This document shows, piece after piece, positions 1 through 55,343 of a stretch of 55,343 nt of DNA. Both the position numbers and the translations under genes were made by a program. This DNA comes from Deltaproteobacteria bacterium (GTDB taxonomy: Bacteria > UBA10199 > JACPAL01), in contig JACPAL010000006.1 in assembly GCA_016180855.1 (NCBI GenBank), positions 1 to 55,343 of the forward strand, given 5' to 3'. Under the pieces are notes generated by a model that was given only the letters and a program-made list of their open reading frames with translations, did not search any database and had not been told where the DNA came from. How positions within the stretch are numbered: position 1 is the first letter of the stretch; every line of letters begins with the position of its first letter.

Positions 1-1
1 A

Positions 2-1834
2 CTGACCCAAGGGATCCCTGCCGATCAGAGTTTCCTTGATCAATGGAGGGTCTCACTCCTCTACTCCCTCCCTGCGATGATGATGAGCCGGGTCGCAATC
101 CAGAGATGGGGATGGGGCACCACTATTCTCCAGGATGCCGCCATGGAGCCGATACAGGCGGTCGCCTCCGTCGCCTTGAGCTGTGGCATGGGTGGCGTCG
201 GCTGGTTGCCCGAGACAAACATGACAGTGGGACAGCTCTTTACGAGGGAGCTCACCGAAGGTTTCTTCTACATGGGTGTCGGCCGCGGGATGGGGGAGGC
301 GGTCGACAGGGCGGCCTCTCAAGTACCTTGCAGCTTGGGCCTTCTCAACGGCCCCGTCCCAAGCAGAATACTCTCCCCCGAGGCCGGCCTCATCGGCGAC
401 AGCCCGCCAAACATAAAAGAGCTGCTCGGTTTAAACCTCGAGGCGGCCGACAGACTCTCAGGATTTCTCGAGACACATCGAAGAACTGGCGGGGAGCTCG
501 AGGGAGTTGAACTCACGTTTAAAAGGGTTCGTGACGGGGCTGAAGAAAAACATGCGATTATTGATGGCGACACGATGCATGCGATCGCCGACGGCATGAC
601 CGACTCGGTCCCGCTCCGTTTTATCCTGGTCAACAGCCCCGAGGCATGGAAAGGGCCGGGTCATCCCGAGGTTCGAAATGGTCGAGGACAGATGGGGGCA
701 CTCGAGGCGTATTGGTTTTTGAAAGACTTGTCTGATATGCATGACAACCACGGACGGGTTGTCTTGTACCGAACGGATGCCCATCGTCGACCGATCGCGA
801 CGGTCCTCGTTCAGACCAAGGCGGGCAACTGGATCGATCTGAATCGGGCGATGGTCGAGTCAGGACATGCCCATGTCTATATCATCATGCCTGATGCGAC
901 CGGTATGAGTACCGAGTTTGTTGGTCTCCAGCAGGCGGCCCAGAGAGAGGGGATCGGCATCTGGCAGTATCCCCAGTATCAGGGGGGGCTGCATATCTCC
1001 AGTGTGAGAACGATGCGCGATGAGGGGCTTGGTGGAGACCAGGTGATGGTACGGATTTTTAATACAACGGATAAGGCACTCAATCTGGGAGACTACAAGA
1101 TCCGAAACGGTCCCCGTGAGGAACCGATCCCCGACTTCACCCTCCTCCCGGGTCAGGGGGTGCGACTGCTGCTCGACAGCACGGAATACAACAACAACTC
1201 CAATGCCGAATTTGTCGTCGGCCTCATGCATGACAAGCCGGAGGGGACCCCGCGTTTCGAACTCGATCGAGATCATCCCGTTCTTCTCGTAACACGTGGG
1301 ACGGAAGAGCGGATTGCCACTGTTTTTTACTCCAATGGGACAGCCGCCGAACGAGTCTCCGACGGATTCAGGCACCAGAGGGCCGAAGGGCTTCATTTGA
1401 TTGCCTTCAATCCCCTCCAGCATATCAGCGGCTTTGAGGACGTAAAAGAGAACATCCGTCTTTACAACAACTCCGACGAACCGATCGATGTTTCCCACTG
1501 GGCCCTTCAACAGGAGGGGGCTGTTCGGTTAACGCTCCCCGAAGGAACGGTTCTTCCACCCTATCGCGGTGTTCAGATCTTCACCTGTAGCGGCAAGAAT
1601 CGGTCCGATCCGGCCGGTGATCTGGAACTCTACCTGGGAGAGACAAAAAAGAAGCAAAGGATTTGGAACAACGACCTTCCGATGAACCTTCTTAATCCGG
1701 CCGGTGAAATAATCTCTATGGAGGCCGGCAACGCAAAGGCACGAAAGCTAATCCCTGCAAAATTTCTCAGGCGAAAAGGGGCCGTCGTGCCGGCCGGCCA
1801 CGAATCAGGCGATTTTGCAACCCTGATCGCTTGA
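2..1834 (+). CDS. SNase-like nuclease with two lamin-tail-like domains (5' partial)
   Basis: The reading frame is open from the first complete codon of the window, and the first ATG run at 77 has no ribosome binding site, so the true start probably lies upstream. Counting from position 2, residues about 184-325 form a staphylococcal-nuclease-like domain. It has DGD at 188-190, Arg206 and Glu214 with the same eight-residue spacing as Arg35/Glu43 of the family, and a later His-Arg-Arg (261-263) in the place of Arg87, so catalysis looks possible. Two beta-sandwich segments follow (about 329-450 and 460-550). They resemble lamin-tail domains, which in bacteria often accompany secreted nucleases. 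The N-terminal 100 residues hold hydrophobic stretches and no recognised domain. Inferred role: extracytoplasmic DNA or RNA cleavage. The nuclease assignment is fairly firm; the lamin-tail assignment is by pattern only. Confidence 0.7.
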   Translation: MTQGIPADQSFLDQWRVSLLYSLPAMMMSRVAIQRWGWGTTILQDAAMEPIQAVASVALSCGMGGVGWLPETNMTVGQLFTRELTEGFFYMGVGRGMGEAVDRAASQVPCSLGLLNGPVPSRILSPEAGLIGDSPPNIKELLGLNLEAADRLSGFLETHRRTGGELEGVELTFKRVRDGAEEKHAIIDGDTMHAIADGMTDSVPLRFILVNSPEAWKGPGHPEVRNGRGQMGALEAYWFLKDLSDMHDNHGRVVLYRTDAHRRPIATVLVQTKAGNWIDLNRAMVESGHAHVYIIMPDATGMSTEFVGLQQAAQREGIGIWQYPQYQGGLHISSVRTMRDEGLGGDQVMVRIFNTTDKALNLGDYKIRNGPREEPIPDFTLLPGQGVRLLLDSTEYNNNSNAEFVVGLMHDKPEGTPRFELDRDHPVLLVTRGTEERIATVFYSNGTAAERVSDGFRHQRAEGLHLIAFNPLQHISGFEDVKENIRLYNNSDEPIDVSHWALQQEGAVRLTLPEGTVLPPYRGVQIFTCSGKNRSDPAGDLELYLGETKKKQRIWNNDLPMNLLNPAGEIISMEAGNAKARKLIPAKFLRRKGAVVPAGHESGDFATLIA

Positions 1835-1845
1835 GTCAAAGGGAC

Positions 1846-2346
1846 TTAGGGGTAAGGCTTCACCGGCTGGCTGCACAGGTCGTAGCTCACAGGTAGGTAT
1901 GATATTTTGGTGTTGGATTGACTTTTTTTAGATAAGTGAAAACCAAAATAAACTCCACCTCCACCAAGTATGCCCATTGCGATCGAGGCACCTACCGCGG
2001 TTGGTCCTCTACTTATATTCTCCCCAAGAGTCCCAAAACCTAGCGTGGCAAAAAGGGCAGAAAAGATTGCAAGACCGATCCCAAATCCTTCCCCCGCAGG
2101 AACCTTAGTAGCAAACCGTATCAGGTTGGTCCTCGCCTCACCTTCCATATCCTCCTTTGAGCGTAAGATCCTACCCGGATATTTTTTCTCGACTGCCGAA
2201 CGATAGGTATCCATATGACCCTTTAGCCCGCTCCTCTTTTCCCTATTTGTCGTGTCAGGTTCTGCAATGACCTGATTCATCTGATCAACAAGCGCGTGGC
2301 AGGCCTGATCCAACTCCCCTCTCTGTATCAAATCAACATAACCCAT
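1846..2346 (-). CDS. hypothetical membrane protein, 166 aa
   Basis: I recognise no family. The start is well supported: AAGGAGG lies just upstream of the ATG at 2346. The first 85 residues are polar and predicted helical, with many charged residues. They are followed by two Gly/Ala-rich hydrophobic segments (about 88-110 and 117-137) that could form a membrane hairpin, then a short polar tail. There is no signal peptide. The gene is convergent with the nuclease gene and only 11 bp from it, and lies downstream of ettA in the same direction, separated by a perfect 10-bp-stem inverted repeat. A small inner-membrane protein with a cytoplasmic N-domain is the most that can be inferred. Confidence 0.6.
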   Translation of the reverse strand: MGYVDLIQRGELDQACHALVDQMNQVIAEPDTTNREKRSGLKGHMDTYRSAVEKKYPGRILRSKEDMEGEARTNLIRFATKVPAGEGFGIGLAIFSALFATLGFGTLGENISRGPTAVGASIAMGILGGGGVYFGFHLSKKSQSNTKISYLPVSYDLCSQPVKPYP

Positions 2347-2396
2347 ATTTTCCTCCTTAAATTAACTTCGCCGGCTTCTGTCACATGATCGACATT

Positions 2397-2424
2397 GTCT
2401 CTTAAAAGATGCTCTTTAAGAGAC
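2397..2424. repeat. perfect inverted repeat, 10-bp arms
   Basis: GTCTCTTAAA at 2397-2406 and its exact complement at 2415-2424 are separated by 8 nt. It lies between ettA and the 166-aa gene, which are both on the minus strand. There is no T-tract directly after it on either strand, so it fits an operator or an RNA stem in the leader of the 166-aa gene better than a classic terminator. Confidence 0.45.
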
Positions 2425-2480
2425 CGTTCCCTTAAAAAAATGTACTCCTGGGGCGTACACCTTTTCTGGGGAAAAACAGT

Positions 2481-4172
2481 TTATCGCTTGAATTTCTTGT
2501 ATTTGATCCGATGGACAGCAAGGGCCTCGGCACCTAAACGACGTTTTTTATCCTCTTCGTAATCGGAGAAGTTCCCCTCAAACCAGACGACACGACTCTC
2601 CCCCTCAAACGCGAGGATGTGGGTTGCAATCCGGTCCAAAAACCACCGGTCGTGGCTGATCACCACGGCACAACCGACAAAATTTTCCAATCCGACCTCG
2701 AGGGCCCGCAAGGTGTGGACATCAAGGTCGTTCGTCGGTTCATCCAACAGCAGGACATTCCCCGCCTCCTTGAGTGTCATCGCAAGGTGAACCCGGTTCC
2801 TCTCCCCACCGGACAACGTATTCACCCTCTTCTCCTGATCCGTTCCGGAAAAATTAAATCGGGAGAGATAGGCGCGGGAGTTCACCTCCCTCTTCCCCAA
2901 AAGGATCAGATCCTGCCCCCCTGAGACCGCCTGCCAGACGGTCCGCGTGTCGTCACTCTTAAGCCTCTCCTGATCAACATACCCCAACTTGACGGTCTCA
3001 CCGATCTTGAAGCTCCCGCTGTCAGGCCTTTCGAGCCCCATGATCATCCGAAAGAGCGTCGTCTTTCCGGCACCGTTCGGACCGATCACACCAACGATTC
3101 CCCCCTGGGGCAGTGAAAAACTTAAGTTCTCAAAAAGCAGTCTCTCCCCAAACGCCTTGGAGATATTTTTGCTTTCAATCACAAGCTGGCCGAGTCTTGG
3201 TCCGGGTGGGATGGTGATCTCCTGTGTCTCATCCCGTCTCTCAGCCTCTTCCTGCAGGAGCTTTTCGTAGTTTGAGATGCGGGCCTTACTTTTCGACCGA
3301 CGTGCCGAGGGAGACTGACCGATCCATTCCAGTTCGCGTTGCAAGGTTTTCATCTTCCTCTGATCCGCCTTCTCCTCATGGGCCAGCCGTTCCTCTTTCT
3401 GGCCCAGCCAGGAGGAGTAATTCCCCTTCCAGGGGATCCCATACCCCCGGTCGAGCTCCAGGATCCACCCTGCTACATGATCAAGAAAATACCGGTCATG
3501 TGTAACCGCGATGACCGTTCCCTTGTATTGATGGAGGTGACGCTCGAGCCAATAGACCGACTCGGCATCGAGGTGGTTCGTCGGTTCATCCAGCAAGAGG
3601 ATATCCGGCTCGCGGAGGAGGAGCCGGCAGAGGGCGACGCGCCTCTTCTCCCCTCCCGATAACGACCCGATCTTCTGATCTTCGGGTGGACAACGAAGGG
3701 CATCCATCGCAAGCTCCAGACGATTGTCCAGATTCCAGGCATCGGCCTTGTCGAGTTTCTCCTGAACCGAGGCCTGACGCTCAATCAGCTTATTCATTGC
3801 CTCTTCCGACATCGGATTGGCGAAGCTGTTGTTGATCTCGTCAAACTCACGCAACAGATCGACCACTTCCTGCGTTCCCTCCTGAACCACCTCTTTTACC
3901 GTCTTGTTCGGATCCAACCGGGGTTCCTGCTCCTGCAGGCCAACCGTATATCCTTTAGAAAAATGGAGCTCCCCGTCGTAGTCTTTGTCCAGGCCCGCAA
4001 TGATCTTAAGGAGTGAGCTCTTCCCGGCCCCATTGAGCCCCAACACACCGATCTTCGCCCCGTAGAAAAAAGAGAGGGAGATATCCTTAAGCACCGTCTT
4101 GTTCGGGGGATAAACCCGGTTGACCCGATTCATCGAAAAAATGATTTTTTGTGGTTCGCCGTTCTCCGGCAT
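2481..4172 (-). CDS. ettA: energy-dependent translational throttle protein EttA (ABC-F)
   Basis: A soluble ABC-F ATPase with tandem nucleotide-binding domains and no membrane part; 563 aa against about 555 for the family. Domain 1 has Walker A GLNGAGKSS (about residues 45-53), signature LSGGEKRR (171) and Walker B ILLLDEPTNHLD (191). Domain 2 has GPNGAGKTT, LSGGERNR and VLLLDEPTNDLD. The interdomain linker contains the charged helical segment expected for the tRNA-interacting motif, and the C-terminus ends in a basic KYKKFKR. EttA binds the ribosomal E site and gates the first peptide bond according to the ATP/ADP ratio. The start is the ATG at 4172. The gene appears to be a single transcription unit following the phospholipase D gene at 61 bp. 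Assignment to EttA rather than Uup or YheS rests on length and on overall match. Confidence 0.93.
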   Translation of the reverse strand: MPENGEPQKIIFSMNRVNRVYPPNKTVLKDISLSFFYGAKIGVLGLNGAGKSSLLKIIAGLDKDYDGELHFSKGYTVGLQEQEPRLDPNKTVKEVVQEGTQEVVDLLREFDEINNSFANPMSEEAMNKLIERQASVQEKLDKADAWNLDNRLELAMDALRCPPEDQKIGSLSGGEKRRVALCRLLLREPDILLLDEPTNHLDAESVYWLERHLHQYKGTVIAVTHDRYFLDHVAGWILELDRGYGIPWKGNYSSWLGQKEERLAHEEKADQRKMKTLQRELEWIGQSPSARRSKSKARISNYEKLLQEEAERRDETQEITIPPGPRLGQLVIESKNISKAFGERLLFENLSFSLPQGGIVGVIGPNGAGKTTLFRMIMGLERPDSGSFKIGETVKLGYVDQERLKSDDTRTVWQAVSGGQDLILLGKREVNSRAYLSRFNFSGTDQEKRVNTLSGGERNRVHLAMTLKEAGNVLLLDEPTNDLDVHTLRALEVGLENFVGCAVVISHDRWFLDRIATHILAFEGESRVVWFEGNFSDYEEDKKRRLGAEALAVHRIKYKKFKR

Positions 4173-4199
4173 CGTTTTTAATCCTCTTTATCCGCCTCC

Positions 4200-4240
4200 G
4201 CCAGAAAACCCTGCCGTCTTGCCGCGGGGAGCTTCATACC
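4200..4240 (-). repeat. post-stop dispersed repeat, copy 1
   Basis: This 41-bp segment matches 22998-23038 at 35 of 41 positions. Read on the minus strand it begins at the final codon and TGA stop of the phospholipase D gene and continues as AGCTCCCCGCGG into the 3' untranslated region. The second copy begins in the same way at the stop of the pyruvate kinase gene. Confidence 0.6.
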
Positions 4241-5787
4241 CAGTCCTGAAACCAGAGACTGACAGAAAGCTCCATCTTTTCCCACGGATTTTTTGGCAAT
4301 GAAAATTTATCCGCCTCTCCCTTCCCTATCTTCCTGCTCTTCTGAAGATCCTTGGCAAAGAGACCGGAAAGACCGGAGGCCAGCTCCCGCTCTTCAAATG
4401 TAATGATTGATTCACTGTTGTGGAGCTCGCTTCTCGGATCAAGGTTGTAGGAACCGACAATCGCCGTCCTGTTATCAAAGATCGCATATTTTGCATGCAG
4501 CGTCCCCTCACCCTGCTTGTGCCCCTGCCATTCGTGAATATCAATGCCTGCCGCAATAAGCCCCTTGTAAAAATACCTTCCAACAACGGTCATCTGGGGA
4601 AGGTCATTTGTCTCCTTGCTGTTCGTAAGGATCGTCACCTTCACACCCCGTGCCCGAGCGCGGATAAGCGCCTCCCGGATAACTCGCTTCGGAATAAAAT
4701 AGGCGTTGGCGATCTCGATCCTCTCATGAGCCGATTCGATCAGAGAAAGATAGGCCTGCAGGATAAAACTCTCCTCATACCGTGGACGGTTCTGGACAAA
4801 TCGTGCCGTCGCCCCCATAAATTTCAGACCGTTCAAAACGGACCGGTTCGCCAGTTGTTTCACCTTCGCAGTAATTTTGTCGTCCGTCTTGAAAGCCACG
4901 GGGAGGAGCCCAAATCGTCCAACAATCTGACCTCGCCACTCCTTCCAGTATTTGTCCGTATTGAAGATGTCGGGATGACCCGTCTTGACCCCCTTGAAAT
5001 ACTGATAGTTCCTGTCAAAAGTGGCCACAAGGTCCTTAACAATGGCCCCCTTAACCGCCAGATCCTGATCCCTCCAGCGATCCTTGGGTCGGCTCCCGAC
5101 ACGAAAATACTCATTCGCAATATTCAAGCCCCCGACAATCGCGATGCCGTCCTTCTCTTCGCCGTCAATAATCCACAGCTTTTCATGAAATCGCCGATTC
5201 ACATTCATCGGATCCTTAATTGAAAACTCGTTGATCCACTGGAGCCAGAGTGCCTCGTATCCTTCAACCTCAATACCGTTCTGTTTAAGGTCGTAGAGCA
5301 TCCACTGTGTCTGCCAGTCGATAGCAGTGGAGGCGGCATCGACAATGACCCGGACATCGAGTCCATCCCGCTTTTTTCGCTTGAGAATCTCCGCAATGGC
5401 GAGACCTGACTCATCACCGGTGAAGAGCAATGCCTGGATCCGGATCGATTTTTTTGCAGACTTGAGCGCCTCCATCCTCGCAGAGAAGGAGTCTTCTCCA
5501 TTCGGAAGAAGGGCGATACGTGCCTCACTTTTGTCTCGTACCGGAAAAATGCCCGAACAACGAATGGATGGTATCTGGCTGCACTGAAACTGAAAGGAGC
5601 GTTCAAAAAACGGTGACGTCTGCGTTGAAGCAACCTTCCAAAACTGCTCCAGACCAGTCGGAGTCCCCTGAACCCTTGTCAGAAAATCCTGACTGTTTGC
5701 CGCCGGTGGTTCCTCCCGTTTACACATTGGGGCGTTACCCACAAATCCGTTCTGAGAAGCAGTTCCATTAAACTCCAGTCTATCCAT
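4234..5787 (-). CDS. phospholipase D family protein with two HKD motifs (cardiolipin-synthase-like)
   Basis: Two complete HxKxxxxD motifs are visible: HEKLWIID followed by a GG turn, and HAKYAIFD followed by GSYNLDPRSE. The second is the standard PLD signature with the trailing NxxxRSxxxN-type segment. The architecture fits cardiolipin synthases and bacterial PLD-like phosphatidyltransferases or phosphodiesterases. No transmembrane helices or signal peptide are seen at the N-terminus, unlike classical ClsA. The first about 70 residues are low-conservation and polar. Start: ATG at 5787 is preferred, with AAGGGG 12 nt upstream; an in-frame GTG lies at 5811. The substrate cannot be told from sequence. 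A second, unrelated PLD-domain protein is encoded at 19813-22908. Confidence 0.8.
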   Translation of the reverse strand: MDRLEFNGTASQNGFVGNAPMCKREEPPAANSQDFLTRVQGTPTGLEQFWKVASTQTSPFFERSFQFQCSQIPSIRCSGIFPVRDKSEARIALLPNGEDSFSARMEALKSAKKSIRIQALLFTGDESGLAIAEILKRKKRDGLDVRVIVDAASTAIDWQTQWMLYDLKQNGIEVEGYEALWLQWINEFSIKDPMNVNRRFHEKLWIIDGEEKDGIAIVGGLNIANEYFRVGSRPKDRWRDQDLAVKGAIVKDLVATFDRNYQYFKGVKTGHPDIFNTDKYWKEWRGQIVGRFGLLPVAFKTDDKITAKVKQLANRSVLNGLKFMGATARFVQNRPRYEESFILQAYLSLIESAHERIEIANAYFIPKRVIREALIRARARGVKVTILTNSKETNDLPQMTVVGRYFYKGLIAAGIDIHEWQGHKQGEGTLHAKYAIFDNRTAIVGSYNLDPRSELHNSESIITFEERELASGLSGLFAKDLQKSRKIGKGEADKFSLPKNPWEKMELSVSLWFQDWV

Positions 5788-5814
5788 GAATCTAGCCAAC
5801 CCCTTTCCCACAAA

Positions 5815-5899
5815 AATGTGACAGTCGATTTAGGCCCCTTAATGTGACTGTCAATTTAAATTTTCACATGGGAACACGTGTACCGCACGCACACGTGTG
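5815..5899. repeat. repeat-rich intergenic segment upstream of srkA
   Basis: Two near-identical 18-mers beginning AATGTGAC lie at 5815-5832 and 5841-5858, 26 bp apart. Within them TGACAGTC and GACTGTCA are exact complements, so the pair can also form a hairpin. Immediately downstream are two CACGTG palindromes (about 5876 and 5901) in a GC-rich stretch. The segment separates the divergent PLD and srkA genes. It may hold operators or a decayed small mobile element. Confidence 0.4.
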
Positions 5900-5981
5900 C
5901 CAGGCACGCAGATAACTTCTTGAAAAACAAGAACAAGATTTATCCTTGGTGAACTTCTCTCTTTGGGATAAGAGGCGTTTC

Positions 5982-6968
5982 ATGCAAGGCAAGACCGCAT
6001 TTCATTTTGATACCCTCCTTCCGGAGGCGATTTTTAAAACGGTCAGTGACCAGGGATGGCAGCCAACCGGTTCGCTGATCCCGTTGAACAGCTACGAAAA
6101 CCGGGTTTATGAGATCGGGTTGGAGGAGGCTCCACCCCTTATTGCCAAATACTATCGCCCTGGGCGCTGGACACAGGAAGGGATTTGCGAGGAGCATCTC
6201 TTTTTACAAGCGCTTGCCGAGGCGGAAGTGCCCGTCGTTTTACCCCTTCCGCTTCAAATCCATCTTCCGGAAATTTCAACACTCTCTCGGATCGGCGATT
6301 TTTTTTACGCCTTTTATCCCAAGTTTCGAGGGCGGGAGCATGACGAGATCACCAATGAGGACAGGCGCTGGCTTGGCCGGACGCTGGCTCGACTCCATAA
6401 TATCGGCGAACAGTTCAGGTCTCTCCACCGCCTCTCCTTAAATCCCCATACCTACGGCACGTTAAGTCTTGAATTCATCCTCTCCCAGACCTTTTTGCCG
6501 ACAGACCTAAAACAAAATGTTGAGGCCCATCTTTTAAAGGCAATCGAACTGATTCGCCCCCATTTCGGTCAGAATCTGAAGACGATGGTGTTGCATGGCG
6601 ATTGTCACCCGGGGAATATCTTGTGGAATCGTGAGGGACCCCATTTGGTAGATTTTGACGACATGGTCATCGCCCCCCCGACACAGGATCTTTGGATGCT
6701 CTTCAACGGAACCGAGGAGGAGAAAAGGGAACAGAAGGAAAATTTTTTTGAAGGATATGAAATGTTCCGCAAGTTTGATCACAACACACTGATTTTATCG
6801 GAACCACTCCGAACCTTGAGAATGATCCGGCATGCCGCCTGGATCGGCCAGCGTTATAAGGAGCCGGCCTTTCAAAAGGCATTTCCCTACTATGAAGAGC
6901 GACGTTATTGGGAGCTGTTTCTACTGGGGATTAAAGAGCAGATCTCTCTTCTGCAGGAGCTCGGTTGA
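5982..6968 (+). CDS. srkA: stress response serine/threonine protein kinase SrkA (YihE)
   Basis: 328 aa, the same length as the Escherichia coli protein. It is an aminoglycoside-phosphotransferase-fold kinase: an N-terminal PLNSYENRVY segment typical of YihE, then the catalytic loop HGDCHPGNILW and the metal-binding DFDD, followed by the conserved QDLWMLFNG. SrkA phosphorylates protein serine/threonine in the cytoplasm and in E. coli protects cells from stress-induced death and MazF activity. The start ATG at 5982 has AAGAGG upstream and matches the family N-terminus; in-frame TTG/GTG codons at 5946/5949 would add 12 or 11 residues. The 3' end overlaps the convergent PAP2 gene by 64 bp. Confidence 0.92.
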   Translation: MQGKTAFHFDTLLPEAIFKTVSDQGWQPTGSLIPLNSYENRVYEIGLEEAPPLIAKYYRPGRWTQEGICEEHLFLQALAEAEVPVVLPLPLQIHLPEISTLSRIGDFFYAFYPKFRGREHDEITNEDRRWLGRTLARLHNIGEQFRSLHRLSLNPHTYGTLSLEFILSQTFLPTDLKQNVEAHLLKAIELIRPHFGQNLKTMVLHGDCHPGNILWNREGPHLVDFDDMVIAPPTQDLWMLFNGTEEEKREQKENFFEGYEMFRKFDHNTLILSEPLRTLRMIRHAAWIGQRYKEPAFQKAFPYYEERRYWELFLLGIKEQISLLQELG

Positions 6969-7567
6969 TCTGTTTTAAACACGCGGTGGTTCAAAAATCC
7001 GATCCCCGTCCCGACGATCATCCCGACCACGACATCCAGGAAATAGTGCCGCCCTGCCCCACTCCTGGCAACTGAGGTAACAGCTGCCGCCCCGATCACC
7101 AGCGCTGCTACCGCCTTGGTGACGACCGGACGATCCTCCCCGTAATTATCGAAAAGGTTCATCGAGAGATAAACCGCAATAGAGAAGGCGTAACTCGCAT
7201 GACCCGAGAAGAAACTCATGTTGTCCATGCGATTGGGTCGCTCGCGTGCCACAAGCCGCTTCGTGATGGAGGTCACCCCCTCTGTCAGAAGAAACGCGCT
7301 AAAACCCCCGATCGCCTGATTCTTCGCTTTTTCACGATCTTTGACGAGCCTGATGAAGTAGTATCCGAAACCCCCAAAAACAACCCCCTTGATTCCCCAA
7401 TCGGAAATCGTTCTCCAGGTCTCCTTGGAGAAAACCATCCCCTCCAGGAGACTCGGGCCGTTGGCCGGCCATTTCGGGCTAAGCGGCCGCTTCAGCACAA
7501 AGGAGCCGAACAGAATGGCACTGATTCCAACAACCGGAAGAATCTGTTTTTGATGATCAGCCCTCAT
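6905..7567 (-). CDS. PAP2 family membrane phosphatase
   Basis: A 220-residue integral membrane protein with the three PAP2 signatures: KRLVARERP (C1, K-x6-RP), SGHASYAFS (C2, catalytic His) and ARSGAGRHYFLDV (C3, R-x5-H-x3-D). Such enzymes dephosphorylate lipid phosphates such as undecaprenyl pyrophosphate, phosphatidate or lipid A, at the outer face of the inner membrane. The ATG overlaps the stop of the RND gene in an ATGA, so it is translationally coupled to the efflux operon. A lipid phosphatase as third gene of an efflux operon is unusual and suggests linked envelope function. The C-terminal 21 codons overlap srkA on the other strand. Confidence 0.88.
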   Translation of the reverse strand: MRADHQKQILPVVGISAILFGSFVLKRPLSPKWPANGPSLLEGMVFSKETWRTISDWGIKGVVFGGFGYYFIRLVKDREKAKNQAIGGFSAFLLTEGVTSITKRLVARERPNRMDNMSFFSGHASYAFSIAVYLSMNLFDNYGEDRPVVTKAVAALVIGAAAVTSVARSGAGRHYFLDVVVGMIVGTGIGFLNHRVFKTDQPSSCRREICSLIPSRNSSQ

Positions 7568-10500
7568 CGTTTACCACCTGCCAATAGTTCAAGGGCCTCC
7601 TTATGCTCTCTTGCATGCTTTCTCAACTCAAATCGCGAGAGCAGACTGTAGGCACAGGGGACAACATAAAGTGTAAAAACGGTTGAGATCATCGTCCCCC
7701 AGATGATGACCGTCGCCATCGGGGCCCGTTGCTCGGCACCCGGCCCGAGCTTGATCACCGCCGGGATCGCACCCGCAACGATCGCCAGACTTGTCATGAG
7801 GATCGGCCGAAGGCGCAGGGGACAGGCGGCCAGGAGTGCTTCGTGCACCCCCTCTCCTTTCTCCCTCAGCTGATTTGTAAAGTCGACGAGCAGGATTGAA
7901 TTCTTTTTGACAATCCCCATGAGCAGAAGGATTCCGATCATGCTCAAAAGATTCAGCGAGTGACCCATGATGAGAAGCCCCAAAAACGCCCCGGAGACCG
8001 AAAACGGGAGGGCGAGAAGGATCGTCATCGGATGCAAAAAGGAATTAAACTGTGAGGCGAGAATCATATAGGCAATAACAACCCCCAGCCAGAAAGCAAG
8101 ACCCAGCTCGCCGAAGGTCTCCCGAAAACGCTCAGAGCTTCCTGAAAAATGGAGGGAATACCCCTCCGGAAAAGATTCTTTCGCTGTTTTTTCGGTAAGC
8201 TTCAGCGCCTCTGACTGTGATTTTCCCTCCGCTACGTTTCCAAAAATATGGACGGCCCGTTGCCGATCCTCCCTCGAAATCACGAGCGGCTGCGGAGCCT
8301 CCCTAATCCGTGTCACTTCTGAAAGGCGAACGAGCTCCCCTCGCTGATTTCTCACCCACAGGCTTGAAATATCGTCCGGTCTTTTCCGATTTTCGTCGGT
8401 GAGGCTGATTCGAACATCATACCGGCGCCCCTCTTGCGTAAATCGTGCCGCCCTCAATCCCCCCAACGCCGCTTGCACCGTCCGGGCAATCGTTGAGGTC
8501 GTCACCCCGCGCGCAGCGGAGAGCTCCCGATCGGGGACGACATGAATTTCCGGAATATCCGCGAGAAAATCGGTGTCGAGGTCGACCGCCAGACCAGCCG
8601 TCTTGAGTTTCTCCATCGTGAGATGCGCCAGCTCCCCCAGTTTTTTCCAGTCCGGTCCACGAATCGAGACATCGATTGGAAAATCGCGCACTCCGGCCCC
8701 CGCCGCCCCCGCGAGCTCCTGAATCGTCGCCCGGGTCACACCGGGGATCGCGTTGAACCGCTGGCGACAGAGCGCCAGAAAATCACGCAGCGTCAAGGGG
8801 GCCTTTTTCTCCGGATCGATCGGCCGCTCTTTCGGCCTCTTGAGTGTCACAAAGAGGATCCCCGAATTGACCTCTCCTCCCCCAAAACCGCCAACGGCGG
8901 CAAAGTAGACGTTGAGTTCAGGCCGCGTCGTCAGGAACGCCTCGGCCTGTTTCATGACCGAATCGGTAAACTCGAGCGAAGAGCCTGGGGCGGTCTGGAG
9001 ACGGACAAGAAAACGGCTGATATCCTGGTGGGGGACCATCTCCTTGCGTAGCAGTGGAACGATCATGAGAGAGGCGATAAAGAAAAGGAGTGCCCCACCC
9101 AGTACCCTCCAGCGATGACGGAGGGCAACGGCCAAACTTCTGCGGTATCCCTCACGGAGGCGGTTCATTCCGTTATCGGCAAACCTCCCGATTTTTGTCT
9201 CATGCCCCACACGCAGAAACTGGCTGCAACGGGAGGGGGTCAGCGTAATCGCCTCGAGCAGGGAAAAGGCAACCGCGGCCGAAACGGTAATTCCAAACTG
9301 GAAAAAGAATCTTCCAATGAGTCCTCTCATGAAGGCAACCGGGAGGAAGATCGCAATCACCGCCGCTGAGATAATCATGACGGCGAAGAAGATCTCGCGA
9401 GACCCGACAATCGCAGCCAATACCCTGGGCTTCCTCTTCTCAAAATGACGGGCGATATTTTCAAGAACGACGATCGCATCGTCAACGACGATCCCGACCA
9501 CCATAGAGAGTCCTAAAAGAGTAATCATGTTCAAGGTGAACCCCATGAAGTACATGACGAGGAAGGCCCCTCCGAGGGCCGTTGGAATTGCCAAGACAAC
9601 ATTTACTGTGGAGCTCCAGGATCCCAGGAAAAACCAGCAGACAAGGCCTGTAAAGAGAACCGAGAGAAGGATCGTGATCTCCAGTTCATGGATGTTATCC
9701 TTGATCTGTTCGGTCCCATCAAAGTTTAGGGTCAGCCGAAGATCCGCCGGGAGGGTCCCTCTCAATTCCTGCAGACGCTTCTTGACCCTTTCGGCCACCT
9801 CAACCGCGTTTGATCCGCGCTGCTTGTGGATTCCAAGTCCGATCGACGGTTTTCCCATCACACGGGCCACGCGGCGAATATCGGCCAATCCATCCTCAAT
9901 CGTGGCGACATCCTTAAGCCGGATCGTCTTCCAAAGAAATCCTTCACGGACCCGGGCCGGGATGGTGATCTGGCCCATCTCCTCAATACTACTCGCCTCC
10001 CCCACAACACGAACGCCACTCTCCCTCTCCCGATTGATCAGACGTCCTGCCGGCAATTCGGTGTGCTGGTTTTCAATCGCGTACAAGACATCCTCCGGCG
10101 TGATCTCGAGCGCCTCCATCTTTTTTGTATCAAGCCAGACGCGGATATTGGGATCGACAAAGCCGCCCAGAAAAACCTCGCCAACCCCCGGAATCACGCT
10201 AAATTGATCCTTCAGGTGATCACGAACGTACTCCATGAGCTGTCGTGGAGAACGATCCCCGGAAAGACCGACCCAGATAATCGGGTGATCTTCCGGATTT
10301 ACCTTGGTGATAATCGGCGGATCAATCTCGTTCGGAAGAAGTCGGCTCGCCTGGACGATTTTTGTCTGAATCTCCTGAACGGCCACATCAATATCTTTGC
10401 TCAGTTCGAACTCCACAGTAACCGAGGCGGTGCCGAACCGGGAGGAGGACTGTACCGTCTTGATCCCTCCAATCGTCATGAGCGATTCTTCGATGACGTC

Positions 10501-10692
10501 GACCACCTCTGACTCCATCACCTCCGGCGCCGCCCCCTCCCATCCGACAACGATATTGGCGATCGGAAAATCGACATCGGGCGTTTGTGAAATCCCCATC
10601 CGGAGGAAACTGATCCCGCCAAAAATCAGGAGGGCTGCCATCAACATCCAGGCAAAGACCGGCTTACGGATCGAGAGGTCAGAGAGCGTCAC
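7564..10692 (-). CDS. RND efflux transporter permease (AcrB/HAE1-like)
   Basis: 1042 aa, normal for hydrophobe/amphiphile efflux permeases. It opens with MTLSDLSIRKPVFAWML, the typical first-helix start, and has the repeated layout of two six-helix halves and two large periplasmic loops. The proton-relay aspartate pair is in VVDDAIVV (about residues 403-404) and the matching lysine in GIVKKNSILL (about 928), so it should be active in proton-driven export. The gene overlaps tolC upstream by 4 bp and the PAP2 gene downstream by 4 bp. No membrane fusion (adaptor) protein gene is present in the operon or elsewhere in the window. Substrate unknown. Confidence 0.93.
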   Translation of the reverse strand: MTLSDLSIRKPVFAWMLMAALLIFGGISFLRMGISQTPDVDFPIANIVVGWEGAAPEVMESEVVDVIEESLMTIGGIKTVQSSSRFGTASVTVEFELSKDIDVAVQEIQTKIVQASRLLPNEIDPPIITKVNPEDHPIIWVGLSGDRSPRQLMEYVRDHLKDQFSVIPGVGEVFLGGFVDPNIRVWLDTKKMEALEITPEDVLYAIENQHTELPAGRLINRERESGVRVVGEASSIEEMGQITIPARVREGFLWKTIRLKDVATIEDGLADIRRVARVMGKPSIGLGIHKQRGSNAVEVAERVKKRLQELRGTLPADLRLTLNFDGTEQIKDNIHELEITILLSVLFTGLVCWFFLGSWSSTVNVVLAIPTALGGAFLVMYFMGFTLNMITLLGLSMVVGIVVDDAIVVLENIARHFEKRKPRVLAAIVGSREIFFAVMIISAAVIAIFLPVAFMRGLIGRFFFQFGITVSAAVAFSLLEAITLTPSRCSQFLRVGHETKIGRFADNGMNRLREGYRRSLAVALRHRWRVLGGALLFFIASLMIVPLLRKEMVPHQDISRFLVRLQTAPGSSLEFTDSVMKQAEAFLTTRPELNVYFAAVGGFGGGEVNSGILFVTLKRPKERPIDPEKKAPLTLRDFLALCRQRFNAIPGVTRATIQELAGAAGAGVRDFPIDVSIRGPDWKKLGELAHLTMEKLKTAGLAVDLDTDFLADIPEIHVVPDRELSAARGVTTSTIARTVQAALGGLRAARFTQEGRRYDVRISLTDENRKRPDDISSLWVRNQRGELVRLSEVTRIREAPQPLVISREDRQRAVHIFGNVAEGKSQSEALKLTEKTAKESFPEGYSLHFSGSSERFRETFGELGLAFWLGVVIAYMILASQFNSFLHPMTILLALPFSVSGAFLGLLIMGHSLNLLSMIGILLLMGIVKKNSILLVDFTNQLREKGEGVHEALLAACPLRLRPILMTSLAIVAGAIPAVIKLGPGAEQRAPMATVIIWGTMISTVFTLYVVPCAYSLLSRFELRKHAREHKEALELLAGGKR

Positions 10693-11975
10693 GGATGCTC
10701 CTTGGAGAGTTCGATCGGCAGCTCCCCCATCGCGAGTTTGAGCCGGTAGGCATTCAGGAGGGCCCGATGCCTCCCCCGGTTCGCCTGTCGGCGGATCTCA
10801 TGCCACTCCCGAAGAGACTGCAGCACCTCAAGATTGTTCACCAAACCTGACCGGTACTCCCGATTCTGGGCCTCGTAATTTTTTGAGGCGTTTTGCTCCG
10901 CTTTTTCCAACGCCAAGACCTCATTTCTGGAGGTTTCAAGATTGTGATACGCCTCACGGATCTCCAATTCCACGCGACGCCCCGACTCCGACTCGGCTAA
11001 CTCCGCCTGCTTGAGACGCGCCTTCGCCTCCTTCACCAATCCCCAACTGTTCCCTCCCTCGAAGAGCGGAAACTGAAGGGTGAAGAGAAGATCCCAATCA
11101 ATCGCGTCCTGAAATCCAACACGATAAGGGTAATAATTCGCCTCCAGATTGAGACTCGGAAAGTAATGGGCCCGCTCGGAAACAAGTTTAGCCTCTGAAA
11201 GCTGAACGGCAAATTGCGAGGCGGTACGATCCGGCCTGTTGCCTCCACGCACCAGATAATTTTCCAGAGATTCAAGGGGAGAGATCGGATCTTCGGGTAA
11301 CGCCAATTTTTGTTCACCAGAGAGGCCGGTCAGGAAATTGAGCGTCTCGCCCGCAACAGACCTCTGCCCCTGAACCCTCGCAATCTCCGCCTCAAGCAGA
11401 GAGTCTTGCGATTTGGCCGACAACAGCTCGCTGTTTCTTGATTTTCCGAGCCGGATCCGCCCTCCCAATTCCACGATCCGCCTTTCCAACACCCCCTTTT
11501 GAGAGATAAGGATCGACGACTCCTCCTCCAGTTCACGGGTCAGCAGAAAGAGCTGCGCCACCTCCGCAAAGAGGAGTTGTCTCGCCCTCTTCACCTCCAG
11601 TTCCGTTTTTTTCCGGTCGGCCCTTGAGGCACTGAGCGCCTTGAATTCACGAAACCCCTGAAAGAGCGGCTGCGTCAGCGTGATCGCAACCTCAGGCCGA
11701 CTCTTCCGCACAAAAGAAGAGCTGAAGGCATCCCCTCCGAGGTCAAGACCCGAGGTGTCCTGAACGATTTCAGAACCACTCGCGGTAAGGTGAGGAAGGA
11801 CAGTCCCCAACGCCTGATAATACCTCCCCTCCGCCGCCTTGATCTCCTCTTCACGAATCGCGTAACTCTCGGACCTGCGAAGCGCCGCCTCAAACGCCTT
11901 TTGAACGGTAAGCTGGTCCTCCGCAAAAAGGGGGGGGAGAATGACTAGAAAAATGAAAGAGAGGAGACGTTTCAT
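10689..11975 (-). CDS. TolC-family outer membrane efflux protein
   Basis: 428 residues beginning with a clear signal peptide (MKRLLSFIFLVILPPLFAED). The rest has the duplicated coiled-coil and beta-hairpin layout of outer membrane factors, with long Glu/Arg/Ala-rich helices and the family's Tyr-containing YHNLETSRNEV segment in the C-half. It would form the trimeric outer-membrane duct for the RND pump encoded next; the two genes overlap in an ATGA. It is first in the operon. The 75-bp gap to the divergent ERG2-like gene must contain both promoters. Confidence 0.9.
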   Translation of the reverse strand: MKRLLSFIFLVILPPLFAEDQLTVQKAFEAALRRSESYAIREEEIKAAEGRYYQALGTVLPHLTASGSEIVQDTSGLDLGGDAFSSSFVRKSRPEVAITLTQPLFQGFREFKALSASRADRKKTELEVKRARQLLFAEVAQLFLLTRELEEESSILISQKGVLERRIVELGGRIRLGKSRNSELLSAKSQDSLLEAEIARVQGQRSVAGETLNFLTGLSGEQKLALPEDPISPLESLENYLVRGGNRPDRTASQFAVQLSEAKLVSERAHYFPSLNLEANYYPYRVGFQDAIDWDLLFTLQFPLFEGGNSWGLVKEAKARLKQAELAESESGRRVELEIREAYHNLETSRNEVLALEKAEQNASKNYEAQNREYRSGLVNNLEVLQSLREWHEIRRQANRGRHRALLNAYRLKLAMGELPIELSKEHP

Positions 11976-12050
11976 TAATCCTTTGAATAGCTAGCTCGTT
12001 CCGGTGCTTTTTGGCAACAAAATCCGGGGATTGCCGATCCTAACGGTAGT

Positions 12051-12689
12051 ATGGTCGAACCTGTTTCTTCATCAACACCCAACGCTCCCTACCTGTTTGC
12101 CCCTGAAACACTTGAGCAGATCGTCTCCGAGGCGCTTCGGGAAAAGAGCTCTAGTAATAACGACCATCTCTTGGACAATATTACCCGAAGATTAGCCGCT
12201 GCTTATCCAAATCACGTCTACACGGGTAATCGTCGATGGATCTGGAACCGGGTCGAGGGGGCGATCGGTGAGATGGCCCTGCTACACGGAAGCGCAAATG
12301 AATATCTCCTGTTCTTCCGAACAGTGAATGGAACAAACGGAGGATCGGGGGTCTATAAGGCGGATGTCCACGACATCATGATCCAAGGTGGCATGGTCTG
12401 CCGACAATCCGATGGCAGCTTGGAACATTATACGCCGGGCCAGAGAGCGACGCTTAAAAATGGAAGATCCAAAGATTATACAACGACGGATGACTCCTAC
12501 ATGTTGGAGTATGGCCGAGGGGATATCTTCAGTATGTTGCCGACCGGCTTAAGAGAGACGATCACCCTTCCGAGGGTAGGATTTTGGTCCACAGTTCTAA
12601 CCGTCTGGGATTTTGGAGGCCTGATCCTGCACGACACCTTTCAACGGCTTGAAGAGGATCCCTCTTTTCATGCCATTCCTGGGCTCTGA
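12051..12689 (+). CDS. ERG2/sigma-1 receptor family protein
   Basis: 212 aa whose residues about 50-175 align without difficulty to human sigma-1 receptor and fungal C8-C7 sterol isomerase ERG2. HV followed by W-x2-N opens the match; EMALLHGSANEYLLFFRT (74-91) corresponds to human residues 92-109; GxSGxYxADVHDIMIQG (98-113) to GHSGRYWAEISDTIISG; MLEYGRGDIFSMLP (151-164) to MVEYGRGVIPSTLA. Asp108 and Glu153 fall exactly where the human ligand-site Asp126 and Glu172 lie. The N-terminal transmembrane helix of the eukaryotic proteins is missing, and the C-terminal membrane-facing helices are shortened, so it could be soluble or peripheral. Start: ATG at 12051 with a poor ribosome site. Neighbours include no sterol gene. 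Function may be sterol-type isomerisation or binding of a hydrophobic amine; neither is shown. Confidence 0.82.
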   Translation: MVEPVSSSTPNAPYLFAPETLEQIVSEALREKSSSNNDHLLDNITRRLAAAYPNHVYTGNRRWIWNRVEGAIGEMALLHGSANEYLLFFRTVNGTNGGSGVYKADVHDIMIQGGMVCRQSDGSLEHYTPGQRATLKNGRSKDYTTTDDSYMLEYGRGDIFSMLPTGLRETITLPRVGFWSTVLTVWDFGGLILHDTFQRLEEDPSFHAIPGL

Positions 12690-12761
12690 GCGCCCGATCG
12701 CCAATTCTTGACGTTGCATCTGATTATGCTAACCAGTCAAAAGTTTTCCCTTGGGGTGGGG

Positions 12762-12858
12762 CTTAACCCGATCGGATTAGTTGATGTGAATGAGCGTCGG
12801 ATTTACTCCGCGCGAATGAACCAAGGGGGGTTGGGGGAGCGCTGGAAGCCTCCCCCAT
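12762..12858. repeat. 97-bp direct repeat, copy 1
   Basis: Nearly identical to 12886-12982 (3 differences), with a period of 124 bp. Each copy ends in a hairpin with arms GGGGGAG and CTCCCCC and is followed by an AT-rich hexamer. No open reading frame is shared convincingly between copies. Confidence 0.8.
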
Positions 12859-12885
12859 ATATAGCATGGAGAAGAGTGAGCGAGA

Positions 12886-12982
12886 CTTAACCCGATCGGA
12901 CTAGTTGATGTGAATGAGCGTCGGATTCATTCCGCGCGAATGAACCAAGGGGGGTTGGGGGAGCGCTGGAAGCCTCCCCCAT
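12886..12982. repeat. 97-bp direct repeat, copy 2, abutting tRNA-Lys
   Basis: Second copy of the 97-bp unit. Its terminal hairpin ends 6 bp before the first base of the tRNA-Lys gene. The TATAAT between them is too close to the tRNA 5' end to be its own -10 element. The stretch 12690-12988 holds nothing else that I can recognise. Confidence 0.8.
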
Positions 12983-12988
12983 TATAAT

Positions 12989-13061
12989 GGGTCGGTAGCT
13001 CAGTCGGTAGAGCACTGCCCTTTTAAGGCAGGTGTCCCGGGTTCGAGCCCCGGCCGACCCA
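12989..13061 (+). tRNA. tRNA-Lys(TTT)
   Basis: A full cloverleaf of 73 nt: acceptor arms GGGTCGG and CCGACCC, D-arm with AGCTCAGTCGGTAGAGC, anticodon stem CTGCC/GGCAG around CTTTTAA (anticodon TTT), and T-arm with GGGTTCGAGCCCC. Discriminator base A. The 3' CCA is not encoded. Confidence 0.97.
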
Positions 13062-13075
13062 TATACTGCAGTGGA

Positions 13076-13182
13076 TAGTGTTTAGTGCATAGTGTCTCGT
13101 GTTGGATGTCTAGTTGAAAAGGACAGCCGATGAGTTCGTATAAGGAGTTAAAAGTGTGGCAAGCACTATTCACTAAACACTA
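13076..13182 (+). mobile_element. 107-bp inverted-repeat element, remnant of a four-helix-bundle (23S IVS-type) gene
   Basis: 19-bp terminal inverted repeats with one mismatch (13076-13094 and 13164-13182) enclose the start of a small open frame at 13130-13183. It reads MSSYKELKVWQ and then runs straight into the right inverted repeat and stops. The YKELKVWQ start is characteristic of four-helix-bundle proteins encoded in 23S rRNA intervening sequences. The frame is only 17 codons here, so this is a deletion derivative resembling a MITE, sitting between two tRNA genes. Confidence 0.6.
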
Positions 13183-13197
13183 GTAACTGTTTTCACT

Positions 13198-13270
13198 GTC
13201 CCCATCGTCTAGAGGCCTAGGACATAGGCTTTTCAAGCCTGTAACACGGGTTCGAATCCCGTTGGGGACG
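13198..13270 (+). tRNA. tRNA-Glu(TTC)
   Basis: 73-nt cloverleaf with acceptor arms GTCCCCA and TGGGGAC, anticodon loop TTTTCAA (anticodon TTC), and T-arm with GGGTTCGAATCCC. Discriminator G, no encoded CCA. The terminator that originally followed it is interrupted by an IS element. Pieces of its 3' end recur at 15343, 16538 and 17346. Confidence 0.97.
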
Positions 13271-13283
13271 CAAAAAATTGGCT

Positions 13284-15171
13284 CCCGACTTTGACACTTC
13301 AAAATAAAAAGTTATTTTATACCGATAGGTTAGAAGCGAGCTTCGGGCTTGTGCCACTACATTTCTGATTTTCCGTAAGGCGGAGCAGTCTGGGAGGGGC
13401 CTTGAGTCCGATCGCCGCAAAGAGTTTTTGGGCATTCCCGGCGATGTCGGTCCGAACCCACATCGTTTGTGATTTCACGTTGACCGGTATGGCGCGCACT
13501 TCCCGAAGTTCGCGCATCGCTTCGACGACCGTCAGCGCTCTTGGTTTGACGATGTCCTCCTTGACGGCCGGACTCTCCAACATGAGATTCTTTTCTCTCA
13601 AACACTTTGTCATCAAGGCTTCACAAAGATAAGCGAGAAAGCAGAGTGTCAAATGGCCGATGATCCTCTGATCCGTCCAATGAAAGACGGGTCGCGCTTT
13701 GAGCGTTCCCTTGATCTCGCCGAAGGCGTCCTCGATGATCCACAGCGTTTTGTAGTTGGACACGATCTCTTCGGCCTTCATGTCGGTGACGTTCGTCAGG
13801 ACGCCGAAGTAACCGTCACGCAGAGCATCCTCGGCGATAGCCTTCTCATTCAGCCGGAAGCCCTTGCCGTCATTCAAGCCCACGACATAACGCTGATACG
13901 TCGTGTTGGTCACAAAGACCTTGGCCGTGATCTTTTTCTTCTCAAGCTTCTTTTGGATCTTGGCCAAGACGTCCTCCCGTGCCTTCCGGTCCCGTTCCGC
14001 GCGGGCTTTAGACCAGGTGATGATACACCGGTCTCCCTCATGGGTCGTTTCATAAACAGCCAGATTATCATTGATCTTCGTGTAGCGGGCAAAGTCATAG
14101 AACTCCGCATGCCGGTCACGGAATACGCCGAGCTTCATCCCGACAATGAACTCACCCTGATTTTCCTTGTCCTCACCGCGCAGAGACTTCAGGTTCTTTT
14201 TTGAGAAGAGGCCCCGATCTCCTACGAAGATAAATCGCCGTACATTAAACTTCTCGCGCATCTTTTTCACAATGTCGGCGACCGTCTTCCCCTCGAACGT
14301 ATTCCCCGGATACACCTCAAAGCCCAAGGGAGTTCCGTCGGGGGCCACCAAAAGTCCCAGGACGACTTGAGTGCAGTCGCTCCTCCGCTCCTTGCTGTAC
14401 CCAAATCGTCTGAGCGTCCCGATGTCCACGCGGGTGCTTTCAAAACGAAGCGTCGTCAGATCATAGAGAACAACATCCACCTGGGCGTTCAAAAGATTGC
14501 GGTCATGCCAGTACAGATTCTTTTCGATCTCTTCCTTGTGCTCCGCCAGGACATCCAGAGCACGATAGAGTTGATGGAGGCCCATCTCCTGCTCGATCAT
14601 TTCCGGATAAAACCTCTTCTGCCAGTGCTCGAAGACCTTCAACTTCGACCCCGGTTTCACAAAGCGCGAGGCGATCATCGTGAAAACCAATTTGTGCAGA
14701 TCAAAACCGAGCTTGGGATGTTTGCTGGAAACATCGGCGAGAACCGAACGAATGCCGCTCTTTTCAAACAAGCGGTCCAGAACGAGCAAGGGTCCCAAAA
14801 TGAAAGTCTCATCGATGGAGATTGTTTTGGCCAGCTCCAGGACGGTGAAAATCTCCTTGTGCTTGGCGATGGCCGCGATCACATCGTCCATGCGATCCTC
14901 TCCGGCCTTGCCTAACGAGAGAAGCGTGCGATGACGGACCACTCCATTGTCACGATAAGACTCAACCAGATGATAGTACGACTGTCCTGATGAATTGATG
15001 GTCGTCTTGATGAACATAGACCGAAGGTCTACCACAAGAAAACCAGAAAATCACAGGGAAATAAGCGCCCGCTTGAAGATTGTTCACTACACTTTTCGCA
15101 AAACCAAAACTGACCCTGAGATTTTTCAGGCACTTGACCTCGGTCGGTCATCGGGAAGTGTCAAAGTCGGG
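13284..15171 (-). mobile_element. IS1634-family insertion sequence, 1888 bp, with 7-bp target duplication
   Basis: Perfect 17-bp terminal inverted repeats, CCCGACTTTGACACTTC at 13284-13300 and its complement at 15155-15171, enclose one transposase gene. ATTGGCT at 13277-13283 and again at 15172-15178 is the target-site duplication. The target is the ascending arm of the tRNA-Glu terminator. Intact ends and an intact gene suggest a recent and possibly active copy. Confidence 0.93.
13317..15017 (-). CDS. IS1634-family transposase
   Basis: 566 residues from the ATG at 15017 (a GTG at 15035 would add six). The N-terminus MFIKTTINSSGQSYYHL and the sequence throughout match IS1634/IS4-group DDE transposases. 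Candidate catalytic residues are Asp in VLYDLTTLRFES, Asp in VGDRGLFSKKN and Glu in IIEDAFGEIKG with its trailing conserved block. The frame is complete and uninterrupted. It is transcribed toward tRNA-Glu, so tRNA read-through would be antisense to it. Confidence 0.93.
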   Translation of the reverse strand: MFIKTTINSSGQSYYHLVESYRDNGVVRHRTLLSLGKAGEDRMDDVIAAIAKHKEIFTVLELAKTISIDETFILGPLLVLDRLFEKSGIRSVLADVSSKHPKLGFDLHKLVFTMIASRFVKPGSKLKVFEHWQKRFYPEMIEQEMGLHQLYRALDVLAEHKEEIEKNLYWHDRNLLNAQVDVVLYDLTTLRFESTRVDIGTLRRFGYSKERRSDCTQVVLGLLVAPDGTPLGFEVYPGNTFEGKTVADIVKKMREKFNVRRFIFVGDRGLFSKKNLKSLRGEDKENQGEFIVGMKLGVFRDRHAEFYDFARYTKINDNLAVYETTHEGDRCIITWSKARAERDRKAREDVLAKIQKKLEKKKITAKVFVTNTTYQRYVVGLNDGKGFRLNEKAIAEDALRDGYFGVLTNVTDMKAEEIVSNYKTLWIIEDAFGEIKGTLKARPVFHWTDQRIIGHLTLCFLAYLCEALMTKCLREKNLMLESPAVKEDIVKPRALTVVEAMRELREVRAIPVNVKSQTMWVRTDIAGNAQKLFAAIGLKAPPRLLRLTENQKCSGTSPKLASNLSV

Positions 15172-15208
15172 ATTGGCTCGGACCCTCGTGGTTTGAGCCA
15201 ATTTTTTT
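15172..15208 (+). terminator. intrinsic terminator of tRNA-Glu, displaced by the IS
   Basis: Arms 15172-15184 and 15190-15202 form a 13-bp stem (two G-T pairs) with a CTCGT loop, followed by seven T. The ascending arm starts with the ATTGGCT duplicated by the IS, so the insertion left a complete terminator on the far side and only half an arm beside the tRNA. Confidence 0.85.
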
Positions 15209-15342
15209 CGATCTCGATGCGGGATGAGAAGCCGACCCGAAGCGCTGCCAACGGCAGAAAAGTGAGGCCCGGCTTACTCCGGGCCGAACGGCAGCAAGGG
15301 CGGCCGGATCCTGGAGGAGGCGCAAAGCGCCGGGGGAAGGAT
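15209..15342. other. GC-rich structured non-coding segment
   Basis: Three short perfect hairpins lie in a row: CTGCC/GGCAG (15245-15257), GGCCCGG/CCGGGCC (15266-15285) and GGCGC/GCGCC (15319-15331). Base composition is far richer in G+C than the toxin genes that follow. No convincing reading frame. It connects the terminator to the first repeated tRNA-Glu fragment. Confidence 0.45.
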
Positions 15343-15362
15343 GAATCCCGTTGGGGACGCAA
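15343..15362 (+). repeat. repeat of tRNA-Glu 3' end (20 bp exact)
   Basis: GAATCCCGTTGGGGACGCAA is identical to 13254-13273, the last 17 bases of tRNA-Glu plus 3. It is an attachment-site-like duplication. The following GTTGCAAAACGGGGC recurs with changes after 17370. Confidence 0.8.
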
Positions 15363-15392
15363 GTTGCAAAACGGGGCCGCCGCATGTCATAT

Positions 15393-15408
15393 GTCAAGCC
15401 TTGACCCC
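15393..15408. repeat. 16-bp half of the cassette-bracketing palindrome
   Basis: GTCAAGCCTTGACCCC, identical to 15800-15815, immediately beyond the 3' end of the 103-aa gene. Confidence 0.7.
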
Positions 15409-15720
15409 CTACTCACCTTGTTGGCTTAACCACAATTGAGCTTCTCGCAGTGATTTTACCGTAATGCTTTTTATTGGAACGCCTCTGGCGATAATATCAC
15501 AGGAGTCTTTTTGACACTTGATGTAGACATCAAGAATATCAATCCCACCACTCTTACGTGGTTCCGCTCGTTGGATTGAAATCCCATCCTTTTTGACTGC
15601 GATCTTATCAGGGCACCATGGGAGCATCATGTACTTATCATTAGGTAGGCCATAAAGACCGAAATGATCTCTTAAATAGTCCCAAGCACGCTCAAGTTTG
15701 CTGTCGCAGGTATTTGCCAT
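15409..15720 (-). CDS. hypothetical protein, 103 aa, bracketed by repeats
   Basis: Not recognised. A soluble, mixed alpha/beta-looking protein with four cysteines, among them a CQKDSC pair at about 68-73. The ATG at 15720 has AGGAGA upstream. The stop codon abuts one copy of GTCAAGCCTTGACCCC (15393-15408) and a second copy (15800-15815) lies 80 bp upstream of the start, so the gene with its promoter sits in a repeat-bracketed cassette. Its orientation opposes the adjacent toxin-antitoxin pairs. Confidence 0.55.
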   Translation of the reverse strand: MANTCDSKLERAWDYLRDHFGLYGLPNDKYMMLPWCPDKIAVKKDGISIQRAEPRKSGGIDILDVYIKCQKDSCDIIARGVPIKSITVKSLREAQLWLSQQGE

Positions 15721-15793
15721 GACAAACGTCTCCTATTGATTGTAGCCATTCTCGTCACAGCTAAAAATGAGTTGCTTTCTTTTCAAATATACC

Positions 15794-15818
15794 TATGGGG
15801 TCAAGCCTTGACCCCATA
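15794..15818. repeat. 25-bp perfect palindrome
   Basis: TATGGGGTCAAG at 15794-15805, one central base, then the exact complement to 15818. It contains the 16-mer that also lies at 15393-15408. Such palindromes are typical of REP-like elements or small-element ends. Confidence 0.75.
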
Positions 15819-15870
15819 CAGATAATATTAAATTGACTTCGTACCATTATAAGGGCACACTTCTGTAGCG

Positions 15871-16203
15871 ATGCTTGAGATTCGGTATTTCCGAACCGCA
15901 CGAGGGGACGAACCGGCACGTGATTACATTCAAGAGTTGCCCGCGAAAGAGCGGGCTAAAATCGAGGGGTGTCTCTCCGTACTGGGAATGACAGGTAAAC
16001 TTGAAATGCCTCATGGGAAAAAACTGGTGGGACACAAGAATCTTTTCGAGGTTCGGTCAGGACGCCATCGGATTTTGTATGCGTTCCATGAAGGAGAGGT
16101 TGTCCTGCTAAGCGCCTTTATGAAGAAATCGCAAGAGACTCCGAAGGGTGAGATTGAACTCGCCAAAAGGAGATTAGAGAATTACGTAAATATGGGAGGG
16201 TAA
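15871..16203 (+). CDS. RelE/HigB-type toxin (phage Gp49-like family)
   Basis: 110 aa of the RelE/ParE fold. The opening MLEIRYFRTARGDEPARDYI, the central GMTGKLEMPHGKKL and the core LFEVRSGRHRILYAF match the Gp49-like HigB group, which cleaves mRNA on the ribosome. The basic residues of the RxGRHR segment are the likely catalytic or RNA-binding ones. The toxin gene comes first and the antitoxin starts 4 bp after its stop, the usual higBA order. Weak ribosome site, consistent with low toxin expression. Confidence 0.85.
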   Translation: MLEIRYFRTARGDEPARDYIQELPAKERAKIEGCLSVLGMTGKLEMPHGKKLVGHKNLFEVRSGRHRILYAFHEGEVVLLSAFMKKSQETPKGEIELAKRRLENYVNMGG

Positions 16204-16207
16204 TACG

Positions 16208-16501
16208 ATGAGCAAAACCAATCCACACCGAGGATCGAGTTTTAACGACCACCTCAGGGAAGAATTAAAAGACCCTGAATTTCGGCGGGAGTTTGAAAAG
16301 GCCCGCGCCGAAATTGTGATCGGCCAGATGGTCCGGAGGATCGTCAAACAGCAACGATTAACGATCCGCCAGCTTGCCAAGCGAATGAAAAGTAGTGTCT
16401 CTCAGGTACAAAGGCTGATGAGTAACGCCAATGTGAGTATTGATGCCCTGGCGAAATTTGCTGCTGCGACGGGTAAGAAGCTTTCTATTCAACTCAAATA
16501 A
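16208..16501 (+). CDS. XRE-family HigA-like antitoxin
   Basis: 97 aa with a helix-turn-helix at about residues 48-75 (LTIRQLAKRMKSSVSQVQRL) and a polar N-terminal extension that would wrap the toxin. It is the partner of the RelE/HigB-type toxin gene directly upstream and should repress the shared promoter. The end, KKLSIQLK, is typical of this antitoxin group. Confidence 0.85.
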   Translation: MSKTNPHRGSSFNDHLREELKDPEFRREFEKARAEIVIGQMVRRIVKQQRLTIRQLAKRMKSSVSQVQRLMSNANVSIDALAKFAAATGKKLSIQLK

Positions 16502-16537
16502 AAGGCCTCATGCCGCCATCGCCATTTCCCGACAGGC

Positions 16538-16563
16538 GGTTCGAAAACCCTCTAGTTGGGGAC
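16538..16563 (+). repeat. degenerate tRNA-Glu 3'-end-like sequence
   Basis: GGTTCGAA, a short spacer and TTGGGGAC reproduce the T-loop and the acceptor end of tRNA-Glu. Seventeen bases (16539-16555) are identical to 17346-17362. The rest of 16502-16778 holds no gene that I can support; short minus-strand frames there look like decayed sequence. Confidence 0.5.
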
Positions 16564-16778
16564 ACAGTGATAGGTCGTTGATATTTCTTAAGTATTTGAT
16601 TTTTCGAGGCATGGCCATGACCATATAGTGCCAGATTTTCCGCCTTAGACCGGTCAAACGATAGTCGTTGGCACCCAGATGGCACCGAAAAAACGACCCT
16701 GTTTCGAAGATCCTCTTCACCCCTCACACTGAGTAGCCCTTGCCATTCTTAATAGTATAGTGTACTGTATTGCTATAA

Positions 16779-17132
16779 ATGGCAAAGTTTAAATTCACCC
16801 TCTGGTTGGCTTATTGGTATCTTCAAGCCGAGAACTTTGAATTTCAGTGGGATCAGGGCAACTCCACCAAGAGTGTTGTCAAGCATGGGGTAACGACCGA
16901 GGAGGTTGAGTCTGTCTTAACCCTCAAAATGGCGGTTCCCATTGGCAGGCAGGTTTCACCGGCCGTTGATGAGGAAAGACTGTGCGTTGTTGGTCCCTCT
17001 CAGGAGGGTCGAATGCTTTCCATCGTTTTTACCTTACGAGATGGACGGGTACGCCCGATTAGTTCGCGAATCGCCAATCGTAACGAAAGGAGACGTTATG
17101 AAGAAATACGCAAAACAATCCAAAAGCTATAA
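16779..17132 (+). CDS. BrnT-family toxin
   Basis: 117 aa. Residues from about 18 on match BrnT: FEFQWDQGNSTKSVVKHGV, then VESVL, then a central LCVVGPSQEGRMLSIVFTLR and the terminal RVRPISSRIANRNERRRYEE. The fold is RelE-like and the toxin is a ribonuclease. The hydrophobic N-terminal start MAKFKFTLWLAYWYLQ is seen in a subgroup of the family. The start has no clear Shine-Dalgarno sequence. The 3' end overlaps the antitoxin gene by 35 bp. Confidence 0.85.
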   Translation: MAKFKFTLWLAYWYLQAENFEFQWDQGNSTKSVVKHGVTTEEVESVLTLKMAVPIGRQVSPAVDEERLCVVGPSQEGRMLSIVFTLRDGRVRPISSRIANRNERRRYEEIRKTIQKL

Positions 17133-17331
17133 CCGCATTGATTTTGACCCCAAGGAAATCATTGCAGGCATGAGCCGCTTGAAAGGCAGCCAGCGTAAGC
17201 CAACCAGTGTTGCGCTTGAAGAAGAATTGCTCGATGAACTTAAATCACTCGCTGACAAGAGAGGTGTCCCTTATCAGGTCCTTATGCGCCTTTTAATAGC
17301 GGATGGGGTCAAGCGATTGAAAGCGGCGTAA
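17098..17331 (+). CDS. BrnA/CopG-like antitoxin
   Basis: 77 aa from the ATG at 17098, which has AAAGGAG just upstream. The polar N-half carries the toxin-binding segment and the C-half (PTSVALEEELLDELKSLADK onward) is a ribbon-helix-helix DNA-binding domain. Overlap with the toxin gene in another frame gives translational coupling. Neutralises BrnT and autoregulates the operon by family precedent. Confidence 0.8.
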   Translation: MKKYAKQSKSYNRIDFDPKEIIAGMSRLKGSQRKPTSVALEEELLDELKSLADKRGVPYQVLMRLLIADGVKRLKAA

Positions 17332-17345
17332 ATTCCTTGCACGCA

Positions 17346-17391
17346 GTTCGAAAACCCTCTAGGAAGGGACGCAAATTACAAAACGGGGCAG
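17346..17391 (+). repeat. composite repeat: tRNA-Glu-end-like plus downstream tail
   Basis: The first 17 bases equal 16539-16555. The part from 17366 (GGGACGCAAATTACAAAACG onward) matches 15354-15377 at 22 of 24 positions. It therefore joins pieces of the two earlier repeats and marks the distal edge of the BrnTA segment. Confidence 0.55.
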
Positions 17392-17528
17392 GTCACTTCT
17401 TACGCACTGTTCTCTCTAGAGAACACATAATTGCCCTCAGTAAGGTTTTCTTGGTAACGAACCGACCTTTCCGGTTGAGAATAATTTTATGAGAATGTCA
17501 ACTGACGGAATTTTGGCGATAGCTTTAC

Positions 17529-17554
17529 CACAATTCCGCAGTTGCCGAATTGTG
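17529..17554. repeat. inverted repeat upstream of the FGE-fold gene
   Basis: CACAATTC (17529-17536) and GAATTGTG (17547-17554) enclose a 10-nt loop in the AT-rich leader between BrnTA and the FGE-fold gene. Possible operator or attenuator; no T-tract follows. Confidence 0.4.
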
Positions 17555-17623
17555 AAGGGGAAATGGTTGATCCCACCGATTTGAAGCGGGAGATTTTTTT
17601 ACAAAAAAGAATTGGAGGAATTT

Positions 17624-18493
17624 ATGGCAGAGACAAAACCGGCGAATGAATGCACATGCACAAACCCATTTGTGAAGATCGAAGGAGGCCCTTTTCAACT
17701 GGGCTCGCCCGGAGCTACTCCTTTATCAGATGAACAACATCTAAGAAGTGTCATCATTTCCGATTTTGAAATTCAGCAACACGAGGTTTCCATTGGGGAA
17801 GTTAGAGATTTGAATGAAACAGCGGGAAAAGTGCTTGGAGCCGTTTTGTCGGGTTGTAAAGGGACCACTCCTGACACATTTTTTTTGGAGGTCAAGATGG
17901 GTGAGTCCGAAAGTGCTTTGCAGAAGCGTGCCCAACAAATTGCTGGCCAGTTACAATGTAACTCTGATACCCCCCTCAAGCGCCAACCCAAGATAGAGAT
18001 TCCGACTGTCGATTTTTCGGCTAACAGAATCAATCGTGGAGGAGACACATACCCGGTGCAGGGCCTGAAGTGGCAAGAGGCAATGGATTATTGTGTAGCA
18101 ATCGGCGCCACTTTGGCAACCGCGGCACAATTGGAGTACGTCTCTGACACGGGTGGAGCGACTCCCAATGCCGTCACTGATAAAAATAGCAACAACAGTC
18201 CCGCTCCTGTCTGTGGTCCAGAGGCAGAAAGGCGCCGTAACAGATATGGCGTTGGTGATATCGAAGGGAATCTTTGGGAATTGACTTCGGATCAATATGA
18301 TCCTGAGTTTTATAGCAGAGTGCGTGATTGTGCAAAAGATCCGAGTAATCCGGTGACTAAACCGGAGGATCAGAAGTCAGAAGTTCGCGGCGGTTCCTTC
18401 GACGACGATGCGAGGGACGCGCGGGCGGCCAATCGCGACTACGACTATCCGTCTTACCGCTACGGCGTCGATGGGTTTCGTTGCGCGCGTTAG
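17624..18493 (+). CDS. FGE-sulfatase-fold protein with DGR-like variable C-terminus
   Basis: 289 aa; ATG at 17624 is chosen because GGAGG stands 6 nt before it. The protein begins, without signal peptide, with a FGE/SUMF1 domain (FVKIEGGPFQLGSP, then the EIQQHEVSIGEV strand; later YPVQGLKWQEAMDYCVAIGA, and IEGNLWELTSDQYD). It ends RGGSF...GFRCAR. Residues 255-289 have the pattern of variable proteins of diversity-generating retroelements: Asp, Tyr, Gly or Val at 260-262, 265, 272-275, 278, 280-283, each encoded by a codon one or two first- or second-position changes from AAC, AAT or ATC, separated by invariant R, A, N and P codons. This last 105 bp is also much richer in G+C than the preceding gene. 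Probable role: ligand-binding protein with a diversified surface rather than a sulfatase activator. Confidence 0.8.
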   Translation: MAETKPANECTCTNPFVKIEGGPFQLGSPGATPLSDEQHLRSVIISDFEIQQHEVSIGEVRDLNETAGKVLGAVLSGCKGTTPDTFFLEVKMGESESALQKRAQQIAGQLQCNSDTPLKRQPKIEIPTVDFSANRINRGGDTYPVQGLKWQEAMDYCVAIGATLATAAQLEYVSDTGGATPNAVTDKNSNNSPAPVCGPEAERRRNRYGVGDIEGNLWELTSDQYDPEFYSRVRDCAKDPSNPVTKPEDQKSEVRGGSFDDDARDARAANRDYDYPSYRYGVDGFRCAR

Positions 18494-18517
18494 TGGCCCC
18501 AGGACTCCAACCGGTAC

Positions 18518-19750
18518 TTATTTTTCTGTGAAGATCGTCTCGATCTGGGTGGCTACAGTCGAACGGCTGAATTGAAGGCCCATGTAGGAGGGCGGTTCAC
18601 GGAGTGCGGCAAGAAGTCTGGATCGGTCATCCTCGTTAAGCCGTCCCCTCTCCGACAGGGCAAAGGAAACGACGCACCAATTAAATGAGATCGGATCTTT
18701 GATGCCTCGGGCCTGCCCCAGAAATTGATCCGTTGACAGGGTTCCAGAATGGACTTTGGCATGATCCACGATGAATTGATCATTTAAGGATTTTGAATCC
18801 CACGGGTAACTTAAGGCGTCGACCTCGCGGAGGTTTGTCGTGAGTAACTTAACCGTCTCCCAATCATACCGGTCTGATTTCTTCAGGTTCTCTGCATAAT
18901 CCAGGAGTAGCAGGTTGTAGTGCGCCGTCCACCGCACCAGTGCCGCATGCCACAGAAATTTGGCCGGAGTCATGGTATCCATGCGTGGCTCCAGGTAAGA
19001 GCGGATCAGAAAAATATTCATCCTGTCGGTATCCCCGTCATATCCGGGACTATCATACTCGAGCAACGCCCGGTTCAGTGCCACCACCATCGGCCAATCA
19101 AACCTTCCAGCCTGTTGCATCGCCTCCGCGTACCGTCGGATCAAGCGATTTCCACTTGACAGATACGGATACTGCCGTGCGTAAAAGGAAACTTCGCTGG
19201 ACAAGAGGGTATCAAGTCTCGGTTCCAGGTAGGCGTCCATCACCCGCTCATAGGTCTCCTCACGGTAGAGCCGGGTTTGATCGAGAACAAGGACAACCTT
19301 TGGACGATTCAGGTGGTGATCAATATCTTCCCCGGGAAAAGGCGAAATTGTCTTCTTATCAATCGCCCATTCCGCGAGCCCTTCGAGCAGAGGGACCATT
19401 TCTGTTTGCCAGTCGAACAAGGGGGTGTTGTGGAGCTGGGCATATTTCTCGATCGCCGCGTTTTTCTTCATCGCGGCGTTTCTCGGGTCCGGATCTAGGT
19501 CTGCCCGGGAGAGGAACCTCAGGAATTGGGCCGTATTAAGCTCGCTAAAGCAGTAACTGGTCGCATAGTAGGGGGGTTGGCCCGGCTCATGGTTTAGTTC
19601 GGCCTTGGCGAAGTTATCGAGACAGGTCCCAAGCTTGAGCCTGTCCTCCTCAGATTCCTCCGGTTCCCTGGTACGAGTCTGGCACGCGAGTGCAAGCACC
19701 GCTGCCGCCCCACCCCAACGAAACACCGACGGAACAATAGAGGTAACCAT
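18518..19750 (-). CDS. hypothetical lipoprotein, 410 aa
   Basis: Not recognised. The ATG at 19750 has AAGGAG directly upstream and gives a clean lipoprotein signal (hydrophobic stretch ending LALAC, Cys at about residue 23); an earlier frame start at 19780 would spoil it. The mature part is helical and rich in Trp/Tyr/Leu, with a repeated pattern: YLEPRLDTL and YLEPRMDTM with similar flanks about 70 residues apart, suggesting two or more tandem helical repeats. It ends convergently 24 bp from the FGE-fold gene and is divergent from the HAD-PLD fusion gene (62-bp gap). Confidence 0.65.
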   Translation of the reverse strand: MVTSIVPSVFRWGGAAAVLALACQTRTREPEESEEDRLKLGTCLDNFAKAELNHEPGQPPYYATSYCFSELNTAQFLRFLSRADLDPDPRNAAMKKNAAIEKYAQLHNTPLFDWQTEMVPLLEGLAEWAIDKKTISPFPGEDIDHHLNRPKVVLVLDQTRLYREETYERVMDAYLEPRLDTLLSSEVSFYARQYPYLSSGNRLIRRYAEAMQQAGRFDWPMVVALNRALLEYDSPGYDGDTDRMNIFLIRSYLEPRMDTMTPAKFLWHAALVRWTAHYNLLLLDYAENLKKSDRYDWETVKLLTTNLREVDALSYPWDSKSLNDQFIVDHAKVHSGTLSTDQFLGQARGIKDPISFNWCVVSFALSERGRLNEDDRSRLLAALREPPSYMGLQFSRSTVATQIETIFTEK

Positions 19751-19812
19751 GATCTCTCCTTCTGTCACCCCTTCTCGCACTCCCCTCCAGCGAAGTTGTT
19801 ACAAAAATCCCT

Positions 19813-22800
19813 TTGAAAGCCGGTTCGGACGTTGTGCTGGTTCCCATGACAACCATTTCAGATCTTGTTCGATTAGGGGGCATGGGACGATCGATTTCAT
19901 TGCCTGTGGCCTCCTCTGATAACGCACGGCATTGGCCCGACAAAACCGTCCCCACTGTTCCCCGTGAAAGGAATCAAGAAGTTCCCGGCCAATCCGAATT
20001 TCGGTTGGTGGGACGTTCCGACGGAAAAGTAACAAAACGCAACCAGGCACAGAAATTCAAACCGCTGCGGTTCACACCGTTTCATCAGGTTGCCACCTGG
20101 AATCACCCCGTCCCTCTGAGGGTCAAGGTGAGTCTCGATGAAACCTATCATCACCAATTTTCAACGACAAAACTGGATGGCCTTGAGGTCGATTTTTTTA
20201 TCCGAAAAAGGGACGGCTCATCGGTAAAGATCGGGACAGCGACGACCGATGCCGAAGGGTATGCCACACTCTATTATCAATCAGATTCAGGCGACTCCGT
20301 CATCAACATCACACATCGACTTCGCTCTAACAGACATGGTCATGCCACCATGACCGGAAAACTGTACCGTCTTCGTCCGGAACAGGCCGTTGTGGCGATC
20401 GACCTCGATGATCTCTGGCGACGGGGAGGGTTCAAGGAGGTGAAGGGGATTGTCCAGTCAATACGTAAACAGGGCTATCAACCGATCCTTCTTGTGAATA
20501 CGATCAACACCGCCTCAACCTATGAAAAGGTCGTGAAGGATCTTGAATCGCTGAATCTGCCGGTCTTGTATAATGATACTCGGTATAGCGGTTTTCATCG
20601 GGACCACCAGGGATTTGGAGAGGCACAGCTCGAGAAACTGAAACGGCTCAAATTTGAGGCGGGAGTCCCGATCGTTGCCGTTTACAGTCGGCCTGTCAGA
20701 AACGAAGAGGCCTATCTTCATCATGGTATCAAACGACTCTCTTGGGAGGCGAATCTGGATCTGGAGGGGAGGTCTCTGGTTGAATCTTTTGAAAAATTCC
20801 GTCGGCAGGTGGACCATCCCGATTTTGATCTAGAAACGTTTCTCTGGGACGGTTTGACAGACTCCCGTTGGGAGACGGGAAATAACTTTCAATTCTATTT
20901 TAAGGGAGAAGAGGCCTTTGAAGCCTTACTAGCGATGATCGATCATGCCAAGACGTTCCTCTCGATCCGGAACGCCTCAAATATCCAGGATGATGCGCAT
21001 GGCAGGGAGCTCCGAAGGCATTTGCTCGAGAAGGCCCGTCCGGACCCCCAAAAACAGGGACCTCAGATTCGAATGATGATGGATGGGTTGCTCGGTGATG
21101 TCGCTTTTGCCTCAAACCCCAGCTTTACCTGGGCGCCCCAACAGTTTGTTGACTCATTAAAAGGAATGGGAGTCGACTATGTAACGATTCCGGTCGATCA
21201 TCATATCGACCATGATGAGCCGTTCTGGGGGATCGTCACACGACACCATACGAAATTTACGATTGCCGATAACGGAGGACGGGCTGTTGCCTATGGAGGA
21301 GGGCGTCATTTTTCCAGTGGATCGTTTGACGAGCGGATCCCTCCCTCCGAAGGTGTCAACCTTGTTGAGTGGCTAGGGGGAATCGAGAAAGGGGGACTTC
21401 ATGACCTGAGTTTTACGGTAGAGGGGCCGATCGTTCGAACAATCCACGAAAGATTTCTCGATGATTTTGAATCAAGCGGTGGAAGGCCGGTCAGTGCTGA
21501 AGAGCGGAAACGTCTTCTTTCGCCCAATCTGTATCGTTCCTCCTCCGGATCGGTCGAATCGACACCGGTCCGGTTTATTCCTCATCATAGTTACCAGGAT
21601 CAGAACTGCCTGAATGTTTTGTTTCGTCTACTGGAGGATCCGAAATCAAAAGAGGTAACCTTCGTAAACTCGTTTATCCCGACCGAAGAGATGATCGAGG
21701 GGATGAAACTCGCTGCCCGCAATGGGAAGGAGGTTCGATGGGTTGTCGGCAGTATCGCGAATATCTACGACTGGATCCGGGATCCACGACTGGAAGGGTT
21801 GTTACGGGCCGGCGTGAAGATCTACATCCTGCCGGAGCGCTTTCACACGAAGCTCTATGGGAACTCCCGTTACTACGCCTTCGGCAATCATAATCTGGAC
21901 AGCCCTTCCCTCCGTGATGAGGAAGATCTGACCGTTGTGCCGAAAGATTCGCCGGCTGGAAGGGATCTGGATCGGTATGTCGAGAGGTTGTTGGCGCAGG
22001 CGACGCCGCTCCATGTCGGATGGCAACAGGGAGAGGATCTCTCCCAGATTTTGGAGAGGGCCTACCAGCTGGAAAAACCGTCAGAGGAAGAGATCTCCAA
22101 GGAACCGAAGCCTCATACCTTTTGGGAGCTGGCGAATCATGTCGCCCTTGAGGGGCTTGAGATCACACAAACAGCGGTATCGGGTGTTGCTCGAGAGGTC
22201 GCTCATGGTCGTTTCATACCCCATCTGAGAGGGACTATTACCGAACTCGACGGTCAGCTGGGGGGAGGTGTTGATGCCGGTTTTGGAAGTATCGGGGAGA
22301 GGTATGTTCCGAAACCGAAGGAGACCTGGCGTACCTTTTTCCTCAGCCAACACGCCCTCAATTTTGGGTTTTATTTTTATGATCAAGACTTCATTGGGAC
22401 GATGCGGTATGCCGGTCGGGCCGCCCCGATTCAGCTTCACCTGGGAGATTTCACACCGCAGATCAGTTGGGATCAATATGTGGGGCTGACATTTGTCGAA
22501 TCCTTGGGAAACAAGTTCGGGATACGTCTCCAGAGCGGCAACTACGTCAATCTCCAGGGGGAGACACTGGGGGCCCGGATCGGTATGTTGAACGGATATG
22601 AATTTTTGCGTCCCCTCCCCTCATTTGACCCGATCACGATCGAACCGGTTGTGATGAATCCGGGCGCTCTGACCCTTACCCTTGATACCTCGGTGACTGT
22701 CGAAGGGGAGCGAACCCGTTATTCTGTCGGACCTTTTACCACCTTTGAGCCTTATTCCACAAATTTGGGCTATGGTCTCTTTGGCCGATTACAGTGGTAC

Positions 22801-22908
22801 TCGCGGTACCCCCGCGATGAGATCCTCACACTCACAGGCTCTATCCAAAAAACGGAAGGGGATCTGCGATCCCTCCTTTCGCTGGAAATTCCGTTTACCG
22901 GTCCATGA
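19813..22908 (+). CDS. multidomain protein: Ig-like, HAD/App1-like, phospholipase D-like, C-terminal beta-rich domain
   Basis: Up to 1031 aa. Residues about 90-185 are a beta-sandwich-like segment. At 197-201 the sequence DLDDL opens an alpha/beta domain (to about 320) resembling HAD/LNS2-type phosphatases. About 370-730 is phospholipase D-like: the first motif is complete (H479-x-K481-x4-D486 followed by GGGRHF), but in the second (H678-x-K680) the Asp position is Ser, followed by GNHNLDSPS. From about 770 the chain is rich in alternating hydrophobic/aromatic residues with Gly turns, as in a beta-barrel or beta-sandwich. No signal peptide is seen. The start is uncertain: TTG 19813, ATG 19846 and ATG 19882 are all in frame and none has a convincing ribosome site. 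Probably acts on phospholipid or nucleic-acid phosphodiesters. Confidence 0.65.
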   Translation: MKAGSDVVLVPMTTISDLVRLGGMGRSISLPVASSDNARHWPDKTVPTVPRERNQEVPGQSEFRLVGRSDGKVTKRNQAQKFKPLRFTPFHQVATWNHPVPLRVKVSLDETYHHQFSTTKLDGLEVDFFIRKRDGSSVKIGTATTDAEGYATLYYQSDSGDSVINITHRLRSNRHGHATMTGKLYRLRPEQAVVAIDLDDLWRRGGFKEVKGIVQSIRKQGYQPILLVNTINTASTYEKVVKDLESLNLPVLYNDTRYSGFHRDHQGFGEAQLEKLKRLKFEAGVPIVAVYSRPVRNEEAYLHHGIKRLSWEANLDLEGRSLVESFEKFRRQVDHPDFDLETFLWDGLTDSRWETGNNFQFYFKGEEAFEALLAMIDHAKTFLSIRNASNIQDDAHGRELRRHLLEKARPDPQKQGPQIRMMMDGLLGDVAFASNPSFTWAPQQFVDSLKGMGVDYVTIPVDHHIDHDEPFWGIVTRHHTKFTIADNGGRAVAYGGGRHFSSGSFDERIPPSEGVNLVEWLGGIEKGGLHDLSFTVEGPIVRTIHERFLDDFESSGGRPVSAEERKRLLSPNLYRSSSGSVESTPVRFIPHHSYQDQNCLNVLFRLLEDPKSKEVTFVNSFIPTEEMIEGMKLAARNGKEVRWVVGSIANIYDWIRDPRLEGLLRAGVKIYILPERFHTKLYGNSRYYAFGNHNLDSPSLRDEEDLTVVPKDSPAGRDLDRYVERLLAQATPLHVGWQQGEDLSQILERAYQLEKPSEEEISKEPKPHTFWELANHVALEGLEITQTAVSGVAREVAHGRFIPHLRGTITELDGQLGGGVDAGFGSIGERYVPKPKETWRTFFLSQHALNFGFYFYDQDFIGTMRYAGRAAPIQLHLGDFTPQISWDQYVGLTFVESLGNKFGIRLQSGNYVNLQGETLGARIGMLNGYEFLRPLPSFDPITIEPVVMNPGALTLTLDTSVTVEGERTRYSVGPFTTFEPYSTNLGYGLFGRLQWYSRYPRDEILTLTGSIQKTEGDLRSLLSLEIPFTGP

Positions 22909-22944
22909 AGTCAGCGGGTAAATGGTTTGATTATTTTTCGAACT

Positions 22945-22976
22945 CCCCTCGGAAACTTTGAGGGACATATTTTTGG
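22945..22976 (+). terminator. possible weak terminator after the HAD-PLD gene
   Basis: CCCTC (22946-22950) and GAGGG (22960-22964) form a short stem with a 9-nt loop, followed by ACATATTTTT. It lies between the convergent HAD-PLD and pyruvate kinase genes. The stem is short, so the call is tentative. Confidence 0.3.
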
Positions 22977-22997
22977 CAATGGAGGAGGCATTCAGTC

Positions 22998-23038
22998 GCC
23001 AGCAAACCCTTCCATCTTGCCGCGGGAAACTTCATTCC
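22998..23038 (-). repeat. post-stop dispersed repeat, copy 2
   Basis: 41 bp with 6 differences from 4200-4240, in the same position relative to a minus-strand gene: it includes the TGA of pyk and continues into the 3' untranslated region (AGTTTCCCGCGGCAAG). Confidence 0.6.
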
Positions 23039-24453
23039 ACTGTCACAATTTTGAGATTCAAAGTGATATTCCGATGCCCCCGAAGATGTTCCCGGTAGAG
23101 GAAGATCAGCCGGTCCCCTTTTTGGACCGTTCCCTTTTTCTTCAAGATCGAAAGTCCCGCGACAATCCGGCGATCGGCCTTCCCGTGGGTCATATTGATT
23201 GGAAAAACCCCCCAGTAAAGATTCAGCTGACGATAGGCGGTTGGGGTCGCGGCCAGCGAGAAGATCGGCTGTTTGGGATGCATCTTCGAGATCACTTTAG
23301 TGAGGGTCCCCTGCCGTGTTGAAAGCACAATCGCCCGCGCACCGATATCATCGGCAGTCTGCATCGCATTGAACATAAAGGCCTCTTCAAGTGTCGTGAC
23401 GCCAAAATCGGCGGGAGTCTTGCGAAAGGTCTTTTGGATCATATGTTGTTCAACCTCGAGAATGATCTTCTGCATCATCGCACAGGCCTCAACCGGATAT
23501 TTCCCACTGGAAGTTTCACCGGTTAGCAGGGCGGCATCAACCCCGGCGTAGATAGCGCTGGCGACATCGCTCGCCTCGGCACGAGTCGGCACCGGACTTG
23601 AGCGCATCGAATCAAGCATCTGAGTCGCAACAATGACCGGCTTTTTTCTGACACGACACGATTCAATCAGCTGTTTCTGAACCACCGGAACACGTTCGGA
23701 GGGAAGCTCGATCCCCAAGTCGCCACGCGCAATCAGGATCCCATCGCTCTCTTCAATAATCCCCTCCATCTGCTCAACGGCCTCCGGTTTTTCGATCTTG
23801 GCAATGACCAGCGGCAGTGACCGAGTCTTGCTTTGCGCAATAACCTTCTTCAAATCACGGATGTCCTGAGGCTTCCGAACAAACGAAAGGGCGATAAAAT
23901 CAACTTTATGGCGTAAACCCCACGCCAAATCGATCCGGTCTTTTTTTCTTAAGATGGGGAGTTTTCCCCGGTAGTGCGGAATATTAATCCCCTTGCGCGA
24001 CTCCAAAACACCACCATAAACGACCCGGACCCAAACGCTCTGCCCCTCTTTGCGAATCACCTCGGTTTGGATCAATCCATCATCCATATAGATTTTTTGC
24101 CCCACGACAACCGCCTTCGGGAGCCCTTGAAATGGGATCGGGATGATATTCTGCTTTTCATCGGGCCCCTTGTCATAAGCCAACTGCCATGTCTCCTTGG
24201 CGTTCAGGATATAGGGATTCGGGAGGTCACCGACACGAAGCTTGGGTCCCTGCAGGTCGAGCATGATCCCGATCGATTGCTTTAATCTCTTTTCGATCTT
24301 ACGAATTCTCTTGAGGTGTCGAAGGCGGCTCTGGAGGTCACCATGCGAACAATTGATCCGGGCGACCGACATCCCGCTTCTCACCAGCTCGGCAATTTTT
24401 TTATCGGAATCAACGCTCGGCCCGACGGTACAAATAATTTTTGTCCGATTCAT
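23032..24453 (-). CDS. pyk: pyruvate kinase
   Basis: 473 aa, normal length. It starts MNRTKIICTVGPS, with the substrate-binding ARINCSHG, metal-site IMLDLQGPKLR, active-site lysine region LVIAKIEKPEA, the IARGDLGIELP motif and VIVATQMLDSM. It converts phosphoenolpyruvate and ADP to pyruvate and ATP, the last step of glycolysis. The ATG is preceded by AGGGAG. The C-terminus is atypical: instead of the usual TNTIKV-type ending it finishes YREHLRGHRNITLNLKIVTVE, so the C-terminal regulatory domain may bind a different effector or none. Confidence 0.96.
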   Translation of the reverse strand: MNRTKIICTVGPSVDSDKKIAELVRSGMSVARINCSHGDLQSRLRHLKRIRKIEKRLKQSIGIMLDLQGPKLRVGDLPNPYILNAKETWQLAYDKGPDEKQNIIPIPFQGLPKAVVVGQKIYMDDGLIQTEVIRKEGQSVWVRVVYGGVLESRKGINIPHYRGKLPILRKKDRIDLAWGLRHKVDFIALSFVRKPQDIRDLKKVIAQSKTRSLPLVIAKIEKPEAVEQMEGIIEESDGILIARGDLGIELPSERVPVVQKQLIESCRVRKKPVIVATQMLDSMRSSPVPTRAEASDVASAIYAGVDAALLTGETSSGKYPVEACAMMQKIILEVEQHMIQKTFRKTPADFGVTTLEEAFMFNAMQTADDIGARAIVLSTRQGTLTKVISKMHPKQPIFSLAATPTAYRQLNLYWGVFPINMTHGKADRRIVAGLSILKKKGTVQKGDRLIFLYREHLRGHRNITLNLKIVTVE

Positions 24454-24500
24454 GAGATCTCCCTATAGTCAGTTTTGCCATTATTCTCAAAGGGGAAAGT

Positions 24501-25319
24501 CTAGGCACCTCTACTGTTAGCCGAGAGCGCCTCTCCAAAATAGCCGGCCGCGACAACCGTGAGACCCGGAGTTAAATAAGAGGTCAGCGAAACAAGGGCG
24601 GTGAGAGAAGCCAAAAGGAGTTCTTTGCCTGTCCCCAGTCTTGCCAGATGGAGTAAGGCAAAAGAACTGGCCCGGATCTCTTCGTACAAGATAGGGCTAT
24701 AAACAAGCGTGAGGAGGGATCCGAGTAACCAGGGAGAGGAGGCATCAGTGGCCGCATCGATTCGACAGTAGTAGACGTTGGCTAACGAAAAAACACCCAT
24801 GGCCCCCATCAACCTTATTTTCCCTTGGCGGTGAAAGAAATTTCGGACATCGTCTGAAATCTTGAAATATCCCCTGGGGAGACAATGGCCTAACTCATGA
24901 AGCTGTGAAAAGGCATGCGGGCTGCCATGGGGAATGATGACAATATGGCCGGTCTTCAGACGAATGATCTGTTCTGCCCCTCCTCCATAGAGGATTCTCA
25001 CGGAGTCACCCAGATGATATCGGGCAAGAAAATGTTTCTGATGCTCAATAAATCTCCTGCCATCGGAGGATGCCATAAATTCATTAAACCTTCTGTCCGT
25101 CGGGACAAAGGGATCTTTGATGAATTCAAGCGTCCCTCCTCCCCGGCGCAAATGAAATATCTCTCCTTGGGTAGAGATGTACCGATCCGGCTCTTCGGCC
25201 AAAACCGTTTCAAAGCGGTTTGAAATCCCATTCACCACTTTTTTCAGTCCGCTCGCTAACCCCAATGACCCAAGAACGGCAAACCCGGACAGAAGACCCT
25301 CGATTGCAAAAAAATCCAT
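24501..25319 (-). CDS. membrane protein with HExxH metalloprotease motif
   Basis: 272 aa, family not firmly recognised. A hydrophobic N-terminal segment (about 5-24) is followed by a polar domain of about 115 residues, then LHELGH at 140-145, giving the zinc motif H141-E142-x2-H145. Three hydrophobic segments follow. Glu214 in YEEIRASSFALL is well placed as third zinc ligand, an arrangement like that of YugP/M48-type membrane peptidases (E-x-A/S helix). The ATG has AAAGGAG upstream. Likely a membrane-embedded zinc peptidase; substrate unknown. Confidence 0.6.
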   Translation of the reverse strand: MDFFAIEGLLSGFAVLGSLGLASGLKKVVNGISNRFETVLAEEPDRYISTQGEIFHLRRGGGTLEFIKDPFVPTDRRFNEFMASSDGRRFIEHQKHFLARYHLGDSVRILYGGGAEQIIRLKTGHIVIIPHGSPHAFSQLHELGHCLPRGYFKISDDVRNFFHRQGKIRLMGAMGVFSLANVYYCRIDAATDASSPWLLGSLLTLVYSPILYEEIRASSFALLHLARLGTGKELLLASLTALVSLTSYLTPGLTVVAAGYFGEALSANSRGA

Positions 25320-25474
25320 CTTGGCTCCTTTATCGATCAGAGAGGGGATGAGTTGTCCACTTTGTTTGTGTACATATATATATATTATTATAATAAAATT
25401 TATAAAAATATATTAAATACAAATACTTATTTTAATCATTGTGTTCAAATGAATACATAAAATACATTTAATCG

Positions 25475-25503
25475 TTGAAGTCATTTTGATATATTCTTAT
25501 AAT
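25475..25503 (+). promoter_or_regulatory. sigma-70-like promoter for the lipoprotein/TIGR02147 operon
   Basis: TTGAAG at 25475-25480, a 17-bp spacer, and a perfect TATAAT at 25498-25503, 22 bp before the start codon at 25526. The upstream 25365-25470 is extremely AT-rich, consistent with an UP-element or a bent region. No gene is seen in 25320-25525. Confidence 0.7.
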
Positions 25504-25525
25504 CGGCTTCACATAAGGGGGACCC

Positions 25526-27106
25526 ATGAGACTCACTATCAGAAATAAAATAGCACTCCTTCTAATAATCCTTTTTCCGATGATCGCCTGTCTCAGCTCC
25601 GGACCAGGAGGGGGCAATGACAGCTCTACCAGTTCGGGAAGCTCAGGCAGTTCAGGAAGCACCACACGCGGTACAACAGGTGGCACTGAGACTGGTTCGA
25701 GTGAAGGATCCAATGACGACAATGATGACTCTGACGTGGACTCCTCCGGAGGGGGAACGACCGGTGGTTCCGGCAATACCATCACGGTATCAGGCCAGTT
25801 TTCCAAACTCTCGGTACTAAACCTGGATACTCCGGAATTACTCGTGGATAAAGAGGTTGCCACCTCAGGCACCATTACCGATGTGATGGCTGTCAATCCA
25901 GCCACAGGGGGGACCGGTTGTCGAACCAATTCGGTCGAATCGTCAGGGCATTTTGAGATTAGTCTGACGAAGGGCAAGCCATGGTTCTTTTACTTCTTCA
26001 ACAGGAATGCACGGGGCCGGAGCATGTTTCTAGGGCGCTTCTATTCCAGAACGTTAGATACCCTTGTACCAACAAGTACATCAAACGATCTTGACCTGGA
26101 GAACATCGGTATCGATCCAACGAACGGGACCGCCACCTCCAGCAAGGACCACTCGGACCTTTTATCCGGTTTAGGGCTGGACGCAGATCGGGCCGAGCAG
26201 TTCGGGGAACAGGATGATCTAACACGTCGTTATAGCAACCCCGATATCGATGGGGATGGGGAGATCGATTGTGGGAATTCCAATAAAAACTTCATGCTCG
26301 ATTTTCATATCCGCTACGATATGAAAAAAAACAACCAGACGGTTTCGGTCACTGATCTCGTTGATCAATTCCTGGATAGTTCTGTCACAACAGCAACCTA
26401 TACCGGCACGGGGGTCTATGTTGCCTACCCCTCCATTTTTTCAAGTCTCGACACCGGTTCGGCAACCTTTGTCGGTTCCGATGTAACAACCTCCGAGGGA
26501 GGAAGTATTCCGGCCAACACACCCACCAGCGCAGTGACAACAAACAACTTTGGCAACCACAAAGGATTTGGTCCTAATCTGACCAGTTCCTCCGAACTTC
26601 CTGACGGGGAGATTCAATACAAAATCGGTGGTGAAACACTGACCTTTACAGATGTCCAAACCCCTTCCTTAACAGAGATTACGGCGCCAACAGGCCGTAT
26701 CTTTCCCTTTTTAAAACTGATTAAAAAGTCTGCTTCCTGCACGGAAAGCTGCACCCTTTCCGGCATCGGTTACCAATGGATGAAAAAACAATCGAACGGC
26801 TGGGTCGAGGCGACACAAACAGACCTTGATTTTCTTGTCGCAAGTGGGGGTGGCTATTTTGGATTCCGGGTTGGCTCTGAAGATAATGCAAACAAGACGG
26901 TTAGTTTTACAATTCCTGCCACAAGCCTTTCAGGAACCATCGACTGGAGCTCCACGAATGCTAGTCTTTCGGGCGTTACCGCCTCTGAGCTCCTGGACAT
27001 AACGGTAAATCAGATCTGCCACGTTGGCTTAAGCCACGATGACAAATTGGGGATGAGGTATTTTCAGGGCATTCAGAACGCCGAGGGGGGTTGCTCAGTA
27101 CAATGA
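25526..27106 (+). CDS. secreted lipoprotein with Ser/Gly/Thr-rich linker
   Basis: 526 aa with a lipoprotein signal (MRLTIRNKIALLLIILFPMI then AC at residues 21-22) and AAGGGGG before the start. Residues about 23-75 are low-complexity Ser/Gly/Thr/Asp, a surface spacer. The remainder has no recognised domain; it contains an Asp-rich DIDGDGEIDCG calcium-binding-like loop (about 247-257), paired cysteines and many Thr/Ser. It is followed in an ATGA overlap by a TIGR02147-type protein. Such lipoprotein plus TIGR02147 pairs suggest co-regulated surface proteins. Function unknown. Confidence 0.75.
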   Translation: MRLTIRNKIALLLIILFPMIACLSSGPGGGNDSSTSSGSSGSSGSTTRGTTGGTETGSSEGSNDDNDDSDVDSSGGGTTGGSGNTITVSGQFSKLSVLNLDTPELLVDKEVATSGTITDVMAVNPATGGTGCRTNSVESSGHFEISLTKGKPWFFYFFNRNARGRSMFLGRFYSRTLDTLVPTSTSNDLDLENIGIDPTNGTATSSKDHSDLLSGLGLDADRAEQFGEQDDLTRRYSNPDIDGDGEIDCGNSNKNFMLDFHIRYDMKKNNQTVSVTDLVDQFLDSSVTTATYTGTGVYVAYPSIFSSLDTGSATFVGSDVTTSEGGSIPANTPTSAVTTNNFGNHKGFGPNLTSSSELPDGEIQYKIGGETLTFTDVQTPSLTEITAPTGRIFPFLKLIKKSASCTESCTLSGIGYQWMKKQSNGWVEATQTDLDFLVASGGGYFGFRVGSEDNANKTVSFTIPATSLSGTIDWSSTNASLSGVTASELLDITVNQICHVGLSHDDKLGMRYFQGIQNAEGGCSVQ

Positions 27107-27942
27107 GACAGGAATCAAAAATCAATCTGTTCCAGTATCGGGATTACCGTCAGTATCTTAGGGATTGGTATCAGGAATCAAAAAAGAGGAGGGGATTTTC
27201 GTTTCGAGCGTTTGCGAAACAGGCCGGATTTAAATCAAGCAACTTTATGATGCTGGTTATCCAGGCGAAGAGAAATTTGACGGAAGAATCCCTCAAAAAA
27301 TTCATGGCGGGACTTAAGCTCAACAAACAGGAGCAGGAATTCTTCAGAAATCTTGTTTTTTTCAACCAGTCGGAGACTCATGAGGATAAAAACTACTACT
27401 ACGGGTTGCTCCTTCAATCGAGAAAATTAAATGAGCTCAAACCGATCGAGAAACAACACTATGACTATTACTCCGCCTGGTACCATCCGGTTGTGCGTGA
27501 ATTGGTTATCTCAAAAGATTTTGATGGTACACCGGAATGGATTGCAAAGCGGATTTTTCCCAAAATTACTCCCCATCAGGCCGCTAAATCGATAGAGCTT
27601 TTGCATCAGTTGGGCATGATTGAAAAAACAGGGTCTCAGGGCTGGAAACAGACGAGCCCTATGATATCGACAGGACCTGAACTGACCTCTTTAGTCGTTC
27701 ACAACTATCACAAATCATTGCTGGATCTTTCGAAGGAGGTCATGGACCTACTTTCGCTTCATCACCGGGATACCAGCGCGATGACACTCGGTGTTTCTAA
27801 GGGACAATTGCCTGAACTCAAAGAGAAGATCCGCGGTTTTCGTCGGGAGATCCTCAAGATGGTTTCCCAATGTGAGGTCCCGGAAGAGGTGGTTCAGCTC
27901 AACATCCAGTTTTATCCCGTTACGGCAGTGGCTGACTCATAA
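27103..27942 (+). CDS. TIGR02147/DUF4423 family protein (putative regulator)
   Basis: 279 aa. NLFQYRDYRQYLRDWYQESK at the start and GFSFRAFAKQAGFKSSNFM are diagnostic of the TIGR02147 family, known as large paralogous sets in Fibrobacter, Bdellovibrio and related groups. The N-terminal third contains a helix-turn-helix-like region (about 25-60); the middle contains the YYSAWYHPVVRELV block and a winged-helix-like repeat. The end, EEVVQLNIQFYPV, is also conserved. The start ATG overlaps the lipoprotein stop (ATGA), so the two are co-translated; by inference it regulates the lipoprotein gene or its relatives. Confidence 0.85.
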   Translation: MRQESKINLFQYRDYRQYLRDWYQESKKRRGFSFRAFAKQAGFKSSNFMMLVIQAKRNLTEESLKKFMAGLKLNKQEQEFFRNLVFFNQSETHEDKNYYYGLLLQSRKLNELKPIEKQHYDYYSAWYHPVVRELVISKDFDGTPEWIAKRIFPKITPHQAAKSIELLHQLGMIEKTGSQGWKQTSPMISTGPELTSLVVHNYHKSLLDLSKEVMDLLSLHHRDTSAMTLGVSKGQLPELKEKIRGFRREILKMVSQCEVPEEVVQLNIQFYPVTAVADS

Positions 27943-27953
27943 ACCCGATGCTT

Positions 27954-27968
27954 GCGGCAGAAAGCCGC
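27954..27968. terminator. short hairpin between convergent genes
   Basis: GCGGC-AGAAA-GCCGC lies in the 25-bp gap between the TIGR02147 gene and the end of rodA. It could serve as a bidirectional terminator, though no long T-tract follows. Confidence 0.3.
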
Positions 27969-29074
27969 TAAAACATAAACCGTCGCATCGAAATATTCAT
28001 CAGAAAGCTGATCCCAATGAGAATCGTTACAACGGACGAGCCTCCGTAGGAAAGAATCGGCAGTGTGACCCCGGTAAGAGGTATCAGTCCCAGCACGCCT
28101 CCCAGATTGATCACAACCTGCCAAAAGAGGATTGCCGAGATTCCTAGTCCTAAAAATATCCCAAACCTCTCTCTCGCCTTGGAGGCGATCTGCAGACCGA
28201 ATGAGATCAGCGTGGCGTAGAGAAAGAGCGTGAAAAACGATCCCACCCATCCCCACTCCTCGGCCAGCACCGGAAAGATAAAATCGGTATGCCGCTCCGG
28301 AAGGTAGAGAAGTTTGCTATGCATCCCCTGCAGGTAGCCCTTGCCAAAAACGCGCCCCGATCCGACCGTAATCTTTGATTGGAGGAGATGATACCCTTCT
28401 CCCCTGGTGTCTTCACTCGGGTGCAAAAATGCCTCAATCCTGGATTTCTGATGCGGCGAAAGAACAAATTTATACGAAACAATCCCGCTGATCAAAAGCA
28501 AAACAGAGAGAATTAACACAACCTTCCTCTGAATGCCCGCAAAGGCGAAGAGGGAGGCCGACAGGAATATAAAGAAAAGGGCCGATCCCATATCCTTCCC
28601 CAAAACGATAAGAACGATCGGGAGAAGGGCCATGATCCCCGGACGAACCAGTTCAATTAATTGATAGGAAGATCGTCCCGGGGGATTGTCTGAAAAAAAA
28701 CGGGCAAAGGCAATGACAAGGGAGATCTTCGCAAGTTCCGCTGGTTGCAGGTTGAGTCCGCCAATCACGAGCCAGTTTCGATTTCCGCCAACTGTTTTTC
28801 CGAAAAAAACGACCAGGAGCAAAAGGACCAACGTGACAAAATAAACGGGATAGGAAAAACGGATCCAGAGACGATAATCGATAAAAAGAAGGAGGGCCCC
28901 AAGAAGCAGTCCAAGGCCGATCCAGAGCCCCTGAGACCAGACGAATGATGAAATCCCTCCCTTCGTCAAATTATAGGTGGCACTATGGAGATTGACGAGG
29001 GAAATAGCGCAAAGGCCAATAAGCGTCCAAAAAAGCGGCCAGTGAAACCGTGACTGAAATTTCTTGTCGATCAT
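27968..29074 (-). CDS. rodA: rod shape-determining glycosyltransferase RodA
   Basis: 368 aa, polytopic SEDS protein. VGGNRNWLVIGGLNLQPAEL is the conserved SEDS motif, with GKDMGSALFF carrying the essential Asp region, and the C-terminal GLIPLTGVTLPILSYGGSS. RodA polymerises lipid II into glycan strands during elongation with PBP2. Last gene of the mreBCD-mrdA-rodA operon; its ATG overlaps the mrdA stop (ATGA). Confidence 0.95.
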   Translation of the reverse strand: MIDKKFQSRFHWPLFWTLIGLCAISLVNLHSATYNLTKGGISSFVWSQGLWIGLGLLLGALLLFIDYRLWIRFSYPVYFVTLVLLLLVVFFGKTVGGNRNWLVIGGLNLQPAELAKISLVIAFARFFSDNPPGRSSYQLIELVRPGIMALLPIVLIVLGKDMGSALFFIFLSASLFAFAGIQRKVVLILSVLLLISGIVSYKFVLSPHQKSRIEAFLHPSEDTRGEGYHLLQSKITVGSGRVFGKGYLQGMHSKLLYLPERHTDFIFPVLAEEWGWVGSFFTLFLYATLISFGLQIASKARERFGIFLGLGISAILFWQVVINLGGVLGLIPLTGVTLPILSYGGSSVVTILIGISFLMNISMRRFMF

Positions 29075-30960
29075 TCCCTAACGGCTCCTTCCGAAGCACT
29101 CTGCATGAATTTCTCTACAACCACTTTGGCAATCGGCGCTGCGGCCTGGGCACCAAACCCGCCATGTTCCACGAGAACCGCCACGGCAATCTGTGGATTT
29201 GAAACCGGCGCAAAGGCAACGAACCAGGCATGATCCTCAAATCTGCCTGTCCCCCCTACCCTTTTTTTCGCCTCTTCACTGATCACCTGTGCCGTTCCGG
29301 TCTTGCCGCCCATCGCCACAAGAGAGGAGCGGCTCCCATAAGCGGTCCCCTGCGGAGTGGCTACAACATCCGCCAGGGCCGCCCGAACAAGCGAAAGGTT
29401 CTCCTCCGACACGGGGATTCTGACCGATACATCTTGTTCTCCTTCAAAAAAAGGAGCCTGAATCTCCCCCTCATCCCTCTGAACCGACTGGGCTAAATGG
29501 GGTCTCAACGATCTTCCACCATTTGCCACGATTGCCATCATCCGGGCGCTCTGGAGGGGCGTCACCAAAACAGATCCCTGTCCCACCGCAATCGAAAGAT
29601 TTTCACCAGCATACCAAGGCTCTCCAAACGCCTTCTTCTTCCACTCTTCTGTCGGGATGAGGCCCTCTTTCTCACTCCACAGATCAATTCCGGTCTTTTC
29701 GCCCAACCCAAGGTAATGGGCATACTTCGCCAGACGGTCAGCACCCAGCCTTAACCCCAATTCATAAAAGAAGGTGTCGCAGGACTGAACCAATGCCTCA
29801 TGAAGAGAAACCGATCCATGTCCCCCTTCCCGCCAGCAACGGAAAAAACGGCCTCCAAACCTCATCCCTCCCCCACAATACAATTTCTCATCGGGACGAA
29901 TGACCTTTTCTTCCAAAGCAGCGATGGCGGTCACAATTTTGTAGGTCGAACCAGGCGGATAAGGTTGCAGGGCCCGATGAAGGAAAATTTTGGCCGGGTC
30001 TGCCACGAGCAATTTCCAGCGATCTGAAGAAATCGTCGTGGTGAGTTCGGCGGGGTCAAAAGAGGGGCGGCTCACCAGGGCCAACACCTCTCCATTGCGG
30101 ATATCAAGTAGAACCAGGGCACCACTCTTCTGCTGAAAGGCAAATTCCGCTGTTTCCTGAAGCTCCTTGTCAATACTAAGAACGAGGTCGGCCCCCTGAC
30201 GTGGAGGGATATCCTTGAGAAGCCCCTGCACTTCCTCACCGGAAATTTCCTGTCCGATCGCGTTAACGAGCTTCTGCCAAACCCCATCTTCCCCCTTCAA
30301 ACTCGACTCCCAAAATCCCTCCAGACCGCTGGACCCTACCAAATCTCCGAGCCAATAGCGGTTCGGGAATTCACTCTGCAGTTTCTTAAAGGTTTCCGGC
30401 GAGACCTCGCTTAAATATCCGAAGGTCAGCGCCGCCAGAAAACCGGAGGGGTGGCGACGGAGCGGACGTGGAATAATCTCAACGCCTCTTAAGTCATAGG
30501 AATCGGGAAGACCGTTGGCGGTAACTCGCATCACCTTCAGTTTCGCCGCGAGGTCATAGGGGAGATCCGTCCAGATCCGAAGGGGATAAAAAGGAGGTAG
30601 CTCCTTGACCCAACGCCAGCGAAAATCAAAGAGATCCCCGGAAATTCCTGTTAGTTTCATGAGGCTTTCTTTCAACAATTTCCTGTCCCGAACATACTGG
30701 GGGATCACGGCCAGATCAAAAGAGGGCCGGTTTTCAACAAGGACCCTCTTTTTTCGGTCCAAGATCAGACCACGCGCCGCCGGAATTCTGATCTCCTTGA
30801 CGGTATGTTCGGAAGAGAGGATCCAGAAAAAATCCCCACGAACGATCTGCAAGACAAAAAGGCGGAGAAGGATGAAGAGGAGAGCAACCCCCAAGGCAAC
30901 ATAACAAAAAACAAAACGTCTGGAGAGTTCCTTCACCCCTTCCTGCGGGAAATCAAGCAT
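29071..30960 (-). CDS. mrdA: penicillin-binding protein 2 (elongasome transpeptidase)
   Basis: 629 aa from the ATG at 30960, 4 bp beyond the mreD stop; an upstream in-frame start at 31026 would overlap mreD and is less likely. One N-terminal transmembrane helix (about 14-34), a PBP dimerisation domain, then the transpeptidase with PPGSTYKI (active-site Ser, about residue 336), SCDTFFYELG (an SxD variant of the SxN motif) and GGKTGTAQV. Crosslinks side-wall peptidoglycan with RodA. Confidence 0.95.
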   Translation of the reverse strand: MLDFPQEGVKELSRRFVFCYVALGVALLFILLRLFVLQIVRGDFFWILSSEHTVKEIRIPAARGLILDRKKRVLVENRPSFDLAVIPQYVRDRKLLKESLMKLTGISGDLFDFRWRWVKELPPFYPLRIWTDLPYDLAAKLKVMRVTANGLPDSYDLRGVEIIPRPLRRHPSGFLAALTFGYLSEVSPETFKKLQSEFPNRYWLGDLVGSSGLEGFWESSLKGEDGVWQKLVNAIGQEISGEEVQGLLKDIPPRQGADLVLSIDKELQETAEFAFQQKSGALVLLDIRNGEVLALVSRPSFDPAELTTTISSDRWKLLVADPAKIFLHRALQPYPPGSTYKIVTAIAALEEKVIRPDEKLYCGGGMRFGGRFFRCWREGGHGSVSLHEALVQSCDTFFYELGLRLGADRLAKYAHYLGLGEKTGIDLWSEKEGLIPTEEWKKKAFGEPWYAGENLSIAVGQGSVLVTPLQSARMMAIVANGGRSLRPHLAQSVQRDEGEIQAPFFEGEQDVSVRIPVSEENLSLVRAALADVVATPQGTAYGSRSSLVAMGGKTGTAQVISEEAKKRVGGTGRFEDHAWFVAFAPVSNPQIAVAVLVEHGGFGAQAAAPIAKVVVEKFMQSASEGAVRE

Positions 30961-30964
30961 GGTG

Positions 30965-31437
30965 CTAACCCTTCTCCTGCCACTTTGCTTCAAGCCGGGC
31001 CAGCAAGGGGAAAAGAACCAGTGCAATACTTGTTTGAAGCAGAGAGAACAACGTCCACAGCCCCAAGGAGGAAAAGAGATCTCCCCTCCCCAAGAGAAAG
31101 GATTCCGTTCCTTTCTGAAAAATAGAAAAAATGAAAACCAGAAAGAGCCGCATCAAGATCCCCTCAAGATAGAGTGCTTCCCGGGCTAGATGGGCAAGGA
31201 CAAAAAGAAACAGATAAGTCAGGCTCACAACACCTGGGAGAGGAGAGGCCAACGCCTCCATAGCAAGTCCCGCAACGAGCACCGCCAACCCTCCTAACCA
31301 GAAAGAGCCTGTCATTGCGAGATGGATGACCAACAGGAGAGGAAGATCCGCTTTGACCTGAGACGAGGGCCAGCACCAAAACCCCCCTTGGAGGGTCACT
31401 CCGACGAGGAAAACCGCAATAAAAAAAAGCGCTTTTT

Positions 31438-31441
<4 letters not shown>
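30965..31441 (-). CDS. mreD: rod shape-determining protein MreD
   Basis: 158 aa, almost entirely hydrophobic with five or six predicted transmembrane helices. Sequence identity to MreD is always low, so the assignment rests on size, topology and position between mreC and mrdA. The ATG overlaps the mreC stop (ATGA at 31438-31441). It anchors the Mre complex in the inner membrane. Confidence 0.88.
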
Positions 31442-33359
<1,918 letters not shown>

Positions 33360-33364
33360 CTAGC

Positions 33365-33392
33365 ATTATCAACAAATTTATTGCTTTTTCAA
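33365..33392 (-). promoter_or_regulatory. sigma-70-like promoter of the mreB operon
   Basis: On the minus strand TTGAAA (33387-33392), a 16-bp spacer and GATAAT (33365-33370), about 45 bp before the mreB start. It lies in the 112-bp divergent gap shared with the SurA-N-like gene. Confidence 0.6.
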
Positions 33393-33432
33393 CATCTTCC
33401 AAGCTATCGAAATCATCTAAAAAGGAAAGGTT

Positions 33433-34083
33433 ATGCTCGATCTGTTAAGGCGTCGTGCCAGTTCCTGGCTTATCAAGGCGATGTTGGCCGTGATTGTACT
33501 CTCCTTCGCCCTCTACTTTGGCTATACACAGATCGAATACCAGCGCCAAAGGTCAAAACAGTCCATTGCCGTGGTAGGAGATACCGTGATCCCCAGACAA
33601 ACATTTGATGTTTTTCTGGAAAACAACCTCTCCCAGCTAAGGCAGTCCTCCCGGGAAGAACTGCCGGAAAATTTTGAGACCTTCTTGAAGCAAAACCTCC
33701 TTCAGCAGCTTGTTGCACAAGAGGTCGCCCACCTCTACGCCCTCTCCTTAGGTATTCGTGTTCCCGACAAGAAGGTCGCCGAAGCAATCCAGGAAAATTC
33801 AATGTTCGTCAAAAATGGGGTCTTTGATTACGAATTTTACCACAACAACTACCGCCCCTACTTTAATAAACGGTTCGGGGAGGACTTTGAAAAGGTGGTG
33901 AAAAAGGAACTCGCCCTCAATTATTTAAGCAGACTCTCCTCCCTCTGTTACGACCCATGGGAAGGCGTCTTACGTCAGTCCAACAGGGAAGAAAAAACCC
34001 TCTCTTCCTCGCAGATTCTCTCCCAATGGATCGAGCACTTCCGTGAACAAACCAAAATACAGATTTATCCAGACACTGTTTGA
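33433..34083 (+). CDS. membrane-anchored SurA-N/PpiD-like periplasmic chaperone lacking a PPIase domain
   Basis: 216 aa. An N-terminal RRRASSWLIKAMLAVIVLSF anchor (about 7-30) closely resembles that of PpiD. It is followed by a SurA N-terminal-like chaperone region: VGDTVIPRQTFDVFLENN, then LLQQLVAQEVAHLYALSLGI and VPDKKVAEAI. The chain stops where a parvulin domain would begin, so it probably binds clients without isomerising prolines. AAAGGAAAGG precedes the ATG. It overlaps cca by 41 bp. Confidence 0.75.
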   Translation: MLDLLRRRASSWLIKAMLAVIVLSFALYFGYTQIEYQRQRSKQSIAVVGDTVIPRQTFDVFLENNLSQLRQSSREELPENFETFLKQNLLQQLVAQEVAHLYALSLGIRVPDKKVAEAIQENSMFVKNGVFDYEFYHNNYRPYFNKRFGEDFEKVVKKELALNYLSRLSSLCYDPWEGVLRQSNREEKTLSSSQILSQWIEHFREQTKIQIYPDTV

Positions 34084-35437
34084 TCAGGGGGGTGAGGTTT
34101 ACGAGGTCGGCGGTACCGTGCGGGACCACCTCCTCCACCGCTCTCATAAAGATAATGATCTCCTGGTCACAAAGCTCTCCTACACACAAATCCTGGATAT
34201 TTTAAAACCACTGGGGGAGGTGTTTACTGTCGGCAAAAGTTTTGGGGTTATCAAGTTTCATCCGAAAGAATCCCCTGATCTCTGTTTTGACCTCGCCCTT
34301 CCCCGAAAAGAGGTCTCCACGGGAGTTGGTCACCGCGATTTTGAGGTCGACTTTAATCCCGACCTGCCCGTTGAATTTGATTTAGCACGACGCGATTTTA
34401 CAATTAACGCCATGGCGCTTCATTTGAAAAAACAAACCTTAATCGATCCGTTTGGAGGCGAGGAGGATTTGAAAGGGAAAATTCTGCGAGCCGTCTCGGA
34501 CCGGGCGTTTGAAGAGGACCCGTTGAGACTCCTTCGTGGTATCCAGTTTGCCGCCCGCTTCGAACTAATCGTCGAGGAAAAAACGCTCGCATCAATTAAA
34601 AAAAACGCCTCTCTCATCCAAACGGTCTCTGTGGAGAGGATCGCAGAGGAGATCCGTAAGCTGTTTCTGGCGAGACAACCTTCACGGGGTTTTGTCCTGA
34701 TGCAACAAACCGGGCTGCTGGGTCATGTTTTCCCTGAACTGGAGCAAAATGTTGGGGTCAAGCAGGGGAACAAGATTCGTAACGATGACGTCTTTATGCA
34801 CACAATGCGGGTGCTGGATGCCTCCCGAGAAGACAAGGCGATTCCGTCTGCAGGAGATCTGGAACTGATGCTATCCGCCCTCTATCACGACGTCGGGAAG
34901 GCACGAACGCGTCGTTTTGTTCCGGAAAAAAACCGGATCACCTTCTATGGCCATCAAACCCTTTCAAACAAAATGGCCCGTAAACGATTCCAGGTGCTGA
35001 AACTTTCAACGATAGGGGTGGATGTCGAACGGGTCGCCAACCTGATTGAGCATCATATGTTTCAAACCAAGTCGTTTTTTTCGGACCGCGCGATCCGGCG
35101 GTTTATCAACAAGGTGGGACCGGATCTTATCCTGAAACTGGTCGATCTGCGACTCGCAGATAACCGGGGCGGGAAGTACCCCGAAGGGATTCATGGGGTT
35201 CTCCGGCTCCGAAAAAAGATCGCCGAGGAGCTCGCCAACCAGCCTCCCCTTTCGCCCAAAGACCTTGCCGTAAGCGGTTTTGATATCATGAAGCTTGGGG
35301 TCCCTGAAGGGCCACTCGTCGGACAGATCTTGAAAGATCTCCTGGAAGTTGTCATTGACAATCCGGAAAGAAACAACCAAGAGGAGCTGATCCAACTTGC
35401 CAAAGAAATCATCCAAAAAGAACAGGGTAAAAAATAA
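34043..35437 (+). CDS. cca: CCA tRNA nucleotidyltransferase / poly(A) polymerase family
   Basis: 464 aa. Class II nucleotidyltransferase head with GGTVRDHLL, the metal-binding DND and RRDFTINAMAL; the RNA-binding segment LLRGIQFAARF; and an HD domain with ALYHDVGKART and IEHHMF. It adds or repairs the 3' CCA of tRNAs, which fits the two tRNA genes here that do not encode CCA. The start is a GTG at 34043 inside the previous gene. Poly(A) polymerase activity cannot be excluded from sequence. Confidence 0.88.
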   Translation: MNKPKYRFIQTLFDQGGEVYEVGGTVRDHLLHRSHKDNDLLVTKLSYTQILDILKPLGEVFTVGKSFGVIKFHPKESPDLCFDLALPRKEVSTGVGHRDFEVDFNPDLPVEFDLARRDFTINAMALHLKKQTLIDPFGGEEDLKGKILRAVSDRAFEEDPLRLLRGIQFAARFELIVEEKTLASIKKNASLIQTVSVERIAEEIRKLFLARQPSRGFVLMQQTGLLGHVFPELEQNVGVKQGNKIRNDDVFMHTMRVLDASREDKAIPSAGDLELMLSALYHDVGKARTRRFVPEKNRITFYGHQTLSNKMARKRFQVLKLSTIGVDVERVANLIEHHMFQTKSFFSDRAIRRFINKVGPDLILKLVDLRLADNRGGKYPEGIHGVLRLRKKIAEELANQPPLSPKDLAVSGFDIMKLGVPEGPLVGQILKDLLEVVIDNPERNNQEELIQLAKEIIQKEQGKK

Positions 35438-35558
35438 CAAGAAATCGCACCCGCCGTTTGGCGAGAAGGAGTTTGTCCGATCTGTCTGGAAGGCGATGAG
35501 AGAACAGGAAAAGAAGAATCCCTCCATCGCCCTCCTTCATAAAAAACTCTCGGGCGAA

Positions 35559-36191
35559 ATGAATAAAACCGAGCTGATCGGTCTCACGGGAGGAATGGCA
35601 TCGGGAAAATCACTGATTGCCTCCTTTTTCAAAAAGAGAAAAGTTCCGGTTGTTGATGCAGATCAGGTTGCACGTGAGGTGGTTCAACCCGAAACACCGG
35701 CCTGGCAGAAAATCGTCCAAACATTTGGACCGGGAATCCTAAAACCGGACAAAAACATTGACCGCCAGGGCCTGGGACAAATCGTCTTCTCCAACGAATC
35801 ACGGAGAAAAATATTGGAGGAGATCACCCATCCTGAAATTTTCAAGGGAATACGAGCCAAGGTCGATCAGTTCAGAAAAAAAGGGTTCCCGATCATTGTC
35901 ATTGATGCCGCTCTCCTTTTTGAATCAGGGCTTGACTGTGGCATGAAGAGCACCATCCTTGTGGTGACAAAACCGTCTGTTCAGCTGAAACGTTTGATGA
36001 AACGAGACAAACTTTCGGAGGCGGATGCCTGGAACCGTATTCTCTCCCAAACAGGTGAGGGTCAAAAAAGAGAGAGGGCCACCTACGTGATCGACAATAG
36101 CGAAACTCGACTGGCGACAGAGAAGCAGTTCCTTAAAATCTGGAGGGACGTCGGTCCCGACCACCCGAGGCGCGCCGGTCACGGTCTCTGA
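35559..36191 (+). CDS. coaE: dephospho-CoA kinase
   Basis: 210 aa from the ATG at 35559 (MNKTELIGLTGGMASGKS), the usual length and N-terminus. P-loop GGMASGKS, VDADQVAREV substrate segment, THPEIF, and the LLFESGLD motif. Phosphorylates the 3'-OH of dephospho-CoA, the last step of CoA synthesis. The same frame is open back to 35397 with a Lys-rich stretch of 54 codons, so a longer N-terminus is possible. The 3' end overlaps the convergent pnp gene by 59 bp. Confidence 0.92.
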   Translation: MNKTELIGLTGGMASGKSLIASFFKKRKVPVVDADQVAREVVQPETPAWQKIVQTFGPGILKPDKNIDRQGLGQIVFSNESRRKILEEITHPEIFKGIRAKVDQFRKKGFPIIVIDAALLFESGLDCGMKSTILVVTKPSVQLKRLMKRDKLSEADAWNRILSQTGEGQKRERATYVIDNSETRLATEKQFLKIWRDVGPDHPRRAGHGL

Positions 36192-38355
36192 ACCCACCAC
36201 GATCACGATCGCGCGGTCCACGATCACGACGCTGTCCTTCCCCTTCAGGAGGCGGTGTCCAGCCTTCTGGGGCAGGCATCGTGTCCCGTCGGCTCAAGGC
36301 AACCTTTCCGCTCGGTTCAATCCGGATGACTTTGACCTGCACCTCATCTCCCTCCTTGAGGACATCCTCCACACGGTTCACACGCTGATAGTCGATCTGC
36401 GAGATATGCAGAAGGCCGTCCGTATTGGGAAGGATCGTGACAAACGCCCCAAAGTCAGTGATCTTGGCCACCTTCCCCGTGTAAATCTTGCCTAATTCGG
36501 GAACCGCCGTAGAGGCCTCCACCTTTTCAACCGCCTTCCTCATCGCCTCTTCATTAATGGCAAAGATTTTTACGGAGCCGTCATCCTCGACGTCGACCTT
36601 GGCCCCGGTCTCTTCAATAATCCCACGAATGTTCTTTCCGCCCGTTCCGATGAGCGCCCCAATCATATCCTTGGGGATCTTGATCATCGTCATACGCGGG
36701 GCATAGGGCGATAACTCGGGCTTTGGCAGGGCAATCGCCTGTATCATCTTGCCCAAAATATGGAGGCGACCCCGGCGGGCCTGATCAAGTGCCTGACTTA
36801 AAATCTCCTCTGAAATACCGGCGATCTTGATATCCATCTGAAGGGCAGTCACTCCCTTGCTCGTACCGGCCACCTTAAAATCCATGTCGCCCAGATGGTC
36901 CTCATCACCCAAAATGTCGGAGAGGATCGCCACACGATTTCCTTCCTTCACAAGCCCCATCGCAATACCAGCCACCGGGTCCTGGATCCGTACACCGGCA
37001 TCCATGAGCGACAACGTAGCACCACAAACAGTGGCCATGGAGGAAGAGCCGTTGGACTCCAAAATCTCGGAGACAATCCGGACCGTGTAAGGAAACGATT
37101 CTTCGGATGGAATCATCCGCTTCAACGATCTTTCCGCCAGATTTCCGTGGCCGATCTCCCTTCGCCCGGGGGAACCAAGTCTTTTGACCTCACCAACCGA
37201 GAAGGGTGGAAAATTATAATGAAGCATAAACCGCTTCGTCTTCTCTTCAAGGAGGGCATCAATAATCTGCTCATCCTCACCTGTACCAAGCGTCGTGGTA
37301 ACAAGCGCCTGGGTCTCTCCGCGTGTAAAAAGGGCTGACCCATGGGCCCGCGGGAGAATGCCAACCTCACAGCTGATCGAACGAACATCTTCATAGCCGC
37401 GTCCATCGACACGATGACGCTCCTCCAGAACCATTTTTCTCATCGCATTATAATGGAGCTCTTCAAAACCGGACTCGACCAACGCCTTCTTGGATGCCTC
37501 GTCTTCCGCGGCAACAAAAGCGGCCAGGACCGACTCCTTCACTTGACCAACTGAATGGGACCTTTTCTGCTTTTCAGGAATCCGGAGTGCCTGTTCCAGA
37601 TCACGCCCGAATTTCTGGCAAATCTCCTCCGCCATCCGGGAACTATCGGAAGGGGTATTAGACAAAACAATTTTTGGTTTTCCACACGCCTTCTGAAACT
37701 CCTCCTGAACGTCAAGCAGGGGGAGGATCGCCCGATGGGCGAACTGGATCGCTGCCAAAATATCTTTTTCCGGGACTTCGTTCGCTTCTCCCTCAACCAT
37801 CACAACAGCATCCCGCGTCGCGGCCACAATCAATTCAATGTCGCTGATGTCCGTCTCAGAGAGACTCGGATTACACTTAAGCTCCCCATTAACACGAGCA
37901 ACCCGAACACCGCCGATCGGCCCCATGAAGGGGGCATCGGAGAGCATCAGCGCCGCTGAGGCACCAATCATCGCCAAGGTATCCGGCTCAGTCTCCGGAC
38001 CGGCCGATAAAACGGTTGCAATCACCTGAATCTCATAATGGAAATTTTCCGGGAAAAGAGGCCGAATGGGACGATCAATAAAGCGGCTTGTCAGAACCTC
38101 ATGCTCGCTGGGACGGCCTTCACGCTTGAAGAAACCGCCAGGAATCTTGCCGGCCGCGAATGTCTTCTCAATGTAATCGCAGCTTAAAGGGAGAAAATCG
38201 ACGCCCTCCCTCGGTTTTTTCGACATAACAGCCGTCACAAGAACGATGGTGTCATCGCAACGAACCGTAACAGCCCCGCCCGCCTGACGGGCGAGTTTTC
38301 CGGTTTCAATAATAATCCGTTTTCCTCCTAGATTGACTTCACGACATAGTGTCAT
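36133..38355 (-). CDS. pnp: polyribonucleotide nucleotidyltransferase (PNPase)
   Basis: 740 aa: two RNase PH domains (N-half with FLPLSCDYIEKTFAAGKIPG and the FIDRPIRPLFP block; C-half with GRREIGHGNLAERSL), a KH domain (IGALIGTGGKNIRGI) and an S1 domain (GKIYTGKVAKITDFGAFV). The last about 45 residues are an Arg/Asp/Gly-rich repeat tail, longer than usual, which may contact RNA or other degradosome parts. Phosphorolytic 3'-5' mRNA decay. Follows rpsO as in many bacteria; 165-bp gap with a TATAAT on the minus strand at 38397-38402 but no good -35. Confidence 0.97.
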   Translation of the reverse strand: MTLCREVNLGGKRIIIETGKLARQAGGAVTVRCDDTIVLVTAVMSKKPREGVDFLPLSCDYIEKTFAAGKIPGGFFKREGRPSEHEVLTSRFIDRPIRPLFPENFHYEIQVIATVLSAGPETEPDTLAMIGASAALMLSDAPFMGPIGGVRVARVNGELKCNPSLSETDISDIELIVAATRDAVVMVEGEANEVPEKDILAAIQFAHRAILPLLDVQEEFQKACGKPKIVLSNTPSDSSRMAEEICQKFGRDLEQALRIPEKQKRSHSVGQVKESVLAAFVAAEDEASKKALVESGFEELHYNAMRKMVLEERHRVDGRGYEDVRSISCEVGILPRAHGSALFTRGETQALVTTTLGTGEDEQIIDALLEEKTKRFMLHYNFPPFSVGEVKRLGSPGRREIGHGNLAERSLKRMIPSEESFPYTVRIVSEILESNGSSSMATVCGATLSLMDAGVRIQDPVAGIAMGLVKEGNRVAILSDILGDEDHLGDMDFKVAGTSKGVTALQMDIKIAGISEEILSQALDQARRGRLHILGKMIQAIALPKPELSPYAPRMTMIKIPKDMIGALIGTGGKNIRGIIEETGAKVDVEDDGSVKIFAINEEAMRKAVEKVEASTAVPELGKIYTGKVAKITDFGAFVTILPNTDGLLHISQIDYQRVNRVEDVLKEGDEVQVKVIRIEPSGKVALSRRDTMPAPEGWTPPPEGEGQRRDRGPRDRDRGGFRDRDRRASGGRDRRPSRF

Positions 38356-38520
38356 ATTTTCTTCCTTTCTTGCTTTGTCAGTAAACCTGTTCTTGAATTA
38401 TAAAGGCTCTTTTGACTATTTTATGGGGGAGACAAAAGAAAAGCTGATAACTTAGAAACAGATCCCTTCTACACTCAAGGAATCATTGATAAATTATCAG
38501 TCTCTGTACCTGCTCCTCCC

Positions 38521-38781
38521 TCAAGCCCTCAAGCCTAGTTCCTTTGTAACTTTTTTGTACCTCTCAACATTCCTGTCTCGGAGATAGCTGAGCAGCCTCT
38601 TTCGTCGGCCGACCAGGACCAACAGACCCCGTCGCGACTGATGATCCTTCTGATGCCCCTTAAAGTGTTCCGATAGATGGTTGATCCTTTCACTCAAAAG
38701 GGCAATCTGGACCTCAGGCGAACCCGTGTCGGTGTCGTGCGTCTTGAACTTTAGTATAACACCCTGTTTTTCAACGATCAT
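38521..38781 (-). CDS. rpsO: 30S ribosomal protein S15
   Basis: 86 aa, close to the usual 89. The core matches S15 well: [20 protein letters not shown], then [20 protein letters not shown] and the end DVERYKKV-like [12 protein letters not shown]. Binds 16S rRNA near helices 20-22. ATG at 38781 gives the family start; a frame extension to 38829 has no ribosome site. Sits between the M11 protease gene and pnp. Confidence 0.95.
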
Positions 38782-38840
38782 AATTGCCGCTACGCTATCA
38801 CGCCCCGCCTGAGCTTGTAAAGAGGCCATTTCATTATCTG

Positions 38841-40724
38841 TTAATCCGCTTCAATATGAACTAAGGCCTGATGATCGGATAAAACTTCAAATCTGACCGT
38901 ATAACCTAAACCGGTAGTACAAGTTGCATTAGGGACCAAGGGGGCATCCGCAAAGTCTTGATTTCCACTTTGTGAATCGGGTGTGCAATCCAAAAGCCAA
39001 CTACAAGGCATTCCAGCAGAAGTGCATTCGGGATACACACAATGAAGAATCAAGGCTCCATCCGAACCAATGTTGCTAACAATATCACTGTTGTATCCCA
39101 GATTAACAATGCGGGTGGCATCATAACCGACAGGCCTTCTGTATTCGATGTAGAGATCTTGGCAGATTTGATTTGTGTCAATATTGTCATTGCCGTGATC
39201 ATCTAGAAAACTATCCCCCTCATTCGGATCAAAATTCCCCTCGGTATAACTTTGATTGACGTCTAGTTTCAGGCATTGAGGTTGATCTGTGACGACCTCA
39301 AGGGCAGTGAGGGTATAGTCATTCTCCCCTTCCGTGAAATTGACAGGGGTTAACCAACCCCTTCTTTCTTTTTCGGCACACTGGTAATGCCCACCCCTGG
39401 CCCCCATAGAAACAAAGTAATTGCCATACGTGGTACGTTGATAACAACCAGAACCAAAAGTATGACTACCACATTCCATGCTACTGGCGTGTTTAAAGCG
39501 CTGCGCATGACCTCCCTCGTGTAACAGGAGTCTTTCATTAAAAGCAGAATGGCCATGGGTTATGATAGATCGTTCCAGGGTCCCATCATCAGTTTCCAAA
39601 GTTAGGACGTCCCGGTAACCTTGCCATTCTTGATAAGAGGGATAGATCACGATCCATTCATAATCATTGTAATTCACCTGGGGATCGAACAGCTCAATAG
39701 CCGCCGATGTAACATCAGCACGCGTTTCTGGTCGAGAAATCTCGGCCGTGGCCTCAAAAACCTCAAACTCTGGAAGAAATCTGCCATAAGAAAATTCCCG
39801 GAAGAGATCTCTTGTGTTTTCCAGAACCGCATCAATTGTCGTTCGACTACTGATATCTGGATCCGAGGATTCATCCGTCCAGTGGGTGAATAAGACAGCC
39901 ACACGCACATCGGAGGCACGAGGTGGGGCCATCACCTCGTCTCTCCCCGGCGGAGAGAAGGAAGCCCCCAAAACACCCCACGACCTTATTAAGGTGCGTA
40001 TGTTAAAGACAATTTCCTGAAATGTGTTTCTCATTTTTGGATCAGATGTTTTGGTTTTAGAAAGAGCGAGGAGAAGCTCCTTAAAATCAGTTTTGTTCAC
40101 TTTTAAAAACTGCTGAATACCGAAAATGCCTTGATCGAACATTTTTTGGCGCGTCAGTTTTGCAAATGCCTCTTGTCTGGCTAAAATTTTATTATGGCAG
40201 CGATCAAGCTTTGCGATGGTTTGTGAAGGAGGCAGATTCTCGGAGCGGACGTGAGAGAGAGCGTCCTTAGCCTTGGCGAGACTCTTCGATAGGGATTCAA
40301 ATTCCTGAACGAGCTTGAGTTTGGATCGGTAATACACCAAGGTATTACTACAATCCTCTAACTCATCTTGTTCCACCAAAAGATCGTTCAATTGTTCAGC
40401 ATTGGCTTTTCCAATTTTTACTTTAAAGCCCAGACACTTTTGCCGAGCGCCCTGAAACTCTTGTTGGGCCTTGGAATCCCCCATATTGGCCATTTCAGAT
40501 TGGAGCCTGTCAAAACTTTGGAGATAATGGTTAATTCTTATCAAAACCTCTTCTTTAATTTTTCCGATGTCTACTCTTGGGGACTGGTCGGAAGATCGAA
40601 CATATAATGGAATTTTTGAAGAAGCCTTGGTTTTTAGTCTCTTTTGGCCACCGGCCTCGGCATAAAAATTGAAGCTGAGTAGAAAAAAAACCAAGAGCAC
40701 TAAACAATGAAGTCGTTTAGACAC
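38841..40724 (-). CDS. secreted gametolysin-like (M11-type) metalloprotease
   Basis: 627 aa. The GTG at 40724 (with AAGG 8 nt upstream) yields a signal peptide, [19 protein letters not shown] then AEA; the frame continues to a TTG at 40766. Residues about 30-250 are helical and probably a propeptide. Around residue 400 lies [15 protein letters not shown], the metzincin-type HExxHx5H zinc site, followed by YGNYFVSMG (Met-turn) and ERRGWL, the spacing seen in peptidase M11 of green algae and bacteria. The C-terminal 150 residues are Cys-rich and beta-like. Its place among translation genes is unusual. Confidence 0.75.
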
Positions 40725-40774
40725 AAAGACTGCCTTAGTGTAACAGAAAATTGGCGTGTCTTTCAAGGCGTCGT

Positions 40775-41791
40775 TTAGGACGCCAAAACCTCTTCGACGG
40801 CAGAATAGATCTTCCTCTGTACCTCTTCGAAGGAACCTTCCAGTTTACAACCGGCTGCCCTTGCATGCCCCCCTCCGCCAAACCGGGCCGCGAGACGAGC
40901 CACATCATAACGCTCTTTGGATCGAAAACTGACCTTCCAGCCCCCCCCCTCTTTCTCACGAAAGAAGATCGCCACTTTAACAGTATCCACAGAGCGGGCA
41001 TAATTGATGAATTCGTCGGAGAGATCGACCGTGGCACCGGTTTCTTCAAGCATCTTCAGCATCAACGTGAGAGAGGCATAGCGGCCATCTGCTGAAATAG
41101 CCAGCGTCGGAAGGACCTGACCCAAGAGCTTGAGCCTTGTCACAGGATAACTTTCATAAACCGCCGTCGCAACGGAGGAGGGTAAAACTCCTTGTGCAAC
41201 AAGCCGTGCGGCCAATTGCAGGACAGAAGCATCCGTATTGGAGTAGCGAAAGTTACCGGTGTCGGTCACGAGTGTCGTGTAAACAGCCAAGGCAATCTCA
41301 CGGTTCAATGAAACCTTTAGTTTTTGCAACACCTGAAGGACCACCGTTCCCGAGGAAGCGGCTTTGGGTTGAATCAGATTCAGATCACCAGCCCGCTGAC
41401 TTTTGCGGTGATGGTCTATTACGATAACCTGGCCCCGATGGGGATGTTTGACAAAAGCCTCCCCGACCCGATCCGGTTCGGCACAATCAACGATAAAACT
41501 CGCATCATAATATTCTGAAGGATCCAACTTCTGACTGACCGATCCTGCCCGGGGCAAAAAACGGAGATTTCCAGGGACCGGATCTTCATTATAGACCTTC
41601 ACCCTCTTTCCAAGTTTCTTCAAGCCGATCGCAAGCGCAATGGCCGAACCAAGGGCATCCCCGTCCGGATTAGCATGGGTTGTCACCAGAAAAGAGCGCC
41701 CCCGACGAATGGTCTCCAGAATTTTCGACAATTCCCTAGAGTTTGGAGAAGAGCTCTTCAACCCTCTGGATTTCTTGATTTGTTTCATCAA
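40775..41791 (-). CDS. nrnA: DHH-family oligoribonuclease/PAP phosphatase NrnA
   Basis: 338 aa. DHH domain with THANPDGDALGSAIAL, the VIDHHRKS motif (Asp-His-His) and a distal DTGNFRYSNTD; then the DHHA1 domain ending RFGGGGHARAAGCKL. Degrades nanoRNAs and 3'-phosphoadenosine-5'-phosphate. The annotated ATG lies 56 bp inside rbfA; a TTG start downstream would remove the overlap, so the N-terminus is uncertain by about 25 residues. Confidence 0.9.
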   Translation of the reverse strand: MMKQIKKSRGLKSSSPNSRELSKILETIRRGRSFLVTTHANPDGDALGSAIALAIGLKKLGKRVKVYNEDPVPGNLRFLPRAGSVSQKLDPSEYYDASFIVDCAEPDRVGEAFVKHPHRGQVIVIDHHRKSQRAGDLNLIQPKAASSGTVVLQVLQKLKVSLNREIALAVYTTLVTDTGNFRYSNTDASVLQLAARLVAQGVLPSSVATAVYESYPVTRLKLLGQVLPTLAISADGRYASLTLMLKMLEETGATVDLSDEFINYARSVDTVKVAIFFREKEGGGWKVSFRSKERYDVARLAARFGGGGHARAAGCKLEGSFEEVQRKIYSAVEEVLAS

Positions 41792-42071
41792 AATAAAACT
41801 CCACCTGCGGCATGATTCGAAGTTTGAGCTGAGAGGCGAGACGCCGCCTTACAAACCCTTTCGCCTTTTCAAAAGCCTCCTGAAGAGCCTCCTTCAACTC
41901 CGATGTCGCCCCCTTCTCGTAATAAATACGTGCCAGACTCAGGTCCTTTGTCAGATGCACCTTGGTCACAATGATATGCTGGAAACGCGGATCCCTCATC
42001 TCATAAAGGAGGATCTCCGTCACGATTTGCCTGACCTCTTCCTTCAATCGTTCAATGCGATGAGACGACAT
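41736..42071 (-). CDS. rbfA: 30S ribosome-binding factor RbfA
   Basis: 111 aa, standard size. RIERLKEEVRQIVTEILLYE, then DPRF, VTKVHLTKDLSLARIYYE and a C-terminal PQVEFYFDE match RbfA. KH-like fold, cold-shock factor for 16S maturation. 32 bp after infB, in the usual order. Confidence 0.94.
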   Translation of the reverse strand: MSSHRIERLKEEVRQIVTEILLYEMRDPRFQHIIVTKVHLTKDLSLARIYYEKGATSELKEALQEAFEKAKGFVRRRLASQLKLRIMPQVEFYFDETNQEIQRVEELFSKL

Positions 42072-42103
42072 GGCACACCTTAAATGGTAGTTTTTAGAGG
42101 GGC

Positions 42104-44305
42104 CTACAGCTTAGCGGCAATCTCCTGAACCTGATACGACTCAACAATATCCCCCACCTTGATATCGTTAAAATTCTCAATTCCGATGCCGCATTCCAGG
42201 CCCACCGTCACCTCGCGTGCATCATCCTTGAAACGCTTGAGCGATGAGAGACGTCCTTCATAAATCACCTTTCCGTCCCTCAAGACACGAACGGGGGCCG
42301 AGCGGATGACCTTTCCATCGACCACGGCCGAGCCGGCGATCACTCCAACCTTGCCAATCTTAAAGAGCTGCCTCACCTCAACTCGACCAAGATATTCCTC
42401 CTTGCGGATCGGTTTGAGCAGGCCCTCCATCGCCTTCCGAATATCGTCCAATGCCTCGTAGATGATGGAGTAGGTGCGAATCTCAACATGCTCCTTTTCA
42501 GCCACTTCGCGACCACGCGCATCCGGCCGGACGTTAAATCCCAGGAGGATCGCATGAGAAGTAACGCCCAACATAACATCGCTCTCCGTTAACGCCCCAA
42601 CACCCCAATGAACCACGGAGACCTTCACCTTTTCACCCGAAAGCTTTGCAAGCGAATCCCGAAGGGCCTCCGCGGAACCATGAACATCCGCCTTCACAAT
42701 CACCTTCAGTTCGGGAATGGACGGTCCCTTTTGGGCCTCAGCAAAAAAAGTCTCCAGGTTAGGCCGAACAACTGCCTTTACTTTTCTTTCCCGTTCCAAC
42801 CGATGTTCAGCAACAAGCCGGGCGTCTTCCTCGGAAGAGACTGCATCAAAAGAATCCCCCGCCTGTGGAACTTGTGAAAGCCCCAAAATTTCTACCGGCA
42901 TCGAGGGAAGTGCCTCCCGCATCGGCTGACCGCGATGATCCGCCATCGCACGGACCCGGCCCCAAGCAACGCCTGCAACGACGGCATCACCGGCCCTCAG
43001 GGTCCCCTGCTGAACGAGCAAAGTCGCGACGGGGCCTCGCCCTTTATCCAATTTCGATTCAATAACAACCCCTTTCGCCTTCATTTCGGAATCGGCCTTG
43101 AGCTCCAAAACCTCAGACTGCAGGAGGATCATTTCCAAAAGCTCTTCGAGACCACGCTTCTCCTTGGCAGAAACCGGAATGAAGATGGTGTCCCCTCCCA
43201 ATTTTTCCGAGACAAGACCATGCTCCATCAATTGACGTTCCACCCTCGCCGGATCGGCTCCGGGCTTGTCAATCTTGTTGATCGCAACCAAAATCGGAAC
43301 CTTGGCCGCCTTGGCATGATGGATCGCCTCAACCGTCTGCGGCATCACACCATCATCGGCCGCTACAACGAGGATGACGAGATCGGTCGCCTTGGCTCCT
43401 CGCGCACGAATGGCCGTAAACGCCTCATGACCGGGGGTATCCAGAAAGGTAATCTTCCCCTTGGGAAGCTCAACCTCGTAGGCCCCGATATGCTGCGTGA
43501 TTCCCCCGGCCTCTCCCCCAGCAACGTTGGTTCGACGGATTGCATCGAGAAGACTCGTCTTCCCATGATCGACATGCCCCATAATCGTTACAACGGGGGC
43601 CCTTAATTTTAAATTTTTCACGGCCGTTTCCGTCAGGACAGCTGCCTCTTCAAAGGCAACATTCTCCACTTCGTATCCAAAGTCGTGTGCAACCAGAACA
43701 GCGGTGTCAAAATCAATCGTCTGATTCATCGAGGTAACCATCCCGAGTCCCATCAATTTTCTGACCACCTCAGCCCCCTTAACGCTCATCCGGTGGGCCA
43801 GTTCCCCTACGACAATCGTATTTTCGATCCGGATCACCTTTTTACTCGCCTTGGCGACCGTGATTTCCGTCTTTTTAAAATCCCGCTTGGCAACAAGTCT
43901 CCGTTTTTTGGATCCCTTGTCGGGCCGGTAGACCCTTTCCAGTTTTTCAGGCGCCTCTGTCAGTATGACGGCAGCCTTCTTAAGCCCTCCCACCCTTTCG
44001 ATCATTTCCATGTCCAGCTCATCACGAGTCTTCTTGCGTGTAGCCTTTCTGGCAGGTGTCGCAAAATCATCCGCCTCTTTCTCCACAGGCAAAACAGGTT
44101 TCTCCAGGCCGGCTGTCGATGTTTCACTTAAGACCTGTGGATCCGAAGAAACGGTTTCTACCGGCAGAGGTGTTTCTTCGGGGGCAAGAGACTCCGGGGC
44201 CAAAGCTTGAGGAGAAGGGATGGGGGCCGCTGGGGGCTGAACAGTCCTCCGACGGATAATCGTTGATTTGACCCTTTTTTCTTCAATGCTCGTTTTAACT
44301 TCCAT
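42104..44305 (-). CDS. infB: translation initiation factor IF-2
   Basis: 733 aa, short for IF-2 because the N-terminal linker (about 1-120, Pro/Ala/Glu-rich) is reduced. One IF2-N domain (about 165-215), then the GTPase with [10 protein letters not shown] (about 240), DTPGHEAF and NKIDKPGAD, and domains II-IV ending in [19 protein letters not shown]. Brings initiator tRNA to the 30S subunit. Preceded by a large stem structure after nusA. Confidence 0.96.
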
Positions 44306-44385
44306 AGTTCCCTTAGTACTTCGACTCGTAATTACTATGACGTATGTACAAAGCCAAAAAAATCAACAAAATTACTCGCTCAGCA

Positions 44386-44436
44386 CTAGTCCTGAGTAAA
44401 TAAATTCGTCACCGAATTTATGAATCGAAGGACTAG
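44386..44436 (-). other. two-tier hairpin between nusA and infB
   Basis: Outer arms CTAGTCCT (44386-44393) and AGGACTAG (44429-44436), inner arms of 9 bp (44400-44408 and 44413-44421) with a 4-nt loop. The outer arm covers the nusA stop codon. No T-tract follows, so processing or regulation is more likely than termination. Confidence 0.55.
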
Positions 44437-45926
44437 GAGGTCGCCTCGGCCTGGTTCTCCTTAATTTCAGATGAATTGTCCGCCCCCTCAAGACAAGCCC
44501 TCGAATTTTCAATCAGCTGCACTGCCTTGGCCTGAGGAATGCCTGTCTTTTCCGAAAGCACCTCCGGTGTACATTGAACAATCTGGGAGGGGTGAGTGAA
44601 CCCGGCCGCCTTCAGGAGCTCCATCGTCTTCGCTCCGATCCCCTTGACGGAATTAAGAGATTTTTCCTCTCCCCGAAGATCGCTCCCCTCCCGATTTTCA
44701 CGAACATACTTCTGAGCCGCCTTATGAATCCCTTCAATCTGACCTGCCAAGCCGGGCACCTTACGAAGCTCTTCCAAGGAGGCCTCTGCAATCTCTTCAG
44801 GAGAACGGTAGGCCTGACTGTATAAAATGGTGGCGGTCGATTCTTCAACCTGCAAGGTGTCGACCAGGTTTTTCTTCGCCTTCTTGGCCATCTCTTCCAG
44901 TTTTGATTCACTGTAAATATCGATACTCCAGCCGGTCAGCTCCGCCGCAAGACGAACATTCTGCCCTTTCTTGCCAATGGCAAGGGACAACTGGTCGTCC
45001 GGTACGACGATCTCCATACTGTGGTCCTTCTCATTGATAATGACGCGTGAGACCTCTGCCGGAGCAATCGCGTTACAGACAAACCGGGCCGGATCGTTAT
45101 CCCAGGCAACAATATCGATTTTCTCTCCGCGCAATTCCTGCACAACACTCTGGACGCGCGACCCCTTCATTCCAACACAAGCCCCTACCGGATCGACGTC
45201 CGAGTCACGCGAATAAACGGCGATCTTTGAACGCGCCCCCGCTTCACGGGCGGCATTCTTGATCTCCACAATCTTCGCTGTGATCTCCGGAACCTCCATC
45301 TCAAAGAGCTTGACCATGAACCGGCGATCGCGCCTCGATAGAATCAACTGGGGACCGTAGTGTGTCTTTTCAATAGAAAGAAAATAGGCCTGAATACGGT
45401 CTCCCGGCTTGAAAATTTCCGTTCGGACCTGTTCCCGCGGGGGAACGATTGCCTCGGCCCGTCCCACATCAACAATAAGCGTGTTCTTCTCCACGCGACG
45501 AACCATCCCTGTGATAATCTCACCCACCCGGTCTTTATATTCGTTGAAAATAATATCCCGCTCCGCATCCCGGACCTTCTGGACGATCACCTGTTTTGCC
45601 GTCTGTGCCGCGATACGCCCCAAAAAGCGGTTGTCGAGTTTTTCCCCGATAGAATCCCCCATCTGGGCATCCGGATCGAGTTTTTTAGCCTCTTCAAGCG
45701 AAACCTGGGTCAACTCCGTTTCAACAGGATCGGCAACCGTCCTGAACTGGAACAGCTCCACCTCGCCTATCTCCTCATTATAGCGGGCCTCAATCTCCCG
45801 TTCGTGCCCGTATTTTTTTCGGGCCGCCATGAGCATGGCCGCCTCCAGTGCCTGAATAACCTGCTCCTTCGGAATAGACTTTTCCTTACTCACATGTTCA
45901 ATAACTCTGTTTAGATCCTGCAACAT
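44433..45926 (-). CDS. nusA: transcription termination/antitermination factor NusA
   Basis: 497 aa: N-terminal RNAP-binding domain, S1 domain (about 135-200), two KH domains ([26 protein letters not shown] at about 245-270, [17 protein letters not shown] at about 315-335), and a C-terminal helix-hairpin-helix-like acidic region ending in a polar tail. Controls pausing, termination and antitermination. Second gene of the rimP operon, 17 bp after rimP. Confidence 0.96.
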
Positions 45927-45943
45927 CGCTCTCCTCCTCCTTC

Positions 45944-46402
45944 TTACTTGCCTTCAAAAACAAGATGTCCCCTCTCAACGGTATTGAAAGGGATCCGATA
46001 TTCCTGTCCGTCAATCTGCATCCGTATCACTCCCTGCTCAATCCCCTGGAGAATTCCCTTGAAGTTTCTCCGACCCTCAATGGAAGGTCCCGTCCTAAGA
46101 GCTGCCTTCCGGCCGGCAAACTTCAGATAATCCTCCTCCTTCACGAGGGGACGATCCAATCCGGGACTTGAGACCTCCAGATAATAATGACCCGGCAGGA
46201 CCTCCTCAACCTCAAGCGGCGTCTCAATCTCGCGTGAAATCTGCTGGCATTCGCCCAGGCTGATTCCCCCTTCGCGATCAACGGAAACCCTCAAAACAGC
46301 CCGTCCCGCTTCACTCAAAAACCGGAGCTCAACGAGATCACAGCCAAGCCCACGAACAATTGGCTCAATGATTGCCTGTGCCTTCTTTAAATCCGGTCTC
46401 AT
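45944..46402 (-). CDS. rimP: ribosome maturation factor RimP
   Basis: 152 aa, usual size. GCDLVELRFLSEAGRAVLRV, then ISLGECQQISREIETPLEVE and the hallmark YYLEVSSPGLDRPL. Needed for 30S maturation. AGGGA precedes the ATG. First gene of the operon, starting 20 bp after a terminator-like hairpin. Confidence 0.95.
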   Translation of the reverse strand: MRPDLKKAQAIIEPIVRGLGCDLVELRFLSEAGRAVLRVSVDREGGISLGECQQISREIETPLEVEEVLPGHYYLEVSSPGLDRPLVKEEDYLKFAGRKAALRTGPSIEGRRNFKGILQGIEQGVIRMQIDGQEYRIPFNTVERGHLVFEGK

Positions 46403-46410
46403 GAGCCATC

Positions 46411-46444
46411 CCTGAAAATAAAAAAGTGGGCGTCAGGCCCACTT
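46411..46444 (-). terminator. intrinsic terminator or leader attenuator before rimP
   Basis: On the minus strand AAGTGGGC (46444-46437), a 5-nt loop and GCCCACTT (46431-46424) run into TTTTATTTT. It should end yihY transcripts. As it stands only about 20 bp before the rimP start, it may instead be an attenuator in the rimP-nusA leader. Confidence 0.8.
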
Positions 46445-46528
46445 CCGGTACTTTCCGAAAATGTGGGGGCAGGCTAGATCAAACGCCCTCCCCTTGCAAC
46501 CCCTTTTTCACCCCCATTTTCAGCTCTT

Positions 46529-47455
46529 TCAGTTATGAGCCGGCTTAAAGGTATAAATATTCTGATTGGCATAGGTAATCTGGGCTCCGATCAACACAAC
46601 GAGCCAGGTGTAATAAATCCAGACAAGGAATATCGGAATGATCCCCAATGACCCATAGACCGCGCTGTAGGTGACCACCTTGGAGGCGTACAGGGCATAT
46701 CCCCACTTGGCAACCTCCCAAAACGATCCCCCGACAATCCCGCCCACCAGGGCCGAGCCAAACCGAACCTGCGTATTCGGCATCACGAGATAGAGAACGG
46801 TAAAAAGCCCCCACGTCACAAGCCACGGGATTTTCGAGATGAAAAATTGCTGGTAGCCGCTCAAAGAGAGGACCTGGGTTATCAACTGATTACTCTGCAA
46901 CGCCCCTGTCATGGTCAGAGAAAGTCCGAGTAAAATGGGACCGATCGTGATGAGCGTCCAGTAGGTAGTAAACCGTCGGATAAAGGTCCTCGACTTGGAG
47001 ATCCCCCAGATATCGTTAAACGCCTTCTCAATAGAGGAGAGAAGAGAGACCAGGGAGAGAATCAGCAAGAAAAACCCGATCACACCAACCGTTCCGCTCC
47101 GGTAATTTTCAATGAACTGGTTTAAGTGCTCCACGACGGTGGTTCCAGCACCGGTACTTAAGTTGGAGAGGATGAGATTCTGGACCGGCTCCATCGCATT
47201 TTCAAGACCGCCAAACGCCTTGAAGAGGGAAAAAGAGACCGCCAGAAATGGAACGAGCGAAAGCAGGATCGTGTAGGCGAGTGCCGTCGCACGGATCGGG
47301 AGGTTGTTTCTCTGATACCCGTAGTAGACGATCGCCCCTATCTTTAAGGGACGATAGAAAAACTGCTTGAACGAGGGGAGAGCCTTTAAATCGACCGCCC
47401 AGATCCCCTCTTTAAAAAAACCACGAAGATCTCTTCCCCACGCAGCGGGATTCAT
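46529..47455 (-). CDS. YihY/BrkB family inner membrane protein
   Basis: 308 aa, six predicted transmembrane helices, with the family signatures RATALAYTILLSLVPFLAV, LLSSIEKAFNDIWGISKSR, and the distal YGSLGIIPIFLVWIYYTWLV. Once named ribonuclease BN, the family is now regarded as membrane proteins of unknown, possibly transport, function. Neighbours: downstream in orientation from the PAP2-like gene (36-bp gap), and ended by the hairpin at 46411-46444. Confidence 0.92.
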   Translation of the reverse strand: MNPAAWGRDLRGFFKEGIWAVDLKALPSFKQFFYRPLKIGAIVYYGYQRNNLPIRATALAYTILLSLVPFLAVSFSLFKAFGGLENAMEPVQNLILSNLSTGAGTTVVEHLNQFIENYRSGTVGVIGFFLLILSLVSLLSSIEKAFNDIWGISKSRTFIRRFTTYWTLITIGPILLGLSLTMTGALQSNQLITQVLSLSGYQQFFISKIPWLVTWGLFTVLYLVMPNTQVRFGSALVGGIVGGSFWEVAKWGYALYASKVVTYSAVYGSLGIIPIFLVWIYYTWLVVLIGAQITYANQNIYTFKPAHN

Positions 47456-47491
47456 GAGCCTCCCTTATCCCAAACGGAGGAATTCCGCAAC

Positions 47492-48118
47492 TTAAGACCG
47501 TAACCGACCCCTTTCATTTGTGAAACGGGCCGCCTTAAAAACCAACCAGTAAATCCCCCAACCGACAACATAGCCACTCACCACATCGGCAATATAATGT
47601 TGTTTCACGAGCACAACGGAGATTGCCACAAGAACAGCACCCGGGAACAGGATCTTTCCCAGGACGGGGCGGTATTCGCGAAGCATGTAGGCAACCATGA
47701 AGGCGTTCGAAATATGCATCGAGGGGAAACAGTTGTAGGGAAGATCGACCCAGTAATAAAAGGTAATCAACTTATAGATACCACCCCACTCGTAATCAAC
47801 CGCAGGACGCAGAACATACTCGACCGGGTAGATCAGAAAAAAAGCGAAGTGGACGACGATGCAGATCAAAAACGCCTTCACCACCTTCCTGAAAAAAACC
47901 AGGTCATCGACGAGGAGATACGGAAGTGTCACAAAGACATAAATGAGGAGATAGGCCCAGATAAATTCCGGAATAAAAGGGATCTCCCTCTCAAACGGAA
48001 GAACCATTTGATGAAGGTCCGAGCGCCTCGACGAGATCCAGTTGACCCCCATGTACCCCGGAACATAGAGGGCCGTCACACCGATAAACAGGAGATGTTT
48101 TTGTAACCTCTCGATCAC
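47492..48118 (-). CDS. PAP2/inositolphosphoryl-ceramide-synthase-like membrane protein
   Basis: 208 aa, about six membrane helices. CFPSMHISNAF supplies the C2 motif in the variant form (PSMH) used by AUR1 and sphingomyelin-synthase-like members, and VLVKQHYIADVVSG supplies C3 (H-x3-D). Likely moves or removes a phospho-headgroup on a lipid. The ATG overlaps the upstream gene stop (ATGA), so it is co-translated with the AMMECR1-domain gene. Confidence 0.8.
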   Translation of the reverse strand: MIERLQKHLLFIGVTALYVPGYMGVNWISSRRSDLHQMVLPFEREIPFIPEFIWAYLLIYVFVTLPYLLVDDLVFFRKVVKAFLICIVVHFAFFLIYPVEYVLRPAVDYEWGGIYKLITFYYWVDLPYNCFPSMHISNAFMVAYMLREYRPVLGKILFPGAVLVAISVVLVKQHYIADVVSGYVVGWGIYWLVFKAARFTNERGRLRS

Positions 48119-48684
48119 CGGCTTAAAATCCCTTCTCCCTCTTCACTAAAAATCTCCGCCGAAAAAACGTAAATCTTCAAGTCGGGTGATTGTGAGGCCG
48201 ACTCCGGAAGACCGGCCTTCCGGCAGGTATGAGACAAAAACGTCTCGGCATTCCACCCCTCACGAACAGCGACCTGCGGGAGCAGAAGGCCGCGCCGCGA
48301 ACCTTCCACAACAAGTAGACCATGCTCCCCTACCACAATCTCTGACAAGTCCGAAATCTGACGAAAAGGGGAGAGCACGGAGATCTCAATTTTAAGATGC
48401 GGCAGTTCATCGGATGTCACGGCAGGAAATCGGGGATCGGAAATGGCCGCCTGGAGCGCCATCTCCTGAACCACTTGATCAAGCGGTCGATCAGCCTCGA
48501 GATGACCGATACATCCCCGGAGATGACCCTGCTCCGTCTCCAAAGTGACAAACGCCCCCCTCTTCTCACGAAAGACCGATCCCGGAATCTCACGAGGGAA
48601 AAAACTTCCCGTGGAGAGAAAGGATTGAAGCGCAGCTCGTGCCAGCTTAAGAAGAGCGACCTTTTCTTGAGGCTGAAGAGACAT
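48115..48684 (-). CDS. amrA: AMMECR1-domain protein (AmmeMemoRadiSam protein A-like)
   Basis: 189 aa. The LRGCIGHLEADRPL block, AAISDPRFPAVTSDELP, and IEISVLSPFR are diagnostic for AMMECR1. It usually partners with a MEMO-like protein and a radical SAM enzyme, neither of which is in the window. Function unknown; tied here to a PAP2-like gene by a 4-bp overlap. Divergent from coaC, 62-bp gap. Confidence 0.85.
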   Translation of the reverse strand: MSLQPQEKVALLKLARAALQSFLSTGSFFPREIPGSVFREKRGAFVTLETEQGHLRGCIGHLEADRPLDQVVQEMALQAAISDPRFPAVTSDELPHLKIEISVLSPFRQISDLSEIVVGEHGLLVVEGSRRGLLLPQVAVREGWNAETFLSHTCRKAGLPESASQSPDLKIYVFSAEIFSEEGEGILSR

Positions 48685-48746
48685 ATCCCCCTAAAGATTT
48701 AATCCGTTTGACCCCTGCTCGAAAAACGGGGTAGATCTTCGCCGCT

Positions 48747-49319
48747 ATGGGACTGAACGGCAAGAGAATTGTTCTCGGGGTCACGGGTGGCATCGCCGCC
48801 TACAAGGTTTGTGATCTCGTCCGCCGTCTTGTCGAACAGGAGGCGGAGGTCCATGTCATGATGACACGGGCGGCCCAGCAGTTTGTTACACCGCTCACAT
48901 TTCAGGCACTCTCCGGCCGTCCGGTTCATACGGAACTGTTCAGCCTCACCGAGGAACAGGAGATCGGGCATATCGCGCTGGCAAATCTGGCGGATCTGCT
49001 TCTCATTGCACCCGCAACGGCTGATCTCCTTGCCAAGGCAGCCCATGGAATCTGTGATGACATTGTTACAACGGTCTTGTGTGCGACCAAGGCCCCCGTT
49101 CTCCTCGTCCCCTCCATGAACGTAAACATGTGGAATCATCCTGTCACGCAGGAGAATGTCACCAAGCTGAAAAAGATCGGTTACCAGATACTTGATCCGT
49201 CAGAAGGTCCCCTCGCCTGTGGCACTGAAGGGAAGGGACGCCTTCCCGAACCGGAGATGATCCTGCACGCCTGCGAAAAGATCATTCTCCCGGCAAGGGG
49301 CAAGGTCCGATCAATCTGA
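48747..49319 (+). CDS. coaC: phosphopantothenoylcysteine decarboxylase (CoaC), stand-alone
   Basis: 190 aa, a flavoprotein homologous to the N-half of CoaBC/Dfp. Active-site His75 (EIGHIALA), Asn125 in PSMNVNMW and Cys158 in LACGTEGKGRLPEP all fall at the canonical numbers. Forms 4'-phosphopantetheine with FMN. The CoaB ligase half is absent and the gene ends cleanly, so CoaB must be encoded elsewhere. coaE at 35559 serves a later step of the same pathway. Confidence 0.92.
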   Translation: MGLNGKRIVLGVTGGIAAYKVCDLVRRLVEQEAEVHVMMTRAAQQFVTPLTFQALSGRPVHTELFSLTEEQEIGHIALANLADLLLIAPATADLLAKAAHGICDDIVTTVLCATKAPVLLVPSMNVNMWNHPVTQENVTKLKKIGYQILDPSEGPLACGTEGKGRLPEPEMILHACEKIILPARGKVRSI

Positions 49320-49353
49320 TTCTCAATTTGATAACTTCTATCATTTTGAGAAT
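49319..49353. repeat. AT-rich inverted repeat after coaC
   Basis: ATTCTCAA (49319-49326) pairs with TTGAGAAT (49346-49353), with an inner TGATA/TATCA pair around ACTTC. It overlaps the coaC stop and precedes the giant exoprotein gene; it could be an operator or a weak transcript end. Confidence 0.45.
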
Positions 49354-49466
49354 AAATTTGGGGGGTTGTTATTTTTTTCACTTTCAATATCAGTATCTTG
49401 TTTGACTGAAAGACTGCCTATGTCGGCACAAAATTTGCACCACCAGCCGGGTTGAGACGAATACCA

Positions 49467-52400
49467 ATGAAAAGGGCGCTTCTTCAGCTTTGCCTCTTGT
49501 TCCTCTTTGGTACCTTTCTGACCGTTGTCGCCCAGGAGCAAAAACCGGTCGGTTCGATCGGAGGAGGCGGCGGCGGATGCGGTTGTCCGTTCTTCAAGAA
49601 AAAAAAGCAGGAACCGGAACCTCCGACACCGGCAGAGGTTGTCTGCCCGGAAGGGACCTCCCTCAATCCTGACTCGACATTCGTCAAGAGTATAGTCGTT
49701 ATCAACCCTGCCATTGCAACTGATCCTAACGCCCTGATCGAACAGGGAATCTGCCTCGCCCCCCTCGACCGGGACCGGGATGGAGTTCTTGACCAGGATG
49801 ATAACTGCCCCAACGTTCCAAATTCCGATCAGGCAGATGACGATGGGGATGGTGTGGGAGATGTCTGTGAAGAGCCGATCACACCTCCCTGCAAGGAAGG
49901 TTTTACTTATAATGCCGATAAAAACGAGTGTTGTGATGTCCGCAACCGTTGTGAGCCACCCACTTGCCCCGAAGGGACCTCGCTCAACCCGGAGAGTGAT
50001 CAATGCGAATTCCCCCTCCAACCGGGATGCCCCAGTGGAACACGTTATCTCCCCGAAAGAAACCAGTGTTGCGATGTTGATCTTGTCTGCGAAGAGGCGA
50101 CCTGTTCCAAGGGAGCTTTTTTGAATCCAGCGACTGATCTTTGTGAAGTAGGGCTACTCATTGATCAGGATCGGGACTCCATCGCGGACGATCGCGATAA
50201 TTGTGTCACTGTTCGAAACACCGACCAGATGAATGAAGACCGGGATTCGAGGGGAGATGCCTGCGACAACTGCCCCATGGTTGCAAGCGAAGACCAGGCC
50301 GATTGTGATCAGGATGGGCTCGGCGATCCCTGTGATCCGACGATGTGTCCCATTACCGATAATGACGCGGATGGGGATGGCATTTTTGACCAAAACGATA
50401 ACTGCCCTAACCTCTTCAACCCGGATCAGGCAGACAATGATGGGGATGGGACAGGAAACCTTTGTGATGCGGATACCCTCGTTGAAGGGGCCACCGTCCT
50501 TTTCGGTGCCACATCTCCGGGAATTCCGTCCGACATGGTCGATTTTAGCCTAAACGACTTCAGCTATCAGTCTAATCTCATCAACCTCGTTATCCCCTCC
50601 CCTTCAGTCGGCGCCTCTGCGCGGGTCGATTCCCAGTGGCAAACAAACGATACCTCCGCAGACCGTTTTTTTGAAATCACCGGCGTTGCTCCACGCGATG
50701 GGCAGTTGATCGTCCCGCGAGACTGGACCGTCGACTATAATAATGATGGGTTTAACTTGAGACAGGTCACCGCCTACCTCTTCGCCTCCGATCAGTTGGG
50801 ACGACCCGTCAATAACCTGTCAGTCTCCTTTATCCGCTCCGACAACGGCAATCGGATCGCCGGCACACGGGTCTCCGGCAGAGAGGGACTCTATCAGGCA
50901 ACAATCGATCTCTCGGATGCAATCGGCTCTTCTACTCCAATCCTCATCAGTGCGGAGACAACACCAACGATCACCATTGGCCAGACAATCAATGTCACGC
51001 CGGGCACCGCTGCGGCCCCCCTGACACTCGAATCGGGACAGGCGGGACTGGAGCTTCCCGCAGGAAGGATGATTGAGGGACGTGATTTTCTTATTCCCCT
51101 CAAGATCAACACCAACGGCCGCCCGCTCGCCTACTACCAGTTCCGGATCACCTATCCGAACGATTCGCTTGAGTTTGTCCAATTGTCACCGGGCCCCGAC
51201 GGTTCCCTCTTCAATAATTTTCCTTCAAACCAGTCGAGCTTCGTGAGCGGTGCAGGGGCGACACGAACCTTGACCGTGCAATCACCGGCACTCGCCACCG
51301 CCGGCATCGGTCCTTCCGGAACAGCGCTGCACGTTGCCAACATTCGATTCAGGGCAACAGCCGCCGTAAGTGGTGGTGGGGTCACAATCACCAAGGAGGA
51401 TATTGTCGATACCGCAAGCCGTGACATCCCCGGCCCTTCCACCGTCAATGTCCGTAGCGCCGGCGGAAATTCGGAAGGGGGCGGCACAATCGACATTGTC
51501 GCAAACGACACCCAGGCGGTCTACGCCTACGCCGAGTCACCGACCCTCTTCTCACTCGAATCGATCGGCGGCGCCTCCGCCACTACGGAGGCGATGGTCT
51601 ATGCCGTTCCGCTCCAGGGGCTACCAGCCCTCGCCTCAACAGGACTTGCCTTCTCGAGCAGTGACGCATCGATCGCCGATGCAACGCCAGACCGGACGAT
51701 CCGTTCCGGCGGAAGCGGCGGACGGGCGATACTCACCGCTACCGTGAACGGCCAATCGTCTTCGTTCGATGTCAGAAATTTTGTGCCGGGCACAGTCACT
51801 GTCGTTGGACCGACCAATCCACTCCGTCGGATCGCCGAACTGGAGGCAACGTACCAGGAGGCCGAACTGTTCGCCCGTACTACGATGAGTGAGGGAGCAG
51901 GAGGTTTGAGCTTTGAGATCGATATCTCCAACGATGTGACCTGGAATGAGTCCGGTGGCGCCGTGGAGGTCGTCGGCCATCCTGCCACACGAGACCGGAT
52001 GTTCGTCCTTGGGAGAGAGGCCGGATCGAGTACGATCGAGGCACGAAGCTCCACGGGAACTGTTTTAGGGAGTACAGCGGTCACCGTCTCGGATGAGACG
52101 GTCTCACTCGTCAACGTCCCGACGGCGGATGTTCATGTCGTTGTCCCCTGCAGCATCGATCTCCCCGTGCTGAACCCTATCTCCGTCAGTCCTTTCACCG
52201 GAACAACGAGAGGGACCGCTTTTGTCACACGGGTCCTCGACCGGTTTGGTCAGCAGTGCAGCCCCGATGCGTTCGTGGATTTCCCCGACGGAAACGTCTT
52301 CAACTTCAGCACCTATAATAGAGACGAAAATGATGTTGAAACACGGTATGCGCTTGAAACAGGGAGTGGTGCCGTTTCATGGGCCGATCCGGTGACCGGA

Positions 52401-55343
52401 CCGACAACCGGCCGGTTCAGGGCGGTACAAAACGGATCAGAAATCCTCGCCGCCTCTCTTATCAATCAAGCAACGGGTGAAACAGTCCTGACCGGCAGGG
52501 GCCTGATCCTTTCAGAAGTCGGGACACCGGATGGGTTGACCCTTACCTGTGATTCGGAGAGTGAGTCGATCAAGCTCGCATCGGCTACCGAAACAGATTT
52601 GATCACACAATTCCATCCTGAACAGATCGACCCGACCTGCCAATTAAGTTTTGAGATCTCCTATGATGGAGGTGCCAATCGTGAGGATCTTACAGACGAT
52701 CCGGGAACCACCATTACAGTGGTTGCCGCCGATTCACCAACCGACCCACCGACGATCACATGGAATCCGATGGAAAATACGGTCAGCGGAACAACCGTCG
52801 CAGGCACCTCCCGTATCACCGCTACCTCTTCACGCTATCCGGGACTCACGGCAACGTTGAATGTTGAGGTCGTTGGCCTCGATAACCCCGATGTTGAGAG
52901 CTATGCGGTCTATCCGGTTGGCAGCAGGGTCCTCGAAAGAAACCTGCAGCTGATCGAAAACAGTTCAGTCCACCAGGAGGCCCAACTCCAGGTACGGGCA
53001 ATTTTTACCGACGGCCTCTCCACCGATATCACGAGCCGGATTGGGAATGAGGTGGAGATAACCGTTCTGGAGAATCCAGGTGTGGTTGAATCGATCGATG
53101 GCTCCAGACCGCTTGGTCGTCTGCGTGTAAGGAGCTCCGGAGACTTCAATATTCCGATCCGGGCCCGCTTTGGTCTCAATGCAGACACGGTAGAAGAGAT
53201 GCAAATCAGCACAACTCGCGTCGACATCAACCGCCTTCAGATCAGCGGAGAGGAGAGCAGCAACCTGAGTCGCGTCATCTCGGCGGCCGCTGATCCTGGC
53301 GACGGCACCTGGAATGAACGGGCCGATCTCTCCGGAAATCGAGGCGCGGCAGTAACGCGCCTTGCGACAATCGCCACCTTTAGTGACGGCACACAGTCCC
53401 CACTCTCGGGTCCTGCCTCACTAAATCCGATCACCAATCCGGGACTTGTCACGCTTGAGACACAGAACATCTCCCATCCGCGTACTGGCGAACCTGGGTT
53501 CACCTCCCTTTTCGGTACCCTGAATGCAACGACGGCTGAAGTGACTGCTGACGCAAACGGGCTGTACCGATTAAGGCCACGCGTTAATCCGACGATTGAT
53601 ATTGAAACAACCTTCGACCCATCTGATCTCTTCGAAGGCACACCAGCCTCGCAGGGGATCGACCTCGCCATCAACCTCACACCACGAGCCTTTGACGGTG
53701 ATCTCGGTGGGGAGACGGTAGTTCCGTTCCCTGATCGAAGACCTAACGAAGAGTTTGATCTCCCGGTCCGCTACAACAGCGGCGGACGGCTGATCGGCGG
53801 TTACAGTTTTGAGGTTCGCTTCCCGCCAACCCTTTTTGAGGCCCTGAGCGCATCGCGAGGCGATGACGCCCCGGCGATGTCACCCCCCAGTATTGATAAT
53901 GTTAATGGCGTTATAACGCTTGGTGGAAGCTGGGCACAACCAAGCGCTATCAATGGATCTAATCTGGAATTAGCCGTTATTCGATTTAAGGCCCGTTCCG
54001 GAAAATCCGGTTTCGGCCCGATTGCAGGACGAATCCGGAGTGTCTCAAATGATACCGGTCTTCCCGCCAGTCCAATTCCTGCTCCGGCCCATTGCCCGGA
54101 TACCAACGGTGACGGAACCCCCGACTTTGGGAACGCTACCACCCCATGCCTCATGGAGGCGGGAAACGGATTCATCGATCCACATGGTGGTCCTCCAGGG
54201 GATGCCAATGGAGATGGTGTTTATACCGCAGCCGATGTCGTCTGGGTCCGAAATGGACTCCTCGATCGATCGATTATCGACAATCCATCAGATGAGATCT
54301 GGAATGACCATGGTGATCTCAACCGCGACGGAAGCGTGAGTGGTCAAGACGCCGTCTATGGCGATCTTGTACTGGCAGGACTCTCCCATTTTGTTCGAGA
54401 TGTAACGATAGAGCGAGTCGGGCAGGAGACGCGGATCCGCCTGACGGTTGTTGACCGAGATAATAATCCTGTCCTGACAGGGGTCACCGTCACCCTTCTG
54501 ATCGGGCGGCGTGATGGCACCGCACTGACGGGTGACTTCACCGTCACCGATGACCCAGTCGGTCTTGCCCCTTCTCCACTTCCGATCAGCGGTGGGGGAT
54601 CAATTAGTTTTATTGTCCCCCATCGGAGCTCCGGGGTCTACAGCACACTCCTCGCATCGACGCTCCCACAAACCGATCTGGGCCTTGAAATTATTCTGGA
54701 TATCACAACCGTCTCCCCGCCCTATCAGACCACCTTTTTTGATGACCCGAGCATCGCCCCAATCGCCACCTTTATAGTACGCGGTTCTACAGAGCGTTGC
54801 CCCGAGCTCCCCTGCCCTGCCGGTGAGCTTTGCGACACAAACGACGGACTCTGCATAAGACCTGACGGGGCCTGTATGAGCAATGATGATTGCAGTGACA
54901 CCCAGATCTGCCTCTCGGGGGTCTGTACCGACCGGACGACGGATCCATGCACGACGAACGCCGATTGTAATGTGGCGGTGGGAGAGATCTGTGTGGGAGG
55001 CTCCTGCACGGGAGGAGGGGTCTGCGATGACGACACCGATTGTACCGGTGGTCAGAGTTGTGATCCCGCCACAGGACTCTGTGACGGAGGAGGGACGTGC
55101 GCCTCGCAGGCAGACTGTGAGGACAACGAGGATTGCGACGAGTCGACAGGTCAGTGTGTTGCGACCACCAACAGAGCACCGACCTTTATCTCTCCCTCGG
55201 TCCGCTCCTACGATCTGCTTGTTGGTGAGACACTCTCGTTTGGCGTAACGACCGCTCCTGATCCTGATGGTAATCCGGTCGTCCTCTCACGCACCGATGC
55301 CGAGCTCGATCCGGCGATCAGTTTTGATCCGATGACGGGTGAG
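49467..55343 (+). CDS. giant secreted modular protein: TSP3, cohesin-like, Ig-like, dockerin-like, Cys-rich (3' partial)
   Basis: 1959 codons are open to the window edge with no stop. ATG at 49467 starts a signal peptide (KRALLQLCLLFLFGTFLTVV then AQ). Residues about 40-230 are Cys-rich with CPEGTSLNP repeats. Thrombospondin type-3 calcium repeats (DRDGVLDQDDNCP and similar) lie at about 101-137 and 231-337. Cohesin-like domain 1 spans about 518-655; several bacterial Ig-like domains follow; cohesin-like domain 2 spans about 1408-1537; a dockerin-like pair of EF-hand loops (GDANGDGVYTAADVV and DLNRDGSVSGQDAV) lies at about 1578-1640; a second Cys-rich run (about 1777-1897) precedes a cadherin/He-PIG-like start. 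It is a calcium-stabilised surface or matrix protein, perhaps self-associating. Attachment mode and C-terminus lie outside the window. Confidence 0.85.
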   Translation, partial: MKRALLQLCLLFLFGTFLTVVAQEQKPVGSIGGGGGGCGCPFFKKKKQEPEPPTPAEVVCPEGTSLNPDSTFVKSIVVINPAIATDPNALIEQGICLAPLDRDRDGVLDQDDNCPNVPNSDQADDDGDGVGDVCEEPITPPCKEGFTYNADKNECCDVRNRCEPPTCPEGTSLNPESDQCEFPLQPGCPSGTRYLPERNQCCDVDLVCEEATCSKGAFLNPATDLCEVGLLIDQDRDSIADDRDNCVTVRNTDQMNEDRDSRGDACDNCPMVASEDQADCDQDGLGDPCDPTMCPITDNDADGDGIFDQNDNCPNLFNPDQADNDGDGTGNLCDADTLVEGATVLFGATSPGIPSDMVDFSLNDFSYQSNLINLVIPSPSVGASARVDSQWQTNDTSADRFFEITGVAPRDGQLIVPRDWTVDYNNDGFNLRQVTAYLFASDQLGRPVNNLSVSFIRSDNGNRIAGTRVSGREGLYQATIDLSDAIGSSTPILISAETTPTITIGQTINVTPGTAAAPLTLESGQAGLELPAGRMIEGRDFLIPLKINTNGRPLAYYQFRITYPNDSLEFVQLSPGPDGSLFNNFPSNQSSFVSGAGATRTLTVQSPALATAGIGPSGTALHVANIRFRATAAVSGGGVTITKEDIVDTASRDIPGPSTVNVRSAGGNSEGGGTIDIVANDTQAVYAYAESPTLFSLESIGGASATTEAMVYAVPLQGLPALASTGLAFSSSDASIADATPDRTIRSGGSGGRAILTATVNGQSSSFDVRNFVPGTVTVVGPTNPLRRIAELEATYQEAELFARTTMSEGAGGLSFEIDISNDVTWNESGGAVEVVGHPATRDRMFVLGREAGSSTIEARSSTGTVLGSTAVTVSDETVSLVNVPTADVHVVVPCSIDLPVLNPISVSPFTGTTRGTAFVTRVLDRFGQQCSPDAFVDFPDGNVFNFSTYNRDENDVETRYALETGSGAVSWADPVTGPTTGRFRAVQNGSEILAASLINQATGETVLTGRGLILSEVGTPDGLTLTCDSESESIKLASATETDLITQFHPEQIDPTCQLSFEISYDGGANREDLTDDPGTTITVVAADSPTDPPTITWNPMENTVSGTTVAGTSRITATSSRYPGLTATLNVEVVGLDNPDVESYAVYPVGSRVLERNLQLIENSSVHQEAQLQVRAIFTDGLSTDITSRIGNEVEITVLENPGVVESIDGSRPLGRLRVRSSGDFNIPIRARFGLNADTVEEMQISTTRVDINRLQISGEESSNLSRVISAAADPGDGTWNERADLSGNRGAAVTRLATIATFSDGTQSPLSGPASLNPITNPGLVTLETQNISHPRTGEPGFTSLFGTLNATTAEVTADANGLYRLRPRVNPTIDIETTFDPSDLFEGTPASQGIDLAINLTPRAFDGDLGGETVVPFPDRRPNEEFDLPVRYNSGGRLIGGYSFEVRFPPTLFEALSASRGDDAPAMSPPSIDNVNGVITLGGSWAQPSAINGSNLELAVIRFKARSGKSGFGPIAGRIRSVSNDTGLPASPIPAPAHCPDTNGDGTPDFGNATTPCLMEAGNGFIDPHGGPPGDANGDGVYTAADVVWVRNGLLDRSIIDNPSDEIWNDHGDLNRDGSVSGQDAVYGDLVLAGLSHFVRDVTIERVGQETRIRLTVVDRDNNPVLTGVTVTLLIGRRDGTALTGDFTVTDDPVGLAPSPLPISGGGSISFIVPHRSSGVYSTLLASTLPQTDLGLEIILDITTVSPPYQTTFFDDPSIAPIATFIVRGSTERCPELPCPAGELCDTNDGLCIRPDGACMSNDDCSDTQICLSGVCTDRTTDPCTTNADCNVAVGEICVGGSCTGGGVCDDDTDCTGGQSCDPATGLCDGGGTCASQADCEDNEDCDESTGQCVATTNRAPTFISPSVRSYDLLVGETLSFGVTTAPDPDGNPVVLSRTDAELDPAISFDPMTGE

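Follow-up and report, generated by a model that had tools for sequence, protein, structure and literature searches.

This locus poses two questions: is the 3′ end of one of its genes, which encodes a protein of the formylglycine-generating-enzyme (FGE) fold, the variable region (VR) of a diversity-generating retroelement (DGR), and if so, where are the template repeat (TR) and the reverse transcriptase (RT) that diversified it? The window, by which we mean the whole 55,343-nucleotide stretch of deltaproteobacterial DNA that was analysed, contains neither an RT nor a template repeat, as the initial annotation had stated; the genome does carry a cassette on another contig, C4.

A DGR target at the 3′ end of an FGE-domain gene

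The target gene and its surroundings comprise the following features.

12988..13271, + strand: tRNA-Lys and tRNA-Glu, at the edge of the variable stretch (Rfam)
13317..15035, − strand: IS transposase (DDE_Tnp_1; PF01609, E=1.3e-10)
15871..17331, + strand: two toxin-antitoxin pairs directly upstream of the target gene, one Gp49-like with HTH, the other BrnT with a CopG/RHH antitoxin (PF05973, PF01381, PF04365, PF12441)
17624..18493, + strand: DGR target gene, 289 aa, with an FGE-sulfatase (formylglycine-generating-enzyme / C-type-lectin-like) domain (PF03781)
18386..18493, + strand: VR including the stop codon, encoding RGGSFDDDARDARAANRDYDYPSYRYGVDGFRCAR and the stop (A-site differences from related templates, shared FGE layout)
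18498..18507, + strand: putative IMH CCCAGGACTC, directly 3′ of the stop (match to the class VR form)
18508..18518, no strand: approximate scar, where the window enters the 3′ end of an unrelated minus-strand gene (sequence comparison)

Residues 16–289 of the encoded protein match the FGE-sulfatase domain (Pfam, E=4.6e-25), bearing out the fold proposed in the initial annotation. The VR lies at the 3′ end of this FGE-domain gene, as in DGR targets, and reads, codon by codon, CGC GGC GGT TCC TTC GAC GAC GAT GCG AGG GAC GCG CGG GCG GCC AAT CGC GAC TAC GAC TAT CCG TCT TAC CGC TAC GGC GTC GAT GGG TTT CGT TGC GCG CGT TAG. It was also correctly described as compositionally distinct, with a G+C content of 65.7% against 48.3% in the remaining gene, where the G+C content of any 108-base stretch peaks at 58.3%. 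FGE targets of other DGR loci have the same VR layout, and 47 ORFs match the window protein.

Near the C terminus of catalytic formylglycine-generating enzymes, a redox-active pair of cysteines lies between GGS and GFR. The window protein has no cysteine between these two motifs and is therefore unlikely to be a catalytic formylglycine-generating enzyme; a role as a binding protein of the FGE fold, as in other DGR targets, is more likely. An AlphaFold model of the target had a mean pLDDT of 57, with values below 40 across most of the VR, and was left out of the analysis. No close homologue of the protein was found in IMG/VR or among phages, and plasmids returned only distant FGE proteins (20–25% identity).

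A search of 60 related genomes identified a full-length homologue in a genome of the same class (G016; 45% identical over residues 10–289) and, 1.6 kb 3′ of it, a second match limited to the last 36 residues of the window protein. The G016 locus encodes, on a single strand and in this order, the target gene (ending in the VR), avd, the RT and the TR. Its TR and VR differ at 19 of 105 positions, and the template base is A in 19 of 19. In length and register the window VR matches this template, which has A at 14 of the 16 codon-position-1 and -2 differences between them (Fisher 1.5e-5). Three related TRs share an A at 26 position-1 and -2 sites, of which 13 carry a non-A base in the window, whereas the window differs at only 1 of the 31 sites where these TRs have an invariant non-A base, a concentration measured here against relatives' templates rather than the cognate template of the window VR. 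The ten third-position differences from the G016 template we take to reflect the ordinary divergence that a separate template lineage would accumulate. The adenine-directed signature that had been proposed for these codons is thus upheld, and the 3′ end of the gene is a real DGR hypermutation target, with a VR shaped by adenine-directed mutagenesis. The G016 cassette (L038 1–10001) lies on the opposite strand, within a prophage-like structural module (terminase, portal, head protein).

The same pattern holds across the class. In seven class cassettes, TR/VR differences were essentially restricted to A, plus one fixed G/C difference in the IMH, and five TR/VR pairs (G016, G018, G026, G041a and G041b) showed no non-A change within the VR except the fixed IMH base; changes at the ends of the printed TR/VR alignments mark the limits of homology. 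The sequence CCCAGGACT follows the VR in G016, G020a, G041a, G041b, G018, G026 and G044, and the paired TRs carry CCCAGCACT, which differs from it by that single fixed G/C. The IMH of the window has the VR form, identical to that of the class VRs, so that it is the IMH and not the IMH* that is present. Downstream of the TRs in the class (L003, L038–L040, L061–L064), we observed a conserved stretch, CCCAGCACTCCCT...GGAGT...CTTCAAGCC.GAGTCTTGG...TACGGAA.CCAAGAG, which resembles a structured element within the DGR RNA. In the samples examined, the DGR clade of the window VR was restricted to one bacterial class.

The cognate template and reverse transcriptase

Searches of the genome assembly (96% complete, 30 contigs) returned no cognate TR for the window VR, either by pattern, assuming the non-A bases of the window and allowing at most 3 mismatches, or by an Asn-rich peptide search; the only sequences returned were the window itself and the TR on C4. 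With 96% of the genome in 30 contigs, a cognate TR could sit in a gap. As the assembly holds none, we filed the window feature as an orphan VR and not as a complete DGR. Pfam and motif searches found no second RT in the genome, the one on C4 being the only one.

G000:C4:40389-41894 (L003 7390-8895): DGR cassette of avd, split RT and TR, without a target (Pfam, frame reading)

In this cassette, avd matches bAvd (PF22296, 1.6e-18) and the RT, which matches RVT_1, is frameshifted and split across two frames. The TR is one codon longer than the window VR and has many non-A mismatches to it, including in the 3′ part, and is therefore not its source. Upstream of avd, a short VR-end remnant (CTCTCCAGGACTC, L003 ~7294–7306, between tRNA-Lys and avd) is all that is left, so the cassette seems to have lost its own target, and no distant VR for its TR was found elsewhere in the genome. 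The genome is left with one target without a cassette and one cassette without a target, mutually non-cognate. The initial annotation had anticipated either a template and enzyme acting at a distance or a fossil. An RT and Avd do exist elsewhere in the genome, on C4 and beside another TR, but the cognate template does not appear in the assembly; the fossil or orphan option is the one that gained support, and action at a distance through C4 was not supported.

The site 3′ of the VR also differs from that of the relatives. What separates VR and avd in related loci is a pyrimidine-rich tract and, usually, a hairpin. In the window, the ORF that takes this place (18518–19780, −) had no Pfam match. 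An inverted repeat, AGATCGTCTCGATCT, about 25 bases after the IMH was rejected as a DGR cruciform, as it lies within the coding end of the next gene. Rfam reported nothing in the window beyond the two tRNAs. Gene order in G001 and G004 is conserved with the window only as far as a TolC-like gene, so an empty site cannot be read from them. The IS transposase is a possible agent of rearrangement. Further along, the window contains a large ORF with a PLD-like domain (19813–22908), which has a partial paralogue on contig C8.

Three other accounts of the window VR deserve consideration. That the 3′ end is an ordinary C terminus of an FGE domain, resembling a DGR VR by composition only, draws on RGGS...GFRC being a general C-terminal motif of FGE proteins; the A-site statistics, the G016 TR of identical length and the IMH match disfavour it so strongly that it is scarcely credible. 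It is also very improbable that the C4 DGR mutagenises the window gene. The two share the RT clade and the IMH core, and C4, having lost its adjacent target, would need a remote one, but the extra codon and non-A mismatches of its TR contradict this directly, its RT is out of frame and its TR has no VR elsewhere in the genome. Continued activity in trans, with a cognate TR, perhaps accompanied by an RT of its own, in the unassembled ~4% and an RT acting remotely, has a better claim, and we still consider it quite unlikely. The window ORF and IMH are intact, the genome is a 30-contig draft, and remote targets have been described for cyanobacterial DGRs (PMC7517822). Against it, neither a cognate TR nor a second RT was found in the assembly, the only RT of the genome is frame-split, and all complete class cassettes seen keep VR, RT and TR within ~2 kb. 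In the cyanobacterial study, the criterion that tied a remote variable protein to a DGR in its own genome was TR identity >50% (PMC7517822); the window resembles these in having a target far from an RT and a transposase nearby, but differs in that the only TR of its genome is non-cognate. Compared with FGE-sulfatase / C-type-lectin DGRs of cyanobacteria and other cellular genomes, it shares the 3′ VR, the RGGSW...GFR layout, an Asn-rich template, A-specific changes and the IMH, and differs in lacking an RT, Avd and TR nearby and a cognate TR in the assembly.

We therefore consider it very probable that the window carries a genuine orphan DGR VR with its IMH, on a target of the FGE/C-type-lectin fold from which the cassette is absent, in a clade with a seemingly phase-variable RT. 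Judged from sequence, this orphan VR is most likely a fossil and is probably now frozen. It would last have been rewritten by retrohoming of a cDNA with errors at adenines, made from an Asn-rich template encoding roughly GGSFNNNARNARAANRNNNNPSNRNNNNGFRCAR, and the avd-RT-TR cassette expected after it, as in the class relatives, would have been lost from the site.

Tandem repeats in the RT genes of the class

The frame split of the C4 RT has counterparts throughout the class. In 9 of 11 class RT loci, the open frame of the C-terminal RT half spans only 156–199 aa. Tetra- or octanucleotide tandem repeats ending 0–7 bases from RT motif 4 (GIPIGNLTSQ) were found in 8 of the 11 (L062, L063, L040, L061, L043, L060, L038 and L064). 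The state of this site is as follows.

G018: (CAGC)10.5; out of frame
G026: (CAGC)9.5; out of frame
G033: (CAGC)n, cut by a contig end
G041b: (CAAT)12; out of frame
G041a: (TCAC)8; out of frame
G020b: (CATC)8.5; out of frame
G027: (CAGA)4; in frame there, N terminus disrupted
G016: (CATCACTC)4.6; out of frame
G044: without a repeat, RT intact
G020a: repeat region deleted

Three of the six off-frame RTs are displaced by +1 and three by +2 (1,1,1,2,2,2 mod 3), and one repeat-bearing RT is in frame; offsets in both directions argue against a programmed frameshift of fixed direction. A repeat unit that is not a multiple of three, a location within the coding region and off-frame states in some alleles are traits of phase-variable genes that the class RTs share.

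Among the loci sampled, these repeats were specific to the site and to the class. All seven tetranucleotide tracts of at least 4 units in 143 kb of class loci were at RT motif 4, whereas a 1.52 Mb control (the window and 159 other DGR loci) contained one such tract, outside the RT. Among DGR RTs elsewhere, 152 motif matches in public genomes and viral contigs lacked the repeat, as did the RTs with a readable motif in ~340 further genomes. A scan of IMG/VR for four unit types beside the RT motif gave two matches, in each case an RT of another type that is in frame and has a short QPA stretch.

The class RTs group together (100/99), with the C4 RT among them. The repeat-free G044 is nested inside this group, and an ancestral repeat with loss in G044 is therefore the probable history. 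At the repeat site of the C4 RT, only CATCCATCC is left, and its frame break may stem from contraction of the tract or from a separate base deletion. The C4 RT is a member of the same clade that retains a contracted repeat remnant, is out of frame and serves a different template. Across the class, each RT half keeps an open, conserved frame, and sequence comparison indicates purifying selection on both: pN/pS was mostly 0.2–0.4, with synonymous sites near saturation, including in the half behind the frameshift.

Other lesions were also observed. In the two G020 DGRs (L039 ~5249–5370; L043 ~5270–5680), different internal deletions fuse the start of avd to RT sequence, and the TR/VR pair of L039 is pristine despite its deletion. 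In G027 (L060, reverse-strand 3572–4812), the N terminus of the RT is broken beside a ~90-base repeat that has inverted ends, occurs in two near-identical copies and may be a small insertion element.

Phase variation, decay and the fate of hypermutated targets

To our knowledge, the regulation of DGR mutagenesis is largely open. We consider it likely that the class RT is a contingency gene, in which copy-number slippage of the repeats before motif 4 would move the RT between in-frame and out-of-frame states and so toggle the mutator: a rare ON cell would diversify the target, the OFF state would fix the variant, and the orphan VR of the window would be one outcome. Behind this reading stands a single assembly per species, in most cases a draft from metagenomes, and within-species polymorphism in copy number was not observed. 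Contingency loci of Haemophilus and Neisseria carry tetranucleotide repeats, with units such as CAAT, in coding regions, and off-frame states are common. The class RTs resemble them in both respects, and differ in that the controlled gene is a mutagenic reverse transcriptase.

The competing view, that the split RTs are decaying pseudogenes, assembly errors or products of programmed frameshifting, is the less probable one, although it retains some weight. Sporadic cases of an inactivated DGR RT beside intact TR/VR were described by DiGReF, which took them as recent losses (PMC3521204), further lesions are present in G020a, G020b and G027, and repeats can be miscounted in short-read assemblies. 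A programmed frameshift of fixed direction could not restore six loci of which three are displaced by +1 and three by +2. Also against this view are units that turn over while their position stays fixed within 7 bases of motif 4, the low pN/pS of both RT halves and the pristine TR/VR pairs of the class. The class is like the inactivated DGRs of DiGReF in its frameshifted RTs and A-only TR/VR changes; it differs in that the disruption recurs clade-wide at one site and consists of tetra- or octanucleotide repeats (PMC3521204).

We found no account of phase-variable DGR RTs: the literature searched on DGR phase variation, simple repeats or frameshifts does not describe repeats within a DGR RT, with most subscription papers and bioRxiv outside the coverage. 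Surveys may have missed split RTs, as Roux et al. 2021 accepted RT genes only at 250–550 aa (PMC8144416), and off-phase halves measure ~150–250 aa.

If true, switching by repeats inside the RT would account for a useful variant being first gained and then kept, and the dominance of OFF alleles in the assemblies fits this reading. The window VR, for its part, suggests that a hypermutated target can persist as an intact gene after its cassette has gone.
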